Assembly (NCBI RefSeq): GCF_000968055.1
Contig: NC_022538.1
Span: 1,337,499-1,401,498 of the forward strand
DNA from: Alteracholeplasma palmae J233
GTDB taxonomy: Bacteria; Bacillota_I; Bacilli_A; Acholeplasmatales; Acholeplasmataceae
DNA: 64,000 bases
Direction: 5' to 3'
A model generated the notes under the pieces. That model ran no database searches and had not been told where the DNA came from. It was given only the letters and a program-made list of their open reading frames with translations. This document shows, in pieces, positions 1-64,000 of the stretch. The position numbers and the translations under genes were made by a program. Numbering within the stretch: the first letter of the stretch is position 1; each line of letters opens with the position of its first letter.

Positions 1-760
1 GTAAACTATCTTTATTAAGACCTTGTAATCTAATTTCATTTTCAATAGTTCCAGCCACTAAGAAAAAGGCTGCTTGTGAAAAATCACCTTCAACATATGC
101 ATCATGAGCTTGATATTTTTGATTGCCTGGAATAATATATTTATTTTTGACTTCTTCTATTTTTATTCCAAATTCTTTTAAAACTTTTAAAGTTAAATCT
201 ACATAACCTCTTGACTCTAAGTCAGTTGTTAATTCAATCACTGATTCACCATGAAGTAGAGGTAATACATATAGTAGGCCTGTTAAAAATTGGCTACTTA
301 CATTACCAGGCATTCTATAAGCACCTGGGTTAAGCGGACCTTTAACCAATAGGGGTAAGTTCTTAGTTTCTAGCTTTTTAAAAGTATAATTTTTAGGAAT
401 AAACATTTTTTCAAATACGTCTAGTGGTCTTTCTGGTAGTTTAGCCCGTCCTATAAATGTTACTTCTTTTTCTTGTAACATCGCAATAGGAATCATAAAT
501 CTAATGGTTGAGCCTGACTCATATGCATCAATAGTCGAATTCATAAGTTTAGGAAATGTTCCTCTAACTAAATCATTAGAAAAAGTAACACCTAAGGCTT
601 CAAGTGCCTTTTTAGTAGCAGTCAAGTCATCAGAGTCTAAGACGTTTTCTATTTTACTCATACCTTCTGATAATCCAGCTGCAATGATATATCTATGTGA
701 AAGGGATTTAGAAGATACAATTTTTATTGTTCCACTTAAGGGACTCGGTTTAATAATCAT
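1..760 (-). CDS. aroA: 3-phosphoshikimate 1-carboxyvinyltransferase (EPSP synthase), 3' end missing
   Basis: EPSP synthase joins shikimate-3-phosphate and PEP in the sixth step of the shikimate pathway. The visible 253 codons begin at an ATG whose bases overlap the TGA of aroB (ATGA), so the two genes are translationally coupled. Near the N-terminus is SSKSLSHR (Lys18, Ser19, Arg23), the substrate-binding signature of the family, followed by an ESGSTIRF block near residue 82. The C-terminal half lies beyond the left edge of the window. Last visible gene of the aroF-tyrA-aroB-aroA operon. Confidence 0.93.
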   Translation of the reverse strand, partial: MIIKPSPLSGTIKIVSSKSLSHRYIIAAGLSEGMSKIENVLDSDDLTATKKALEALGVTFSNDLVRGTFPKLMNSTIDAYESGSTIRFMIPIAMLQEKEVTFIGRAKLPERPLDVFEKMFIPKNYTFKKLETKNLPLLVKGPLNPGAYRMPGNVSSQFLTGLLYVLPLLHGESVIELTTDLESRGYVDLTLKVLKEFGIKIEEVKNKYIIPGNQKYQAHDAYVEGDFSQAAFFLVAGTIENEIRLQGLNKDSL

Positions 761-1767
761 ATGTCAGTACTCCTAACTGGCTTTATAATAGGTTTTTCTA
801 TGTCTTCTATGAAGATAAAGTGCAGTTTATCTGCAATATTTTTCTTATCTAAGGCAATTAAATCTAGATAGTCTTTTTTATCTAATAAAGGTTCATTGAT
901 TAATTTATAGTAAAGAAACATTTCTTTAACTTCATCATATAAATAGTTTGGTGTAATGCCTAACTGTATTCCTAATTCTAATGCTATTAACATACCATAA
1001 CTAATTGCTTGTCCGTGCTTATATTTTTCATAGTGATGTCTTTTTTCTATAGCATGCCCAAAAGTATGCCCAAAATTCAAATACATTCTTTCTTTTTGAT
1101 CAAAAGGATCTATTTTAACTACATTTACTTTCACATTTATTGCTTGTGCAATTTCTTTTTTGGTAATTGGTTTTTTATTTTTTAAGTGCAGATATAGTTC
1201 TTTATTCCCAATAAGACCACATTTGATCATTTCTGCGATACCATTAGCGTATTCTAGTGGTTCTAAAGTTTCTAAAACATTAGGGTCTATTAAAACATAT
1301 TTAGGGTTATAAAAAGCACCAATTAAATTTTTACCTCTAGAAGTATCAATCCCTGTTTTTCCTCCAACACTACTATCTACTTGTGCTAATAAAGTTGTTG
1401 GTACTTGGATATAAGGCAATCCTCTGTATATACTAGAGGCAATAAATCCTGCTAGGTCACCGACAACTCCTCCTCCTAAAGCGATAATAAGATGGTTTCT
1501 TTTAATTCCTAAATCAATCAGGTGATTAATTGTTTCTTCATACACTAAAATGGATTTAGACTTTTCTCCTGGTTTAATTTTTATCCAATAAACTTCAAAT
1601 TCTTTTAATATCTGATTGACTTTTTCTTGGTATAACTCATGCACAGTTTCATCTGTAATAATAAAAAGTTTATTATACTTATAAATAGTTTTTATTTTTT
1701 CATTCAACTGATTTAAAAGTCCTTGTTCTATTTCAATATCATATGTTGGTAAACTAATTGTTATCAA
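757..1767 (-). CDS. aroB: 3-dehydroquinate synthase
   Basis: Cyclises DAHP to 3-dehydroquinate, the second shikimate step, using NAD and a divalent metal. The 336 residues carry the nucleotide-binding glycines at 98-100, a DSSVGGKTGID block near 131-141 and the metal ligands: Glu179 in AEMIK, the histidines of GHTFGH (234/238) and His251. The start is a TTG preceded by GAGGG at proper spacing, and it lies 14 bases inside the end of tyrA. The length is slightly short for the family but complete. Confidence 0.94.
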   Translation of the reverse strand: MITISLPTYDIEIEQGLLNQLNEKIKTIYKYNKLFIITDETVHELYQEKVNQILKEFEVYWIKIKPGEKSKSILVYEETINHLIDLGIKRNHLIIALGGGVVGDLAGFIASSIYRGLPYIQVPTTLLAQVDSSVGGKTGIDTSRGKNLIGAFYNPKYVLIDPNVLETLEPLEYANGIAEMIKCGLIGNKELYLHLKNKKPITKKEIAQAINVKVNVVKIDPFDQKERMYLNFGHTFGHAIEKRHHYEKYKHGQAISYGMLIALELGIQLGITPNYLYDEVKEMFLYYKLINEPLLDKKDYLDLIALDKKNIADKLHFIFIEDIEKPIIKPVRSTDI

Positions 1768-2575
1768 AAGTTTCCCTCTTTTCTCTAGAAGCTTTTAATT
1801 TATTAATTAAGGCTTCTTTTTTATTTTCAGCAACTAATTGTTTCATGACTTGTAGTTCATCAATTAGTTTGTCCATCTCAGTAATGAGCTTTTCTTTATT
1901 TTCTAAAAATAGTTCTGTCCACATAACTTCATTTATTTTAGCAATTCTAGTTAAATCTCTATATGAGTCTCCAGTGGCATCTTTTGTATGTTTATGGGTA
2001 TCACTATTGACAAGACTTACTGCTAAAATATGTGTTAGTTGACTCGTAAAGGCAATTAACTCATCATGTTCTTTAGCAGTCATTAGTGTGATTCTTCCGA
2101 AGTTTAAAGTATCTGCTAGTTTTTTTATGATTGTTATATCGTTATCTTTTGTCAGTTTAGTAGGGATGATTAAGAAATTAGCCTGATTAAATATCTTTTC
2201 ATCGCTATATGTGTAACCAGATTTTTCTTTACCTGCCATAGGATGATGAGAAATATAGGAAACAGTACTTGGCAATTCTTCTTCAAGTCTTCTTATCATC
2301 CATTCTTTGGTACCACTTAGATCAGTAATAATTTGGTGATTAAGTAAGTGTTTATACTCTATGATAAATTCTATGTTATCTTTAGGATATAAAGCTAAAA
2401 TAACTAAATCACACTCTTTTATTAGTTCTAGATTATTACTTTTAATGATTCCATCTTTCATAGCCATGTCAGTAACTTCTTTATTACTATCATAACCAAA
2501 AACAGTCATTTTTTTAGAAAGACCTTTAGCATAGGAAGCTCCCATTAAACCTAAGCCTATAATAAAAACTTTCAT
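1754..2575 (-). CDS. tyrA: Prephenate dehydrogenase
   Basis: Oxidatively decarboxylates prephenate to 4-hydroxyphenylpyruvate, the committed step to tyrosine. The 273-residue protein opens with a Rossmann GLGLMG motif (7-12) and has the HHPMAGKE active-site block (110-117) typical of prephenate dehydrogenases. It ends without a C-terminal ACT domain, so feedback by tyrosine, if any, would act elsewhere, for example on the DAHP synthase upstream. The start ATG lies one base after the aroF stop and the 3' end overlaps aroB. Confidence 0.92.
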   Translation of the reverse strand: MKVFIIGLGLMGASYAKGLSKKMTVFGYDSNKEVTDMAMKDGIIKSNNLELIKECDLVILALYPKDNIEFIIEYKHLLNHQIITDLSGTKEWMIRRLEEELPSTVSYISHHPMAGKEKSGYTYSDEKIFNQANFLIIPTKLTKDNDITIIKKLADTLNFGRITLMTAKEHDELIAFTSQLTHILAVSLVNSDTHKHTKDATGDSYRDLTRIAKINEVMWTELFLENKEKLITEMDKLIDELQVMKQLVAENKKEALINKLKASREKRETFDNN

Positions 2576-2576
2576 T

Positions 2577-3596
2577 TTATAAAACCTTTTTTTCTAAAGC
2601 AGTACCCAATACTTCAAGTTTTCTCATCATATGTTCATATTTTTCTGGTTTTAGTGATTGTGCTCCATCACTTAAAGCTTCTTCTGGTTTATGATGTACT
2701 TCAACAATCATTCCATCAGATCCAACTGCAAGACTTGCCAAAGTTAAATCTTCTATTAAACTCCATTTTCCAGCAGCATGTGATGGGTCTACTATGACAG
2801 GTAAGTGTGAAAGTTCTTTAATCGCTAAAACTGAACTAATATCTAATGTATTTCTCGTGTATTTTTCAAAAGTTCTAATACCTCTTTCACACATAATCAC
2901 ATTGTCATTACCACCTGCCATAATATATTCAGCACTCATTAACCATTCTTCTATGGTTGCGGAAGCGCCTCTTTTTAGAAGAATAGGCGTTTTTGTTTTA
3001 CCAACTGCTTTTAAAAGATCAAAATTTTGCATATTTCTAGCACCAATTTGTATGATATCTGTGTATTTAACAAAATCATCTAGGTATTCTTTACTCATAA
3101 GTTCTGTAACAATTGCCATACCTAGCTCATCAGCTACTTTTCTCATAAGTTTTAATCCTTCAATTCCTAATCCTTGGAAAGCATATGGTGAAGTTCTAGG
3201 TTTAAATACACCACCACGTAAAATACGTGTGCCACTTTTTTTAACTTCAGTAGCAATAATTCTTAATTGTTCTTCTGACTCAACTGAACAAGGTCCGGCC
3301 ATAGTAACAAAATTACCATCACCTATTTTAAGACCATTTTTAAGTGTAATAATCGTGTTTTCTTTTTTAAAGTTTCTGCTTGCCTTTTTATAAGGTGTAG
3401 AAATCTTAGTTACTTCTAAAACACCATCAAAAGCTTTTAATGAATCTGCACTGATAGTTTTTGTATCACCTATAATTCCAAATACAAAAATATCTTTACT
3501 ACTTACATCTTTTACTTCTAGCCCTTTATTTTCAATAAACTGTTTGACCTTATTTACTTGTTCTGGGGTTGTTTCTCTGCTCATTTGTACAATCAT
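2577..3596 (-). CDS. aroF: DAHP synthase, Thermotoga type with N-terminal regulatory domain
   Basis: Condenses PEP and erythrose-4-phosphate to DAHP, the entry step of aromatic biosynthesis. Residues 1 to about 75 match the small ferredoxin-like domain fused to type I-beta DAHP synthases, known to mediate Phe/Tyr inhibition in Thermotoga. The barrel follows, with AGPCS (100-104), KPRTSPY (132-138) and a DPSHAAGK block near the C-terminus. First gene of the operon, with AAGGAG upstream of the ATG. It is preceded by a leader with a Tyr/Phe-rich peptide and a terminator, so expression is probably attenuated as well as feedback-inhibited. The symbol aroF follows common use for this class. Confidence 0.93.
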   Translation of the reverse strand: MIVQMSRETTPEQVNKVKQFIENKGLEVKDVSSKDIFVFGIIGDTKTISADSLKAFDGVLEVTKISTPYKKASRNFKKENTIITLKNGLKIGDGNFVTMAGPCSVESEEQLRIIATEVKKSGTRILRGGVFKPRTSPYAFQGLGIEGLKLMRKVADELGMAIVTELMSKEYLDDFVKYTDIIQIGARNMQNFDLLKAVGKTKTPILLKRGASATIEEWLMSAEYIMAGGNDNVIMCERGIRTFEKYTRNTLDISSVLAIKELSHLPVIVDPSHAAGKWSLIEDLTLASLAVGSDGMIVEVHHKPEEALSDGAQSLKPEKYEHMMRKLEVLGTALEKKVL

Positions 3597-3618
3597 TGTT
3601 TTTCTCCTTGTTATAAAA

Positions 3619-3646
3619 CAAAAAATCCCTGGAATAGTCCAGGGAT
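3619..3646 (-). terminator. Intrinsic terminator in the aroF leader (attenuator)
   Basis: On the minus strand ATCCCTGGA and TCCAGGGAT form a perfect 9-bp stem around a 4-base loop, followed by a run of six Us. It lies after the promoter and leader peptide but before the aroF SD, so it can only serve as a conditional terminator. Confidence 0.85.
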
Positions 3647-3667
3647 AAGTGTGTTTTTTATCTTATT

Positions 3668-3776
3668 GGTTACCATTCCTTATTATCTATAGCTCAAAAA
3701 GGAATGCTTAGCATGCCTTATTTTTTGAAGTAATAAAAGTAATAAGAAAATTGTAAATTTAACATGTTTAGTAACC
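3668..3776 (-). promoter_or_regulatory. Leader RNA with alternative pairings upstream of aroF
   Basis: Three pairings can be read on the minus strand. CATTCCTT (3699-3706) pairs with AAGGAATG (3674-3681). GGAATGG (3673-3679) can instead pair with CTATTCC (3631-3637), which spans the loop and 3' arm of the terminator. GTAACC (3668-3673) can pair with GGTTAC (3771-3776) at the leader-peptide SD. These are mutually exclusive in part, as expected of an attenuator, but I cannot fix by eye which state goes with ribosome stalling. No T-box sequence is present. Confidence 0.6.
3718..3765 (-). CDS. Tyr/Phe-rich attenuation leader peptide of the aro operon
   Basis: A 15-codon ORF (MLNLQFSYYFYYFKK, then TAA) preceded by AGAAGG nine bases before its ATG. 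Seven of the eight residues 6-13 are aromatic (four Tyr, three Phe), the products of the pathway encoded downstream. It lies between a good promoter and an intrinsic terminator ahead of aroF. By analogy with pheA and trp leader peptides, a ribosome slowed at these codons would alter folding of the leader. The peptide itself is seen directly; the control mechanism is inference. Confidence 0.8.
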   Translation of the reverse strand: MLNLQFSYYFYYFKK

Positions 3777-3798
3777 TTCTTCTTTCATGTTTGTTATA

Positions 3799-3827
3799 AT
3801 CCTATCATATATTTATAAAAAATACAA
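3799..3827 (-). promoter_or_regulatory. Promoter of the aro operon
   Basis: TTGTAT, 17-base spacer, TAGGAT, with TGA just before the -10 (extended -10). Transcription would start near 3792, leaving a leader of about 195 bases before aroF. Confidence 0.7.
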
Positions 3828-3836
3828 ACATTTTTA

Positions 3837-4685
3837 TTATTTTTTAATAATATATCCTAAACCAACTGCTTTTGGTCCAGTATGTGCTCCAACTACAGGA
3901 GTTAAATAAGAGGTAAATATTTCTCTATTTGGGTATTTTTCTTTAATTTTTTTAATAGTATACTCAACTGCAGGATCGTTATGACCATGAGAAATATGTG
4001 TGATAACATCTTTGCCTTCAGTTTTTTCAAAGTAAAGTTCAATCACTCGGTCTAATGCTTTATGGAATGTTCTAATTTTTTCTAATGATTCTACTTTTCC
4101 ATCTTTTGTAATTTGTAAAATCGGTTTTATCTTAAGTAAGGTTCCTAAGGTTCCTGATGTTTTACTTAATCTACCATTTTTAACTAAATACAATAAAGTG
4201 TCAACTGCAAAAAACACTTGATTATTATCTCTTATATATTCTAGTTCTTTAATTACATTTTCAAGTGATTCATTATTTTTAAACATTTCATAAGCTTTTA
4301 AGGTCATATAGGCTTGTGCATAAGCAACTGTTTTTGAATCAAAAACTGTTACATTAAGTTTCACTTCTTCGCTTGCCTTTTTTAAAGCAGCATTTAGTCC
4401 TGAAAGTCCTGTTGATATTGTAACAATAAAAGCATCTGTATATCCATTTTTCTCTAATTTTTCAAATATTTCAATCATCTTACCATATGAAATATAAGCT
4501 GTTTTAGGAAATGATTCTTTATCTGTTTCTAGTCTATTATAAAATGTTTTAGCATCTATTTCAGTAAAGTCTTGGTATGATTCATCACCAAACTGAACAA
4601 CTGATCTTAAAATCTCAATATCTTTTGGATATTCAAGATAATCTAATCCAGCATTACTACAAACAAGTACCGCAGTTTTTGACAT
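3837..4685 (-). CDS. DegV family fatty-acid-binding protein
   Basis: DegV proteins bind a long-chain fatty acid and, in Firmicutes, act as FakB subunits presenting it to the kinase FakA for phospholipid synthesis. The 282 residues show the usual layout: an STGLSG motif near 90 and a LVKNGRLSKTSG block near 165, then the C-terminal TPVVGAHTGPKAVGLGY motif. Complete, unlike the second degV copy at 12577-13436. No fakA is visible in this window, so the FakB role is inferred from the family. Confidence 0.88.
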   Translation of the reverse strand: MSKTAVLVCSNAGLDYLEYPKDIEILRSVVQFGDESYQDFTEIDAKTFYNRLETDKESFPKTAYISYGKMIEIFEKLEKNGYTDAFIVTISTGLSGLNAALKKASEEVKLNVTVFDSKTVAYAQAYMTLKAYEMFKNNESLENVIKELEYIRDNNQVFFAVDTLLYLVKNGRLSKTSGTLGTLLKIKPILQITKDGKVESLEKIRTFHKALDRVIELYFEKTEGKDVITHISHGHNDPAVEYTIKKIKEKYPNREIFTSYLTPVVGAHTGPKAVGLGYIIKK

Positions 4686-4698
4686 AAGTATCTCCTAA

Positions 4699-5193
4699 TT
4701 ATTTTTTATTTTCTTTTTGTAATAAATCTCTTATTTCTGTTAATAATTTGATATCTTCTGGAATGACTACTTCTTTTGGTTCTTCTACTTTTTCAAGCGC
4801 TTCTTTTTCTTTTGCAAGTTTTTCTTCAAATTGTTTTCTTCTGATAATAAGTGTTAGAACGGCATAAATAGAAAATGCGATAATTAAAAATTCTATAATC
4901 ATTTGAATTAAATTACCATAATTAATAGAATTAGTCACTTTAACTGTACCATCTGCTAAGACTTCACTTCTTAACACCCATTTTAATTCCTTGAATTCAA
5001 CATTTCCTAATAATAAAGCAATCGGTGGCATAATGACATCATTTACAAGTGATGTAATAATTTTACCAAATGCCCCACCAATAACAACCCCAACTGCTAA
5101 GTCTACAACATTTCCTCTAGTAATGAAATCTTTAAATCCTTTTGTAAAGCCCTTTGCTTTATCTTTACTTGAAATACCATTTTTTTTACTCAT
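4699..5193 (-). CDS. mscL: Large-conductance mechanosensitive channel
   Basis: MscL forms a homopentameric membrane pore that opens on hypo-osmotic shock. The 164 residues contain the signature FITRGNVVDLAVGVVIGGAF in the first membrane helix near residue 24, an NDVIMPP turn, a periplasmic-type loop, a second membrane helix around 90-115 and a charged C-terminal helix rich in Lys/Glu. It is somewhat longer than typical MscL because of the C-terminal tail. It sits between the HAD gene and degV with short gaps, so is probably co-transcribed. Confidence 0.93.
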   Translation of the reverse strand: MSKKNGISSKDKAKGFTKGFKDFITRGNVVDLAVGVVIGGAFGKIITSLVNDVIMPPIALLLGNVEFKELKWVLRSEVLADGTVKVTNSINYGNLIQMIIEFLIIAFSIYAVLTLIIRRKQFEEKLAKEKEALEKVEEPKEVVIPEDIKLLTEIRDLLQKENKK

Positions 5194-5210
5194 AACAATT
5201 ACCTCTTCTT

Positions 5211-5825
5211 TTATTTTATTAATTCTTTATAATTATCAATTGTTTCATATCCACTAAATCTTGATTTTGCTTGATGTCCTTTAGTATATAAAATGACATT
5301 ACATCCCATAGAAAGAGCGACTTGTGCATCATGCAGTGTATCACCAATCATTATCTTATCTTCTTTTTCTAAGTTATTTTTCTTTATGTAATCTTGCCCA
5401 ACTTGTACTTTTGATGCTGCATATACATCTGTAATCCCTAATATATCATCAAACAAATGATCAATTTTATAATGTTTCATTTGTTCTAATAAATTATCTA
5501 GCTGAGAAGCTGATAAAACAACATTTGTATAACCTTTTTCTTTAAAATACTTTACTGTTTCTATTAAGTTTTCATGAATCTTTAAACTGAGACTTGCCTC
5601 TTGATATTTTTCTATAAATTCAAGTGCTAAAGTTTCAAAACTAACTTCATTAAAATCAAATCCTGCAAGTTCATAATATTCTTTAATTGGAAAAGTAAAA
5701 ATATCTAAATATCTTTCTTTAGTCACTTCTTTTTTACCATGTTTTACTAACATCTCATTTAATATTTGATGACATAAATCTAAGTCATCTAAAATTGTTC
5801 CATTAAAATCCCAAAATACTATCAT
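5211..5825 (-). CDS. HAD-superfamily hydrolase, phosphoglycolate-phosphatase-like
   Basis: A 204-residue haloacid-dehalogenase phosphatase. Motif I is DFNGT near residue 6 (nucleophile Asp), motif II is the Ser of VVLSAS near 103, and motif IV is IGDTLHDA near 160. A helical cap lies between motifs I and II (subclass IA, like Gph/PpaX). Substrate cannot be told from sequence. Candidates are phosphoglycolate or pyrophosphate. Confidence 0.8.
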   Translation of the reverse strand: MIVFWDFNGTILDDLDLCHQILNEMLVKHGKKEVTKERYLDIFTFPIKEYYELAGFDFNEVSFETLALEFIEKYQEASLSLKIHENLIETVKYFKEKGYTNVVLSASQLDNLLEQMKHYKIDHLFDDILGITDVYAASKVQVGQDYIKKNNLEKEDKIMIGDTLHDAQVALSMGCNVILYTKGHQAKSRFSGYETIDNYKELIK

Positions 5826-5865
5826 CTTTTCACTTAATATCTAACTTTAGAGATATTGCCTTTCC

Positions 5866-6306
5866 TTATTTATGATATGGATGATTTTTTAAAATCATCT
5901 GTGATCTATATATTTGTTCAACTAGAACCAAGCGCATTAACTGATGGGGTAAAGTCATTTTTGAAAATGAAATTGAATCATTAAATCTTTCAATTACCTT
6001 TTTATCAATGCCATATGATCCACCTATTACAAAACAAATATCTGGAGATTGGTAAGTCATTATTTTATCTATCTTATGAGCAAATTCAACACTATCGTAT
6101 TGTGAACCTTTAATCATAAGTCCAATAACATAATCGTTTGGGTTTATATGAGATAAAATACGTTCTCCTTCTTTTTCCATATCAACTTCTGATTTTCCAT
6201 CAGCTACTTCTACTATAACAAAATTCTTTAGTTGTTTCGAGTAATTTGATATGAGAGTTGTGAGTTCTTTTTCTTTAATTTTTCCAACACTAATAACTTT
6301 TATCAT
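5866..6306 (-). CDS. rlmH: 23S rRNA pseudouridine-1915 N3-methyltransferase
   Basis: RlmH is a SPOUT methyltransferase that uses SAM to methylate pseudouridine 1915 in helix 69 of 23S rRNA. The 146 residues have the knotted-fold signature FVIGGSYGID near 99-108 and end with the family hallmark NHPYHK. The ATG overlaps the TGA of the upstream hydrolase gene by four bases, as in the walJ-rlmH linkage of Firmicutes. Confidence 0.93.
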   Translation of the reverse strand: MIKVISVGKIKEKELTTLISNYSKQLKNFVIVEVADGKSEVDMEKEGERILSHINPNDYVIGLMIKGSQYDSVEFAHKIDKIMTYQSPDICFVIGGSYGIDKKVIERFNDSISFSKMTLPHQLMRLVLVEQIYRSQMILKNHPYHK

Positions 6307-7076
6307 ATGAATATTACATCTAAACTTTCTTGTGAACTAAAGTAAACTTCTACTTTACTTGTTGTATCAAAAGTTGAAACAATAGCTTCTTCGATATCTT
6401 GTATCGTATTGCAATCTTCTGATATATGAGCAATCACCCAAACAGCTTTTTTATCATTCTCAATAACTTTATTCATTAGAATAGCAGCATCCAAATTAGA
6501 TAAGTGCCCCTTTTCATTTAAAATTCTTTGTTTTAAATAATAAGGTCTTTTAGAATTCATTAATAAAGAAGGATTATGATTCGCCTCAACAATGTACATT
6601 TGAGCATCTTTTAATAATTCATAGTAACTTTCATGAACATATCCTGTATCAGTTAATAAAACTAATTTTTTAAATTCTTTTTTAAAGATAAACCCCACAG
6701 GCTCATTTGCATCATGAGACAACATAACAGGATAAATGCTTACTCCATTATAGTTAAATTCTTTATCTGCCTTAATGATTTCAAATTCTGGTAATAACTC
6801 AGTAAGCTCGCTTCCTAATCCTTTTAAAGTACCTTCAGTTAAAAAAACCTTCTTAATAGTCTTTAGTTTCAATAGTCCTTTAAGACCGATAATATGATCA
6901 GAATGTTCATGCGTTAAAAAAAGTGTCTCTACTTTTTCTATTGATTCAGAGTAGTCATCCATCTTTTTTTTAACCTTACTGATACTAATACCCGCATCAA
7001 TAAAAAAAGATTCGTCGCCCACTTTAATTAAGGTCATGTTGCCTTTAGATCCACTTGCTAAAACTCTTATTTCCAT
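6303..7076 (-). CDS. Metallo-beta-lactamase-fold hydrolase, WalJ/YycJ-like
   Basis: The 257 residues carry the metal-binding HEHSDHI motif near 56-62, a later DTGY and an HISEDCN stretch, matching the WalJ (YycJ) family. In Bacillus, yycJ and rlmH lie in the walRK region, and the same pair is adjacent here. No walK or walR is next to it. WalJ is thought to process DNA or RNA ends; the exact substrate is not established. Confidence 0.85.
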   Translation of the reverse strand: MEIRVLASGSKGNMTLIKVGDESFFIDAGISISKVKKKMDDYSESIEKVETLFLTHEHSDHIIGLKGLLKLKTIKKVFLTEGTLKGLGSELTELLPEFEIIKADKEFNYNGVSIYPVMLSHDANEPVGFIFKKEFKKLVLLTDTGYVHESYYELLKDAQMYIVEANHNPSLLMNSKRPYYLKQRILNEKGHLSNLDAAILMNKVIENDKKAVWVIAHISEDCNTIQDIEEAIVSTFDTTSKVEVYFSSQESLDVIFI

Positions 7077-7160
7077 TTATTCTCACCTTGCCTTATTTTA
7101 CCATATATTGCCCAATATTTTTTATTATAATACGATTGTTAAAAAAATTTAATTATACTG

Positions 7161-7232
7161 TATAATATTATTAGACGTTCTTTAGGCTATATTGCGAAAT
7201 ATCTTGCAATAAAGGCTAAAAAATGCTATATT
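7161..7232 (+). promoter_or_regulatory. Tandem promoter elements of the lipoprotein gene
   Basis: The clearest promoter is TTGCAA (7204-7209), 17 bases, TATATT (7227-7232), giving a start about 40 bases before the ATG. A second -10 (TATAAT, 7161-7166) lies upstream with a weaker -35, and an imperfect hairpin (TATTGC/GCAATA) lies between the two. Confidence 0.6.
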
Positions 7233-7276
7233 ATACTTACTGTATAAAAACCATTTTTAAGGAGTGAACAGATAAA

Positions 7277-10270
7277 ATGAGTCAAACAAAAACACTAAAG
7301 AAGTTCGCATTATTATTAGTTTCGGTATTAAGTATATTTATACTTGCTGCATGTTCAACGGGGAATAAAACACCTTATGGGGATATTAGCAACGACACAA
7401 CTTACATTGAAATTAACGGTAAGTCTGTAAGTCAAAAAGAATTATATGATGCATTACGTTATAACGCTAATGATCATTTATTAAAATTCTTTGATGAAAA
7501 GACTTTTGAATCTGAACTATCTAACATTGATTTTACCAAAGATGCTGATCGTATTGAAGTAGAAAAAACTATCAATTCAGTTATTTTCGGACAAACAGAT
7601 ATTGCTACTATTGCAAAATTATCTGAAGTTTCACGTGCTAGATCAATTATCAAATATGTAGACAACCTAGTATTAACTGACCCATCATTAATTGCTGAAA
7701 AAGATGCATTAATTACTGAAATATCTAATGTTGTATCTACTGCAGTTAACAGCTTTGATAGTGAAAATGATAACAAAGATTTTAAATTTAATTATTCTGA
7801 TAAATTATTAAATCGCTACAAATTAGCTTATGCTCAAAAGCTTTTTGCTAAAGCTCAACTAACAAAACTTCAAGAAACTGAAAAAGGTAAATCAAAACCT
7901 GATGCAAACTATATTACTGATGAAGCAATGGTTGCAAAATATAATAGTGATTATAAAGGTAAATTTAACACAGTTTCTGCTTTAATCGTTAAATTTGACA
8001 ATGAAAAAGAAGCTGAGATTGCAAGATACAATCGTGGTCTTAAATCTAACTCTGACGGTTCATGGTTTAAATTACCTAACATCTCAGATGCTGCTACTTT
8101 AAATGACATATTAGCTAATACAAGCACTGAAGTAAGCAAAGATTCAAAAGCTTATGCTAAATCTATTCTAGAAAATAAAGAACACATTACTATTACAAAT
8201 GAAATGAAAACTAATGGTATTAATCCTGCATCTTCAGAATATGCTACTTTCTATAGTAAATATACAATTAATATAGAAAGAGATACTGCACTTTCTAATG
8301 AAGAAGTTCTATCAGTATTCGTTGAAATTTATAATGAATTAAATACTTATTCTAATATCACTACAAATGTAGAAGAATTAACAAAACAATTTACTTATAA
8401 ATACGATGATACATTATTTACTGCTAACACTCAATTAAGAACTGCTGTTGCTAACTTAAAAGATTCTGCAAAAGACGCTGAAGAAGGCGTAACAGTTGTT
8501 AAACCTTATTCTAAATCAGTTTCTTTATATGGTAGCAATCGTTACTTAGTATACTTCTTAGGAATTGATGAAGATAAAGATATTGTAATAAAAGATGCTA
8601 ATGATGAAGATAAAGAAGTATTTGCTGATACTGATAAAGCAAAAGAATATAAAGAGAAAATATATAAAGAATTATTTGATGCTAAGTTAACTGATACTTA
8701 TATTAAAGAAGAAATGGAAAAATTATATAAAGATGCTAAAATCGAAATATATGATCCAATGATTAGAACCTTATTTAATTTCAGTAATTCATTAAATGCT
8801 AAAGGTGGATTTAAAGATAATAACACTTTAGCTACTTTAACAATCAAACGTGATGATAAAGATATCACAACTACTGTTACTGTAAAAGATTTATATGATG
8901 CATTAGAAAAAGTTTATGGATTATCAACTTCTTCAGATATTCTTTTAACTAGAATCTTATCTGAAAAATATTCTATCACTGATGCTAAACGTAAAGAACT
9001 AGAAACAAGTTTCAAAGCTACTTTAGATAACTTCGCTTCTGATGGATTAGCAAGTTCTGGATATCCAAAATCAATGGGTCAAGATGCTTTCCTAACTGTT
9101 GCATTTAATGCATCATCTAATAAAGAAGCATTTGAAAAACAATATGTTATGGGTAACCTAAGAACTCAATTTAAAGAAGATATTGATTCAATCTATGCAA
9201 ATGCTGGTGTTTATGCTAAATTTGCTGATGTTACTAAACTTGCTTATGAAAACAATAAAGGTCTTAACGCAAGTCACTTATTAGTATATGTTGATTTTAA
9301 CAATGATGGTTCACCAGATGATCCTGCTACTCTTTCAGATGAAGTTAAAGCTAAGTTAGCTGTTTCAAATGATAAAGGTGAGGATCAAGTCACTCAATTA
9401 ATTGAATTATTAAAAGAAGTTGCAGAAACTAATTATTCTAATCTTACTGCTGGTCTACAAGGAGTTGCTACTTTATATAACGATAGTACTAGATATGAAT
9501 TATTATCTGGCAAACTAGATTATGCAATTGCTAACAAATTCATTGAGTTTAGAAAATTAGGCTTAAAAGTTAAATATGAATCATTAAACGCAATTACAAA
9601 CGAAACTAACTTCCCTACATCTGAAAGTCAATTAGATTCTACTTTCTATGATTATGTAATCAATGATTTATTAAATAGTGAAGTTGATAAAAATGCTTTA
9701 CCTCAATTAGATACTACTAAACGTTCTAAAGAAGATTCTATTAATTTAGGTCTAGAAACAGCATTCGGATGGCATACATTAGTAACTACTGGTACTTTTG
9801 AAGCTAAATCAGCTAAAGAAGAATCAGACTCTGATTCTTATGTATCATCTATTAAGAATCCAACTAATCCTGATGCTTACTTAACATCAAAAAATCCTAA
9901 TGAAACATTATCATATGAACAAATTGCAATCTATATTAAAGAATCTGCATTACCTACTGGTGTAGAAAGCTTATCAAGTTCAGTTAAAGAAGCTATCACT
10001 GCTTACTTTGAACCTGTATACAGTAAGTTCACTGGAACTAATATGTCAACCTTTATTACATTAAAAGTATTATTTGGTGATAAAGAAATTAAATTAGCAA
10101 ATGCTGATTTAAATGCTAGATTACAAACATTATTAGAAGTTAATAGAAACCAATTCTTCGCTTATTCAATATTTGATGCGTCAAGAACTAATTCAGTATA
10201 TACAACTGCTAAAACTGGTAATACACAATTTGAAGCTATTTATGGTACTTGGTTTACAATTTTCAACTAA
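7277..10270 (+). CDS. Large lipoprotein with parvulin-like (PrsA/SurA type) region
   Basis: A 997-residue secreted lipoprotein. It has a basic N-terminus, a hydrophobic stretch and the lipobox LAAC with Cys near 26, so it should be lipid-anchored on the outer face of the membrane. Near residue 664 is NASHLLV and near 830 is FGWHTL, which resemble the first and last strands of parvulin prolyl isomerases (canonical H[IL]LV and GWH). They are separated by about 160 residues, longer than a normal parvulin domain. A calcium-loop-like DFNNDGSPDD follows the first motif. The rest is Lys/Asp/Ser-rich helix. A PrsA-like foldase is the best guess; PrsA is usually about 290-330 residues, so this is very large. 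Confidence 0.65.
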   Translation: MSQTKTLKKFALLLVSVLSIFILAACSTGNKTPYGDISNDTTYIEINGKSVSQKELYDALRYNANDHLLKFFDEKTFESELSNIDFTKDADRIEVEKTINSVIFGQTDIATIAKLSEVSRARSIIKYVDNLVLTDPSLIAEKDALITEISNVVSTAVNSFDSENDNKDFKFNYSDKLLNRYKLAYAQKLFAKAQLTKLQETEKGKSKPDANYITDEAMVAKYNSDYKGKFNTVSALIVKFDNEKEAEIARYNRGLKSNSDGSWFKLPNISDAATLNDILANTSTEVSKDSKAYAKSILENKEHITITNEMKTNGINPASSEYATFYSKYTINIERDTALSNEEVLSVFVEIYNELNTYSNITTNVEELTKQFTYKYDDTLFTANTQLRTAVANLKDSAKDAEEGVTVVKPYSKSVSLYGSNRYLVYFLGIDEDKDIVIKDANDEDKEVFADTDKAKEYKEKIYKELFDAKLTDTYIKEEMEKLYKDAKIEIYDPMIRTLFNFSNSLNAKGGFKDNNTLATLTIKRDDKDITTTVTVKDLYDALEKVYGLSTSSDILLTRILSEKYSITDAKRKELETSFKATLDNFASDGLASSGYPKSMGQDAFLTVAFNASSNKEAFEKQYVMGNLRTQFKEDIDSIYANAGVYAKFADVTKLAYENNKGLNASHLLVYVDFNNDGSPDDPATLSDEVKAKLAVSNDKGEDQVTQLIELLKEVAETNYSNLTAGLQGVATLYNDSTRYELLSGKLDYAIANKFIEFRKLGLKVKYESLNAITNETNFPTSESQLDSTFYDYVINDLLNSEVDKNALPQLDTTKRSKEDSINLGLETAFGWHTLVTTGTFEAKSAKEESDSDSYVSSIKNPTNPDAYLTSKNPNETLSYEQIAIYIKESALPTGVESLSSSVKEAITAYFEPVYSKFTGTNMSTFITLKVLFGDKEIKLANADLNARLQTLLEVNRNQFFAYSIFDASRTNSVYTTAKTGNTQFEAIYGTWFTIFN

Positions 10271-10290
10271 TATAATTGAATAAAGTAATT

Positions 10291-10325
10291 AACCCTCATC
10301 TATCAAGGTGAGGGTTTTATTTTTA
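10291..10325 (+). terminator. Terminator of the lipoprotein gene
   Basis: AACCCTCA/TGAGGGTT 8-bp stem with a 10-base loop and then a T-rich tract, 20 bases after the stop codon. Confidence 0.85.
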
Positions 10326-10333
10326 TCTTATGA

Positions 10334-10372
10334 AATAAAAAAAGAATACCACAAACTAACTAGTGATATTCT
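10334..10372 (-). terminator. Terminator of the cca-yhaM unit
   Basis: Minus-strand AGAATATCAC/GTGGTATTCT stem (one G-U pair) followed by seven Ts, 15 bases after the yhaM stop. Confidence 0.8.
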
Positions 10373-10387
10373 AATATATATCGTTTC

Positions 10388-11308
10388 TTATTTTTTAATT
10401 TTATCTTTATAAAATCTTGCTTTATCTAAGACAGCTATGTTAGGAGTAAATGAGCCTTGTTCAATTAATTCTAATTGTTCACCTAAAACAGTAAACTTAG
10501 AATCTATTGTATCTAGGAACCATAATAATAAAGCTTCCCCTGTTTGAGGCTTCTTAGCTGAGCCAAAGTTTAATTGGCCATGATGAGAAATAATTAAATG
10601 TTTTAACATTAATACTTCTTCAGAGTCTTCATATCCCAATTCTTTAGCTACTCTATCAAGATCGATTGTTCCCATAACTAAGTGACCTAACAATTGGCCT
10701 TCTTTTGTATATTCACCATCAACACCACTAATCTCATCGATCTTAGCCATATCATGTAAAATAACTCCCGCATATAATAAATCACTATTTAAATATGGGT
10801 AAATAGTTATAAAAGGATCAACCATTTTAAGCATTGTTAATGTGTGATAACTTAATCCACCAAAATACGCATGATGAAATTTAGTCGCTGCTGGATGTAA
10901 AAAGAATTCTTTTTTATTATTTTCATAAATCTTTTTAGTTACATCTCTAATAATTTTATTTTTGATTTTGCGTAAAAATGATTCAATTTCTTTTTTAATT
11001 TCTAATAATCCAAGAGGTGCATATTGATAAAATACTTTTAGCAGTCTATCAAGTTCAGCATCATCAACAACATTTTCTATTAAATCAAATGATTCATTAA
11101 CTAAAATGACTTCTTCATCTTTTTGAACCCCTACTACTTTAAACTGGTATACCTTACCTATTTGTAAACCGACTTCATTATTATCTAGTTTTACATTTAA
11201 GTGTAATCCTTCTTCAGTGCCGATTGTTGTATTATAAAAATTTGTTCCTTTGTTGATTCCTTCTACTTTACCAATAACTGTATAATTTTTACCAGCTATT
11301 TTTTCCAT
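10388..11308 (-). CDS. yhaM: 3'-5' exoribonuclease YhaM-like, OB-fold plus HD domain
   Basis: A 306-residue protein with an N-terminal OB-fold (about 10-95) and a C-terminal HD hydrolase domain: HHAYFGGLSYHT near 150, HDMAK near 190 and ISHHGQ near 235 supply the metal ligands. This architecture is that of YhaM, which trims 3' ends of RNA and ssDNA. I chose the ATG at 11308, five bases after an AGGTGA and one base after the cca stop, over an upstream GTG in the same frame. Co-transcribed with cca. Confidence 0.87.
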   Translation of the reverse strand: MEKIAGKNYTVIGKVEGINKGTNFYNTTIGTEEGLHLNVKLDNNEVGLQIGKVYQFKVVGVQKDEEVILVNESFDLIENVVDDAELDRLLKVFYQYAPLGLLEIKKEIESFLRKIKNKIIRDVTKKIYENNKKEFFLHPAATKFHHAYFGGLSYHTLTMLKMVDPFITIYPYLNSDLLYAGVILHDMAKIDEISGVDGEYTKEGQLLGHLVMGTIDLDRVAKELGYEDSEEVLMLKHLIISHHGQLNFGSAKKPQTGEALLLWFLDTIDSKFTVLGEQLELIEQGSFTPNIAVLDKARFYKDKIKK

Positions 11309-11309
11309 A

Positions 11310-12461
11310 TTACTCACCTACTTTATCAATCACATATTCTAATAATATGTCTTTATCGTTTTTAAGTTCTCCACGAAGCACTTTTTCAACTAATTCTTTT
11401 CTAATATTTCCTACCCAAGCACCTGCTTTTTTATCTAATCTTGCAAGCATCTCAAATGAACTTAATTTTAAATCTAATTCACTATTAATAGGCATTTTTT
11501 CATATATTTTATTAATTTTATTTTCATCATTCGTTCCCTTTTTAAGAATAAAATTAACTTTGTTTGCTAAGATACAATATTCTAATCCATATGTATAAAT
11601 ATCATAAGCATCAAATGATTGATGTGTTTTTGCTAACATACTTACTGTTTGATATTTATGTCTATGTTTGTTAGAAAATTTCCATTCTAAAGGCACTTGA
11701 CTATCATTTAAGGTAAATGCTAAGATAAAGAATAAATCAACGCTTAAACTCAAATTTTGTTCATTAATATACTCTAACCCTTTTTTAATACCTGGTAATA
11801 AATCTGCAATTTCTGTTGTTAATAATGTTTTTACAGCATATTTAGAATACTTACCTTTTAAGACTTTAATAAATTCCATTAAGATGCGTTCGTTTGCTAG
11901 ATTATTGATTAAGAATCTATTTTCAAACATAGCTTCTCTAGTTTCTTTATGTATTTGAAAGCCTAATTTTGATTGAAAGTAGATAGCTCTAATAATTCTT
12001 AAACTATCTTCTTCAAATCTTATTTTAGGATCACCTATTGTTTGAATAATTTTATCATTAATATCTTTAATACCAAAGACATAGTCTTTAATATTACCTT
12101 TTTCATCCATTAAAAGACCATTCATTCTAAAGTCTCTTCTTTTAACATCTTCTAAGACTGTATCGCTAAATGTTACGCCACTTGGATGTCTATTATCAAG
12201 ATAATCTTCTTCTATTCTATAAGTTGTCACTTCAAACTCTTCATCTTCAAAAAAGACAGTGACTGTTCCGTATTTAATGCCCGTAGGTTTTGCCTTAAAC
12301 ATCTTATTGATTTCAAAAGGCTTTGCATTCGTTGTAATATCAACATCTGTAAAAGGTTGTCTTAAGACATAGTCTCTAACTGCTCCACCAACGATAAAGG
12401 CTTCAAATCCTTTTTGTTTAAATATTCTAATTATTTTTTGTGCTTTTTTTAATTTTTCCAT
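11310..12461 (-). CDS. cca: tRNA CCA-adding enzyme / poly(A) polymerase family
   Basis: A class II nucleotidyltransferase of 383 residues. It adds or repairs the 3' CCA of tRNA. The catalytic head has FIVGGAVRD near 22-30 and the metal-binding DVDITT, then the RRDFRMNGL motif and the neck/body helices. The ATG at 12461 is preceded by GGTGA at five bases; another in-frame ATG 12 bases upstream is possible. A pure poly(A) polymerase cannot be excluded, but with a single copy visible the CCA role is likelier. Confidence 0.88.
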   Translation of the reverse strand: MEKLKKAQKIIRIFKQKGFEAFIVGGAVRDYVLRQPFTDVDITTNAKPFEINKMFKAKPTGIKYGTVTVFFEDEEFEVTTYRIEEDYLDNRHPSGVTFSDTVLEDVKRRDFRMNGLLMDEKGNIKDYVFGIKDINDKIIQTIGDPKIRFEEDSLRIIRAIYFQSKLGFQIHKETREAMFENRFLINNLANERILMEFIKVLKGKYSKYAVKTLLTTEIADLLPGIKKGLEYINEQNLSLSVDLFFILAFTLNDSQVPLEWKFSNKHRHKYQTVSMLAKTHQSFDAYDIYTYGLEYCILANKVNFILKKGTNDENKINKIYEKMPINSELDLKLSSFEMLARLDKKAGAWVGNIRKELVEKVLRGELKNDKDILLEYVIDKVGE

Positions 12462-12545
12462 GTTTTTCACCATTACTATTATATCATTAAAAGTCTAAGT
12501 TTCTTTAAGGTAATTGTTTGTTTTACCTTCTTTTTCTATGTTAAC

Positions 12546-12570
12546 AAAAAAGAACACAAAATATGTGTTC
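12546..12570 (-). terminator. Terminator after the broken degV gene
   Basis: GAACACATATTTTGTGTTC hairpin on the minus strand followed by six Ts, just after the degV stop. Confidence 0.85.
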
Positions 12571-12576
12571 CTTCTA

Positions 12577-13436
12577 CTATTTTTCTAGTGGTTCTAAAAA
12601 GATACCAATCCCAATCACATCTGGACCTATATGAGCACCAACAACTGGAGTAGCTGGAGCTTCATTAATATCTTTTAGATTCAGTTCTTTATCTAAAACT
12701 TCTAAGAAATACTCTCTTAAACTAGGATTACCTGTATATAAGATATGTGCAAAATACTTTCTACCATTAGTGTATTCTTTCACTTTATCAGCAATCATAG
12801 CCAGTGCTTTTTTAATATTTCTTGTTTTTTCTACTGATACAATTTGTCCAGTATCTTGAACTTGTAAAATTGGTTTAATTTTTAAAAGTTTACCAAAAAA
12901 GCTTTCGCACCTGTAAGTCTACCGTTATTAACAAGTTGAGTTAATGAATCTACAGCAAAGAAAATTGTATTGTTTTGTTTCATGTAATCTAAATACTTAA
13001 TTACTTCTTCAACACTTTTTCCTTCTTTAAAAAGTCTATCGGCCTCTAAAGCAAAATATCCTTCAGAAAAACAAACTGTTTTTGTGTCATACACTGTGAC
13101 TTCTATTTTATCTGAAACTAGTAAACTTGCTTGTGTAACTGAATTAATCGTTCCACTAAGTGAACTAGAAATAGTTGTAACAAATGCTTTTTTATATCCT
13201 TTATCTGCTAATGATTCAAAATAACTAACCATTTCACCAACTGAAGGTTGGCTAGTCTTAGGGACCCATTCTGGATTAGCTCTTAATATTTTATAAAATT
13301 CTTCAGCTTTCATTGTGTCGCCATCTAAATATTCTTTACCATCAGAAAAGATTTTAATTCTAATAGTGTCCACATCATGTGGCTTAGAATAATAATCTAG
13401 ACATCCTGTTGAAGTTGTAACAACTTTAATATCCAT
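12577..13436 (-). pseudogene. Second DegV family gene, broken by a one-base frameshift
   Basis: Two adjacent reading frames together make one DegV protein. The 5' part (13436 to 12882) ends after NGRLTGAKAF, and the rest continues in another frame with GKLLKIKPILQVQDTGQ and on to PVVGAHIGPDVIGIGIF at 12577. The break is at a run of six Ts on the coding strand (12895-12900); a seventh T would restore a 286-codon DegV protein. Promoter, SD and terminator are intact. This may be a real pseudogene, a homopolymer sequencing error, or a site of slippage. It is a paralogue of the intact gene at 3837-4685. Confidence 0.85.
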
Positions 13437-13522
13437 TTTTTTCTCCTCTTAACTTGAGTTATCGTCCCTACTATTATATCAAATTTCTTTTCACTTTTAA
13501 ACATGTTTGAAGCACTTTACTA

Positions 13523-13531
13523 TGGTATACT
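13523..13531 (+). promoter_or_regulatory. Extended -10 promoter of yigZ
   Basis: TGG followed by TATACT, 16 bases before the ATG; no convincing -35. Confidence 0.5.
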
Positions 13532-13546
13532 AAAAATGGTGATAAT

Positions 13547-14161
13547 ATGATTTACTTAAAAGAACAAATAATACATGAAATAGTGATTGATAAGTCTCGT
13601 TTTATTGGGGTATTAACTCCTATAGAATCTGTTGATGAAATTCCTTCTATTCTAGTTAAAATTAAAAAAGATTATCCTAAAGCAACCCATTATTGTAGTG
13701 CTTATGTTTTTGGTAAAAATGGTGAGTTTGCCTCTGCTAATGATGATGGAGAACCTAGTAGAACTGCTGGAGTGCCTATTCTAGAAATCCTTAAACAAAA
13801 GAACTTAACTAATATTTACGCTGTTGTGATTAGGTATTTTGGCGGGATTAAATTAGGTGCTGGAGGTTTAATTAGAGCTTATGCTAAAAGTCCTTTAGAA
13901 ACATTGAAAATAGGACAATTTTATGAAAAAATTGCCTATGAACAAGCTGAGTTTACTTTTGATTATTCGCTTATTAATAAAGTAGATTTATTATTAGAAA
14001 ATAAAGTGATTATTGTTAATAAAACTTTTGATTCCTTTGTAACCTACAAAATTATTTTTAACCAGGGTGATCCTTCAATTCTAGATGATGTTAAACATTT
14101 GTTTAAAGAATATCATCTACTTGAAAAAGAAATACTTCATATTGAAACTCAATTATCATAA
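13547..14161 (+). CDS. yigZ: YigZ/IMPACT family protein
   Basis: A 204-residue member of the UPF0029/IMPACT family, conserved in most bacteria and linked to translation control, though its biochemical role is not settled. The N-terminal domain has the family motifs FIGVLTPI near 20, NDDGEPSRTAGVPIL near 65-80 and RYFGGIKLGAGGLIRAY near 97-113. The C-terminal domain is the small ferredoxin-like DUF1949 type. The start is set by GGTGA four bases upstream. It stands alone on the plus strand between two minus-strand operons. Confidence 0.9.
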   Translation: MIYLKEQIIHEIVIDKSRFIGVLTPIESVDEIPSILVKIKKDYPKATHYCSAYVFGKNGEFASANDDGEPSRTAGVPILEILKQKNLTNIYAVVIRYFGGIKLGAGGLIRAYAKSPLETLKIGQFYEKIAYEQAEFTFDYSLINKVDLLLENKVIIVNKTFDSFVTYKIIFNQGDPSILDDVKHLFKEYHLLEKEILHIETQLS

Positions 14162-14190
14162 AAAAACGCATTTTAAAGTGCGTTTTTATT
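14160..14190. terminator. Bidirectional terminator between yigZ and the atp operon
   Basis: An 18-base near-palindrome (ACGCA...TGCGT) flanked by A-run and T-run, so it can end transcripts from both sides. It overlaps the stop of the last gene of the atp operon. Confidence 0.8.
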
Positions 14191-14388
14191 TTTCCATAAA
14201 TAATGTGATGACCCTTAAGGCAAACTCTCCTAAAAGATGTCCTGTGATAAGTGATATGATAAAGTAAGCAACATTAATTTCAGCTATTTTTCCTTTTTTA
14301 AAATACTTTTCTATTTCTAAAGTTCTAAGAACTCTAAAGGCTAAGGCAAATCCTAGAAACAAAAAAGTAAAATATACAACGTAGTTTA

Positions 14389-14392
<4 letters not shown>
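14186..14392 (-). CDS. Small membrane protein, DUF1146/YwzB-like
   Basis: A 68-residue protein with two predicted membrane helices (about 4-22 and 42-62) separated by a basic loop. Its size, layout and place directly after atpC match YwzB (DUF1146) of Bacillus, which lies downstream of the atp operon there. It overlaps atpC by four bases. Function unknown. Confidence 0.65.
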
Positions 14393-16157
<1,765 letters not shown>

Positions 16158-16176
16158 CTAGTTTAGCTCCTTTCTT

Positions 16177-17031
16177 CTACAATAACGAACCATTAACAAT
16201 ATCAATGAGTTCTGTAGTGATTTTTTGTTGTCTTGCTCTATGATAAACCATTTGTAATTCTTTAATCACTTGTTTAGCATTATCTGTAGCATTTTTCATA
16301 GAGACCATTCTTGATGATAATTCGCTGAGTTTACCATCTACCATGACTCCAAATACTCTACTTTGAATATAGATTGCAATTAAGTTTTCAAGTACTTCTT
16401 TAGGATTATTATCATATTCAAAATCTATATTTTTTCTTTTTTCTACCGCTGTTTGAGATACTGGTATTGGTAGTAAGATTTCTTTTTTAACTTTAAATGA
16501 TGCAGAATTAATATAATGATTATAAACTAAATACACTTCATCAATATTACCCTTTAAAAATTCTTCTTTGATAATTTCAACATATCTATTATAAGAAACT
16601 GTTTCAAGGTCATCACGGCTTGATATGTATTGTGTATTTAATAAATTGTATTTTCTTTTTTGCGCATGATAAAATCCTTTTTTCCCTATAACTAAAAGAT
16701 TTAAAGGATTTGTGTCAGCACTTTGTATTTCTTCTAAATACTTAAAAACTTGTTGATGATAACTACCTGCTAAACCTCTATCTCCAGTAATGACAATATA
16801 AAGTTTATTAGGGGTCATCTTTGTGTCTTTTTTAACAAATCTATGATTACTTTGTCTGGCAGCAACATCAAATAAAACAATATTAAGTTCCTTCATAAAT
16901 TGATAGTAACTATCTAAGAGTTCATTTGTTTTTTTAAGTTTAGAAGCTGCTATGTTGTGCATCGCTTGGGTAATGGATGATGTTTTAGAAATAGCTTTTA
17001 TACGACTTTCAATGTCTTTCAAGCTAGCCAT
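16177..17031 (-). CDS. atpG: F-type ATP synthase gamma subunit
   Basis: The rotating shaft of F1. The 284 residues have the N-terminal helix with IKAISKTSSITQAMHNIA and the C-terminal helix with SRMVSMKNATDNA, which form the coiled coil, around a Rossmann-like middle including ITGDRGLAGSYH. The atpA stop and the atpG start share one base. Confidence 0.95.
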   Translation of the reverse strand: MASLKDIESRIKAISKTSSITQAMHNIAASKLKKTNELLDSYYQFMKELNIVLFDVAARQSNHRFVKKDTKMTPNKLYIVITGDRGLAGSYHQQVFKYLEEIQSADTNPLNLLVIGKKGFYHAQKRKYNLLNTQYISSRDDLETVSYNRYVEIIKEEFLKGNIDEVYLVYNHYINSASFKVKKEILLPIPVSQTAVEKRKNIDFEYDNNPKEVLENLIAIYIQSRVFGVMVDGKLSELSSRMVSMKNATDNAKQVIKELQMVYHRARQQKITTELIDIVNGSLL

Positions 17032-18536
17032 TAAATAAATCTCCTAATGTGGTTAATAAATTCTTCTAGAATGGTATCTTCTGGTAATTTTTGAGTTTCT
17101 TCTAGAATTTGTTTAATTTCTTTTCCTTTTTCATTAAGTGATAATCCTTGTGCTATTTCAGCTTCTAGATTTTTCACTTGATTAATTGTTAAGTCATCCA
17201 TATAACCTTTTGATAAAGCATATAAAATAACGATTTGAGCTGGCATATTAACTAAATCATGAATATTTTGTTTTAATATTTCAACTGTTCTTCTTCCACG
17301 TTCTAGTCTTCTTTTAGAGTGGGCATCTAAGTCTGATCCAAATTGTACGAAAGCTTCTAGTTCTCTATAGTTAGCTAAGGCTATTCTTAAGGTTCCAGAT
17401 ACTTTTTTCATTGCGTTCCACTGTGCAGAACCACCCACACGTGACACACTTAATCCTGGATTAATGGCAGGTCTAATTCCTGAATAGAATAACTTACTTT
17501 CTAAGAATAACTGTCCATCTGTAATAGAAATAACGTTTGTTGGAATATAGGCTGAAATATCGCCTGCTTGAGTTTCAATAATTGGTAAGGCAGTAATACT
17601 TCCTCCACCTAATGCTTCAGAAACTTTACCTGATCTTTCTAGTAATCTAGAATGTAGGTAGAAGATATCTCCTGGGTATGCTTCTCTTCCTGGCGGTCTT
17701 TTTAATAGTAGCGATAATTCTCTATATGCAGCTGCGTGTTTAGATAAATCATCATAAACAATTAAAACATCTCGACCTTTTTCCATAAAGTATTCCGCAA
17801 TAGTAATTCCTGTAAAAGGTGCTAAATATAGAACTGTTCCTTCTTGTGAAGCTCCAGCATTAACAATAATTGTATAATCCATGGCTCCTTTGATGCTTAA
17901 AGTTTGAGCAATATTTGCAACATTCGATTCTTTTTGTCCGATTGCTACATAAATACAAACAACATTCTTACCTCTTTGATTTAAGATAGCATCAACAGCA
18001 ATCGTAGTTTTCCCTGTTTGTCTATCTCCAATAATTAATTCTCTTTGTCCTTTACCAATTGGAACTAATGCATCAATGACTTTAACTCCAGTTTGAAGCG
18101 GTTCATTAATTGGACCACGATCCATTACAGCAACAGCTTTTCTTTCAACAGGTAAAGATTTTTCAGTTTTTAAACTTCCTTTTAAATCAAGTGGATTTCC
18201 AAGAGGATCAATCACTCTTCCTAGTAAACCTTCACCTACTGGAACTTCAAAAATTCTTTTAGTGGTTTTAACTAAATCCCCTTCTTTAATTAAATCTGTA
18301 TTACCAAATAATATTACCCCTACATGGTGTGTTTCTAAGTTAAATACAAGACCTTTTACTTGTTGAGGAAACTCTACAAGTTCTCCTAAAATAGCTTGAT
18401 TTAGCCCATAAACAATGGCAATTCCATCACCTACACTTAAAACTTTACCGACATTTTCTAATTCAATATCATCTTCGTAAGTTTCTATTTGCTTTTTGAT
18501 TATGGCACTCATTTGATCAAAGTCAATTTTTGGCAT
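17031..18536 (-). CDS. atpA: F-type ATP synthase alpha subunit
   Basis: Non-catalytic nucleotide-binding subunit of F1. The P-loop GDRQTGKT is at 170-177, and the arginine-finger region includes SRVGGSAQ near 370. 501 residues, normal for the family. Closely spaced after atpH. Confidence 0.97.
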
Positions 18537-18551
18537 ATGATTCCTCCTTCC

Positions 18552-19067
18552 CTAAATACTAGATTCTAATTTTCTTAATTGATTTTTTACAGATCTATCA
18601 ATACTCTTTCCTTGATAGACTATTTTGATTCCTTTGATTAGACTCTTATCAATAATCACATCAAACTTAATAGTTAGATCAGGAAAGTAAGGCTTGATCT
18701 CTTCTTTTAAACTATCTAGTTTTTTCTTTGTTGGTTTGGTTGCTGTATAAAGTGTTACGTGGGCAATCTTTTGCTCAGCACTTGTTAAAGATAGCCATTT
18801 ATCATAAATATTTTGATAAAATTTTATATGTCCATTTTCCGCAATGGTTGATAAAAACTGTAGAAACATTGGACTAAAAGAAGGAAGTTCAAATATCATT
18901 TTCCTTTTTTTATCTTTCCTTAAAATAGGTGAATCCATTAGTTCTATCCATTTAGGATTATCTTTTACTAACGAATAAAAACGATCAAATTCTTCAGCAT
19001 ACTCATCTAACTTTTGTTGCTTTACTGCTATTTCAAATAAAGCATCTGCATACTTTTCTGCAAACAT
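18552..19067 (-). CDS. atpH: F-type ATP synthase delta subunit
   Basis: Peripheral-stalk protein linking F1 to subunit b (OSCP family). The 171 residues start with the conserved YADALFEIA helix and end in the KGIKIVYQGKSIDRSVKNQL motif typical of delta. Its stop is immediately followed by atpA after 15 bases. Confidence 0.92.
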   Translation of the reverse strand: MFAEKYADALFEIAVKQQKLDEYAEEFDRFYSLVKDNPKWIELMDSPILRKDKKRKMIFELPSFSPMFLQFLSTIAENGHIKFYQNIYDKWLSLTSAEQKIAHVTLYTATKPTKKKLDSLKEEIKPYFPDLTIKFDVIIDKSLIKGIKIVYQGKSIDRSVKNQLRKLESSI

Positions 19068-19598
19068 TTAGTATAGACTCTCATCAATTAGTTCTTCAAG
19101 CATAGCATCGTATGTATCTCCGTCTATTTCATGTTGAACTATTTTTTCTGCAGCTGAGAAAGCTACTTCTTTTATCATTTTTTTGATCTTATCGTTAGAT
19201 TCTCTGATTTCTTGTTGAATATCTAATTCTACTTGATCCAAACGTCTTTTAGCTTCTAATCTTGCTTCAGCAATAATATGTTCTTTTTCTTCTTGTGCTT
19301 CTAAAGATAGAGCTTTTTTAATTTCTTGTGCTTCAGTTTTTACTAATTCATATTCTTTAACTGTTTCTTGTTTTAATTGTTGTAATCGTTCTTTTTCATA
19401 TTTAGTTTCATAAAGCTCTTTATTTAAAGCCTCTTGTCTTTTTTCTAAATAATTAGTAATTGGTTTCCATAATAAAAAGCGAATAACTAAAAACAATACA
19501 ACTGTAGCTAATAATTGCCAAACAATCATTTGCCAGTTTTCAAATATAGAACTAAGTTCTTCCATTAGTTGTTCAATAAGTTTATCTAAAAACTCCAT
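19068..19598 (-). CDS. atpF: F-type ATP synthase b subunit
   Basis: Peripheral stalk. One membrane helix (about 25-43) followed by a long charged coiled coil to about residue 160, as expected for b. 176 residues. It directly abuts atpH. Confidence 0.93.
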   Translation of the reverse strand: MEFLDKLIEQLMEELSSIFENWQMIVWQLLATVVLFLVIRFLLWKPITNYLEKRQEALNKELYETKYEKERLQQLKQETVKEYELVKTEAQEIKKALSLEAQEEKEHIIAEARLEAKRRLDQVELDIQQEIRESNDKIKKMIKEVAFSAAEKIVQHEIDGDTYDAMLEELIDESLY

Positions 19599-19616
19599 TT
19601 ACATCATTCCTTTTTA

Positions 19617-19892
19617 TTATTTTGTAGTAAGAATAAAGGCGATAATTAAAGCGTAAATACCTGATGTTTCAACAATTGCTTGTCCTAGAACCATTGTTCC
19701 CATGATTTTACCTGATGCTTCTGGTTGGCGCCCGATTGCTTCAACGGCTTTCATTGCAGCTAAACCTTGCCCGATACCAGCAAACCCTGCTGTTAAAATT
19801 GCAATTGCTGCTCCTAAATAAGCAACTCCACTATCTGTAATTCCAGAAGCTACTCCTTCTGCAAATGTATTTAAAATTATTAATAAATTCAT
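19617..19892 (-). CDS. atpE: F-type ATP synthase c subunit, Na+-type binding residues
   Basis: Forms the membrane rotor ring. Two membrane helices joined by the polar RQPE loop (55-58). The ion-binding residues read Gln42 in helix 1 and Glu75-Thr76-Ser77 plus Tyr80 in helix 2, embedded in TMVLGQAIVETSGIY. This closely parallels the Na+-binding c subunit of Ilyobacter tartaricus (Gln32, Glu65, Ser66, Thr67, Tyr70). Na+ rather than H+ coupling is therefore predicted. The ATG at 19892, after AAGTGA, is preferred over an upstream in-frame GTG. Confidence 0.95.
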   Translation of the reverse strand: MNLLIILNTFAEGVASGITDSGVAYLGAAIAILTAGFAGIGQGLAAMKAVEAIGRQPEASGKIMGTMVLGQAIVETSGIYALIIAFILTTK

Positions 19893-19930
19893 ATTTTTCA
19901 CTTAACCTTTCATTTTTAATTTATTATTTT

Positions 19931-20602
19931 CTAATTAATTTCTAACTCTAAATCTGATGTCTCAAGCTTTCCAGCTGAAAAGACGACTGTTAACATAACA
20001 AATACTAATGTTTGAATGGTCCCAAAGCCAATATCAAATATTAATTGAACCGGTGGTGCAACAATAATTGAAAACCATCCTGTAAGTTGATAGACTAGTC
20101 CAACTAAAACAGCACCACTTGCGATATTACCAAAAAGACGCAATGTCATTGACAATAATGGCATGAAATCACTTAATAAATTCAGTGGGAAAATAAAGAC
20201 AATTGGTTCTCCAAGTGTTTTAATATGTCTCCACTTTCTACTTACAATCCCTGTAGATTGTACGATAAAGAATGAGAAAAGTGCTAAAGCTGCGGTAATA
20301 GTTGTATATTTGGTCGGTGTATCTAGTGCAAATAATCCTGAGATGTTAGATAAGAAAACTGTAACAGCTAAGGTTAAAACAAGTGGACTCACATATTTCC
20401 AGTGCTTACCTATGTTTCCTTTAATAAATTTATTAAAGGCATCAATTCCAACTATAAATGCTGTTAAAAACTTTGATGGTTTATCTCCCACCTTAAGTTT
20501 TCTAATTTTAATATTAACAATTAAAGAAATAATTGTTACAAATATAACGATTATAATTGTGGTCCACATATACATAGGAATTCCAAATAGTGTACCTCTC
20601 AA
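19931..20602 (-). CDS. atpB: F-type ATP synthase a subunit
   Basis: Membrane stator with the ion channel. 223 residues and about five to six membrane helices. The essential Arg is in SMTLRLFGNIASG (Arg155), followed by the last helix bundle. The start appears to be a TTG overlapping the TGA of the upstream gene, with GGAGG ten bases before. Confidence 0.93.
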   Translation of the reverse strand: MRGTLFGIPMYMWTTIIIVIFVTIISLIVNIKIRKLKVGDKPSKFLTAFIVGIDAFNKFIKGNIGKHWKYVSPLVLTLAVTVFLSNISGLFALDTPTKYTTITAALALFSFFIVQSTGIVSRKWRHIKTLGEPIVFIFPLNLLSDFMPLLSMTLRLFGNIASGAVLVGLVYQLTGWFSIIVAPPVQLIFDIGFGTIQTLVFVMLTVVFSAGKLETSDLELEIN

Positions 20603-20979
20603 ATGACTAAACCCTCCTTTTCTCTATAAAATGCTTTATATATATAAATACCTACTTTGATTGATAGAAAACCAACCGCTGAGGCGATATATGATTTTAG
20701 TAATAACGTTTGATTGTTTCTATTGATCAATAGTATAAGCAATAAAACAACGATATTAATGCTATTTCTTATCAATATATTTATTAGCATTTTTTTATTT
20801 GTGATTTTTTCTGGTGTCTTTTCCAACAATGTTAGAATAAAAAAATTAATGATATTAGCAAATACTGAAATTAAAAACCAAAGAGTGATTTCTCTAACGA
20901 AAATAAGAATAGGAACCAAAAGAATACCTGCATAAATAATTGCAAATCTAAAAATCAACTGATTGCGCTTTTTCATCAT
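20599..20979 (-). CDS. atpI: AtpI-like membrane protein
   Basis: A 126-residue protein with four hydrophobic segments placed directly before atpB, the usual location of atpI, which helps assembly of the c ring. Sequence conservation in this family is low, so the assignment rests on position, size and topology. Confidence 0.7.
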   Translation of the reverse strand: MMKKRNQLIFRFAIIYAGILLVPILIFVREITLWFLISVFANIINFFILTLLEKTPEKITNKKMLINILIRNSINIVVLLLILLINRNNQTLLLKSYIASAVGFLSIKVGIYIYKAFYREKEGLVI

Positions 20980-21223
20980 TTTCTTCTTTTTGTTTTAATG
21001 CTTCTTTTCGTCTTTTTTCATATATATTTTCAGTTTTTATATATTGGTATATAAGTACCATTCCTGAAAATAGCCCAATAACAAGTCCAACTCCTGCATA
21101 AATTGCTGTTTTAGTACTATCGGCTTTAGTTACTTTTGCAATGAATAGCCCCAAGATACCACCACCTAATAAGGTGGCGATAATTTGGGTAGCTACTGCA
21201 TAAGCTTTAAATCCTTTTTTCAT
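20948..21223 (-). CDS. AtpZ-like two-helix membrane protein
   Basis: 91 residues: two membrane helices (about 9-29 and 40-60) with glycine-rich faces, then a charged tail. This matches the AtpZ family (putative F0F1 subunit, proposed Mg2+/Ca2+ transporter) often found at the head of atp operons. It overlaps both the upp stop (four bases) and the atpI-like start (about 30 bases), so it is strongly coupled. Confidence 0.7.
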
Positions 21224-21846
21224 TTAGTACCAAATAATCTATCTCCACAATCTCCAAGACCAGGAACAATATATCCTTCTTCATTAAGATGTGAATCAAG
21301 AGCTGCTAAGTAGATATCTACATCTGGATGATCTTCTTGAAGTTTTTTAATACCTTCTGGAGTTCCAACTAATCCTACGTAACGGATATTGTAAATACCT
21401 CTATCTTTTAAAATTGTGATTGCTGCTGAAGCAGAACCACCTGTGGCAAGCATTGGGTCTACTACTAAAACTAAACTCTCTTTGATATCAGTTGGGAATT
21501 TTGCATAATATGTGTGTGGTTGTAACGTTTCTTCATCTCTATATAAACCAATGTGTCCAATCTTAGCATGTGGAATCATGTCATGAATACCATCTACCAT
21601 ACCAAGTCCTGCTCTAAGAATTGGGACAATAACTATTTTTTTAGCAAGTTCGAATCCATCTACTCTACAAACAGGTGATTCAACTACTTTTGGTACTGTT
21701 TCAAAATCTCTTGATATTTCATAAGTGATAAGCCCACCAATTTCTGACACGCTTTCTCTAAATTGTTTTGAACCTGTGTTTTTATCTCTAATAATTGTCA
21801 TTTTATGATCGATTAATGGGTGATTTAATACTACTACTTTACTCAT
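21220..21846 (-). CDS. upp: Uracil phosphoribosyltransferase
   Basis: Salvages uracil to UMP with PRPP. The 208 residues include the PRPP-binding motif [11 protein letters not shown] near 130 and the uracil-binding C-terminus with [12 protein letters not shown]. Length and position (rpiB-upp-atp) match Bacillus relatives. Confidence 0.96.
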
Positions 21847-21848
21847 AT

Positions 21849-22283
21849 TTAGTTTTCCTCTTCTTCTAGTTTATCAAGCCTTTTTTGATGTCTTTGTTCA
21901 AATGTAGCATTTAAAAATGCATCCACAATCTTATAAGCATCCTTTGTTGAAGTGGTTCTTCCACCTAATGCAATTACATTTGCATTATTGTGTTCTTTTG
22001 CGAGTTTGCCTGTTAATTCATCATAAACTAACGCTGCTCTAACACCTTTTACTTTGTTTGCGGCGATACTAATTCCTATACCTGTTCCACAAACTACGAT
22101 TCCTAGATCAGCGCTTTTTTCGACTACTGCATGTCCTACTTTTTTTCCGTAATCGGGATAATCAACGCTGTCCTCACTGTTTGTACCTAGATCTAAAACT
22201 TCAATTTTTTTAGAACTAAGATATGTTTTTAGTTCTTCTTTGAGTTTAAATCCAGCATGGTCACTGCCAAGAGCTATTTTCAT
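21849..22283 (-). CDS. rpiB: Ribose-5-phosphate isomerase B
   Basis: Interconverts ribose-5-phosphate and ribulose-5-phosphate. The 144 residues start with the [14 protein letters not shown] signature and have the active-site Cys in [15 protein letters not shown] near 65. First gene of the long operon that continues through upp and atp. Confidence 0.94.
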
Positions 22284-22312
22284 TTGATTCCTCCATATTT
22301 TTTTATACTTTT

Positions 22313-22321
22313 ATTATAGCA
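22313..22321 (-). promoter_or_regulatory. Extended -10 promoter of the rpiB-upp-atp operon
   Basis: TGC directly before TATAAT on the minus strand, 30 bases before the rpiB ATG; the -35 is weak. Confidence 0.6.
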
Positions 22322-22390
22322 TAATAATATTTTTTTATTTGCTATATATAAAAATGTTTTTCGGTTTTCATGGTCATTTATCTATCTGTC

Positions 22391-22687
22391 TTAACTTTCT
22401 TCTAATTGTAATTCTAAAATGATTTTAGGATTCTGATGAATAAGATAAACAAGCCGTGCTGCTGGTCCTAATAATGGATTTTTGCCTTGTTCCCACTTTT
22501 CAATTGTTTTTTTTGAGACGCCCAATACCTTAGCTAGTTGAAGTTGAGTTAAATGTAATTCATGTCTGAATTTTTTTAGAAATTCACTATCTACTTTTTT
22601 AAATATTTCTGTTTCATGAAGATTATTCTTTTCTTCTTTTTTCTCTTCAATCCACTTTTTTAAACTAGATTTAGATTTCATTTTCAC
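22391..22687 (-). CDS. XRE-family DNA-binding protein
   Basis: A 98-residue protein with a charged N-terminal stretch (1-35) and an XRE helix-turn-helix (about 40-95): LTQLQLAKVLGVSKKTIEKWEQGK. It resembles the HigA/MqsA antitoxin type, but no toxin partner is next to it. The nearest upstream gene is the Fic enzyme, about 120 bases away with its own terminator. A 13-base palindrome at its own promoter suggests autorepression. Confidence 0.8.
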   Translation of the reverse strand: MKMKSKSSLKKWIEEKKEEKNNLHETEIFKKVDSEFLKKFRHELHLTQLQLAKVLGVSKKTIEKWEQGKNPLLGPAARLVYLIHQNPKIILELQLEES

Positions 22688-22700
22688 CCTTCTTTCTAAA

Positions 22701-22716
22701 CCCTATTTAATAGGAC
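22701..22716. promoter_or_regulatory. Candidate operator palindrome for the XRE protein
   Basis: CCTATTTAATAGG, a near-perfect palindrome located just downstream of the -10, about where transcription starts. A second half-site (CCTATTTT) begins at 22752, upstream of the -35. Autoregulation is inferred from position. Confidence 0.5.
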
Positions 22717-22722
22717 ATTTCC

Positions 22723-22751
22723 ATTTTAGCATGATAATCAATAAATAACAA
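22723..22751 (-). promoter_or_regulatory. Promoter of the XRE gene
   Basis: TTGTTA, 17 bases, TAAAAT, with TGC before the -10. Confidence 0.7.
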
Positions 22752-22763
22752 CCTATTTTGCTT

Positions 22764-22800
22764 ATAAAAAACAGTGCTTAAAATCATCCTTATTTAAGCA
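22764..22800 (-). terminator. Terminator of the fic gene
   Basis: GCTTAAA/TTTAAGC stem with a short A/T-rich loop and TTTTTT after a four-base gap. Confidence 0.7.
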
Positions 22801-22810
22801 GCTATTTTAT

Positions 22811-24007
22811 TTATATTGTTAATTTATCTAAGTTTATCTGATACAGATTTTTATGCCCATCTTTTTGTTTTACAATCAAATCTTTCTTGATAAATGAAGA
22901 AACAGTTTTTCTAGTCCATATTTCTGACATCTTAGAATTTTCAGCTAATTCTTTTAGTCCCATTCCATCATTTGAAAATAATATGTTTTGTACCAATATA
23001 AAAATAAGATTCTTTTCATTTTCACTGAATTCACTTTTATCTTTAATCATCTTTTCATAATAACCTAGTTTTTCTTGTTGCTCAGTTAAATTTTTAAGAA
23101 CATATTCAAAAGCATTCTTAATTATTTTTAAAAATATATAAACAAATGTTCCTAAATCACCTTTATTATATTTGCTGCTTGTTTTTTCAAATGCCTCATA
23201 ATATTCTTTTTTATTACTCTTAATTTGACTACTTATGTTAAACCCCATAATAGCCGTAAAATTATCACTCATTAAGGAGCTTGTAATAAATCTACTTACT
23301 CTACCATTTCCATTATAAAATGGATGTATATACCCAAAAAGATAATGAAACAAAGACATTCTAATAAGAATATCGTATTTATCATTATTTAGGATGTCTA
23401 AGGCTTGTGCCATGGTAGTGATAATCTCGCTTTCTGGTTTAACACCTTTATGAAGAACTGAACCACTTGCTTTATATATAAAAACATCACTTGCTCTAAA
23501 AACACTACCATCTAGAGCATCTTTAGGTTCATTTTCAATAACTTCTTTGCTAACAAGTTCATCAAATATTTTTCTAATATCCGTAGGATTTTTAAGTGGA
23601 ACCCGTTTATTTTCTAATAAAAACTTATATCTATTAACCATGCCGTATAATCTATCATGTTTTTTATCATTCATTTGATTCAGAATAGTATTAATTTCTT
23701 TTCTTGTACTGATGATACCTTCAATATCATTTGTACTTTTAATTTCTGATATTAAGGTATCTTTAATATATTTTTGTAAGGCAACAGTAGGAAGTTTTTC
23801 ATACACTTTTAAAACAGAACGATCGATTTGATAAATTTCTGATACTAATTTAAAATGTTCTGGATGTAGGTATAAAAAAGCATCATCACCATTTATCTTA
23901 AAATCAAACTTTTCAGTTGATTCAGAATTCAATCTTTGTTCATATATCTTTTGATAGTACTCTTTATTTTTAAAATATAACTGATATAAAGTCATAAATT
24001 CATTCAT
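22811..24007 (-). CDS. Fic domain protein (probable AMP-transferase) with inhibitory motif
   Basis: Fic enzymes transfer AMP or another nucleotide moiety to hydroxyl side chains of proteins. The 398 residues carry the catalytic loop HPFYNGNGR (228-236) and, upstream, TNDIEG (92-97), the [S/T]xxxE[G/N] inhibitory motif of class II Fic proteins that act in cis. The C-terminal part (about 320-398) looks like a winged helix, with KELAENSKMSEIWTRKTV. The ATG at 24007 is preferred because AAAGG lies eight bases upstream; a longer ORF extends 17 codons further. Target unknown. Confidence 0.87.
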   Translation of the reverse strand: MNEFMTLYQLYFKNKEYYQKIYEQRLNSESTEKFDFKINGDDAFLYLHPEHFKLVSEIYQIDRSVLKVYEKLPTVALQKYIKDTLISEIKSTNDIEGIISTRKEINTILNQMNDKKHDRLYGMVNRYKFLLENKRVPLKNPTDIRKIFDELVSKEVIENEPKDALDGSVFRASDVFIYKASGSVLHKGVKPESEIITTMAQALDILNNDKYDILIRMSLFHYLFGYIHPFYNGNGRVSRFITSSLMSDNFTAIMGFNISSQIKSNKKEYYEAFEKTSSKYNKGDLGTFVYIFLKIIKNAFEYVLKNLTEQQEKLGYYEKMIKDKSEFSENEKNLIFILVQNILFSNDGMGLKELAENSKMSEIWTRKTVSSFIKKDLIVKQKDGHKNLYQINLDKLTI

Positions 24008-24114
24008 TATTATCATCCTTTTTATTTTAAACTGATATTTATTACTATATAATATCATATTAAACGTTTTTTTCTAGTTAATTACCAATATTTATTCCTT
24101 TATTTAAAAAAACA

Positions 24115-24147
24115 ATAAAAAAGACATACAATTTAAATTTGTATGTC
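24115..24147 (-). terminator. Terminator of typA
   Basis: GACATACAA/TTGTATGTC 9-bp stem followed by six Ts on the minus strand. Confidence 0.88.
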
Positions 24148-24155
24148 TATCATTA

Positions 24156-25955
24156 TTATCTATTTTTTTTACGTTCGTTAGCACTTAAATACATTTTTCT
24201 AATTCTAATGCTTAACGGAGTGATTTCAACTAATTCATCATCATTAATAAATTCTAAACAAGCTTCTAAACTCATTGTTTTAGGTTTCTTTAAAACAACT
24301 GTTGAGTCTTTACCTGCAGAACGCATATTAGTAAGTTGTTTTTCTTGTACAACGTTTACAACTAAATCGATATCTTTATTAGATTCTCCAACTACCATAC
24401 CTTCGTATACTGAAGTTCTTGGATCAACGAACATGATACCACGATCTTCTAATCTTCCTAAGGCATATGCAGTTGTCATACCACTACTCATTGAAATTAA
24501 AGCACCTAGTGTTCTGTTACCAACTGTCGCATGAACCATTGGTCTGTAATCTAAATAAACATGGTTTAATGTTCCATAACCTTTTGTAGAAGTTAAGAAT
24601 TGTGTCATTAATCCGATTAATCCTCTTGATGGCATAACATAATGAATTCTACTTTGAGAACCAATTTGTTCCATCTTGATTAAATCTGCTTTTCTTTCTC
24701 CTAGAAGTTCGATAACTGTTCCCATACTTTCTGTTGGACAGTCAACTTGTACTTCTTCGTATGGCTCACATTTAACGCCATCAATTTCTCTAATAATAAC
24801 TTTAGGTCTTGAAACTTGGAATTCATAACCTTCTCTTCTCATTGTTTCAATTAAGATTCCTAAGTGTAATTCACCTCTACCTGAAACAGTCCATGACTCA
24901 GCACCTGATTCTCTATCTACTTTTAAGCTGACATCTTTTTGTGTTTCACGATAAAGTCTTTCATCTATTTTAGATGCGGTAACAAATTTACCTTCTTTAC
25001 CAGCGAATGGACTATTGTTAGTTGAGAATGTCATTTGCACTGTTGGTTCATCAATGTGTAGTAAAGGAAGTGCTTCTTCGTTTCCTACAGCAGTAATTGT
25101 ATCACCAACATGAATATCTGCTAAACCGGAGATTGCTACAATATCTCCAGCATCTGCTGTTTCAGCTTCAACTCTATTTAATCCAACAAAACGATAAATT
25201 TTTTGAATTCTAAATTGTTTAATTGAACCATCAGCTTTAATAACACTTACTTGTTCATTTAATTTTAATTGTCCACGGTGAATTTTACCAATACCCATTC
25301 TACCTACATATTCGTTATAATCGATTAATGCTGGTTGGAATTGAAGTGGTCCTTGTTTAGCATCTGGTGCTGGTACATATTTAACAATTGTATCTAATAA
25401 AGGTGCCATATCAACAGCTGTTGTAAAATCTTCACTTAATGTTGATAACCCTTGTAATCCTGATGCATATACAACAGGGAATTCTAATTGTTCTTCTGAT
25501 GCGTTTAAATCAATAAATAAATCAAATACTTGATTTAAAGCATTAAGAGGATCAGCAAAAGGTCTATCTACTTTGTTAATAACCACGATAGGTTTTAAAT
25601 TTTGTTCTAATGCTTTTCTTAATACGAATTTAGTTTGTGGCATAACACCATCTTTAGCGTCTACTAAAAGTAAAACACCATCAACCATTTTCATAATACG
25701 TTCTACTTCACCACCAAAGTCAGCATGACCTGGTGTATCAAGAACATTAATTCTATAATCATTGTAGATAATAGAAGTTGTCTTAGCTAAAATAGTAATA
25801 CCGCGTTCACGTTCAATATCATTACTATCCATTACTCTGGTTTGAATTTGTTGGTTCTCTCTTAAAGTTTGACTTTGTTTTAAAAGTTGATCCACTAGGG
25901 TAGTTTTACCATGGTCAACGTGCGCAATAATTGCTATATTTCTAATTTTTTCCAT
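24156..25955 (-). CDS. typA: Ribosome-associated GTPase TypA/BipA
   Basis: A translational GTPase that binds the ribosome and aids 50S assembly under stress. The G-domain motifs are complete: HVDHGKTTL near 11-19, RGITI, DTPGHADF, NKVDR. EF-G-like domains III and V and the TypA-specific C-terminal domain follow (TVGNRTLGALISM region). 599 residues, slightly shorter than usual. Monocistronic with its own terminator. Confidence 0.95.
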   Translation of the reverse strand: MEKIRNIAIIAHVDHGKTTLVDQLLKQSQTLRENQQIQTRVMDSNDIERERGITILAKTTSIIYNDYRINVLDTPGHADFGGEVERIMKMVDGVLLLVDAKDGVMPQTKFVLRKALEQNLKPIVVINKVDRPFADPLNALNQVFDLFIDLNASEEQLEFPVVYASGLQGLSTLSEDFTTAVDMAPLLDTIVKYVPAPDAKQGPLQFQPALIDYNEYVGRMGIGKIHRGQLKLNEQVSVIKADGSIKQFRIQKIYRFVGLNRVEAETADAGDIVAISGLADIHVGDTITAVGNEEALPLLHIDEPTVQMTFSTNNSPFAGKEGKFVTASKIDERLYRETQKDVSLKVDRESGAESWTVSGRGELHLGILIETMRREGYEFQVSRPKVIIREIDGVKCEPYEEVQVDCPTESMGTVIELLGERKADLIKMEQIGSQSRIHYVMPSRGLIGLMTQFLTSTKGYGTLNHVYLDYRPMVHATVGNRTLGALISMSSGMTTAYALGRLEDRGIMFVDPRTSVYEGMVVGESNKDIDLVVNVVQEKQLTNMRSAGKDSTVVLKKPKTMSLEACLEFINDDELVEITPLSIRIRKMYLSANERKKNR

Positions 25956-26004
25956 TTTCTTCTCTACTTTCCTTTAGAATTATACCATATTTTTTGTAAA
26001 TATT

Positions 26005-26033
26005 AATAAAAAAACGTTTCATAAAAACGTTTT
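26005..26033 (-). terminator. Terminator of the ABC-prfA-prmC-tsaC unit
   Basis: AAAACGTTT/AAACGTTTT stem with a T-run after it, about 135 bases past the tsaC stop. The intervening 26034-26168 holds no convincing gene. Confidence 0.75.
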
Positions 26034-26168
26034 TAATTAAGTTCAACTTTTTTGTTTTATATAAGTTCTTCTTTTAATACGTATAATTCTTATGAGTTTC
26101 TTCTTTTCTTATTACAAATTAAGTTAGAAATACCCTATCATTTTCATCATAACTTACATAAAAGTTTT

Positions 26169-26717
26169 CTATCTTAAAATATCTTCTATCATTTTTTTAG
26201 TAATGATGCCTTCTCTAATCACTTCTAAGCCATTAGTCAAATCTATTACAGTAGAGGCAAGTTCTAATATTTTTTCATTATTAGGGTAGATTGCGCTCAC
26301 TTCTTTGTTATAAACAGCTTTGATTTCTTCGTAATCATTTAAAGGTGCTTCGCCACTTTTATTTACCGATGTTGTCTTTAAAGGCCCATTTTTTCTAATC
26401 AATTCTAATGCTAGTGGGTGGTTAGGAATTCTTACACCGATTGTTTTTTCAAATGTTTCACTCTCATAAGAATATTTTGTTTTTAGAATCAGCGTAAGCG
26501 CTCCTGGCCAAAATGCTTCTGCTAGTTTTTTAATGTCATCTGTTACATAAGCAAATTCAGAGATTTGTTCTATATTAGCACATAAAACCGCAATAGGTTT
26601 ATCAAAATCTCTACCTTTAATTTTATATATTTTCTTGATTGCCTTATGGTCTAAAAGTCTTGCCCCTATGCCATAAACGGTATCTGTAGGAAATATAATT
26701 ACATCGCCTTTTTTCAT
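26169..26717 (-). CDS. tsaC: Threonylcarbamoyl-AMP synthase, short form
   Basis: Makes threonylcarbamoyl-adenylate for the t6A37 modification of tRNA. The 182 residues have the YrdC/Sua5 fold motifs: FPTDTVYGIG near 9-18, KGRDFDKPIAVL near 34 and TTSVNKSGEAP near 116. The C-terminal Sua5 domain is absent, so this is the short TsaC type. It overlaps prmC by four bases, as in many Firmicutes. Confidence 0.92.
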   Translation of the reverse strand: MKKGDVIIFPTDTVYGIGARLLDHKAIKKIYKIKGRDFDKPIAVLCANIEQISEFAYVTDDIKKLAEAFWPGALTLILKTKYSYESETFEKTIGVRIPNHPLALELIRKNGPLKTTSVNKSGEAPLNDYEEIKAVYNKEVSAIYPNNEKILELASTVIDLTNGLEVIREGIITKKMIEDILR

Positions 26718-27565
26718 GATAATACGCCTCCAAGACCAATAAATGTAAATCGGTCTTTTCCTTGTAAATCTTCTTTTTGAATAATGATTGCGTCACTAAA
26801 ATATTTTTCTGCTATTTTTCTAATCGCTTCTTTTTGTTGGTAACCGTGTTCAAATGCAATTAAAGCTTTTTCTTTTAAATAAGGTCTAGCGTTTTTTAAA
26901 ATAAGTTCGTAAAAATCCAGTCCTTCTTCACCACCGAATAATGCTACATGAGGCTCTTTATCAACTATTTTGTCTACTTTTTCTAAGTCAGGGATATAAG
27001 GTGGGTTAGACACTAATATATCATATTGACCTTTAGCTTCTTTAAATAAATCACTTACTTTAAAATCAACGTTTGATTCTAATGCTTTATTATTTCTTTT
27101 TGCGACTTCGATTGCTTCACTACTTATATCTAATCCTTCAATTTTCATTTTAGGCTCTTCTAATGCTAAACTGATAGTAATGCATCCACTGCCACAGCCA
27201 AGATCAATTGCTTTAATTGTTTCTAGTTTTTCAAAATATGTATCAGAATAAATAAGTACTTGTTCAACTAATTCTTCTGTTTCTCTTCTAGGTATTAAGA
27301 CATTATGATCAACAATAAATTTTCTACCATAAAAATAGGAATATCCTAAGATATGTTGAATAGGAATATCTTTATAAAGATAATCTTTATATTTTTCTTC
27401 AAATAAGTTTAATAACATCGGATCTGCTTGTTCTTTATATTTAATATAAAATTCAGAAGGTGTATATCCAGATAGTTCCATTAATAATAGTTTGATTGCT
27501 TCTGGTTCTTTATCTGTATTTTCTGCTTCTTTGATTGCTTCTAATAAAGCTTTTTCTAAAGTCAT
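26714..27565 (-). CDS. prmC: Release factor glutamine methyltransferase
   Basis: Methylates the glutamine of the GGQ motif in release factors. The 283 residues have a helical N-domain and a SAM-binding domain with DLGCGSGC near 121 and the NPPYIP catalytic motif near 187. It lies three bases after its substrate gene prfA, the classic arrangement. Confidence 0.95.
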   Translation of the reverse strand: MTLEKALLEAIKEAENTDKEPEAIKLLLMELSGYTPSEFYIKYKEQADPMLLNLFEEKYKDYLYKDIPIQHILGYSYFYGRKFIVDHNVLIPRRETEELVEQVLIYSDTYFEKLETIKAIDLGCGSGCITISLALEEPKMKIEGLDISSEAIEVAKRNNKALESNVDFKVSDLFKEAKGQYDILVSNPPYIPDLEKVDKIVDKEPHVALFGGEEGLDFYELILKNARPYLKEKALIAFEHGYQQKEAIRKIAEKYFSDAIIIQKEDLQGKDRFTFIGLGGVLS

Positions 27566-27568
27566 TTA

Positions 27569-28627
27569 TTATTCCCCTGTTAATTGTCTTTTTTGGAATT
27601 CATTTAATAATGGTTCAATAATTAAATCAAGTTTGCCTTCCATAATCGCATCTAGTCTTTGTAAAGTTAATCCGATTCTATGATCAGTTACACGGTTTTG
27701 TGGATAATTATAAGTTCTTACTTTTTCACTTCTATCTCCACGACCTACTAAGGCTTTACGTTGTTCGCCTTCTTTTTCTAATTGTTCTTGTAAGAATTTA
27801 TCAAAAATACGTGTTTTTAATAGTCTAAATGCTTTATCTTTGTTTTCATGTTGACTCTTACCTTCTTGACAAGCAACCATAATTCCAGTAGGAATATGAG
27901 TTAATCTAACCGCTGATTTAGTTGTATTAACTGATTGCCCCCCTGGGCCACTTGAATTATAAGTATCAAATCTAATATCATTCCAGCTAATATCTATTTC
28001 TAATTCTTCTGCTTCAGGCATCACTAATACAACTGCTGTTGAAGTATGTATTCTTCCTTGTGATTCTGTTTCTGGAACTCTTTGTACTCTATGTACTCCA
28101 GATTCATATTTTAAGAATGAATATACCTTTTTACCTGTAACCATAAATTCAATTGAAGTGAATCCTCCCATTGATCCTTCCATGGCATTTAAAATTTCAA
28201 TTTTCCAGTTTTTAGTTTCTGCATATTTACTGTAAGCTCTAAATAAGTCTCCTGCAAATAAATTACCTTCATCTCCACCAGCAGCACCTTTGATTTCAAC
28301 AACTACGTTTTTTTCATCGTTAGGGTCTTTTGGTAAAAGTAAGATTTTTAAATCTGCGATTAACTGTTCTTTTCTATCTTCTAACTCAGCTTTTTCTAAG
28401 TGAGCCATTTCTAAAATTTCTTCATCTTTTTCAGTCTTTAATAAAGTATCTGTATTTTTTAATTGTTCTATAACTTCAAGATACTTATTATATTCTAAAA
28501 CTGCATCTTCTAATTGACTGGATTCTTTTAACTTTTCAGTCATTTTTTTAACATCAGTAATGCCTTGTGAAAGTTCATCCTGAATTTTATAATATTGTTT
28601 CTTCATTACATCTAATCGATCAAACAT
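27569..28627 (-). CDS. prfA: Peptide chain release factor 1
   Basis: Terminates translation at UAA and UAG. The 352 residues contain GPGGQSVNTTKSAVR with the peptidyl-hydrolysis GGQ near 230, plus the N-terminal helical domain. Length is standard. It sits directly before prmC. Confidence 0.96.
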   Translation of the reverse strand: MFDRLDVMKKQYYKIQDELSQGITDVKKMTEKLKESSQLEDAVLEYNKYLEVIEQLKNTDTLLKTEKDEEILEMAHLEKAELEDRKEQLIADLKILLLPKDPNDEKNVVVEIKGAAGGDEGNLFAGDLFRAYSKYAETKNWKIEILNAMEGSMGGFTSIEFMVTGKKVYSFLKYESGVHRVQRVPETESQGRIHTSTAVVLVMPEAEELEIDISWNDIRFDTYNSSGPGGQSVNTTKSAVRLTHIPTGIMVACQEGKSQHENKDKAFRLLKTRIFDKFLQEQLEKEGEQRKALVGRGDRSEKVRTYNYPQNRVTDHRIGLTLQRLDAIMEGKLDLIIEPLLNEFQKRQLTGE

Positions 28628-28636
28628 AAATCCTCC

Positions 28637-30373
28637 TTAGTCTTCCTTAGAAAACTGACTTAGGTATAGGTTACTATAGAACCCATTTTTTTTCATGAGT
28701 ACATCGTGTGTACCATATTCTTCAATTTTACCTTTATTCATTACAATAATTACATCTGAATCTATAATTGTTTTTAATCTATGAGCGATAATAAAACTTG
28801 TTCTATTTTTCATTACTTCTAAAAAGGCTTTTTGTATTTCTTGTTCCATCAAACTATCAATACTAGAAGTCGCTTCATCTAAGATTAAAATAGGTGGGTT
28901 AATGACAAGTGCTCTTGCGATAGTAAGTAATTGTTTTTGTCCCACAGAAAGATTAATATCATCACCTAATACTGTCTGATAACCTTGACTTAGTTTGCTA
29001 ATAAAACTATGGCAATTTGCTTTTTTAGCGGCCTCAACAATTTCTTCTAGTGTTGCATCTTTCTTTCCGTATTTTAAATTATCTTCTATAGTTCCATTAA
29101 ATAACCATGGTTCTTGTAAAACTAATCCAAAACTCATTCTTAAAGCATTTCTATTATAACTTTTGATATCTTTACCATCTAAGATAATTTTACCATTATT
29201 TACATCATAATAACGCATTAATAAATTAATCATAGTTGATTTACCAGCACCAGTAGGTCCGACAATCGCAATCTTTTGTCCTGGTTTAACTTCTAAATTA
29301 AAATCTTTAATTAAATTTTGTCCTTTTTGATAAGAAAAATCCACGTGTTGGAAAATAACTTCTCCTTTTGTTGCACGATTTTCTTTAAGAAATGGTAACA
29401 ATTCTTCTTCAATATCTTGGTCTAGTATGTCTTTCAAACGTTTTAGTCCGGCTTTACCTGCCATAAAGTTAGCTGTTAAAACACTAAATTCATTAAATGG
29501 TCTAGAAAACATTGCTGAATACATAATCATACTAGTTAACACAGATATTTCAATCGGCTGATTTAAAAGTGCTAAGATAAGAGCTACTACGCCTAAAAAG
29601 GCATAAGCAATATTATTAAACATTCTATAAGTCGGATTATTAATAGAAGCTAAGAAATATGCTTTATCTGAAACTTGCATGAGTTCTTCGTTGATTTGGT
29701 CAAACTCTTTTTTAGCTTCTTCTTCATAGTTATATGCTAGTATTAATTTTTTTTCTGAAATATACTCTTGAGCAGTTGATGTCAGTTTTCCTGTTAGTTT
29801 TTGTACTTTAACAAATCTTTCAGAAGCTTTTTTTCTAGTAAGTTTAGAATAAATCAAAATAATAGGGATGGTTGCTAAAATAACTAAGGTCAAATAAATA
29901 TTTAAATATATCATTAAGCCTAAAGAAATGATAATAGTTGTTGCTCCTTGGAAAAACTGCATAAAGAAATTAGAAAGAGCATCAAAAACTAAATCAGAAT
30001 CTTGTGAAAAACGCATCATAATATCACCCGTTTGATTCGTATCTAAATAAGATAAAGGTGTATGAGTAATGATATTAAATGCTTTATTTCTTAAATTTTT
30101 AATAACAATCGTTGAGTAATTATGAGAACAAAATTGACTTATCCATAATAAAGTAGTACCTGCTAGGTAAAATAAGGCTATTAAAGATAACATCTTAAAG
30201 ACATATTCTTGATCGACATTATTAGGTCCAACAACTCTATTGACTACAAACCCTATTAAAAGTGGGTTAATTAAAATAAGAATGTTACCAATAAGAGCGG
30301 TAATTAAATTGAGAATCAACCACTTGGTTGCTTTTTGACTATAAGGTCTTAAATCTAGTATCATTTGTATCAT
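28637..30373 (-). CDS. ABC exporter half-transporter with canonical Walker B
   Basis: Fused membrane (about 1-310, six helices) and ATPase domains, 578 residues. The P-loop GPTGAGKST lies near 365 and the Walker B is ILILDEATSS with the catalytic Glu intact. The signature motif is LSVGQ, deviating at its third position from the usual LSGGQ. It pairs with the preceding gene, with a four-base overlap, giving a heterodimeric exporter of the BmrCD/TM287-288 type. Substrate unknown: drug or lipid are the usual options. Confidence 0.9.
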   Translation of the reverse strand: MIQMILDLRPYSQKATKWLILNLITALIGNILILINPLLIGFVVNRVVGPNNVDQEYVFKMLSLIALFYLAGTTLLWISQFCSHNYSTIVIKNLRNKAFNIITHTPLSYLDTNQTGDIMMRFSQDSDLVFDALSNFFMQFFQGATTIIISLGLMIYLNIYLTLVILATIPIILIYSKLTRKKASERFVKVQKLTGKLTSTAQEYISEKKLILAYNYEEEAKKEFDQINEELMQVSDKAYFLASINNPTYRMFNNIAYAFLGVVALILALLNQPIEISVLTSMIMYSAMFSRPFNEFSVLTANFMAGKAGLKRLKDILDQDIEEELLPFLKENRATKGEVIFQHVDFSYQKGQNLIKDFNLEVKPGQKIAIVGPTGAGKSTMINLLMRYYDVNNGKIILDGKDIKSYNRNALRMSFGLVLQEPWLFNGTIEDNLKYGKKDATLEEIVEAAKKANCHSFISKLSQGYQTVLGDDINLSVGQKQLLTIARALVINPPILILDEATSSIDSLMEQEIQKAFLEVMKNRTSFIIAHRLKTIIDSDVIIVMNKGKIEEYGTHDVLMKKNGFYSNLYLSQFSKED

Positions 30374-32082
30374 GACTCTTGACCTCCTTGAATTTGAGTT
30401 TCATATAATTTTTTATATAACTCATTGTTTTTTAATAAGTTCTCATGTGTATCGATTGCAGCAATCGTTGCATTATCAATCACAATAATTTTATCTGCTT
30501 TCATGAGACTACTTAATCTTTGACTAATTAAGATTGTTGTTGGCTTATTTTCTTTACTATCTAGTTGTTTTCTAATTTTATAATCAGTAACATAATCTAA
30601 AGCACTAAAAACATCATCTAATATTAAAATTGAAGATTCTTTAACAAGCGCTCTTGTCAAAGCTAACCTTTGTTTTTGTCCACCAGAAAAGTTATTTCCC
30701 TGTTTATTTACTGTTTTTGAAATACCTTCACTATCATTTAAAATAAAATTGGCTTGTGCTTCATTTAAGGCTTCATTTATTTTTATGTTTGTATACTCAT
30801 TCTTCATTTTTATATTTTTTTCAACATTTCCTGATAATAAAGATGCTTTTTGTGAAGCATAGGCAATTTTATCACGTAAATCAAATAAGTCATAAGATTC
30901 TATTTTCTTATCATTAATGAGTATTTCTCCTGTTGTTGTATTATAAAATCTAAGTAATAAATCAACAAGTGTTGTTTTACCAGAGCCAGTTAATCCAACA
31001 ATACCAATTGTTTGTCCAGGTAAGATAGTAAAGTTAATATGATTCAAAGTAGGTTGTAAGTGGTTTTTATATGTATAGCTGACATCTCTAAATTCAATTT
31101 TAGCTGGTGTGCTATCCAATTTTTCATTATTCATATTAATCACAGTGGGTTCTTTATCTAATATCTCTTTAATTCTAATAGATGCGGTTCCTGCTTTTGT
31201 ATAAAGCATCATTAAGTTCATAACTGATACAATAGATAAGGTTAATTGTGTAACATAATTAATAATTTGGATGAGTTGTTCTTGTTGCATTGAGTTATTA
31301 TAAACATCTTTTGATCCAACATAAATCATAGCTACTAAAACAATATTCATCGCAAGCATTGTAAAAGGTGTTGAAAAAGAAGTAAGTTTTCCTAATTTAA
31401 CAAGTATTAAAGATAGTGTTTCATTTTTTTTATGAAATCTATTTTCTTCATGTTCCACTTGAGCAAAGGCTCTAATCATTCTAGCTCCTTCAGTATTATC
31501 CTTTACAACATCGATTAACTTATCATTCTGATTTTGAAATTTTTTAAAGTTTTTAATGGATACTTTCATCACTAAAAGTAACATAACAAGTAATAAAGGT
31601 AGGCTACATAAAAGAATTAATGCTACTTTAGGACTTACAATAAATAATGCTACTATACTTCCAATCATTAAAAAAGGTGCTCTAGAAGCAATCCTCATTG
31701 TCATAGCTAAGCCGTTTTGCATTTGTTGTACATCTGTATTAATTCTATTGGTTAAACTACTAGAAGAAAACTCTTCTAAGTCCTCTATCGATAAATCTTG
31801 TATCTTGTAAAAAAGAGCTTGCCTTAAGTTCTGTGCATAATTTTGAGAAACTTTTGCTGTTAATCTATGTGCATATACCGTAGATAAGTATCCTAAGACA
31901 CAAAAAACAAGTATAAGCCCTGCCATTAAAAAGCCTTTTTCATAATTTTTATTCTTAAGACCGTCTTTCATAAGAATTGCCATAAAAATAGGTAAAAAGA
32001 GTTCAAACCCTACTTCTATAATTTTAAAGAAAAAGCCTAGAAAAAACTCTTTTTTATACTTTATATATTTCATTGAATCCAT
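30370..32082 (-). CDS. ABC exporter half-transporter with degenerate catalytic site
   Basis: Partner of the previous half-transporter, 570 residues, six membrane helices and an ATPase domain. The P-loop is GLTGSGKTT near 355 and the signature is FSGGQ, but the Walker B ends ILILDDVFSALD, with Asp in place of the catalytic Glu. That asymmetry is the mark of heterodimeric exporters with one active and one degenerate nucleotide site. First gene of the unit running to tsaC. Confidence 0.9.
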   Translation of the reverse strand: MDSMKYIKYKKEFFLGFFFKIIEVGFELFLPIFMAILMKDGLKNKNYEKGFLMAGLILVFCVLGYLSTVYAHRLTAKVSQNYAQNLRQALFYKIQDLSIEDLEEFSSSSLTNRINTDVQQMQNGLAMTMRIASRAPFLMIGSIVALFIVSPKVALILLCSLPLLLVMLLLVMKVSIKNFKKFQNQNDKLIDVVKDNTEGARMIRAFAQVEHEENRFHKKNETLSLILVKLGKLTSFSTPFTMLAMNIVLVAMIYVGSKDVYNNSMQQEQLIQIINYVTQLTLSIVSVMNLMMLYTKAGTASIRIKEILDKEPTVINMNNEKLDSTPAKIEFRDVSYTYKNHLQPTLNHINFTILPGQTIGIVGLTGSGKTTLVDLLLRFYNTTTGEILINDKKIESYDLFDLRDKIAYASQKASLLSGNVEKNIKMKNEYTNIKINEALNEAQANFILNDSEGISKTVNKQGNNFSGGQKQRLALTRALVKESSILILDDVFSALDYVTDYKIRKQLDSKENKPTTILISQRLSSLMKADKIIVIDNATIAAIDTHENLLKNNELYKKLYETQIQGGQES

Positions 32083-32191
32083 TTTTCTACACCCTCATTT
32101 CATTATTATATTGTATCATATTTTAAGCTTTTTTTTATCTTTAAAAACGTTTTTCTTATATAATCACATTACTTTTAATATTTACTTTTAG

Positions 32192-32200
32192 TGTTATAAT
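32192..32200 (+). promoter_or_regulatory. Extended -10 promoter of dps
   Basis: TGT directly before TATAAT, 22 bases upstream of the ATG. No clear PerR-type palindrome is visible at it. Confidence 0.55.
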
Positions 32201-32221
32201 ATAGTTAAGAGGTGAAAGAAT

Positions 32222-32656
32222 ATGAATAAATTATATGTTGCTTTAAATAAACAGGTTTCAAATTTTAGTGTGTTATTTACAAAGTTACATCATTATCATT
32301 GGTATGTGAAAGGTCCAGAATTCTTTTCATTACATGAACATCTTGAAGAGTTATATAATGAAGTTAATGAATTATATGACGAATATGCTGAAAGACTTAT
32401 CGCAATTGGTGGAAAACCTATTTCTAATTTAAAAGGTTATTTAGAAGTTACTTCATTAAACGAAGCTACAGAAGAATCTACTAAAGATATGATTTTAGCT
32501 GTTTCAAATGATTTAAAACTTTTAGTAACTGAATTAAAAGAAGTCATTGATCTCGCAGATAAAGTTGATGATTACGGTACTGCAGATATGGCTACTTCTA
32601 CTATCAGATCATTTGATAAACATATTTGGATGTTTACAGCTTTGCTTAATAAATAA
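32222..32656 (+). CDS. dps: Dps-family ferritin-like protein
   Basis: Dps dodecamers oxidise and store iron and shield DNA from peroxide. The 144 residues show the inter-subunit ferroxidase residues in HHYHWYVKGPEFFSLHEHLEE near 23-43 and DEYAERLIAIGG near 58-69. Monocistronic, between divergent exporter and dnaB transcription units. AGAGGTGA sets the ATG. Confidence 0.93.
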   Translation: MNKLYVALNKQVSNFSVLFTKLHHYHWYVKGPEFFSLHEHLEELYNEVNELYDEYAERLIAIGGKPISNLKGYLEVTSLNEATEESTKDMILAVSNDLKLLVTELKEVIDLADKVDDYGTADMATSTIRSFDKHIWMFTALLNK

Positions 32657-32668
32657 TTTATAAGCGTG

Positions 32669-32706
32669 AAATTACTACTAAAAAATTTTAGTGGTAATTT
32701 TTTTAT
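32669..32706 (+). terminator. Terminator of dps
   Basis: ATTACTACTAAAA/TTTTAGTGGTAAT stem (G-T wobble tolerated) with a T-run. Confidence 0.85.
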
Positions 32707-32713
32707 ATCACTT

Positions 32714-32752
32714 TATAATAAAAGCCAGAGAAGTTTACTTTCTTTGGCTTTT
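32714..32752 (-). terminator. Terminator of dnaB
   Basis: Minus-strand AAAGCCA/TGGCTTT stem with an extended imperfect interior, then TTTATTAT, just after the dnaB stop. Confidence 0.75.
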
Positions 32753-32771
32753 AGTTTACTATTCTATTTTA

Positions 32772-34118
32772 TTATTGCTCATCATCATAATGACTGGTAT
32801 GCTCTCTAAATCTTGAAAATTCTGTATCAAAGATGAACTTTCTATCTCCTAGGCTACCTTGTCTATTTTTAGCAATAATTACTTCCGCTTCACCTGGCAT
32901 ATTAGATTTTGATTTCGTATAGTATTCATCTCTATATAAGAACATAACTATATCCGCATCTTGTTCAATAGAACCAGATTCTCTTAAATCCGCTAAAACT
33001 GGTTTTTTATCTTCTCTTTTTTCAACATCACGAGATAACTGAGAAAGTGCTAAAACAGGAATTTTCAATTCTCTTGCCATTTGTTTTAGTCCTCTAGAAA
33101 TTCTAGCAACTTCTTCTTGTCTATTATTGATTCTATCATCACCTTTAATTAATTGAAGATAGTCAATCACAACAAATTCTAATTTATCTTCTTGTTTTAA
33201 CTTACGGCACTTAGCTCTAATATCTGAGATACTAACAGCTGCAGAGTCATCAAAGAAAACATTAAGTCTTCCCATCGCCTCAGAGCTAGCTTCTAGAAAT
33301 TGCCATTCTTTAGCAGATAAATTACCACTTTTTATCTTATAGTTTTCAATACCTGATTCACTACTAATCATACGGGTTGCTAGTTGATCATTACTCATTT
33401 CTAAACTGAATATAGCAACTCCAGCTTTACCACCTTTATTAAACTTAGCAACATTCATCGCTAAATTCATCGCAAAGGCACTTTTACCCATAGATGGTCT
33501 AGCAGCTAGGATAATAAGTTCTTCGGGCTGTAATCCTAATGTCATTTGGTTTAAACCAGCAAATCCTGTATTTAATCCTGTGATACCACCAGTACGGTCT
33601 TTATTTTGTTCTATCTTTTCTTTAACTTCTACTAAAACTTTAGATATTTCTGAAAAAGCAGTTGTTTTTCTTTTTTGTGAAACCGCAAATACTTTTTCTT
33701 CTGCTAGATCAATGTATGCTTTAGCATCGATATCTTTTAATCCTTCTTCTGCTAATTCTTGTGCAACGTTGATCATTTCTCGCTTTAAGGCAGCTTCTTT
33801 AATGTGTCCAATATAAGTTTCAATATGATCTGCAGAAGGAACCATATTTCCTAGACTAATTAAATATTTTAAGCCGCCAATTTTTTCAATTAAATGCTTT
33901 CTTTCTAAAACATAACCTACTGAAGCATAATCAATATTTTGATTATCATTGAATAATTCTTTAATTGCTTGAAAAATATAGCCATGATTTAAATTAAAAA
34001 AGTCGTATTCTGATAACCCATCTAAAGCAACTGGGATTGTTCTTGTATCTAAGAATAAAGAACCCAATAGGGCTCTTTCCGCATCTTGATGTGAAGGTAG
34101 GCTTCTTAATGCATTCAT
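32772..34118 (-). CDS. dnaB: Replicative DNA helicase
   Basis: Hexameric helicase of the replisome. 448 residues with the N-terminal helical domain (about 1-105) and a RecA-like domain: ARPSMGKSAF near 205 (Walker A) and VIDYLQLI near 316 (Walker B). The start ATG shares one base with the TAA of the gdpP-rplI gene. No intein is seen. Confidence 0.95.
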   Translation of the reverse strand: MNALRSLPSHQDAERALLGSLFLDTRTIPVALDGLSEYDFFNLNHGYIFQAIKELFNDNQNIDYASVGYVLERKHLIEKIGGLKYLISLGNMVPSADHIETYIGHIKEAALKREMINVAQELAEEGLKDIDAKAYIDLAEEKVFAVSQKRKTTAFSEISKVLVEVKEKIEQNKDRTGGITGLNTGFAGLNQMTLGLQPEELIILAARPSMGKSAFAMNLAMNVAKFNKGGKAGVAIFSLEMSNDQLATRMISSESGIENYKIKSGNLSAKEWQFLEASSEAMGRLNVFFDDSAAVSISDIRAKCRKLKQEDKLEFVVIDYLQLIKGDDRINNRQEEVARISRGLKQMARELKIPVLALSQLSRDVEKREDKKPVLADLRESGSIEQDADIVMFLYRDEYYTKSKSNMPGEAEVIIAKNRQGSLGDRKFIFDTEFSRFREHTSHYDDEQ

Positions 34119-34564
34119 TAGTTAGCACCTACTACGTTAATTTCAAATTGGGCTTTAATATCTTTAGTTAAAGAAACGGTTGCTGAATAAATGCCTACTG
34201 AGTTGATTTCACTTGATAATTCAATTTTTTTCTTATCAATTGTAACACCGTGTTCTTTTTCAAATTCATCTGCTATTTGTTTGGTTGTAACTGTTCCGTA
34301 TAATCTTCCATCTGGTCCAATTTGGATACCTACAGTTACTTTTTTTCCTTCAATTTCAGATTTTATTTTTTGCATGAGTTCTAGATAATCTAATTCTTTT
34401 TGTTTCGCTAATTCTTGAGCTTTCTTTAAAGCATCAAGTGATACGTCATTAGCTATAACTGCTTTTTTACCATTTACTAGAAATTGTCCGTAGCCGTTTG
34501 CTACTTCAATAATTTCGTCTTTCTTACCTTTACCTTTTACATCTTCTAAAAGTATAACTCTCAC
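34118..34564 (-). CDS. rplI: Ribosomal protein L9, probable internal translation start within gdpP-rplI
   Basis: Within the fused ORF, Val670 is a GTG preceded by GAAGGTGA four bases upstream, the SD form used by many starts in this window. Starting there gives exactly 148 residues, the normal length of L9, beginning MRVILLEDVKGKG. The N-domain (670-720), the long connecting helix (KKAQELAKQKELDYLELMQK region) and the C-domain with VGIQIGPDGRLYGTVT are all present. L9 is therefore probably also made as a free protein. This nested start is inference from the SD and length. Confidence 0.7.
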   Translation of the reverse strand: MRVILLEDVKGKGKKDEIIEVANGYGQFLVNGKKAVIANDVSLDALKKAQELAKQKELDYLELMQKIKSEIEGKKVTVGIQIGPDGRLYGTVTTKQIADEFEKEHGVTIDKKKIELSSEINSVGIYSATVSLTKDIKAQFEINVVGAN

Positions 34565-36571
34565 AATTTCACCTTCTTCATATTCTAATCTAATTAATTG
34601 TTTTAATTGTTCTGTTACAGTCTTTATATCAACATTCTTAATTTGGGTAGCTGCACTATTTAAGTGTCCTCCACCGCCTAATTGTTCCATTAAAATCTGA
34701 ACATTAACTTGATTATAAGATCTAGCACTTATTCCCACAGTGATATCATCTAACTTAGTAATTGTAAATGCTGCATCAATGCCTTTAATATTTAATAAGC
34801 TTTCAGATACTTGTGCTAAAAATGATCTATCATCATAAATTTGATCACTTGAAACAATCGCAAACTTATCCATAAAAACTTCCATTTGTGAAGTCATTTT
34901 ATTGATTTCTAACGTTCTTAAAATATCATGTCTTAACCAAGATTTAACTTCTATCGCATCAGCTCCTAGTTCTTTTAACTTAGATGCGACTTCAAAAGTT
35001 CTTGCACTAGTTCTGTATGTGAAAGTATTAGTATCTACTAAAAGTCCTGCATACATGATACTTGATTCAAATGGGGTAATATCAACTTCATCTTGAAAGA
35101 AGTTAACAAGTTCTATTAATAATTCGATTGTTGATGATGCAGATGTTTCAACATATGAGAACATGCTTTCTATTGCTTTTTCTGATGTTCTATGATGATC
35201 GATAACTACTATTTTTTCTGTTAATTCTAAAATTTCAGGGCTATTAACAATCTCTTTTGATTGAGTATCTAAGATGACAAGCAATGAATCTTTTTTAATC
35301 ATTTTAGTTGTTTCTTCTGTTGTTTTAATATTCTTTTTGAGATCTGGTTCTTTTTCAAGTAACTCTAAATAAACAGGATGAACTGTCTGGTCTAATTTTT
35401 CTTCATCTACAATTAAGTATTTGTTAAGTTTAGACTCTCCATCAAGTGAAACTGCCATTTTAAACATCGCAAGCATTGATCCAAAAGCATCTAAATCTGT
35501 TTGATTGTGACCCATGATAAATATCGTATTAGAACTCTTAATTAATTCTTGAATTGTTTGTGCATTAACTCTGGCACTTACTTTAGAGTTTTTGGTTGAG
35601 GCGTCTGTTTTAGCACCAAAGTAGTGGATTTTTTCATTTTCAATATTGACAACTACTTGGTCACCACCACGTTTTTGGGCAAGTTCAATGGCATTTTGAG
35701 CATAACTTGCAATTTCTTCATATGAAATATCCCATGAAGCTATTCCCATTGAAATGGTTACTTTTAGTTGATATCCCATTGAGATTTTTCTAATTGTTTC
35801 TAAAATATCAAATTTTGTCTCCATCATTTTGTCAAGATTTTCTCTTGTGATTAAGAGCAATAGTCTATCATCAACAAGCTGTTTTAAATATCCTGAATAA
35901 CTTTCAACCCAATCAGATAAAGCTCCCAAATACTCACTTTTAATTTGTGATTGTTCTGATATATCTAATCCTACGACAGACTCTTCTAAGTTATCAAATG
36001 TGATAAGTGCTACAGCTGGTAGATTTTTTTGATAGACTTCTTTAATTTTTTCTTGTTCTGTTACATCAAATAGATATAAAACATTAAATTGTTTTTTATA
36101 GATACATTCATATTTACTATCTTTAATTTTAACAATAGCTTTACTATTTTTAGACTTAATTAACTCATAAAGTTCTGTATTTACATTTTGAATTTTTTCA
36201 TTTAATTCAGGACCATCTAAAATAATACTTGCATATGGGTTAATCCACTGAATTTCTTCAATACGATCATCTATTAAGATGATTCCTACTGGAAGTTCAT
36301 TAAATACTTCTTCTCCAACTTGGTTGACATGATATGATATTTTTGACCAAATATCTAATCTAGCTTCTAAATTTTTTATTTTCTCTTTATTTTTATGATT
36401 AATCATTCTATTAATCATAATAAATAGAATGATACTTGTAATAAGTATAACTCCAAATAAAGAGGCTCTATAAGCTTCTTCTAAGTAGTCGTATTTAAGA
36501 TCAAAATATGCCCCTACACATAGTCCAACTAATAAAATTAATACTGTTAAGCTAGGAATAAATTTTTTCAC
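34118..36571 (-). CDS. gdpP-rplI: GdpP c-di-AMP phosphodiesterase fused in frame to ribosomal protein L9
   Basis: One 817-codon ORF. Residues 1-669 are GdpP: two membrane helices (7-23, 37-55), a PAS-like region (about 82-170), a degenerate GGDEF with GGDQV at 302-306, then a DHH phosphodiesterase with GHNQTDLDAFG (354-364), DHH (458-460) and GGGGH (632-636). It should hydrolyse c-di-AMP at the membrane. Residues 670-817 are a full ribosomal protein L9 beginning VRVILLEDVKGKGKK. In Bacillus these are separate neighbouring genes (gdpP, rplI, dnaC). Here no stop codon separates them. The start is a GTG after AGGTGA. Confidence 0.92.
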   Translation of the reverse strand: MKKFIPSLTVLILLVGLCVGAYFDLKYDYLEEAYRASLFGVILITSIILFIMINRMINHKNKEKIKNLEARLDIWSKISYHVNQVGEEVFNELPVGIILIDDRIEEIQWINPYASIILDGPELNEKIQNVNTELYELIKSKNSKAIVKIKDSKYECIYKKQFNVLYLFDVTEQEKIKEVYQKNLPAVALITFDNLEESVVGLDISEQSQIKSEYLGALSDWVESYSGYLKQLVDDRLLLLITRENLDKMMETKFDILETIRKISMGYQLKVTISMGIASWDISYEEIASYAQNAIELAQKRGGDQVVVNIENEKIHYFGAKTDASTKNSKVSARVNAQTIQELIKSSNTIFIMGHNQTDLDAFGSMLAMFKMAVSLDGESKLNKYLIVDEEKLDQTVHPVYLELLEKEPDLKKNIKTTEETTKMIKKDSLLVILDTQSKEIVNSPEILELTEKIVVIDHHRTSEKAIESMFSYVETSASSTIELLIELVNFFQDEVDITPFESSIMYAGLLVDTNTFTYRTSARTFEVASKLKELGADAIEVKSWLRHDILRTLEINKMTSQMEVFMDKFAIVSSDQIYDDRSFLAQVSESLLNIKGIDAAFTITKLDDITVGISARSYNQVNVQILMEQLGGGGHLNSAATQIKNVDIKTVTEQLKQLIRLEYEEGEIVRVILLEDVKGKGKKDEIIEVANGYGQFLVNGKKAVIANDVSLDALKKAQELAKQKELDYLELMQKIKSEIEGKKVTVGIQIGPDGRLYGTVTTKQIADEFEKEHGVTIDKKKIELSSEINSVGIYSATVSLTKDIKAQFEINVVGAN

Positions 36572-36653
36572 TACATCACCTGCTTTTATAAAATGAATAC
36601 TATGTTTATTTTAACATAATTTATGCAAATTTAACACCATCACATATCATATA

Positions 36654-36681
36654 AAATAAAAACAGGAATATTATTCCTGTT
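36654..36681 (-). terminator. Terminator of rpsF-ssb-rpsR
   Basis: ACAGGAATA/TATTCCTGT hairpin followed by TTTTATTTT on the minus strand. Confidence 0.88.
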
Positions 36682-36687
36682 TAAGTA

Positions 36688-36927
36688 TTATTCTTTAACG
36701 AATGGTAGTAAAGCCATGTGACGTGCTCTTTTGATTGCACTCGCAAGTGGACGTTGCCATTTAGCTGATGTACCAGTTACACGTCTTGGTAAAATTTTAC
36801 CGCGATCAGTTACAAATTTTTTTAATAGTTCAACATCTTTGAAGTCAATGTGTGTTACTTTATTTTGAGTAAAATAGCAAACTTTACGACGTCTTTTAAA
36901 TCCTGAACCGCCTCTTCTATTTTGCAT
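36688..36927 (-). CDS. rpsR: 30S ribosomal protein S18
   Basis: 79 residues, basic, with the family motif [12 protein letters not shown] near 29-40 and [10 protein letters not shown] at the C-terminus. Binds S6 in the platform of the small subunit. Last gene of rpsF-ssb-rpsR. Confidence 0.95.
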
Positions 36928-36945
36928 TTGATATTCTCCTTCTAA

Positions 36946-37389
36946 TTAAAATGGTAAATCATCTTCAGCTGCTAGATTTTTACTTGTTTCATAAAATTCA
37001 TTTTGTGCATCATCTGTATGATTATTTTGAGTTGAAGCTGAACCAAAGTTTTGTGATGAATTACTTTGTTCTCCTCTAGATTCTAAGAATTGAATAGAAT
37101 CGCATTGAACTTCTGTTATATATCTTGTTCCTTGTTCTGCTTCATATGTTCTGGTTTGAATTCTTCCTTCAATACCTAAAAGTCCACCTTTTCTGATGTA
37201 CTTAGCTAAGTTTTCTGCTTGTTTTCTCCAAACAACGCAATTGATAAAATCAGCTTGACGATCACCTGATTGATCTGTGAAGCTACGATTAACAGCCACT
37301 GTAAAAGACACAACAGGAATATTTGAACTTGTTACTTTAAGTTCTGGATCCTTAGTAATTCTTCCTACTAAAACGACTCTATTAATCAT
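36946..37389 (-). CDS. ssb: Single-stranded DNA-binding protein
   Basis: An OB-fold of about 105 residues ([32 protein letters not shown]), a Gln/Asn/Ser-rich linker, and the acidic DDLPF tip that docks replication and repair partners. 147 residues. Between rpsF and rpsR, as in most Firmicutes. Confidence 0.95.
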
Positions 37390-37392
37390 ATA

Positions 37393-37680
37393 TTATTCGC
37401 CTTCTTTCACAATGATAAATCTGATAACATCTTCAGTAATTCTAACAACACGATTGAATTCGTTTACTGCGTCATTATTAGCTTCAACTAATAACCAAAC
37501 ATAGTATCCTTTTTTATGTTTTTCAATTTCGTATGCTAAATCTTTTAATCCAAGCTCTTTAAGTTCAACGATGTTAGATCCAAAAGTTGTAAAGACATTG
37601 TTCATGTCTGAAACTACTTTCTTAACTTGTTCACTATCTAATGTTGGACGGATGATATACATAACTTCGTATTTTTTCAT
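37393..37680 (-). CDS. rpsF: 30S ribosomal protein S6
   Basis: 95 residues with the N-terminal YEVMYIIRPTLDSEQVKKVV strand-helix and the KKGYYVWLLVEA strand. First gene of rpsF-ssb-rpsR. GGAGG is placed seven bases before the ATG. Confidence 0.95.
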   Translation of the reverse strand: MKKYEVMYIIRPTLDSEQVKKVVSDMNNVFTTFGSNIVELKELGLKDLAYEIEKHKKGYYVWLLVEANNDAVNEFNRVVRITEDVIRFIIVKEGE

Positions 37681-37690
37681 CTTTTTACCT

Positions 37691-37734
37691 CCTTATGGTC
37701 TATGGTCTTTAATTTTAATAAAGACAAGGGTAAG
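37691..37734 (-). promoter_or_regulatory. Hairpin in the rpsF leader, possible S6:S18 autoregulatory site
   Basis: GTCTTTA/TTAAAGAC forms a stem inside an outer CTTA/TAAG pair with internal bulges, and the 3' side runs into the SD. Firmicute rpsF leaders bind the S6:S18 complex at a bulged hairpin here. The usual CCG in the bulge is not obvious, so this is a candidate only. Confidence 0.45.
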
Positions 37735-37756
37735 TTAATTTTCTTACGCACATGTT

Positions 37757-37785
37757 ATTATAACATAATAGATACTAAAAAACAA
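37757..37785 (-). promoter_or_regulatory. Promoter of rpsF-ssb-rpsR
   Basis: TTGTTT, 17 bases, TATAAT, with TGT before the -10. Confidence 0.8.
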
Positions 37786-37824
37786 TTGTTATTTTTAGAA
37801 CATTTAAAATTATTATTTTGTTTT

Positions 37825-38301
37825 TTATTTATTTTTTAAGTACTCTTCTAATTTTTCATAGGTGAAAATAATTGCTTGATTTATATTTTCTATTCTAGTG
37901 CTATTTTGATTGAATTTCACTTGATATGTCTTAAATCTCTTTTGATCTTTAATAGTTATATAACCTTCTAATTCGTCAGTTCCTTTATCATATCCAGGAC
38001 CTGCATTACCAGTAATAGAGACACAAATATCAGCATGCGTTAATTCCATTAATCCAGAAGCCATTTGCTCAGAGACTTCGTTACTGACTATTTTATAGGG
38101 CTTATTTTCATCAAAATCTATATGAAGATACTTGTTTTTAGCTTCTACACTGTAAACAACTAAACTTTCTTTTAGTACTAATGATGCATTAGGAATTTTA
38201 ACCAGCTCTCCTGTTAGTAATCCGCCTGTCATACTTTCTGCAAAAGCTATTGTTAATTTTTTATCAATTAAAATTTGTAAAACTGTTAAAGTATGGTTCA
38301 T
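37825..38301 (-). CDS. pncC: CinA C-terminal-type NMN amidohydrolase
   Basis: A stand-alone CinA C-domain of 158 residues. PncC deamidates nicotinamide mononucleotide in NAD salvage. The family motifs AESMTGGLLTGEL (20-32) and ITGNAGPG near 108 are present; the usual (S/C)ESCTGG Cys is Met here. Without the N-terminal molybdopterin-like domain it is like E. coli PncC/YgaD. It follows the protease gene with a one-base gap. Confidence 0.8.
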   Translation of the reverse strand: MNHTLTVLQILIDKKLTIAFAESMTGGLLTGELVKIPNASLVLKESLVVYSVEAKNKYLHIDFDENKPYKIVSNEVSEQMASGLMELTHADICVSITGNAGPGYDKGTDELEGYITIKDQKRFKTYQVKFNQNSTRIENINQAIIFTYEKLEEYLKNK

Positions 38302-38302
38302 T

Positions 38303-39010
38303 TTAGTTTGCCTGAGAACTAAATAATTCTACTAATTTTTCTGCGATATAGTTTACATGTATTGCATGAGAAATATCTGATTCATTAGTATCACGAGATG
38401 TATTCATTCCAATATAAGTCCCCTTACTATCAAATAATGGTCCACCACTATTACCTGGAAAGATAGATGCTGTATGAACAATCCATTTTTCTGAAACTAA
38501 TGATATGATACCGTTTGTAGTCATATTATAATTAGTAATTTTAAGTGGGGTTCCTATTGCTAAAACATCTTGTCCTTTTTTAAGTACAACTTGTGTATTT
38601 CTTTCATATGGAATCAATTCTTGGATTTGATAAATCTTTTTACTATCAAATGTAACGATAGCTATATCATCATATGAATGACTTGTTTGAAACTTATGGA
38701 ATATTTTTCCTTCTTCTATGCTATTACCAATTTGAACTTTAGCTGTTATACCACCCTCTACAACATGTTTATTTGTAAGTACATAATATCTGTTTTGAGA
38801 GTCTATTGTTTCTTTTTTAAAAATAGTTCCTGAGCCTAGACTTGATCCATTCATTTTTTCTATTGCCAATGCTACTGTTGTTTTTTCTAATTTTTCTATT
38901 AATTCTATTCTTTGTTTTTCCGCATCATTCACATAAACATTTGGGGTACAGCCTACTAAAGTAAACACTCCAATAAATAGTAAGATGATTATTTTAACTT
39001 TATTTTTCAT
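38303..39010 (-). CDS. Trypsin-like serine protease lipoprotein (DegP-type catalytic domain, no PDZ)
   Basis: 235 residues. The N-terminal signal has the lipobox LVGC with Cys near 21. The catalytic triad is visible: His in LTNKHVVEGG near 79, Asp in SYDDIAIV near 118 and Ser in FPGNSGGPLF near 190. It stops after the protease domain, so there is no PDZ domain. Predicted to be anchored outside the membrane and to degrade or process surface proteins. Confidence 0.85.
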   Translation of the reverse strand: MKNKVKIIILLFIGVFTLVGCTPNVYVNDAEKQRIELIEKLEKTTVALAIEKMNGSSLGSGTIFKKETIDSQNRYYVLTNKHVVEGGITAKVQIGNSIEEGKIFHKFQTSHSYDDIAIVTFDSKKIYQIQELIPYERNTQVVLKKGQDVLAIGTPLKITNYNMTTNGIISLVSEKWIVHTASIFPGNSGGPLFDSKGTYIGMNTSRDTNESDISHAIHVNYIAEKLVELFSSQAN

Positions 39011-39019
39011 TTTTATACC

Positions 39020-39772
39020 TCATAAACTAAATAGTTTTATTGCATTTTGGGTTGTCACTGATTCTACTTCTTCTACTGATATATTTCTTAATTCTGCTAA
39101 TTTTATCGCAACCATCCTAGTATAAGCTGGTTCATTTCTTTTTCCTCTATATGGAACAGGTGCTAAATAAGGCGCATCTGTTTCTAATAAGATTTTATCT
39201 AATGGAATATTGACTGCTATCTCATGGACATTTATAGCTTTTTTAAAGGTTAAAACACCGCCTATTCCAATATAAAAACCTAATTCTAAGGCCTTTTTAG
39301 CATCTTCTAAACTAGAGGTAAGACAATGGAAAACTCCTCTTATCTGTCCCTTATAAGGTAACAATACTTCATAAGCTTCATGAAATGACTCTCTTGTATG
39401 AATAATAATAGGTTTGTTGTATTTAATTGCTATTTCTATTTGAGCTTTAAAGTATTCTTTTTGTTTTTCTATATTATCTTTTACCCAATAAAGATCAGTA
39501 CCTATTTCACCAACTGATACGACTTTAGGATGTTTTAAGTATTTAGTAATCGTTTCATAAGATTCATTTTCAATGTAACTAGGGTGTATACCGACAGCAG
39601 CGTATAATTCTTCGTATTTTTCTGCTAATTCTACCGCTTTTGCGTTAGTTTCATCATTCATTCCTATAACAATTATTTTACTTATGTTATTACGTTTAGC
39701 ATTATTTAAAACTGTTTCTAGATCTAAAGAAAACTCTTCTATATTCAAATGTGCGTGGGTATCTATAATCAT
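39020..39772 (-). CDS. tatD: TatD family metal-dependent DNase
   Basis: 250 residues, TIM-barrel amidohydrolase fold: DTHAHLN at 3-9, GEIGTD near 92, IIHTRES near 126, HCLTS near 151 and ETDAPYLAP near 200 give the metal ligands. TatD enzymes are 3'-5' DNases acting in DNA repair or turnover. An extended -10 (TGT-TATAAT) precedes it. Confidence 0.92.
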   Translation of the reverse strand: MIIDTHAHLNIEEFSLDLETVLNNAKRNNISKIIVIGMNDETNAKAVELAEKYEELYAAVGIHPSYIENESYETITKYLKHPKVVSVGEIGTDLYWVKDNIEKQKEYFKAQIEIAIKYNKPIIIHTRESFHEAYEVLLPYKGQIRGVFHCLTSSLEDAKKALELGFYIGIGGVLTFKKAINVHEIAVNIPLDKILLETDAPYLAPVPYRGKRNEPAYTRMVAIKLAELRNISVEEVESVTTQNAIKLFSL

Positions 39773-39849
39773 TATATATTCCTGCCTTCTTTAAAGTATT
39801 ATAACACAAAAGTCATCTGTATCGATTTTATTTATTTAGCATTTAAGCA

Positions 39850-39880
39850 TAAAAAAAGAAGGAATTTAACTTCCTTCTTT
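39850..39880 (-). terminator. Terminator of tuf
   Basis: GAAGGAA/TTCCTTC stem followed by seven Ts. Confidence 0.9.
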
Positions 39881-39894
39881 AAAATTTTCTTTAA

Positions 39895-41079
39895 TTAACC
39901 AAGAATTTTAACTACTGAACCAGCACCAACAGTACGTCCACCTTCGCGGATTGAGAATTTAGTACCTTCTTCGATAGCGATTGGGTGAATTAATTCTACA
40001 ACTACTTCAGTGTTGTCTCCTGGCATAACCATTTCAGTTCCTTCTTTTAAGGTAATAATACCTGTAACGTCAGTTGTACGGAAATAGAATTGAGGACGGT
40101 AGTTTGAGAAGAATGCAGTATGACGTCCACCTTCTTCTTTTGATAATACGTAAACTTGAGCTTCAAATTTAGCATGAGGTTTAACTGAACCTGGTTTAGC
40201 TAATACTTGTCCACGTTCAACGTCATCACGTGAAACACCACGTAATAATGCACCGATATTGTCTCCAGCTTCTGCGAAGTCTAATAATTTACGGAACATT
40301 TCAACACCTGTAACAGTTGTTTTCTTAGTATCTTTGATACCAACGATTTCAACTTCTTCACCAACTTTAACTTGTCCACGTTCAACACGTCCTGTAGCAA
40401 CAGTTCCACGTCCTGTAATTGTGAACACGTCTTCAACTGGCATTAAGAATGGTTTGTCAGTTGCACGAACTGGTGTATCAACATAAGCATCAACAGCTGC
40501 CATTAATTCTTCAATTTTTTCAGCCCATTTAGCATCACCTTGTAATGCTTGGAAAGCTGATCCACGGATAACTGGAATGTCATCTCCTGGGAAGTCATAT
40601 TCTGAAAGTAATTCGCGTACTTCCATTTCAACTAAGTCTAATAATTCTTCATCATCAACTAAGTCACATTTGTTTAAGAATACTACTAATTTAGGTACCC
40701 CAACTTGGCGAGCTAATAAGATGTGTTCGCGAGTTTGAGGCATAGGGCCGTCTGCAGCTGATACTACTAAGATACCACCATCCATTTGAGCAGCACCTGT
40801 AATCATGTTTTTAACATAGTCAGCATGTCCTGGGCAGTCTACGTGAGCGTAGTGACGGTTGTCTGTTTCATATTCAACGTGTGAAGTATTAATTGTAATA
40901 CCACGTTCTTTTTCTTCTGGTGCACCATCGATTTGATCGTATGCACGTTTTTGTGCTAATCCTTTACCAGCTAATACGTTAGTGATAGCTGCTGTTAATG
41001 TAGTTTTACCGTGGTCAACGTGGCCAATAGTACCAATGTTAACGTGTGGTTTAGTTCTTGTAAATTTTTCTTTTGCCAT
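39895..41079 (-). CDS. tuf: Elongation factor Tu
   Basis: Delivers aminoacyl-tRNA to the ribosome. 394 residues with [10 protein letters not shown] near 18-27, [14 protein letters not shown] near 81 and NKCDL near 136, followed by the two beta-barrel domains. Codon use is the most biased in the window. It has its own promoter and terminator, so it can be transcribed apart from rpsL-rpsG-fusA. Confidence 0.98.
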
Positions 41080-41132
41080 TTTGGATAATTCCTCCTATTT
41101 TATTTTAATAAATAAGTTATACATCATCTTAT

Positions 41133-41161
41133 ATTTTATATTAAGTGATGACTTTTTGCAA
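41133..41161 (-). promoter_or_regulatory. Promoter of tuf
   Basis: TTGCAA, 17 bases, TAAAAT, in the 96-base gap between fusA and tuf. Confidence 0.7.
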
Positions 41162-41175
41162 GTATGTAGTATCTA

Positions 41176-43245
41176 TTAACTACGTTTCTTGATAATTTCT
41201 TCTGTAATTGATTTTGGAGCACGTTCGTAATTTGAGAATTGCATTACGAAGTTAGCGCGTCCTTGTGTATTTGAACGTAATGATGTTGCATAACCGAACA
41301 TTTCTGAAAGTGGTACATAAGCACGGATTGCTACTGCATTTCCACGTCCTTCTTGACTTTCTAGGCGTCCACGTCTTGAAGTTAAGTCTCCAATAACGTT
41401 ACCTACATAGTCATTAGGTGTAACAACTTCAACGTCCATGATTGGTTCTAGCAATACTGGGTTAGCGTTATTATTTTTAGTAGCTTTTAAAGCCATTGAT
41501 GCAGCAATCTTATATGCCATTTCTGATGAATCGACATCGTGGTATGAACCATCAAATAAAGTTGCTTTAATATCTATAATAGGGTAACCAGCAATAATAC
41601 CACCTGGTAGAGCTTCTTCTAATCCTTTTTGAACAGCTGGGATATATTCACGAGGAACAACACCACCAACAATTTTATCAACGAATTCGAATCCTTTACC
41701 TGGATTTGGTTCGAATTTAATCCAAACGTGTCCATATTGTCCACGACCACCTGATTGGCGGATGAATTTTCCTTCGATTTCAGCTTCATTAGTGATTGTT
41801 TCACGGTATGAAACTTGAGGTTCAGCAACGTTAGCTTCAACTTTGAATTCGCGTCTCATACGGTCAACGATGATATCTAAGTGAAGTTCTCCCATTCCTG
41901 CGATGATTGTTTGTCCAGTTTCTTGGTTTGTATAAACTCTGAATGTTGGATCTTCTTCAGCTAATTTAGTTAAAGCAGTACCCATTTTATCTTGGTCATT
42001 CTTAGTTTTAGGTTCAACTGCAATTTCGATAACTGGTTCAGGGAAGTTCATTGATTCTAAGATGATGTCATCTTTTTCTCCTGCTAAAGTATCTCCTGTA
42101 GTAGTTGCTTTTAAACCAACTGCTGCAGCGATATCTCCTGCATAAACTTCTTTAATTTCTTCACGTGAGTTAGCGTGCATTTGAAGTAAACGTCCGAAAC
42201 GTTCTTTTTCATCTTTTGTTGTATTTTTAATATATGATCCAGCAGTTGCAACCCCTGCATACACACGGAAGAATGTTAATTTTCCTACATATGGGTCAGT
42301 CATAACTTTAAATGCTAATGCTGTAAATGGTTCATCATCACTAGGGTGACGTACTATTTCTTCGCCTTCAGCATTTTGACCAATTACTGAATCAATATCA
42401 GTTGGAGCTGGTAAGTAATCTATAGCAGCATCTAATACTTTTTTAACACCTTTATTTTTAAAGGCAGTACCACATAATACTGGGAAGATTTCTACTGCTA
42501 ATGTACCTTTACGAATAGCTTTTTTGATTGCTTCTGGTGAAACTGCTTCACCTTCTAAGTAAGCCATCATTAATTCTTCATCAAAGTCAGCAGCTGCTTC
42601 AACTAATTCTTTATGTTTTTCATTAACAATATCTACTAAGTGAGCAGGTATTGCAATTTCAGTAGCAACTTCATCAGCATTACCATCATAGTGGTAAGCT
42701 TTTAAGTCTACTAAGTCAATGATACCATCAAAGTCATTTTCAGCTCCGATTGGCCATTGTATAGGAACAGCTCTTACACCTAAACGATCATGTAAAGTTT
42801 TTACTGCATGAGCAAAGTTTGCACCTATTTTATCCATTTTATTAACGAATACGATACGTGGAACTTTATATTCAGTAGCTTGACGCCAAACTGTTTCAGT
42901 TTGAGGTTCAACCCCTGCTTGTGCATCGATTACTGTTACAGCACCATCTAATACACGTAATGATCTAGAAACTTCTACAGTAAAGTCAACGTGCCCTGGG
43001 GTATCGATTACGTTAATACGGTGTTCTCTCCAGAATGCTGTTGTTGCTGCAGATGTAATAGTAATACCACGTTCTTGTTCTTGAGCCATCCAGTCCATTT
43101 GTGCAGCACCATCATGTGTTTCACCAATTTTATGGATTTTTCCTGTGTGGTATAAAATACGTTCTGTAGTTGTTGTTTTCCCTGCGTCAATATGGGCCAT
43201 GATACCTATATTACGCGTTCTTGAAAGTGGAAATTGACGAGGCAT
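41176..43245 (-). CDS. fusA: Elongation factor G
   Basis: Translocase of the ribosome. 689 residues with [15 protein letters not shown] near 17-31, [13 protein letters not shown] near 82 and NKMDK near 136, then domains II-V, including the [11 protein letters not shown] stretch of domain IV. Downstream of rpsG by 18 bases. Confidence 0.98.
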
Positions 43246-43263
43246 ATTTCAAATTCTCCTTAA

Positions 43264-43734
43264 TTACCAACGGTAATGTGCGAAAGCTCTGTTAGCTTCA
43301 GCCATACGGTGGGTATCTTCTCTTTTTTTGACTGCTGCTCCAGTTCCTGCTGCAGCATCAACGATTTCTTTTGCTAATTTTTCAACCATAGTTCTTTCAT
43401 TACGAACTCTAGCATATTGGATTAACCATCTAAGTCCTAAAGTTTGACGACGTTCTGGTCTCACTTCCACTGGTACTTGATAGTTTTGTCCTCCGATACG
43501 ACGAGAACGTACTTCTAAAACTGGCATAACATTATTTAATGCTTCATTAAATACATCAATAGCTTCGCGTCCAGTTACTTCTTTAACTTTATCGAATGCT
43601 TCATATAAAATACTTTGTGCAGTACCTTTTTTCCCATCTTCCATAATAGTATTCACAATACGTGTAACTAATTTAGAACCATAAATTGGGTCTGGTAATA
43701 CATCACGTTTAACGATATGTCCTTTACGTGGCAC
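43264..43734 (-). CDS. rpsG: 30S ribosomal protein S7
   Basis: 156 residues, with [17 protein letters not shown] at the start and [17 protein letters not shown] in the middle, ending FAHYRW. I take the GTG at 43734 as start: AGGTGA is five bases upstream and it gives the usual MPRKG N-terminus. An in-frame GTG three codons upstream lies within that SD. Confidence 0.95.
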
Positions 43735-43781
43735 AATGTTCACCTACTTCCTATAGATTATTTTTTTATTTTTTTAATTAA

Positions 43782-44201
43782 TTATTTCTTAACTTTTTGT
43801 CTTTTAGCACCATATTTTGAACGAGCTTGTTTACGGTTTGCAACACCTGTTGTATCTAATGTACCACGTACGATATGATAACGTACCCCTGGTAAGTCTT
43901 TAACACGACCACCACGTACTAACACAACGCTATGTTCTTGAAGTGAATGTCCAATTCCTGGAATATAAGCTGTTACTTCTGTTCCATTGCTTAAACGAAC
44001 ACGAGCATATTTACGTAATGCAGAGTTTGGTTTTTTAGGAGTCATAGTTGTAACACGAATACATACTCCACGTTTTTGTGGTGAAGAGTAGTCTGATTCT
44101 CTTTTTTGTAAAGAGTTAAAACCATAAGCTAAAGCTGGTGATTTTGATTTTTCAGTTTTATCTGTTCTTCCTTTTTTTACAAGTTGTGATATTGTTGGCA
44201 T
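43782..44201 (-). CDS. rpsL: 30S ribosomal protein S12
   Basis: Decoding-centre protein, 139 residues. The conserved [12 protein letters not shown] and [12 protein letters not shown] loops carry the wild-type lysines associated with streptomycin sensitivity. First gene of the str operon (rpsL-rpsG-fusA-tuf). Confidence 0.97.
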
Positions 44202-44202
44202 T

Positions 44203-44300
44203 TGTTGCTCCTTTCTTGAAACACATATCCAAGTGTTTCATTTTTATTTCAAAAATATTATTGGCTTAACAAAGCCAACAGTTCAAAAAAATTTGTGATT
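44203..44300 (-). promoter_or_regulatory. Leader hairpins before rpsL
   Basis: Two hairpins in the untranslated leader: TTGGCTT/AAGCCAA, followed by TAATATTTTT, and GAAACAC/GTGTTTC just before the SD. They could attenuate or stabilise the mRNA; no named family is recognised. Confidence 0.5.
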
Positions 44301-44318
44301 GTTACACACAACATTCTT

Positions 44319-44347
44319 ATTATATATTTTTTTAGTATAATTGTCAA
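44319..44347 (-). promoter_or_regulatory. Consensus promoter of the rpsL operon
   Basis: TTGACA, 17 bases, TATAAT: a perfect match to the sigma-A consensus, the strongest promoter in the window. Confidence 0.92.
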
Positions 44348-44369
44348 TATTTTAAGCTTTTTTTATTTT

Positions 44370-44732
44370 TTATTTTCCTCTATAACAAATAGCATCTAAT
44401 TGAAATAAAAGACCATTTTCTCCACCTATATGAGCAAATTCTGTTTGAATTGATTTTCTTACTGGATATTTTCCATTAAATTTTTCTTTTAATACTTTTT
44501 CCATGATAGGAATATTCCAGATATCTTTGAATAAAATATCCATTTGAACAACACTTTCTAGGTCAAGATTAACCAATTTTAACCTTTTTTCTAAATGTTC
44601 AACAGCACCTCTTACTTGATTTTCAATAGATTGACCAATATTACCTACGCAGTATCCTACAAAAATAAAATCTCCTGCTTCAATCACACCAGAATGAGCC
44701 CATTCTTCTTTTATATCATGTCGTTTAATCAT
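44370..44732 (-). CDS. RidA/YjgF-family protein lacking the usual arginine
   Basis: 120 residues with the trimeric RidA fold pattern (VGYCVGNIGQSIENQVRGAVEHLEKRL, then YPVRKSIQTEFAHIGGENG). RidA proteins hydrolyse reactive enamine/imine intermediates using an arginine in the VxxxRLP strand. Here that strand reads QTEFAHIGG, without Arg at the usual place, so imine deaminase activity is doubtful. I choose the ATG at 44732, eight bases after AGAAGG, over a GTG three codons upstream. It follows ktrA by a few bases. Confidence 0.75.
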   Translation of the reverse strand: MIKRHDIKEEWAHSGVIEAGDFIFVGYCVGNIGQSIENQVRGAVEHLEKRLKLVNLDLESVVQMDILFKDIWNIPIMEKVLKEKFNGKYPVRKSIQTEFAHIGGENGLLFQLDAICYRGK

Positions 44733-44745
44733 TTTATGCACCTTC

Positions 44746-45417
44746 TTATATTTTATTTGAGAAAAAATTTACCATTTTAGGCAATTCTTTTTTTCTTCCG
44801 AACACAAAAATATGATCATTAGCCATTAAGTAGTCAGTACTCGTTGGCGTAATCATTTGGTTATTTCTTTGAATCAATAAAATGTTTACTTTATATTTAT
44901 TTCTAAGATTTAGATCAATTAATGATACTGTTTCAAATGTTTCTGATATCTCTATTTCATAGACATCAAAATCATTTTTAATATTAAAGTAATCTGCTAC
45001 ATTTCCAACAATCTTATTAGCAACTCTCTCAGCAGCAATCGATAGAGGATAGACAACATTATTCACTCCGACCATTTTAAAGACTTGAGCATAATCATCT
45101 TTATCTGCTCTAGCAGTAATTTCTTTTACGCCTAATTGTTTTAATCTCATAATAGTTAAAATAACATGAGATAAGTTTTCCATTTTATCTTGACCAATCG
45201 CTATAATCACATGGTCTGCATTAGATATTCCTGTTTCTTTTAATTCTTTTTCATTTGTAATATCACAGCAGACAACATTATTAATGTATTCTCCTGCTTG
45301 TCTTACCGCATCAATATCTTTATCTATCGCAATTAAATCTATATTAGATTGTTCTAATGATTTTATAAGTTCTAAACCAAATCTTCCTAGGCCTATGACA
45401 CCAATGGTTTTTTTCAT
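44746..45417 (-). CDS. ktrA: K+ channel regulatory subunit KtrA
   Basis: 223 residues: RCK N-domain (VIGLGRFGLELIKSL near 6-20, Rossmann) and a TrkA_C domain (about 140-220). KtrA rings bind ATP/ADP and, in several Firmicutes, c-di-AMP at the C-domain, gating the KtrB channel. The ATG at 45417 has AGGTGA five bases upstream and is preferred to a GTG nine bases earlier. Directly after ktrB. Confidence 0.9.
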   Translation of the reverse strand: MKKTIGVIGLGRFGLELIKSLEQSNIDLIAIDKDIDAVRQAGEYINNVVCCDITNEKELKETGISNADHVIIAIGQDKMENLSHVILTIMRLKQLGVKEITARADKDDYAQVFKMVGVNNVVYPLSIAAERVANKIVGNVADYFNIKNDFDVYEIEISETFETVSLIDLNLRNKYKVNILLIQRNNQMITPTSTDYLMANDHIFVFGRKKELPKMVNFFSNKI

Positions 45418-45426
45418 ATCTTTCAC

Positions 45427-46731
45427 CTATCCTATAACAATTTTTTCATCTATGTAAACTAAGTTACTATTAGATGCTTTTTTAGAATATATTAAATGTA
45501 GAATGGTTAGTGGACCAATTCTGCCAATATACATCATGAGTATTAAAATAGTTTTACTACCCAATCCTATCTTATGTGTGAAGTTTAAAGTCATACCAGT
45601 ATTTGAAAAAGCACTTACTGATTCGAATAAAGCTGTTTGAATATTTGTTTCTTCAAACGCTAATAATAAGAATGTTGAAATACCTATAAGAATCATTGCA
45701 CTTTGTATTAAGACAAAGGCTTTTATTTTAGTTTCATCAGTTATCAATCTTTTATGCGTTAAAGTTTGACTCCCTCTTCCAAATGAAAATAAACTTTTTA
45801 GCATTACATAAAGTGTAGTGACTTTAATTCCTCCACCAGTTGACATAGGTCCTGCCCCAATAAACATCAAAGGAATAATAATTGCTATACTTAAACTTTT
45901 TACTTTAGTTAAATCCACTGTTAAAAAACCTGCAGTTCTCGTATTAATGCTTAGGAAAGAAACTTCTAAAAATGTCATTTGATTTTGTTCAATTAATTTA
46001 AAAAGAACGGTCCCCATTATTAATAAGCCTAATGTCATTTTTAAAGTTATCTTAGTCTGAATACTTAATTTTTTCCATGATCTTTTTTTCATTACTTCAT
46101 ATATAACAATAACACCTAGCCCTCCTAAAATACTTAAGACCCCTGTGTTTATATTAAACAATAGATTATTATGATAATTAAGAAAATGGTTGTTAAATCC
46201 CAATATTTCTAATCCTGCATTATTAAAAGCGGATATGGCGTGAAACGCACTCACACCTATTGCATGATACGTATTGTCCATTGTTGGAATAAATATAAAT
46301 AAATTAATTATAAATCCTATAAACTCAATGATAAAAGAAATCATAATAATTCTTTTCACTAATTTAACGAGACCTTGTAAAGAATTCTGATTTAAGCTTT
46401 CTTTTAAGATTGCTCTATTATTAAATCCTATTTTACTTCCTATAAGTGTCATAATATAAACAGTTAATGTTAAAACGCTTAGCCCGCCTATTTGGATCAT
46501 ACATGCTATAACTACTTTTCCAAAAATTGTAAAACTACTTCCTAAATCTAAAACAGGCGTTAATCCAGTAATAGTTATAAGTGAGGTAGAGGTAAAAAAA
46601 GCATCAATCCATGAAAGTGATCCGTGTTCTTTTAATGTAATTGGGAGTTTAAGCAAAATAGTTCCTAGAATAATAACTGTAAAAAAAGACAAAGCTATAA
46701 TCATATAAGGAGTCATTTTTATTTTTCTCAT
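45427..46731 (-). CDS. ktrB: K+ (Na+-dependent) transporter membrane subunit KtrB
   Basis: 434 residues with four membrane-pore-membrane repeats of the Trk/Ktr/HKT family. The selectivity-loop glycines fall in STSLITITGLTPV, SAFNNAGLEILG, INTRTAGFLTV and SAFSNTGMTLNF. The MFIGAGPMSTGGGIKVTT gate loop is present. Imports K+ for turgor and pH control. The start follows GGTGA, and a structured RNA region lies upstream. Confidence 0.92.
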   Translation of the reverse strand: MRKIKMTPYMIIALSFFTVIILGTILLKLPITLKEHGSLSWIDAFFTSTSLITITGLTPVLDLGSSFTIFGKVVIACMIQIGGLSVLTLTVYIMTLIGSKIGFNNRAILKESLNQNSLQGLVKLVKRIIMISFIIEFIGFIINLFIFIPTMDNTYHAIGVSAFHAISAFNNAGLEILGFNNHFLNYHNNLLFNINTGVLSILGGLGVIVIYEVMKKRSWKKLSIQTKITLKMTLGLLIMGTVLFKLIEQNQMTFLEVSFLSINTRTAGFLTVDLTKVKSLSIAIIIPLMFIGAGPMSTGGGIKVTTLYVMLKSLFSFGRGSQTLTHKRLITDETKIKAFVLIQSAMILIGISTFLLLAFEETNIQTALFESVSAFSNTGMTLNFTHKIGLGSKTILILMMYIGRIGPLTILHLIYSKKASNSNLVYIDEKIVIG

Positions 46732-46792
46732 TTTATCACCTTTGAATTTTACTACTATTTTACCATATTTGCACTACATTAGTATTTGACAT

Positions 46793-47009
46793 AAAAAAAG
46801 AACTTTTTATTTTTATGCTTTAAAGCTCTGCATTATCAGTATGAAGCTTTTTAGGATTTAAGACAAATAAGTGTTGGAAGACACGTGCAATTGCCAAACT
46901 TCATTATTTTTTATAATGCAGAACTTTAAAACATAAATAAATCTAGTTCTTATTACCTAACATAATAATAGTAACGATTAGATATTTTTACTTTTATTAT
47001 TTAGTGTAA
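46793..47009 (-). ncRNA. Transcribed rod-like structured RNA ending in a terminator, upstream of ktrB
   Basis: From a strong promoter (47016-47044) a transcript of about 217 bases would end at a run of seven Us. From 46798 to 46951 it folds as a long imperfect rod: AAGAACT/AGTTCTT, then an A/U-rich segment, then CTGCATTAT/ATAATGCAG with flanking TTAAAG/CTTTAA, then ATGAAG/CTTCAT and a 50-base apical region with a small GTGT/ACAC hairpin. It may be a free RNA (6S-like rods have this form) or a riboswitch-type leader controlling ktrBA. The c-di-AMP riboswitch core is not recognisable. Identity open. Confidence 0.6.
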
Positions 47010-47015
47010 TATTAA

Positions 47016-47044
47016 ATTATACCCCTTTTTTTATTTTTTTGCAA
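47016..47044 (-). promoter_or_regulatory. Promoter of the structured RNA / ktrB leader
   Basis: TTGCAA, 17 bases, TATAAT. A second, weaker extended -10 (TGG-TAAAAT, about 46759-46767) lies between the RNA terminator and ktrB and could serve ktrB alone. Confidence 0.8.
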
Positions 47045-47062
47045 AATTTGCTCTTTAAATAT

Positions 47063-47096
47063 TAAAAGGATTGTGTCTATTACAGGCAACAATCCC
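47063..47096 (-). terminator. Terminator of the small-gene islet
   Basis: GGATTGT/ACAATCC stem with a 14-base loop and a short T-run on the minus strand. Confidence 0.6.
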
Positions 47097-47190
47097 AATT
47101 ATTAGGTTAGTATATTATAAAATTTTTTACTAAGATAAACCTATTTAGTTCATCTTTTTACTTCAATTTTTACTAAATGAATACTAACTC

Positions 47191-47616
47191 TTATTGATTA
47201 TTTTTAATTTCTAGTAGAGAATCAGTTTCATCAAAAACTAACTCCAAAATGATATTATTTCTATTCATTTTGCCATCTACTACAATACTCCCTTTAAATA
47301 ACATTGTTGAATTCATAAATCCAACATCAATCATTTGAAAAACTATACTATTATTAATTACATCTTCTAAATCAGAAAGAAAACCTTTAATTTCACTATT
47401 ATCAATTTTGTATACATATGTATTTATAGATTCCGTAACACTTTTCCCGCATTTAAAAGAAATAAGATATATTGGTTTTTCAGCCAAATTAAAAGTATTC
47501 CAAACATCCATTTTTAAAAAACCATTATCAATTCTTATATTACCTATAATTTTATCATGTAAAAAATTTAAGAAATCAGTTTGATTAATTGGGTTTTTAT
47601 TTATTTTTAAGTCCAT
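47191..47616 (-). CDS. Hypothetical protein, 141 residues
   Basis: Not recognised. A soluble, mildly acidic protein with alternating beta-type stretches (YLISFKCGKSVTESINTYVYKI, MLFKGSIVVDG) and one pair of well-spaced valine/isoleucine strands at the end. No signal peptide or membrane helix. AGGTGG precedes the ATG. It is the last of four small accessory genes; an immunity-type or phage-type role is conceivable but unsupported. Confidence 0.6.
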   Translation of the reverse strand: MDLKINKNPINQTDFLNFLHDKIIGNIRIDNGFLKMDVWNTFNLAEKPIYLISFKCGKSVTESINTYVYKIDNSEIKGFLSDLEDVINNSIVFQMIDVGFMNSTMLFKGSIVVDGKMNRNNIILELVFDETDSLLEIKNNQ

Positions 47617-47672
47617 TTAGATACCACCTATTTTCATTTAACTATAGTATACTGAGTTCTTTTCATATCTAA

Positions 47673-48128
47673 TTACAGTCTTTCTCTAGAAATTAAGGAC
47701 AAGTCATCGACATTATATATTTTTTTTAGCCTTCTATACAAAATGTTGTCATTATCAAAACTTTTGGAATACAAGTTAATTACCACATTCATGTCTGATT
47801 TCTCTAATTCTTCATTACACTTTTTTTCACATTCCAATAATATTTTAAAGCATTCTTTTGGAAACAAGGGATACATATTAAAAGCTGCATTCCATCTTTG
47901 ATAATCTATCGTAGATGATAGCCAGTATCTATACTTTTCAATTCCCTCTTTTGATCTAACAAGTTGGCATATATATTCATCTGCCTTTTTACCCAATTTT
48001 ATTGACTTTTTAGCATTTTTATCGACATCTGTTACTTCTTGATTGGATATAAATTCAACACTCGTAAGTTCTCTAATAATAGTTAAAGTTTGATTCAATT
48101 TCGTAAGAATAATATTATAATCTATCAT
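47673..48128 (-). CDS. Hypothetical helical protein, 151 residues
   Basis: Not firmly recognised. Mostly helical, with a central YWLSSTIDYQRWNAAFNMYPLFPKE stretch that vaguely recalls small HEAT-like families such as DUF2019. No signal peptide. AGGGA lies upstream of the ATG. Part of the accessory islet between ktr and rpoC. Confidence 0.6.
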   Translation of the reverse strand: MIDYNIILTKLNQTLTIIRELTSVEFISNQEVTDVDKNAKKSIKLGKKADEYICQLVRSKEGIEKYRYWLSSTIDYQRWNAAFNMYPLFPKECFKILLECEKKCNEELEKSDMNVVINLYSKSFDNDNILYRRLKKIYNVDDLSLISRERL

Positions 48129-48217
48129 TTTTTATCCCTTTCAATAATTTTGAGTCTTTCATATCTTAGAATAAACTTGAATAAATTTCTAGATTTTAAT
48201 ATAATGATATTTATTTT

Positions 48218-48478
48218 CTATTTTACCAAATTCTTCATTTGGTCTTTTAAGTCCCAATCACTAGGTTTTAGATTTCTTCTAGAAAACCACTCAGCTCCAT
48301 TTTTAATCCAGTTATCACGCCATATGGTATGGTATTTTGATAAGTGCTCTAAATCATAATTATCATCATATCCAAATTGAAAACCACAACACGGACATAT
48401 TTCATCAGATGGAATGTTTTTTTCATCATATGCTTCTTCTTTCAAATTAGGATATCCACAAACTGGACATATATACAT
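48218..48478 (-). CDS. CPCC-type cysteine-rich zinc-ribbon protein
   Basis: 86 residues. CPVC at 4-7 and CPCC at 28-31 form a likely two-pair zinc knuckle, followed by FQFGYDD and an acidic/aromatic tail with WRDNWIKNGAEWFSRR. This matches the short CPCC (cysteine-rich) family common in Firmicutes, function unknown. GGAGG is eight bases before the ATG. Confidence 0.8.
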   Translation of the reverse strand: MYICPVCGYPNLKEEAYDEKNIPSDEICPCCGFQFGYDDNYDLEHLSKYHTIWRDNWIKNGAEWFSRRNLKPSDWDLKDQMKNLVK

Positions 48479-48588
48479 AATAAATACCTCCTACTTTCTT
48501 ATCTTGCTATAGAAATAGTCTTGCCTATATCTTCTATGAGAACAAAATATCTCTATTATTGGATCATAGATCTTAATTAAATTTTACT

Positions 48589-48927
48589 TCATGCCTTACT
48601 GTTATGAAGTGAATCATTTACTAATCTTTTCATGAAAGCTTTTTTCCCCTTTTTGATGTAAGTAATTAAATCTTTTAAATCTTGTGATTTTATCCTACAA
48701 GCATATTCTTCTAAAAATAAAACAATATTTGTATAAATCATTTCATCATCATATATTTCTTTATTAAAATACTTTTCCCAATCATTAAGTATTGCTGGAT
48801 CAGCTGACTTACCATCATCTAAAATTCTCATATCACCTAGCAATAATCCTAAATCATCAATCTTTTTATCAGAATAGACTTTTTCTAGAAACCTAAATAA
48901 TCTATTGTACACTTCTACCTGACTCAT
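48589..48927 (-). CDS. Small acidic helical protein, possibly immunity-like
   Basis: 112 residues, helical and acidic until the basic tail. The stretch LLLGDMRILDDGKSADPAI resembles the LLGxMxxxxDGxxxDPAxxxDW pattern that I associate with small immunity-type proteins next to polymorphic toxins; that association is from memory and not checked. A good promoter precedes it and it reads toward the CPCC gene. No toxin gene is visible. Confidence 0.6.
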   Translation of the reverse strand: MSQVEVYNRLFRFLEKVYSDKKIDDLGLLLGDMRILDDGKSADPAILNDWEKYFNKEIYDDEMIYTNIVLFLEEYACRIKSQDLKDLITYIKKGKKAFMKRLVNDSLHNSKA

Positions 48928-49017
48928 ATAATAGTTCTCCTTATTATTTGATCTTGCTAAATCATTTGAAGGTTCTAATTTACTTATCTCTTATTTCTAA
49001 TACTGTTATGTCTGTAA

Positions 49018-49046
49018 ATTATAGCATTAAGATTTTTTAATATCAA
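49018..49046 (-). promoter_or_regulatory. Promoter of the accessory islet
   Basis: TTGATA, 17 bases, TATAAT, with TGC before the -10. Confidence 0.75.
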
Positions 49047-49142
49047 GCATTTATTCTATAAATATTTGTTCATTCTTTATTTTATTTCTTCAGTATTTAT
49101 CATCAATATCAAATTATTTTATAATAATTATTTGGTTGTCTA

Positions 49143-49174
49143 TAAAAAAACACCTAGCAAATTTGCTAAGTGTC
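49143..49174 (-). terminator. Terminator of rpoBC
   Basis: ACACTTAGCAAATTTGCTAGGTGT hairpin halves (11-bp arms, one wobble) followed by seven Ts, directly after the rpoC stop. Confidence 0.9.
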
Positions 49175-49186
49175 TTTGAAATTTTA

Positions 49187-52100
49187 TCAATCTAAATCTT
49201 CATCATATGAATCAAATGATTCAGGTTTATCATATTCAAAATGTTCGGCATTTAAAATACCAGTACCAGCAGGGATTAATCCACCGATAATAACATTTTC
49301 TTTTAGACCATGTAATTCATCCACTTTACCTTTAATAGCTGCATCTGTAAGAATTCTTGTTGTTTCTTGGAATGATGCTGCTGATAAGAATGAATCACTT
49401 CTTAATGATGCACGTGTAATACCAAGTAATATTGGTCTACCTACTGCTAAACGTTTTCTTTCAGAAATAGCTTTTCTATTAGCACGTTTAAATTCATTAA
49501 TTGATACTTCTGTTCCTGGAAGTAATTCAGTATCTCCTTCATAAACAACTGAGATTCTTCTTAACATTTGACGGATAATTACCTCAATATGTTTATCACT
49601 AATCGCAACGTTTTGAGCACGGTATACTTTTTGAACTTCTTCTAAGATATATTGTTGAGCAAGCTCTGCAGATCCTGCACGTAATAACTCACGTGGATGA
49701 ATAGAACCTAAAGATAATTTTTGACCAGCTTTAACTGATGCACCTTTACGTACTAATGATTCAACATTTGGATCTAGTGTATATTTATATTCTTTATCTG
49801 GGTTTAGTTCATCAGTGATTGTAACGATAGATGATCCACCACGACGTTCAACTGACTTAACTTTACCTGATACTTCTGTAATAACTGCTTTCCCTTTTGG
49901 ATTTCTTGCTTCAAATAATTCTTGAATACGAGGTAACCCTTGGGTAATATCTGATGCTGATGCCACCCCACCTGTATGGAATGTTCTCATCGTCAACTGT
50001 GTACCTGGTTCACCAATTGATTGAGCAGCAACTACCCCAACAGCTTCTCCAACTTCAACTACTTTATTAGTAGCTAAATTCATACCATAGTCTTTAGCAC
50101 AAATACCATGTTCTGAGTTACATGTTAAGACACTTCTAATTTCAACTGATTTAAGTCCTGATTCAACAATTTCAGCTGCGATATCATCAGTAATTAATTC
50201 ATTACGAGCTACAATAACAGTTTTTGTTTTAGGATGGATAACATCTCTACTTGCAAAACGTCCAAAGATTCTATCATATAATGGAACGATTTCTTTTCCA
50301 TCACTTTCGATTGCTGAAACGACAAGTCCACGGTGTGATCCACAGTCATCTTCAACAATAATAACATCTTGTGAAACGTCTACTAAACGACGAGTTAAGT
50401 ATCCTGATTCAGCTGTTTTAAGCGCTGTATCGGTAGAACCTTTACGCGCACCGTGAGTTGAAATAAAGAATTCAGACACTGTTAATCCTTCTCTAAATGA
50501 TGCTTGTACTGGAACTTCAATAATATCCCCTTTAGGGTTATTCATCAGTCCACGCATACCAGCTAACTGAGCAAAGTTAGATGCACTACCACGTGCTCCT
50601 GAATCACTCATCATAAAGATATTGTTATCTTCATCAAATTCTTTCATTAATCCATCTTGGATCTTATCACGTACGTCTTTCCATTCTTGAATAACTAAAT
50701 TACGACGTTCTGAATCTGTTAATAAACCATCTTCATACCATTCTTCAATACCAGCAATCTTTTCTTTTACTTCTGCAATTAAAGCTTCTTTATTAGAGTA
50801 AACATTAATATCAGCAAATGAAATTGTAATACCAGCAATTGTTGAATATTTGAATCCTAAGTCTTTTAATCTATCTAACATCTTAGATGTTTCGCTAATA
50901 TGGAATTGTTTAAAGACTTGGGCAATAATCATTGATAAAAATTTCTTCTTAAATGGTTCTGGTGTTTTAATATCTTTTAATACATCTTCTGGGTTTACAC
51001 CTTTATCAATAAAGTAAATATCTGGTGTTTGAACTTCTAGATTATATTGTGTTGGTTCGTTTAAATATGGGAAACTTTCAGGTAAAATTCTATTGAAAAT
51101 TAATTTTCCTAAAGTAGTCACTAAATATTTACTGTTTTGTTCTTTAGTAAATGTTTGTTTAACTGCTTGAGGTTTTAAGATAATTCTTGTATGTAATTCA
51201 ATTTCATGATTTTGATAAGCCATTTCAGCTTCTGCAATATCAACAAAGAATTTACCTTCATTACGGTTTTTATAAGCATGTTGCTTAGTTCTATTTTCAG
51301 CATCATAACCACTTAATACACGATCTCTATTTTCTTCGATTGTTAAGTAGTAGTTACCTAAAACCATATCTTGTGATGGAGTAACAACTGGTTTACCATC
51401 TTTAGGGTCTAGAATGTTATTAGATGCTAACATTAATAATCTAGCTTCTGCTTGTGCTTCAATTGATAATGGAACGTGAACAGCCATTTGGTCCCCATCA
51501 AAGTCAGCGTTAAACGCTGGGGTAACAAGTGGGTGTAAACGAATCGCTTTACCATCAATTAATTTAGGTTCAAATGCTTGAATCCCTAAACGGTGTAATG
51601 TAGGGGCACGGTTAAGTAATACTGGATGTTCTCTTACTACTTTTTCTAATGCTCTAAATACATCATCATCCATTTTTTCATATCTGTTATTAGCACTACG
51701 TTTATCAACACCAGTCATTTCTTGTAATTCTCTTAAAATAAATGGTTTGAATAATGTAACAGCCATTTCACGTGGAATACCACATTGGTACATTTGTAAG
51801 TCTGGTCCAACAATAATTACTGAACGTCCTGAGTAGTCAACACGTTTACCAAGTAAGTTTTGACGGAAACGACCTTGTTTACCACGTAACATATCTGATA
51901 ATGATTTTAAGTGTCTATTTCTTTCAACTGCAGCACGTTTACCACGTTTTGCATTATCGAATAATGAATCAACAGCTTCTTGTAACATACGTTTTTCATT
52001 TTTAGTGATTAAACGTGGAGCACGTTGTTCTTTTTGTTTTTTAAGACGATTATTTCTATTTAAAATACGACGGTATAAGTCATTGATGTCAGTTGTCGCG

Positions 52101-53308
52101 AAACGTCCACCATCAAGTGGTACCATTGGTCTTAAATCTGGTGGTTGAACTGGAATAACATCCATTACCATCCATTCTGGTTTATTATCTGAGTTATTGA
52201 ATGCTTCTACAACTTCTAATCTCTTAATAATAGCATCTCTTTTTTGTTTAGATGCTGTTTTAAAGCGACGACGTAAAGATTTAACTTCTTTATCTAAGTC
52301 TAGTTCTTGTAAAAGTTTTTTAACTGCTTCAGCACCAGTTAATGCTGTAAATCTGTTACCGTAGTCTTCAGTTAATGCACTGTAGTCTTGTTCTGATAAG
52401 ATTTGTTTTTTAACAAGTGGGGTATTTCCTGGATCAGTAACGATGTATGATGCATGATAAACAACTTCTTCTAATGCTTTAGCTTTAATTCCTAAAAGGA
52501 TTGCTAAACGAGAAGGTGAGTTTTTTAAATACCATGTATGAACTACTGGAGCTTCTAATTCAATGTGCCCCATGCGTTCACGACGTACTTTAGATTCAGT
52601 AATTTCAATACCACATTTAGGACAAATTTGTCCTTTGTTTCCTGTTTGTTTTTTACCACAAGAACATTGGTAATCTCTTGTTGGTCCGAAAATTCTTTCA
52701 CAGAATAATCCGCCTGGTTCAGGTTTAGATGTTCTGTAGTTGATAGTTTCGTGAGTTAATACTTCACCATATGACCATTGTCTAATTTCATCTGGAGATG
52801 CTAAACGAATTTTAAAATGGCTAAATGTACGGCTTCCGTATCCTTTGTCTACTGGTTGAACAAATTTTTGGAATCTTTCTTCTGCAGTTTGTTCTACTAC
52901 TTGTTCTTCTAATACAACTTCTTCTTCTTTACCATCTAATGTTCTTTGATGGTAAGTTTCAAGAAGATCGTTAACATCTTGTAAATTAAATTTATCATTT
53001 TCTAAGATATGATAAAGTTCATTTCTATCAAATTCTAATAATTCTTTAAAATCATTGATTCCAGCATTATTTAATACTTCGATAGTTTCATCATTTAAAT
53101 TAAGTTCACCTAATTGGCTTGGTAATGCATATTTTGCTAAAACTTCTACAACTTCAGAAAATGCATCGCCTAATAATGATTTTAATTCTTTTAAATCAAA
53201 AGTATTGAAATCTTCTAGTTGACCAATTCCTGAAAGTTTTAGTTTTTCTAAGGTGCTTTCAGATAAATTAAGTGCTTCAACGTGTAATGTTAATTTTTCT
53301 TTAGCCAT
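49187..53308 (-). CDS. rpoC: RNA polymerase beta' subunit with extra N-terminal domain
   Basis: 1373 residues. The canonical protein begins near residue 163 ([21 protein letters not shown]), followed by the zinc finger (CSCG...CPKCG near 215-232), the catalytic NADFDGDQ near 600, and the second cysteine cluster with [13 protein letters not shown]. Residues 1-160 are extra: two repeats (about 12-63 and 68-120) with the pattern LxLSxxxLxxLxxxGIxxLxDxxxxDxxEL, like the alpha-subunit C-terminal domain, then an acidic linker. The start is firm: GGGAGG nine bases before the ATG, which overlaps the rpoB TAA. Confidence 0.96.
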
Positions 53309-56300
53309 TACTGTAGACCTCCCTTTTTATTTTGATCTACTAATGATTTTGTAGCTTCGTTTTCTCCTGTTGCGGCATCAACTAATTCTACATATAAGCC
53401 TAGTGCTTGTAATTCTCTTGTTAATACTCTAAATGATTCTGGAATTGATGCTTTTGGAATTGGTTTACCATGAGTAATTGCACTATATACTTTATTTCTA
53501 CCAATCATATCATCTGATTTAACAGTTAACATTTCTTGTAATGTATGAGCAGCACCATAAGCATATAATGCCCAAACTTCCATTTCTCCGAATCTTTGTC
53601 CACCATTTTGAGCTTTACCACCCATTGGTTGTTGTGTAACTAATGTATAAGGCCCAACACTTCTTGCATGAAGTTTATCATCAACCATGTGTGATAACTT
53701 AATCATGTACATAACCCCTACTGAGATTCTGTTTTCATAAGGTTCACCGGTTCTACCATCATAAAGTGTTGTTTTACCATCTGGTTCTAATCCAGCTTCA
53801 GCCATAATATCTTTTAAATCTTTGTCTTCTACACCATCAAATACTGGAGTAGCAACTTTAATACCTAATCTCTTAGCTGAAATACCTAAGTGGATTTCTA
53901 AGATTTGTCCAATGTTCATACGAGAAGGAACCCCAAGTGGGTTTAACATGATATCAACAGTTGTTCCATCTTCCATGTAAGGCATGTCTTCTTTAGGAAG
54001 TATTTTAGAAATAACCCCTTTGTTACCATGACGTCCAGCCATTTTATCTCCTTCAGAGATTTTACGTTTCTTAGCGATGTATACACGAATTGTTTCGTTT
54101 ACACCTGAAGGTAAGATATCTCCATTTTTCTTAGAGAAGTAACGAATACTTTGAACAACTCCACCACCACCGTGTGGAACACGTAATGATGAATCTCTAT
54201 ATTCTCTTGATTTTTCACCGATAACAGCGTGAATTAATTTTTCAGATGGTGATGGTTCAAAAATACCTTTTGGAGTAATTTTACCTACTAAAATATCTCC
54301 TTCTTTTACTTCTGATCCTGGTATGATAATACCTTTTTCATCTAAATTCTTAATTGCATCTGGTCCAACGTTAGGAATTTCTCTTGTGATTTCTTCCTTA
54401 CCTGTACCAGTTTTTAATTCACGAGTTTCAATTTCATATTCATCAATATGGATTGAAGTATATACGTCATTTTTAACTAATTCTTCTGACATAATAATCG
54501 CATCTTCATAGTTATAACCTTCCCATGTCATAAATGCCACGGTAACGTTTCTACCTAATGCTAATTCACCTTGATCAGTTGATGGACCATCAGCAATAAT
54601 ATCTCCAGCTTCAACATATTCTCCAGCAACTACAATTGGTTTTTGTAAAACTAATGTGTCTTGGTTAGAACGGAAGAATTGGATTAATTCATATTCTGAT
54701 TCTGGTGCCATACCGTAATCATGTAATTCTTTAGCAATCATATAGTTAAATTCTTTATTTGGTTCATAAATAATTCTTCCACCGATTGAAACAACATCTG
54801 TTGGTTCTTCAGTGATAATAATCTTTTTAGCATCAGCATATGTTACATAACCTGCATTTTTAGTAACAATTACACAACCTGAATCTTTTGCCGCACGGTA
54901 TTCAATACCAGTACCCACAATTGGAGATTCTGGAGCTAATAACGGAACAGCTTGACGTTGCATGTTGGCACCCATAAGTGCACGTGAAGCATCATCATGT
55001 TCTAAGAAAGGAATTGATGATGTCGCAACTGAAACAATTTGTTTTGGAGAAACGTCCATGAATGTAATTTCATGTTGTTCATACATACCAGTTTCACCAT
55101 TACTTCTTGCGATAATTCTTTCTTCTTTGAAACTATTATCTGGATTTAATGGCGATGCAGCAGATGCGATAACTTCTCCAGCTTCTTGATCAGCTGTTAA
55201 ATAAGTAATTTTATCTGATACTTTTGAGATACCATTTTCATGGATAACTTGTAAGAATGGTGTTTGGATAAATCCATATTCATCAGTTCTTGCATATGTA
55301 GCAAGTGATGAAATAAGACCAATTGATGGACCTTCTGGTGTTTCAATTGGACAAAGTCTACCGTAGTGAGAGTTGTGAACGTCACGTACTTCAACGCCGG
55401 CTCTATCTCTTGCGATACCACCAGTACCTAATGCAGAAACTCTTCTTTTTTGTGTAAGTTCAGCAAGTGGATTAATTTGATCCATGAATTGTGATAATTG
55501 TGAACTACCAAAGAAAGTTTTGATTGCACCAGCAAGTGGTGTCATATTAATAATATTAGCAGGTGCAGCATCAGCAAATGAAGTTGTAGACATTTTGTCT
55601 TTAATATTCTTTTCTGCTCTTGCAAGACCAATTCTAAATTGATTTTTCAATAATTCTCCGATTAATCTTAAACGACGGTTTCCTAAGTGGTCAATATCAT
55701 CAACTGAACCTAGTCCATCATATAAGTTTAAGTAGTAGCTTAAGCTTGCTACAACATCAGAAATTGTAATGTGTTCTTTATTTTCTCTTTGATCATTACC
55801 AATTAATTTGATATTAGTATTACGGTCTCCTGATTCATCGTAAGTATAAACTTCAAATGATTCAACAATAACACCTAGTCTATCAACTTCTTTTTGATAA
55901 ATATCTTTAGAGTCTAAAAAGTATTTAATTACTTTTTCATCAATTGCTTGACGGTTTCTTCTTAAAGTAGTAATAACTTCTGGAGTAATTTCAGTATTTT
56001 TAGTAACTAAAACTTCGCCTGTTCTTAAGTTTAGAATGTTTTCCTTAGCGTAAAGTGCATCCCCACCATCTGGCATTCTAGTTGCTAGAATTTCATCAGG
56101 TGTTTCATTTTCTAAGTTCTTTTCTTTAGAAATAAGTTCTTTTCTAAATAAGTTACGGTGTAATTTTAATTGTTCAATAACTTCTTTAGTGATTTCAGTA
56201 TCTTTAGCAAATACAACTTCACCAGTTTCTTTATTAATTAAATCTTCTGCTAAGAAAGTATTTTCTGCTCTTGCTAAAACGTCTAATTTTTTATTAAATT

Positions 56301-57123
56301 TATAACGTCCAACAGCTGCTAAATCATAACGACGACGATCAAATAAACGTACTCTTATGAATTCACGTGCTGCATCAGCTGGAACTTTTTCACCTTGACG
56401 CAATTTTGAATATAAGTCAATGATTGCATCATCAGAAGTTTTTGATTCATCCTTTTCAAAAGTAGCAGTTAATAAAGTGCTCTTTCCAAAAGTTTCTTCA
56501 ATTTCTTTTTTAGTACTAAATCCTAAAGCACGCATAAAAGTAGTCATTGGAACTTTTTTAGAACGATCTAATTTAGCGTATAAAATGTCTTTTGAGCCTT
56601 GTTCATATTCAATCCAAGCTCCACGAGTGGGAATAACTTGTGCTGTAAATTTAATGCGGTTAATTTTCTTATCTAATTCACTTGTAAAATAAGCACCAGC
56701 TGAACGAACAATTTGTGAAACAACTACTCTTTCAGCACCATTAATTACGAATGTACCTGCTGGGGTCATCATTGGTAATTCAGTCATTAAAACAACACTT
56801 TCTCTAATTTCACCAGTTACAGCATTTTCAAGTTTTACCTTAGCTGATAATTGGCGAGAATAGTTAATATCTCGAATTTTAGACTCTAAAATACCATATT
56901 TAGGTTCGGCAAAAAAACACTCTTCAAAATAGAGTTTTAAATCACCGTTATGTCCTTCAATTGGTGAGATGTCTTTTAGCAACTCTTGTACACCTTCTTT
57001 ATAGAACCGTTCGAAAGATTGAGTCTGTATTTCGATAAGATTTGGTAAATCTATATCATAATTCATTTTTGAGTAATTACGACGACTTGCTTTCTTTCCG
57101 TATTGGACAGTACGATATCCCAT
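53308..57123 (-). CDS. rpoB: RNA polymerase beta subunit
   Basis: 1271 residues from the ATG at 57123, which has AGGAG eight bases upstream; the ORF extends 24 codons further but without SD support. All beta signatures are present, including the rifampicin-site block [20 protein letters not shown] followed by [10 protein letters not shown]. The residue equivalent to E. coli His526 is Gln558, and Asn518 is Ile, so intrinsic rifampicin resistance is likely. The C-terminal [22 protein letters not shown] block joins beta'. Overlaps rpoC by one base. Confidence 0.98.
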
Positions 57124-57211
57124 ATTCCACACTCCTATCGTTATTTGGGAAGCTTTTTTAGCGTTTTTTATGTGAAAAACACTAAAAATCAGCATGTTTA
57201 TGCATTTAAAT
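57124..57211 (-). promoter_or_regulatory. rpoB leader with a long hairpin
   Basis: About 85 bases between the promoter and rpoB. TTTTTAGTGTTTTT and AAAAACGCTAAAAA form a 14-bp stem (one G-U) around a 5-6 base loop. It is not followed by a T-run, so it looks like an mRNA stabiliser or regulatory hairpin and not a terminator. Confidence 0.6.
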
Positions 57212-57240
57212 ATATTACCACATTTTTTTCATTTAGTCAA
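57212..57240 (-). promoter_or_regulatory. Promoter of rpoBC
   Basis: TTGACT, 17 bases, TAATAT, immediately downstream of the methyltransferase stop codon. rpoBC can therefore be transcribed apart from rplJL. Confidence 0.8.
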
Positions 57241-57241
57241 T

Positions 57242-57832
57242 TTATTTAATAGAGTAAATGATATAGTATCCTTTTTTCTTTTCTGCTATGGTGCAGTTGT
57301 TAAAAAGGGTTTCTAACTTTTTAATGGTGGATGGTGCACCTTGTTTCTTTTGGATAACCAGCCATAACTCACCATTTGGTCTAAGCTTTTTATAAGCTTC
57401 TTCATACAATTTAAAAATATTATCTTTACCAGTTCTTATTGGTGGGTTAGTAATAATTAAATCATATTCTTCTTTTATGTTAGAAAAAAGATCACTTTCA
57501 ATGACGGTTGCTTTTATATTGTTTGCTTTAAGATTTTGTTTTGTTAATTCTAACGCCTTAGTATTAATATCAGCCATAGTGATATCTAACTCATTGTTTA
57601 TTTTACCAATATAAGTTCCTATTGGTCCATAACCACACCCCATGTCTAATACTTTTTTGACATGAGGTTTAATAGTTATGGTTTCTAATAAAACTCTAGT
57701 TCCAAAATCCAAATATTCTTTACTAAAAACACCTGAATCTGTTTTAAATACTAAGGGTACATCATTAACATTTATCTCATATTGTTTTACATCACTTTTG
57801 AGTGATGGATCATTTATAAAATAATGACTCAT
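57242..57832 (-). CDS. RsmC-like methyltransferase (YbxB type)
   Basis: 196 residues with SAM-binding DMGCGYGPIG near 62-71 and catalytic NPPIRTGK near 131, the RsmC/RlmG C-domain type that methylates guanine N2 in rRNA. The single-domain form between rplL and rpoB is the Bacillus ybxB arrangement. Its rRNA target is not established. Confidence 0.87.
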   Translation of the reverse strand: MSHYFINDPSLKSDVKQYEINVNDVPLVFKTDSGVFSKEYLDFGTRVLLETITIKPHVKKVLDMGCGYGPIGTYIGKINNELDITMADINTKALELTKQNLKANNIKATVIESDLFSNIKEEYDLIITNPPIRTGKDNIFKLYEEAYKKLRPNGELWLVIQKKQGAPSTIKKLETLFNNCTIAEKKKGYYIIYSIK

Positions 57833-57851
57833 ACGTACCTCGTAAACGGCG

Positions 57852-57876
57852 AAAAAACCCGAGATACCTCAGGTTT
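57852..57876 (-). terminator. Partial terminator/attenuator after rplL
   Basis: AACC-GAG/CTC-GGTT stem with one mismatch and a T-run on the minus strand, 20-45 bases after the rplL stop. A leaky terminator here would make L7/L12 more abundant than the downstream products, as is known in other bacteria. Confidence 0.65.
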
Positions 57877-57895
57877 AATTTCAGCCAATTAAAAA

Positions 57896-58267
57896 CTATT
57901 TAAGTTCAATTGTAGCTCCAGCTTCTTCGAATTGAGCTTTAATTTTGTCTGCATCTTCTTTTTTGACGTTTTCTTTAATTACAGCATCTGCAGTTTCAAC
58001 TAATGCTTTAGCATCAGCTAATCCTAAACCAGTTACTTCACGAGCAACTTTGATGACAGCAATTTTGTTTCCACCGAAGCTCTTTAATACTACTGTGAAT
58101 TCTGTTTTTTCTTCAGCAGCAGCAGCTCCAGCAGCAGGTGCAGCAACAGCTACAGCACTTGGGTCGATACCGAATTCTTCTTTTAATCCATCTACTAATT
58201 CTTTAATTTCTAATAGAGTCATTTCTTTTAATGCTTCTACGAAAACTTCTTTTGTTAATTTAGCCAT
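57896..58267 (-). CDS. rplL: 50S ribosomal protein L7/L12
   Basis: 123 residues: N-terminal dimerisation domain, an Ala-rich hinge ([14 protein letters not shown]), and the C-domain with [23 protein letters not shown]. Multi-copy stalk recruiting translation GTPases. The ATG at 58267 has GGAGG nine bases upstream; the longer reading frame is ignored. Confidence 0.97.
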
Positions 58268-58286
58268 TTTATATTTCCTCCAATTA

Positions 58287-58778
58287 TTATTCTTTTTCTT
58301 CAACTAGCATATTTAAGCCAATTGCTACTTCTCGCACTGGTGTTAATAATCCAGCTGCAAGCATTGTTAACATTACTTCTCTTGATGGTAATGTTGCAAG
58401 TTCGTTTATTTGATCAACTGAGGCAACTTTACCTTCAATTACACCAGAAACGATTTTTACTGCTTTGTTATCTTTTGAAAATTCATAAACTGCTTTAGCT
58501 GGTGCAACTACATCATCATAACTGATAGCGATTGCTTTTGCTCCAACAAGTGTATCAACAAGTCCATCAAATCCTGCAGCGATTGATGCTCTTCTTGCGA
58601 TATTGTTTTTGTATACCTTAACGTCTCCGCCTAATTCTCTTAATTGTGTACGTAATTGAGTGAATGCAGAAACTGTTAATCCTGGGTAATCAAAAACTAC
58701 TACTGTTTTTGCGTTATTAAATTTTTCTGTTAATTGTTCAACAGCTGCGGCTTTACGTTGGATAACTGATTTTTCCAT
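58287..58778 (-). CDS. rplJ: 50S ribosomal protein L10
   Basis: 163 residues; anchors L7/L12 dimers to 23S rRNA and, with them, represses its own mRNA. The N-terminal [17 protein letters not shown] and [10 protein letters not shown] motifs and the C-terminal L12-binding helix are present. An L10 leader precedes it. Confidence 0.95.
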
Positions 58779-58800
58779 GATTTTGCCTCCTTAGCGTATT

Positions 58801-58912
58801 AAAAAACTCTCTTTACCAAAGACAAAAGAGAGTTTGTTTTTTTAACAAATGCCTCGGTAGGTTATTAAGTCTTGCGACTCCTACTGTCTTTGGTATGCTT
58901 GAATTTATTTTA
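58801..58912 (-). promoter_or_regulatory. L10 leader (ribosomal protein autoregulatory RNA)
   Basis: Two exclusive folds are visible. AACTCTCTTT/AAAGAGAGTT forms a terminator stem with TTTTTT. TACCAAAGACA (minus-strand copy at 58885-58895) can pair with TGTCTTTGGTA (58814-58824), which is the terminator loop. Between them are the conserved AGTAGGAGTCGCAAGACT and CCTACCGAGG segments expected of the L10(L12)4 binding site. The location before rplJ is as in other Firmicutes. Confidence 0.85.
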
Positions 58913-58913
58913 A

Positions 58914-59603
58914 TTATTTAATCTTGTTTTCATCAATGCGGATACCAGGACCCATAGTTGATGAAACTGTAATGTTTTTAATATAAGTTCCTTTTACTGT
59001 AGCTGGTTTAATACGTACTAATTGTTCGTATAATGTTGCAACATTTTCAGCAAGTTGTGATGCTGTAAATGATACTTTACCAACTGGTGCTTGAATATTA
59101 CCTACTTTATCAACACGGTATTCAATCTTACCGTTTTTGATTTCTTGTACTGCTTTAGCTACATCAGTTGTAACAGTTCCTGTTTTAGGGTTTGGCATTA
59201 ATCCTTTTGGTCCTAAAACACGTCCTAATTTACCTAACTTAGCCATCATATCTGGTGTTGCTACCATTACATCAAACTCGAACCAACCTTTTCCGATTTT
59301 TTCGATTAATTCTGAATCACCAACGAAATCAGCTCCAGCAGCTTCTGCTTCTTTTGCTTTTTCTCCTTGTGCGATAACAACTACTCTAGATACTTTACCA
59401 GTACCATGAGGTAAAACGATTGCTCCTCTTAAATTTTGTTCAGCTTTTCTTGGATCTAAGTTTAAACGGAACGCAATTTCAACAGTAGCATCAAACTTAA
59501 CAGTAGAGGTTTTCTTTACTAATTCCATTGCTTCAGATGCAGCGTATACTTGATTTTTGTCAACTAACTTAACTGCGTCTAAATATTTCTTTCCTCTTTT
59601 CAT
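58914..59603 (-). CDS. rplA: 50S ribosomal protein L1
   Basis: 229 residues with the two-domain L1 fold; conserved [15 protein letters not shown] at the start and [15 protein letters not shown] near 125. Binds 23S rRNA and its own mRNA. The ATG at 59603 has AGGAGG upstream; 14 further in-frame codons upstream are not used. Confidence 0.97.
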
Positions 59604-59619
59604 GTCTTTCCTCCTAAAA

Positions 59620-59645
59620 TGTGGTATAGCGGGATATCCTCCCAC
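59620..59645 (-). promoter_or_regulatory. Candidate L1-binding site before rplA
   Basis: TGTGGGAGG...CC...TACCACA: GTGG pairs with CCAC and the inner GG with CC, in the pattern of L1 mRNA sites. A near-identical element lies before rplK. Confidence 0.65.
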
Positions 59646-59674
59646 AATTCAGATAGATTATTAAAATATCTAAA

Positions 59675-60100
59675 TTAGTCTTCTACAACGATGCCCATAT
59701 TACGTGCTGTACCTTCAACAATTTTCATTGCTGCTTCAACAGTATATGCATTTAAGTCTGGCATTTTTGTAGTAGCGATTTCTTTGATTTGTTCACGTTT
59801 GATTGTAGCTACTTTTGTTTTATTTGGTACTGCAGAACCAGATTTAATATTAGCGGCTTTCTTTAACAAATCACTTGCTGGTGGGGTTTTAGTAACGAAT
59901 GTAAATGTTCTGTCTTCATAAACAGATATTACAACTGGAACTACGAATCCCATTTGATCTTTAGTTGCTTCATTAAATTGTGAACAAAATGCTGGTATGT
60001 TTACTTGAGCTTGCCCTAATGCTGGTCCAACTGGTGGAGCTGGGTTTGCTTTTCCGCCAGGAATTTGCAATTTAACTACTTTAACAACTTTCTTTGCCAT
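59675..60100 (-). CDS. rplK: 50S ribosomal protein L11
   Basis: 141 residues with [21 protein letters not shown] (RNA/thiostrepton region) and [13 protein letters not shown]. Forms the L11 stalk with the GTPase-associated centre. The ATG at 60100 has GGAGG upstream, and the longer frame has no support. Confidence 0.97.
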
Positions 60101-60129
60101 GATACACAACCTCCTTTTTAACCTAAGTA

Positions 60130-60155
60130 TGTGGTACGGTTTTAAGCCTTCCACT
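60130..60155 (-). promoter_or_regulatory. Candidate L1-binding site before rplK
   Basis: GTGGAAGG...CC-GTACCACA, the same paired pattern as the site before rplA. L1 could repress the rplK-rplA mRNA here. Confidence 0.6.
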
Positions 60156-60180
60156 ATGGTGTGCTTTTACACGCGTATAT

Positions 60181-60209
60181 ATTCTATCATTATGAATCTA
60201 TTTTGTCAA
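60181..60209 (-). promoter_or_regulatory. Promoter of rplK-rplA
   Basis: TTGACA, 17 bases, TAGAAT. Confidence 0.85.
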
Positions 60210-60235
60210 CTAGGGTTTTTTTAAAGTTTAATGAA

Positions 60236-61183
60236 TTAGAGTAAAATCAATTTATCTAAATCTAAGTCGTATTGATTTAGTTGATGTTTAATAATTTCAA
60301 AACTATCGTATAGTCTATAACAATAGGTTTGACTTGTGTTCACCATATATGAAGTATATTGAGTATAATCCATTGTCATTCTGTGAGTGACAACACTTCC
60401 TTTAGGGATATCCACACTATTTAAAATATGCACTGCACTCACGATAAGTTCTTTTTCGTTCTCAGTTTGTTTACTGCTTAGTTTTGAATATAACGCTCTA
60501 ATAAATCTTGATGTAGGTGTTAAGTCACCAGGGATACCAAATGTTCCACTTCCTTGACCAAATGGTTTAAATTCTTCACCATATAAATGTATAGGAGATA
60601 CGGCATTAGGGTTTATGTGAATATAGTTTCTAACATTTGTATAATGCCATTGATAATCAGGGCTATTAGTTAAGATTCCTAATTTATTTTTAAATATTTC
60701 TAACCCTTTTTCTGTTTTTTCAACAATGATAGATTCTCCTGTAGCATCTTGAAAAATCCAATGTAAAGGAGGTGTTGTTCCTACTAAGTCTAAATGTGTT
60801 TCTACTATATGATGCGTATTAAAAAAATCTTTTACTTCTTCTATATTAGAATAGTTTGCTAAAACATACATTATGACTTCTTGTGGTGCTAAAGTCTGAT
60901 TTTTAACGATCTTTTTATCATATTTAGCATATCCTTCAAAATAAAGTGCCGCTGCAGTTAGTCCTTTTTCATTCACACCATCTGCACAATAATAGGTGCC
61001 TAAGTTTTTTGCAAGTCCCATAAAAGCATAATGTTTATCATTTGTATCATTATAATAATTATATTGGATTGGGTAATTTCTAGGAAAAACCACAAACTTA
61101 GAATCTAGTTCATAAGAAAAATCCATTGTTCGAGCCATTAAAAAATCATTTGTTTTATTTTTTAGCGTTATACATGTACACAT
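60236..61183 (-). CDS. C45/choloylglycine-hydrolase family amidase
   Basis: An N-terminal-nucleophile hydrolase of 315 residues of the penicillin V acylase/bile salt hydrolase family. Cys2 is the catalytic nucleophile once Met is removed, and Arg18 and Asp21 are the expected partners in ARTMD. LTNSPDYQWH near 171 and the SRFIRA Arg complete the site. Substrate uncertain: bile-salt conjugates, penicillin V or acyl-homoserine lactones in relatives. The gene is inserted between the nusG and rplK blocks. Confidence 0.85.
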   Translation of the reverse strand: MCTCITLKNKTNDFLMARTMDFSYELDSKFVVFPRNYPIQYNYYNDTNDKHYAFMGLAKNLGTYYCADGVNEKGLTAAALYFEGYAKYDKKIVKNQTLAPQEVIMYVLANYSNIEEVKDFFNTHHIVETHLDLVGTTPPLHWIFQDATGESIIVEKTEKGLEIFKNKLGILTNSPDYQWHYTNVRNYIHINPNAVSPIHLYGEEFKPFGQGSGTFGIPGDLTPTSRFIRALYSKLSSKQTENEKELIVSAVHILNSVDIPKGSVVTHRMTMDYTQYTSYMVNTSQTYCYRLYDSFEIIKHQLNQYDLDLDKLILL

Positions 61184-61270
61184 TTTAGAAATCTCCTTTT
61201 TAAATTTTATCTATATTATATAACATTTCTAGTATTGTATTTAAAAAATTGCTATTACAAGGCATCTAAT

Positions 61271-61299
61271 TTGAAGCTAATTCTAAATTGGTTTAGAAT
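61271..61299 (+). promoter_or_regulatory. Promoter of the VOC gene with an overlapping operator palindrome
   Basis: TTGAAG, 17 bases, TAGAAT. Inside it, ATTCTAAA-TTGG-TTTAGAAT (61280-61299) is a perfect 8-bp inverted repeat covering the spacer and the -10. A repressor bound there would block transcription. Confidence 0.75.
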
Positions 61300-61321
61300 A
61301 TACATATAGGAGGAATATACA

Positions 61322-62170
61322 ATGAAAAAATTCCACAATAACCAAACTATGCATGTAGAATCTATTAGTTTGAAAGTAAAAGACTTAAAAAAAATGCGTT
61401 ATTTTTATAAAAACACCCTAGGTTTAGATATTCTATTAGAATCAAGTAACAAGATTGTTTTAGGAGTAGACCATCCTATTGTTACATTAATTGAAGATAG
61501 TACTGCAACTTCTAAAACTGCCACAACCGGTTTATATCACTTTGCTATTCTACTACCAGAAAGAAAAGACTTATCTAGTTTTCTAAGACACATGATAGAA
61601 ATTCATTACCCTTTGACTGGCGGTTCTGATCATGGTGTAAGTGAAGCAATCTATCTAAATGATCCAGAAGGAAACGGGATAGAAGTTTATTGGGATAAAG
61701 ATGAATCTGATTGGCCAAAAGAAAATGGGAAAACCACTATGTTTACTGAGTTTTTAGACTATGAAGATTTATTAACTTTAAGCGAACACACTACTTTTAC
61801 CAAACTACCTAAAAATACTATTTTAGGGCACCTCCATCTACATGTTAGAAACTTAAATGAGGCAAAGAAATTCTTTGTAGACATGCTTGGGTTTAATGTT
61901 GTAATAGCTTATGGTCCAAGTGCTTTATTCATAAGTGATAATGGCTATCACCATCATATTGGACTTAATACATGGAATGGTACAAATATTTCAGACAGAA
62001 CCACTCAAACAGGTTTAGTATCTTATCAAATAAATGTCCCAAATAATAAATATCAACAGATTCTTAATCAGTTAATTTCTAATAAGATTACTTATCGAGA
62101 AGAAAATGATTCTCTTTTATTTAATGATTTGAATCAAACTTTGATTGAACTTAAAAATACTCATTTTTAA
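61322..62170 (+). CDS. CatE-like two-domain VOC dioxygenase/glyoxalase-family protein
   Basis: 282 residues with two vicinal-oxygen-chelate repeats: GLYHFAILLPERKDLSSFLRH near 75 and LGHLHLHVRNLNEAKKFFVDMLGF near 160. It matches Bacillus CatE, catechol 2,3-dioxygenase induced by quinones. Metal ligands are probably in LGHLHLH and the preceding histidines. The YHHHIGLNTW block near 215 is typical. It sits between nusG and the C45 gene, convergent to nusG, in an otherwise ribosomal region. Confidence 0.85.
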   Translation: MKKFHNNQTMHVESISLKVKDLKKMRYFYKNTLGLDILLESSNKIVLGVDHPIVTLIEDSTATSKTATTGLYHFAILLPERKDLSSFLRHMIEIHYPLTGGSDHGVSEAIYLNDPEGNGIEVYWDKDESDWPKENGKTTMFTEFLDYEDLLTLSEHTTFTKLPKNTILGHLHLHVRNLNEAKKFFVDMLGFNVVIAYGPSALFISDNGYHHHIGLNTWNGTNISDRTTQTGLVSYQINVPNNKYQQILNQLISNKITYREENDSLLFNDLNQTLIELKNTHF

Positions 62171-62197
62171 TGCCTGAATTATTTCAGGCTTTTTTTA
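62171..62197 (+). terminator. Terminator of the VOC gene
   Basis: GCCTGAA/TTCAGGC stem followed by seven Ts, starting right after the stop. Confidence 0.88.
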
Positions 62198-62198
62198 T

Positions 62199-62222
62199 AA
62201 AAAAAAGAGCATTTAGCTCTTT
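62199..62222 (-). terminator. Terminator of nusG
   Basis: AAAGAGC/GCTCTTT stem with a five-base loop followed by a T-run on the minus strand; adjacent to the terminator of the convergent VOC gene. Confidence 0.8.
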
Positions 62223-62223
62223 A

Positions 62224-62778
62224 TTACATTTCTTTAAAATCTTCAAATGAAATTTCTGTTGGTGTAGCTCTACCAAAAAGATCAACATCGACAGTCATTT
62301 TTTCTTGGTCATGATCAATTGAAGAAACTTCACCTTTTTGACCAGCAAACGGTCCAGAAATAATTTCAACTGTTTTACCAAGTAATCTTTCATAGTTAGG
62401 TTTAGAGATTGCTCCGATTTTAAGTAAAATAGGTTTGATTTCTTCTTCAGTTAGTGGAACTGGTTTTGTTCCTCCACCACTTGAACCTAAAAACCCTGTT
62501 ACACGTGGTGTGTTTCTGACAACAAACCAAGCTTCATCTGTAACAATCATTTCGACAAATACGTATCCTGGATACATTTGACGAACTTTTTCTTTTTCTT
62601 TTCCATCAGCTTTTTTTTCAATGTATTTTTCTTCTGGCACTACAACATTGAAAATATAATCAGACATTCCCATACTTTCAACTCTTCGTAGTAAGTCTTG
62701 TCTAACTGATTTTTCATATCCTGAATATGTTTGAATAATATACCAGCGCACTCTAGGTGTCGTATTTTGTTTCATCAT
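62224..62778 (-). CDS. nusG: Transcription antitermination/termination factor NusG
   Basis: 184 residues, NGN domain (WYIIQTYSGYEKSVRQDLLRRVE, PGYVFVEM) and KOW domain with SGPFAGQKGEVSSID. Couples transcription to translation and termination. Overlaps secE by four bases. Confidence 0.95.
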   Translation of the reverse strand: MMKQNTTPRVRWYIIQTYSGYEKSVRQDLLRRVESMGMSDYIFNVVVPEEKYIEKKADGKEKEKVRQMYPGYVFVEMIVTDEAWFVVRNTPRVTGFLGSSGGGTKPVPLTEEEIKPILLKIGAISKPNYERLLGKTVEIISGPFAGQKGEVSSIDHDQEKMTVDVDLFGRATPTEISFEDFKEM

Positions 62779-63185
62779 GCTAATATCCTAATCACGTTTA
62801 CGATAATAATATCGAAAGCTACAATAATAAATGTTAAGATTCCAGTAAATAGAACCACTCTAAATGTATATCCTGCCATTTTTTTCACTGTTGGCCAACT
62901 AATTTTTTTCAATTCTGGAATTGCTGGTAAAAAGAATGGATAGATTACTAGTGCTAACCCAAGTAAGGCAACAACTAAAACTGACCAAGCAAATATTTTG
63001 TCATTTGGTGATTCACCTATGATTGGAAATCCTGTAATTTGTAAGGTCCCATTAATAAGTAAAACTGCTAATCCCATTGTTAAAATAGCAAGTAATGCTA
63101 AAACTAAAGATTCCCAACGATATTCTGTTTTTAAAACTTCAAGTAACTTACTTTTTGTTTCTTGTTCCTTTTTTTTGATTGCCAT
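62775..63185 (-). CDS. secE: SecE translocase subunit with three membrane helices
   Basis: 136 residues. The C-terminal third is canonical SecE: an amphipathic helix with KKISWPTVKK near 93-102, then a membrane helix (108-135). Two additional hydrophobic segments precede it (25-45 and 63-88). Most Gram-positive SecE proteins are about 60 residues with one helix; this layout is like that of E. coli SecE. Located between rpmG and nusG as expected. Confidence 0.9.
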   Translation of the reverse strand: MAIKKKEQETKSKLLEVLKTEYRWESLVLALLAILTMGLAVLLINGTLQITGFPIIGESPNDKIFAWSVLVVALLGLALVIYPFFLPAIPELKKISWPTVKKMAGYTFRVVLFTGILTFIIVAFDIIIVNVIRILA

Positions 63186-63196
63186 GAATACGCCTC

Positions 63197-63346
63197 CTAT
63201 TTTGTCTCTTTATGTAAAGTATGTTCATTACATTTTGGACAATACTTTTTCAACTCTAAGCGTTTGTTATTTAACTGTTTGTTACGATATGTTGTGTAAT
63301 TTCTGCTTAAACAATTTTCGCAAACTAGAATTACTTTTTCACGCAT
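63197..63346 (-). CDS. rpmG: 50S ribosomal protein L33
   Basis: A 49-codon gene. The protein has CENC near 9-12 and CPKC near 37-40, the four-cysteine zinc-binding form of L33, with [16 protein letters not shown] between them. First gene before secE-nusG. The SD (GGAAGGTGG) is eight bases before the ATG and lies inside a hairpin. Confidence 0.93.
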
Positions 63347-63353
63347 TTAAAAA

Positions 63354-63368
63354 ACCACCTTCCGTGGT
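63354..63368 (-). promoter_or_regulatory. Hairpin over the rpmG ribosome-binding site
   Basis: ACCAC-GGAAG-GTGGT followed by six Us and then the start codon. It places the SD in the loop and 3' arm, so it could act as a terminator or as a translational lid. Confidence 0.6.
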
Positions 63369-63402
63369 CGTTTGTAAGTATATTTTATCATTTACAACCG
63401 AC
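63367..63402. promoter_or_regulatory. Inverted repeat flanking the rpmG -10
   Basis: GTCGTTTGTAA (63367-63377) and TTACAACCGAC (63392-63402) match at 10 of 11 positions as inverted repeats, centred on the -10 of the promoter. The outer arm is upstream of the transcription start, so this is a DNA-level operator candidate. Confidence 0.55.
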
Positions 63403-63410
63403 ATAGTCAA
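63382..63410 (-). promoter_or_regulatory. Promoter of rpmG-secE-nusG
   Basis: TTGACT, 17 bases, TAAAAT. Confidence 0.8.
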
Positions 63411-63424
63411 CTTTTATTTATATA

Positions 63425-63937
63425 TTATAACACAGCTTTATACTTTTCTTTTATTCGATAAATCGTATTATATATTTGTTTTTTTGTATAATTTGTTTCA
63501 CATGCTATTTGTGTTATCTTTTTTCTTTCTTTGAAATATGCTTCATATATGATTTTTTCCATTGGATTTTTTAAATCTATTTCTTCAAACTCTTCGTAAT
63601 CTTCATGATATGCTGCATGTTTTAGAAAATGTGTTTCTTCTTGTAGCCTATATTCCGGTAGTCTATTTTTTAGTTTAAAAAACTTTCTTTTTAAGATAAG
63701 TTCAAAATATCGAGTAAATGTTTTATTTTTATTCTCATCAAAATAAACTACAGCTTTATGTAATAGCATGATTCCTTCTTGATAATAATCTTCTTGTTCC
63801 CGTTTTGGTATATCTAACAAATGGATATACTTCCAAATTAATCGTTCGTACTTTCCTACTAAATACTCTAATGATAACTCATCCTGGTAACTTTGAACTA
63901 AATAAATCAATTCATAATCATTTATTATTGGATACAC
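63425..63937 (-). CDS. sigH: SigH-like sigma-70 family factor
   Basis: 170 residues. Region 2 is visible as EQEDYYQEGIMLLHKAVVYFD near 50-72, and region 4 as a C-terminal helix-turn-helix (ITQIACETNYTKKQIYNTIYR). Size and position upstream of rpmG-secE-nusG and downstream of rlmB match Bacillus sigH. I prefer the GTG at 63937, ten bases after GGGAGAG, over a TTG three codons upstream that is too close to the SD. The identity as SigH is by synteny; it could be another alternative sigma factor. Confidence 0.72.
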   Translation of the reverse strand: MYPIINDYELIYLVQSYQDELSLEYLVGKYERLIWKYIHLLDIPKREQEDYYQEGIMLLHKAVVYFDENKNKTFTRYFELILKRKFFKLKNRLPEYRLQEETHFLKHAAYHEDYEEFEEIDLKNPMEKIIYEAYFKERKKITQIACETNYTKKQIYNTIYRIKEKYKAVL

Positions 63938-63955
63938 ATTTACCAAACTCTCCCA

Positions 63956-64000
63956 TTATTTTTTTATATATGTTGCGTACATCATTAATGCAGCAGCAAC
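63956..64000 (-). CDS. rlmB: C-terminal end of a TrmH/RlmB-type rRNA methyltransferase
   Basis: Only the last 14 codons are in the window: VAAALMMYATYIKK then TAA. The VSVAAAxxMYE-like ending is typical of SpoU (TrmH/RlmB) 2'-O-methyltransferases, and rlmB precedes sigH in Bacillus (with yacP between). The rest lies beyond the right edge. Confidence 0.6.
   Translation of the reverse strand, partial: VAAALMMYATYIKK

Follow-up and report, generated by a model that had tools for sequence, protein, structure and literature searches.

Which signal decides whether the aromatic biosynthesis operon of Alteracholeplasma palmae J233 is read is the question raised by the leader that precedes aroF in the 64-kb window (the whole stretch of DNA that was analysed). 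Direct reading of the sequence places leader and operon on the minus strand, which the original prediction had not stated, and gene-family matches confirmed the predicted order downstream of the leader, aroF-tyrA-aroB-aroA. The first gene, aroF (2577-3596; NF006421, 483 bits; PF00793 and PF18152), encodes a type I DAHP synthase with a ferredoxin-like regulatory domain; tyrA (1754-2575; PF02153 and PF20463) encodes the prephenate dehydrogenase of the tyrosine branch; aroB (757-1767; TIGR01357, 341.7 bits) encodes 3-dehydroquinate synthase; and aroA (1-760; TIGR01356, 371 bits) encodes EPSP synthase, running past the window start but complete as L225:6015-7259. The tyrA gene is thus within the operon; pheA is located elsewhere in the genome. 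In strain zrk7 (G018; L060/L154) aroF is broken, in two pieces with internal stops, and the leader is intact.

The leader begins with a promoter, read directly at 3827-3799 on the minus strand: a -35 element, TTGTAT (3827-3822), a 17-nt spacer and an extended -10 element, TG-A-TAGGAT (3804-3799). It was missing from the list returned by a generic scan; relatives share the extended -10 (TG-n-TAnnnT) with TTGTnT upstream. A Shine-Dalgarno sequence, gaAGAAGG (3782-3775, with its core AGAAGG at 3780-3775), lies 9 nt upstream of the ATG of a 15-codon leader ORF, MLNLQFSYYFYYFKK (3765-3718), whose Tyr codons at 3744-3739 and 3735-3730 form part of the stretch FSYYFYYF, seven of eight codons being aromatic. 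When all ORFs of 8-40 codons on both strands of the window were compared, at least seven aromatic codons in eight occurred in this ORF only, and it has a Shine-Dalgarno sequence. The ORF is followed by an intrinsic terminator, ATCCCTGGACTATTCCAGGGAT (3646-3617), with a 9-bp stem and then a U tract, and the leader as a whole folds at -45.7 kcal/mol, versus -26.7 kcal/mol for shuffled sequences (z -4.8). The promoter, the aromatic-rich ORF with its good ribosome-binding site and the terminator of the original prediction were therefore all found as described.

Homologues of aroF were found in 76 of 101 relatives, and 43 of those first searched, belonging to family f1 (Acholeplasmataceae, judged by its named members) and to genus g21 of family f5, carry, 140-200 nt 5′ of aroF, a leader ORF that contains a Tyr run; a near-invariant GCATTCCTTT block and then the terminator come after it. 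A covariance model of sequence and structure (R1), built from 41 distinct leaders, matched in 53 of 160 genomes of the order (one match being weak and unchecked), with a single copy in the A. palmae J233 genome. It also matched in another order, in family f16, where 11 copies were confirmed directly 5′ of aroF, each with a Tyr-bearing leader. This family contains Izimaplasma: Candidatus Izimaplasma CSBr16_77 gives a model score identical to that of one f16 genome. In total, 60 distinct leaders lie upstream of aroF in the Acholeplasmataceae, the sister family f5 and the Izimaplasma-containing family f16. The model found no more convincing matches in a sample of the phylum; weak matches (L128, L129, L131 and L137-L144) had no aroF nearby when checked and were set aside as chance.

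The Tyr run is conserved, with Tyr codons in all 60 leaders, and among the 593 codons of 41 leaders there are 175 for Tyr versus 39 for Phe. Tyrosine thus makes up 29.5% of leader codons, versus 3.9% in the long ORFs of the window, and phenylalanine is near its background (4.1% in the same long ORFs) and is missing from many leaders. The occurrence of both TAT (128) and TAC (47) indicates that selection acts on the amino acid and not on the bases; the peptide outside the run drifts freely, and the run itself varies in length and spacing (YYYxY, YYYYYY, TYRYY, YAYTY). Phe stands in for Tyr at single sites in some members of the Acholeplasma group, A. palmae included, and the Phe codons of the A. 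palmae leader are mostly a local variant. As Tyr is conserved and Phe is near background, this looks like a tyrosine leader, its most likely signal being tyrosine, read through tRNA-Tyr alone.

This departs from the original prediction, which had both tRNA-Tyr and tRNA-Phe in control, and from the proposal made for uORFC-13-1, a motif published in 2021 (RNA Biol; PMC8632094). That work describes a candidate uORF 5′ of aroF in Acholeplasma, proposes attenuation, lists 24 sequences from Acholeplasma and unassigned environmental DNA only, and takes the uORF as Phe-coded from a run of U that would specify one Phe or more. The motif is described as lying upstream of aroF, with a terminator next and with a promoter, ribosome-binding site and start codon, and these location features are found at the A. 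laidlawii and A. oculi loci (L146, L147). It is almost certainly the same element as the leader studied here, because the searched Acholeplasma genomes have one aroF, preceded by this leader. A leader that senses phenylalanine, or phenylalanine and tyrosine together, would fit the Phe codons beside the four Tyr codons of A. palmae and has a precedent in the AroR leader upstream of aroF in Corynebacterium glutamicum, which carries Phe-Tyr-Phe and is described as responding to Phe, not to Tyr (Neshat et al. 2014, per PMC11802643). We nevertheless consider it unlikely: Phe is absent from many leaders that all have Tyr, and the conserved U-rich stretch, perhaps the run meant for uORFC-13-1, is, in the Acholeplasmataceae, a segment 3′ of the leader stop (segment B, below) and so outside the ORF.

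How the progress of a ribosome along this ORF could reach the terminator depends on five RNA segments: Z (from the Shine-Dalgarno sequence to the first Tyr codon), A (from stop+1 to about stop+12), B, C and D (the terminator). In A. palmae the 5′ part of Z, GGTTAC (3776-3771), pairs with GTAACC (3673-3668) in the minimum-free-energy fold, a Z:C helix that recurs in relatives, and Z also takes in the leader codons TTTTCTTAT. Segment A (AAGGcATGC, 3719-3711) starts one base into the stop codon and is a partner of B (GCATTCCTTTTT, 3707-3696), which is near-invariant in the alignment of Acholeplasmataceae and f5 leaders and can pair with A or with C. Segment C (AATAAGGAATGGTAACC, 3684-3668) can pair with Z, with B (through AAGGAATG) or with the terminator, and in the last case its GGAATGG and the CTATTCC at 3637-3631 of D form the antiterminator. 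The alternative pairings that the original prediction noted can form in every leader examined (A:B, B:C, C:D and the terminator, which is present in all 60), and with strong energies.

It had also been expected that an alignment of relatives would show conserved aromatic codons, drifting flanks and covarying pairings. RNAalifold on a MAFFT alignment retained five terminator pairs and nothing else, because C and D align poorly across genera, and duplex energies were therefore used instead, each segment being scored with its cognate partner and with partners from other genera in a genus-level test of 20000 permutations. For C:D the cognate energy was -13.0 versus -10.3 kcal/mol, reached by none of the 20000 permutations; for B:C it was reached by 6 of 20000; and for Z:C by 2 of 20000, or by none when f16 was left out. 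C:D, B:C and Z:C pair better within a genus than between genera, that is, they covary. Among the C:D variants are GGAAC with GTTCC in most genera, GGAAG with CTTCC in L059 and AGGAaATGT with ACATTCCT in f5; Z:C appears in A. palmae and the Acholeplasma group as GGTTAC:GTAACC, GGTCAC:GTGACC and GGTAAC:GTTACC. A:B gave no detectable covariation in the same test of the leaders, which is explained by B hardly varying, and is supported instead by conserved complementarity and by the logic of the proposed mechanism. We also looked for relatives that kept the terminator without the codons; with Tyr codons in 60 of 60 leaders, the outcome favours an attenuator.

We propose that when tyrosine is scarce the ribosome would stall on the Tyr run, covering much of Z and leaving A free; free A would pair with B, and C, thereby released, would bind D along its loop and 3′ arm, allowing read-through. 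When tyrosine is ample, the ribosome would reach the stop codon and its leading edge would cover A, so that B would pair with C, D would fold and transcription would terminate. In a leader that is not translated, Z, with its Shine-Dalgarno sequence and first codons, would pair with C and D would again terminate, the operon then also being off. The stalling, the order of folding and the response to tyrosine alone are what we infer here. With an ORF filled with Tyr codons beside competing hairpins, the progress of the ribosome probably senses the tyrosine supply and decides whether the operon is read. The comparative evidence lends strong support to ribosome-mediated attenuation of the aro operon, and on these sequence grounds we judge it highly probable that the element is a transcription attenuator of this kind, reading the charging of tRNA-Tyr and controlling aroF-tyrA-aroB-aroA.

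The geometry of the leaders bears on this proposal. The leading edge of a ribosome lies about 14 nt ahead of its A site; in the set of 41 leaders, 16-25 nt separate the first Tyr codon of the run from the downstream segment A, which occupies roughly stop+1 to stop+12. Three f16 leaders (L119, L130, L134) agree less well: their stop codon is just 3′ of A, so that a terminating ribosome would cover B too, a misfit to the simple scheme unless release is fast. In two others (L124, L125) the ORF continues across A and B and ends at C; here a finishing ribosome would block C itself, and the outcome would be unchanged. A calculation on nascent transcripts separated the ribosome states modestly and in the direction proposed: of 60 leaders, 27 had at least two more predicted C:D pairs with the ribosome stalled than with it at the stop codon and 1 showed the reverse, and in 41 C:D was higher with a stalled ribosome than without a ribosome. 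Equilibrium folding of the full leader let the terminator win in most leaders and did not separate the ribosome states in many genera; for A. palmae the values were 0.72 stalled versus 0.74 at the stop, with the terminator winning. Since the terminator wins at equilibrium, the proposed switch can work only if the RNA folds while it is being transcribed.

Other explanations that keep the same features fare worse than attenuation by tRNA-Tyr charging. The nascent Tyr-rich peptide could itself arrest the ribosome, the signal then being not tRNA charging but a ligand sensed in the exit tunnel, free tyrosine or some other, and some genera do have recurrent small residues ahead of the run (AVYYY, SYYYYY), which might be read in this way; but arrest peptides need specific residues, and here flanks, run length and spacing all vary, which leaves little room for this reading. 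It is still harder to see the leader as an RNA that itself binds tRNA or tyrosine, as a T-box or riboswitch would, with the ORF incidental. T-boxes are widely used in the A. palmae genome, one precedes the aroF homologue of a relative, and segment C of A. palmae contains UGGU; the UGGU is not kept in relatives, however, and the reading frame and its tyrosines are kept through synonymous codon changes. An Rfam search of the window gave no match at the aroF leader, T-box included, and with no such match and no conserved UGGN bulge we rejected T-box and other Rfam families for it. Equally improbable is a constitutive partial terminator, with the ORF kept by chance or for translation coupling, since the pairings that compete with the terminator covary and Tyr codons are in 60 of 60 leaders, even if no structure is more stable at equilibrium than the terminator.

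T-boxes are themselves well represented elsewhere in the A. palmae genome: it has 11 matches, 7 of them above the cut-off, and the eight T-boxes examined (L071-L078) precede or adjoin genes that, from their start sequences, resemble the tRNA-synthetase genes valS, metG, alaS, pheS, trpS, asnS, serS and hisS. In family f3 a T-box (L066:3208-3438, minus strand) lies directly 5′ of an aroF homologue, so that the same metabolic step is under different RNA sensors in neighbouring families. The window also holds a ribosomal protein L10 leader (58791-58911, minus strand; RF00557, 77.5 bits).

The proposed switch shares with the trp and pheA leaders of E. coli its regulatory codons in a short leader ORF, its alternative hairpins, its intrinsic terminator and a decision made by ribosome position. 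In those leaders a stalled ribosome frees segment 2, which then forms the antiterminator; the aro leader has in addition a hairpin at the stop codon, A:B, which we propose is broken by the finishing ribosome, and its antiterminator engages the loop and 3′ arm of the terminator, a pairing order unlike the textbook trp scheme. The closest functional analogue is the Corynebacterium AroR leader, which, going by PMC11802643, also combines an aromatic-codon leader peptide and ribosome stalling with a DAHP synthase operon; it belongs to an unrelated organism, responds to Phe rather than Tyr, and is compared here by description, not by RNA. Leader-peptide attenuators are also known in Firmicutes, for hisS/hisZ, the his operon and S. 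aureus ilv (PMC2965389, PMC9413887, PMC5794164). These are likewise regular leader peptides in Gram-positive bacteria, sometimes replacing T-boxes, but serve other amino acids and operons, and are set beside the aro leader by description, not by sequence. Given these and uORFC-13-1, already reported in Acholeplasma, an attenuator of this type in a Mollicute-like genome is less surprising than had first been thought. Our literature search, which covered few subscription papers, returned no tyrosine-specific leader attenuator, the uORFC-13-1 paper being its sole relevant find.

Outside the Mollicutes, aromatic-rich leader ORFs with a Shine-Dalgarno sequence lie 5′ of DAHP synthase genes, mostly in Clostridia, at 17 of 66 loci (L155, L167, L174, L176, L179, L182, L183, L185, L186, L190, L199, L200, L203, L212, L213, L218 and L223); the corresponding counts are 9 in about 3000 random windows and 8 in 2010 shuffles. 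They differ in sequence from the Acholeplasma element, and the six that were searched had no Rfam match. They are possibly a widespread, separate set of Tyr/Phe leaders. By these counts, leaders rich in aromatic codons may well be common upstream of DAHP synthase genes in Clostridia as well.

The motif itself was published in 2021; what is new here is its tyrosine identity, its pairing scheme and its wider range, for the published text on uORFC-13-1 describes no antiterminator, and the element here has a five-segment pairing, is Tyr-coded and extends to f5 and the Izimaplasma-containing family. With its amino-acid identity corrected, the published motif becomes a specific and testable candidate for a tyrosine sensor. 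We think it rather likely, with less assurance than for attenuation as such, that it works as a Tyr-specific five-segment switch in which the stop-codon hairpin protects transcription until the finishing ribosome breaks it and the leader's own codons hold an untranslated leader off, and that this switch is common to the Acholeplasmatales and the Izimaplasma-containing order, in genomes that otherwise use T-boxes. A Mollicute-like lineage would then appear to keep T-boxes for its tRNA synthetases and ribosome-mediated control for aromatic biosynthesis.
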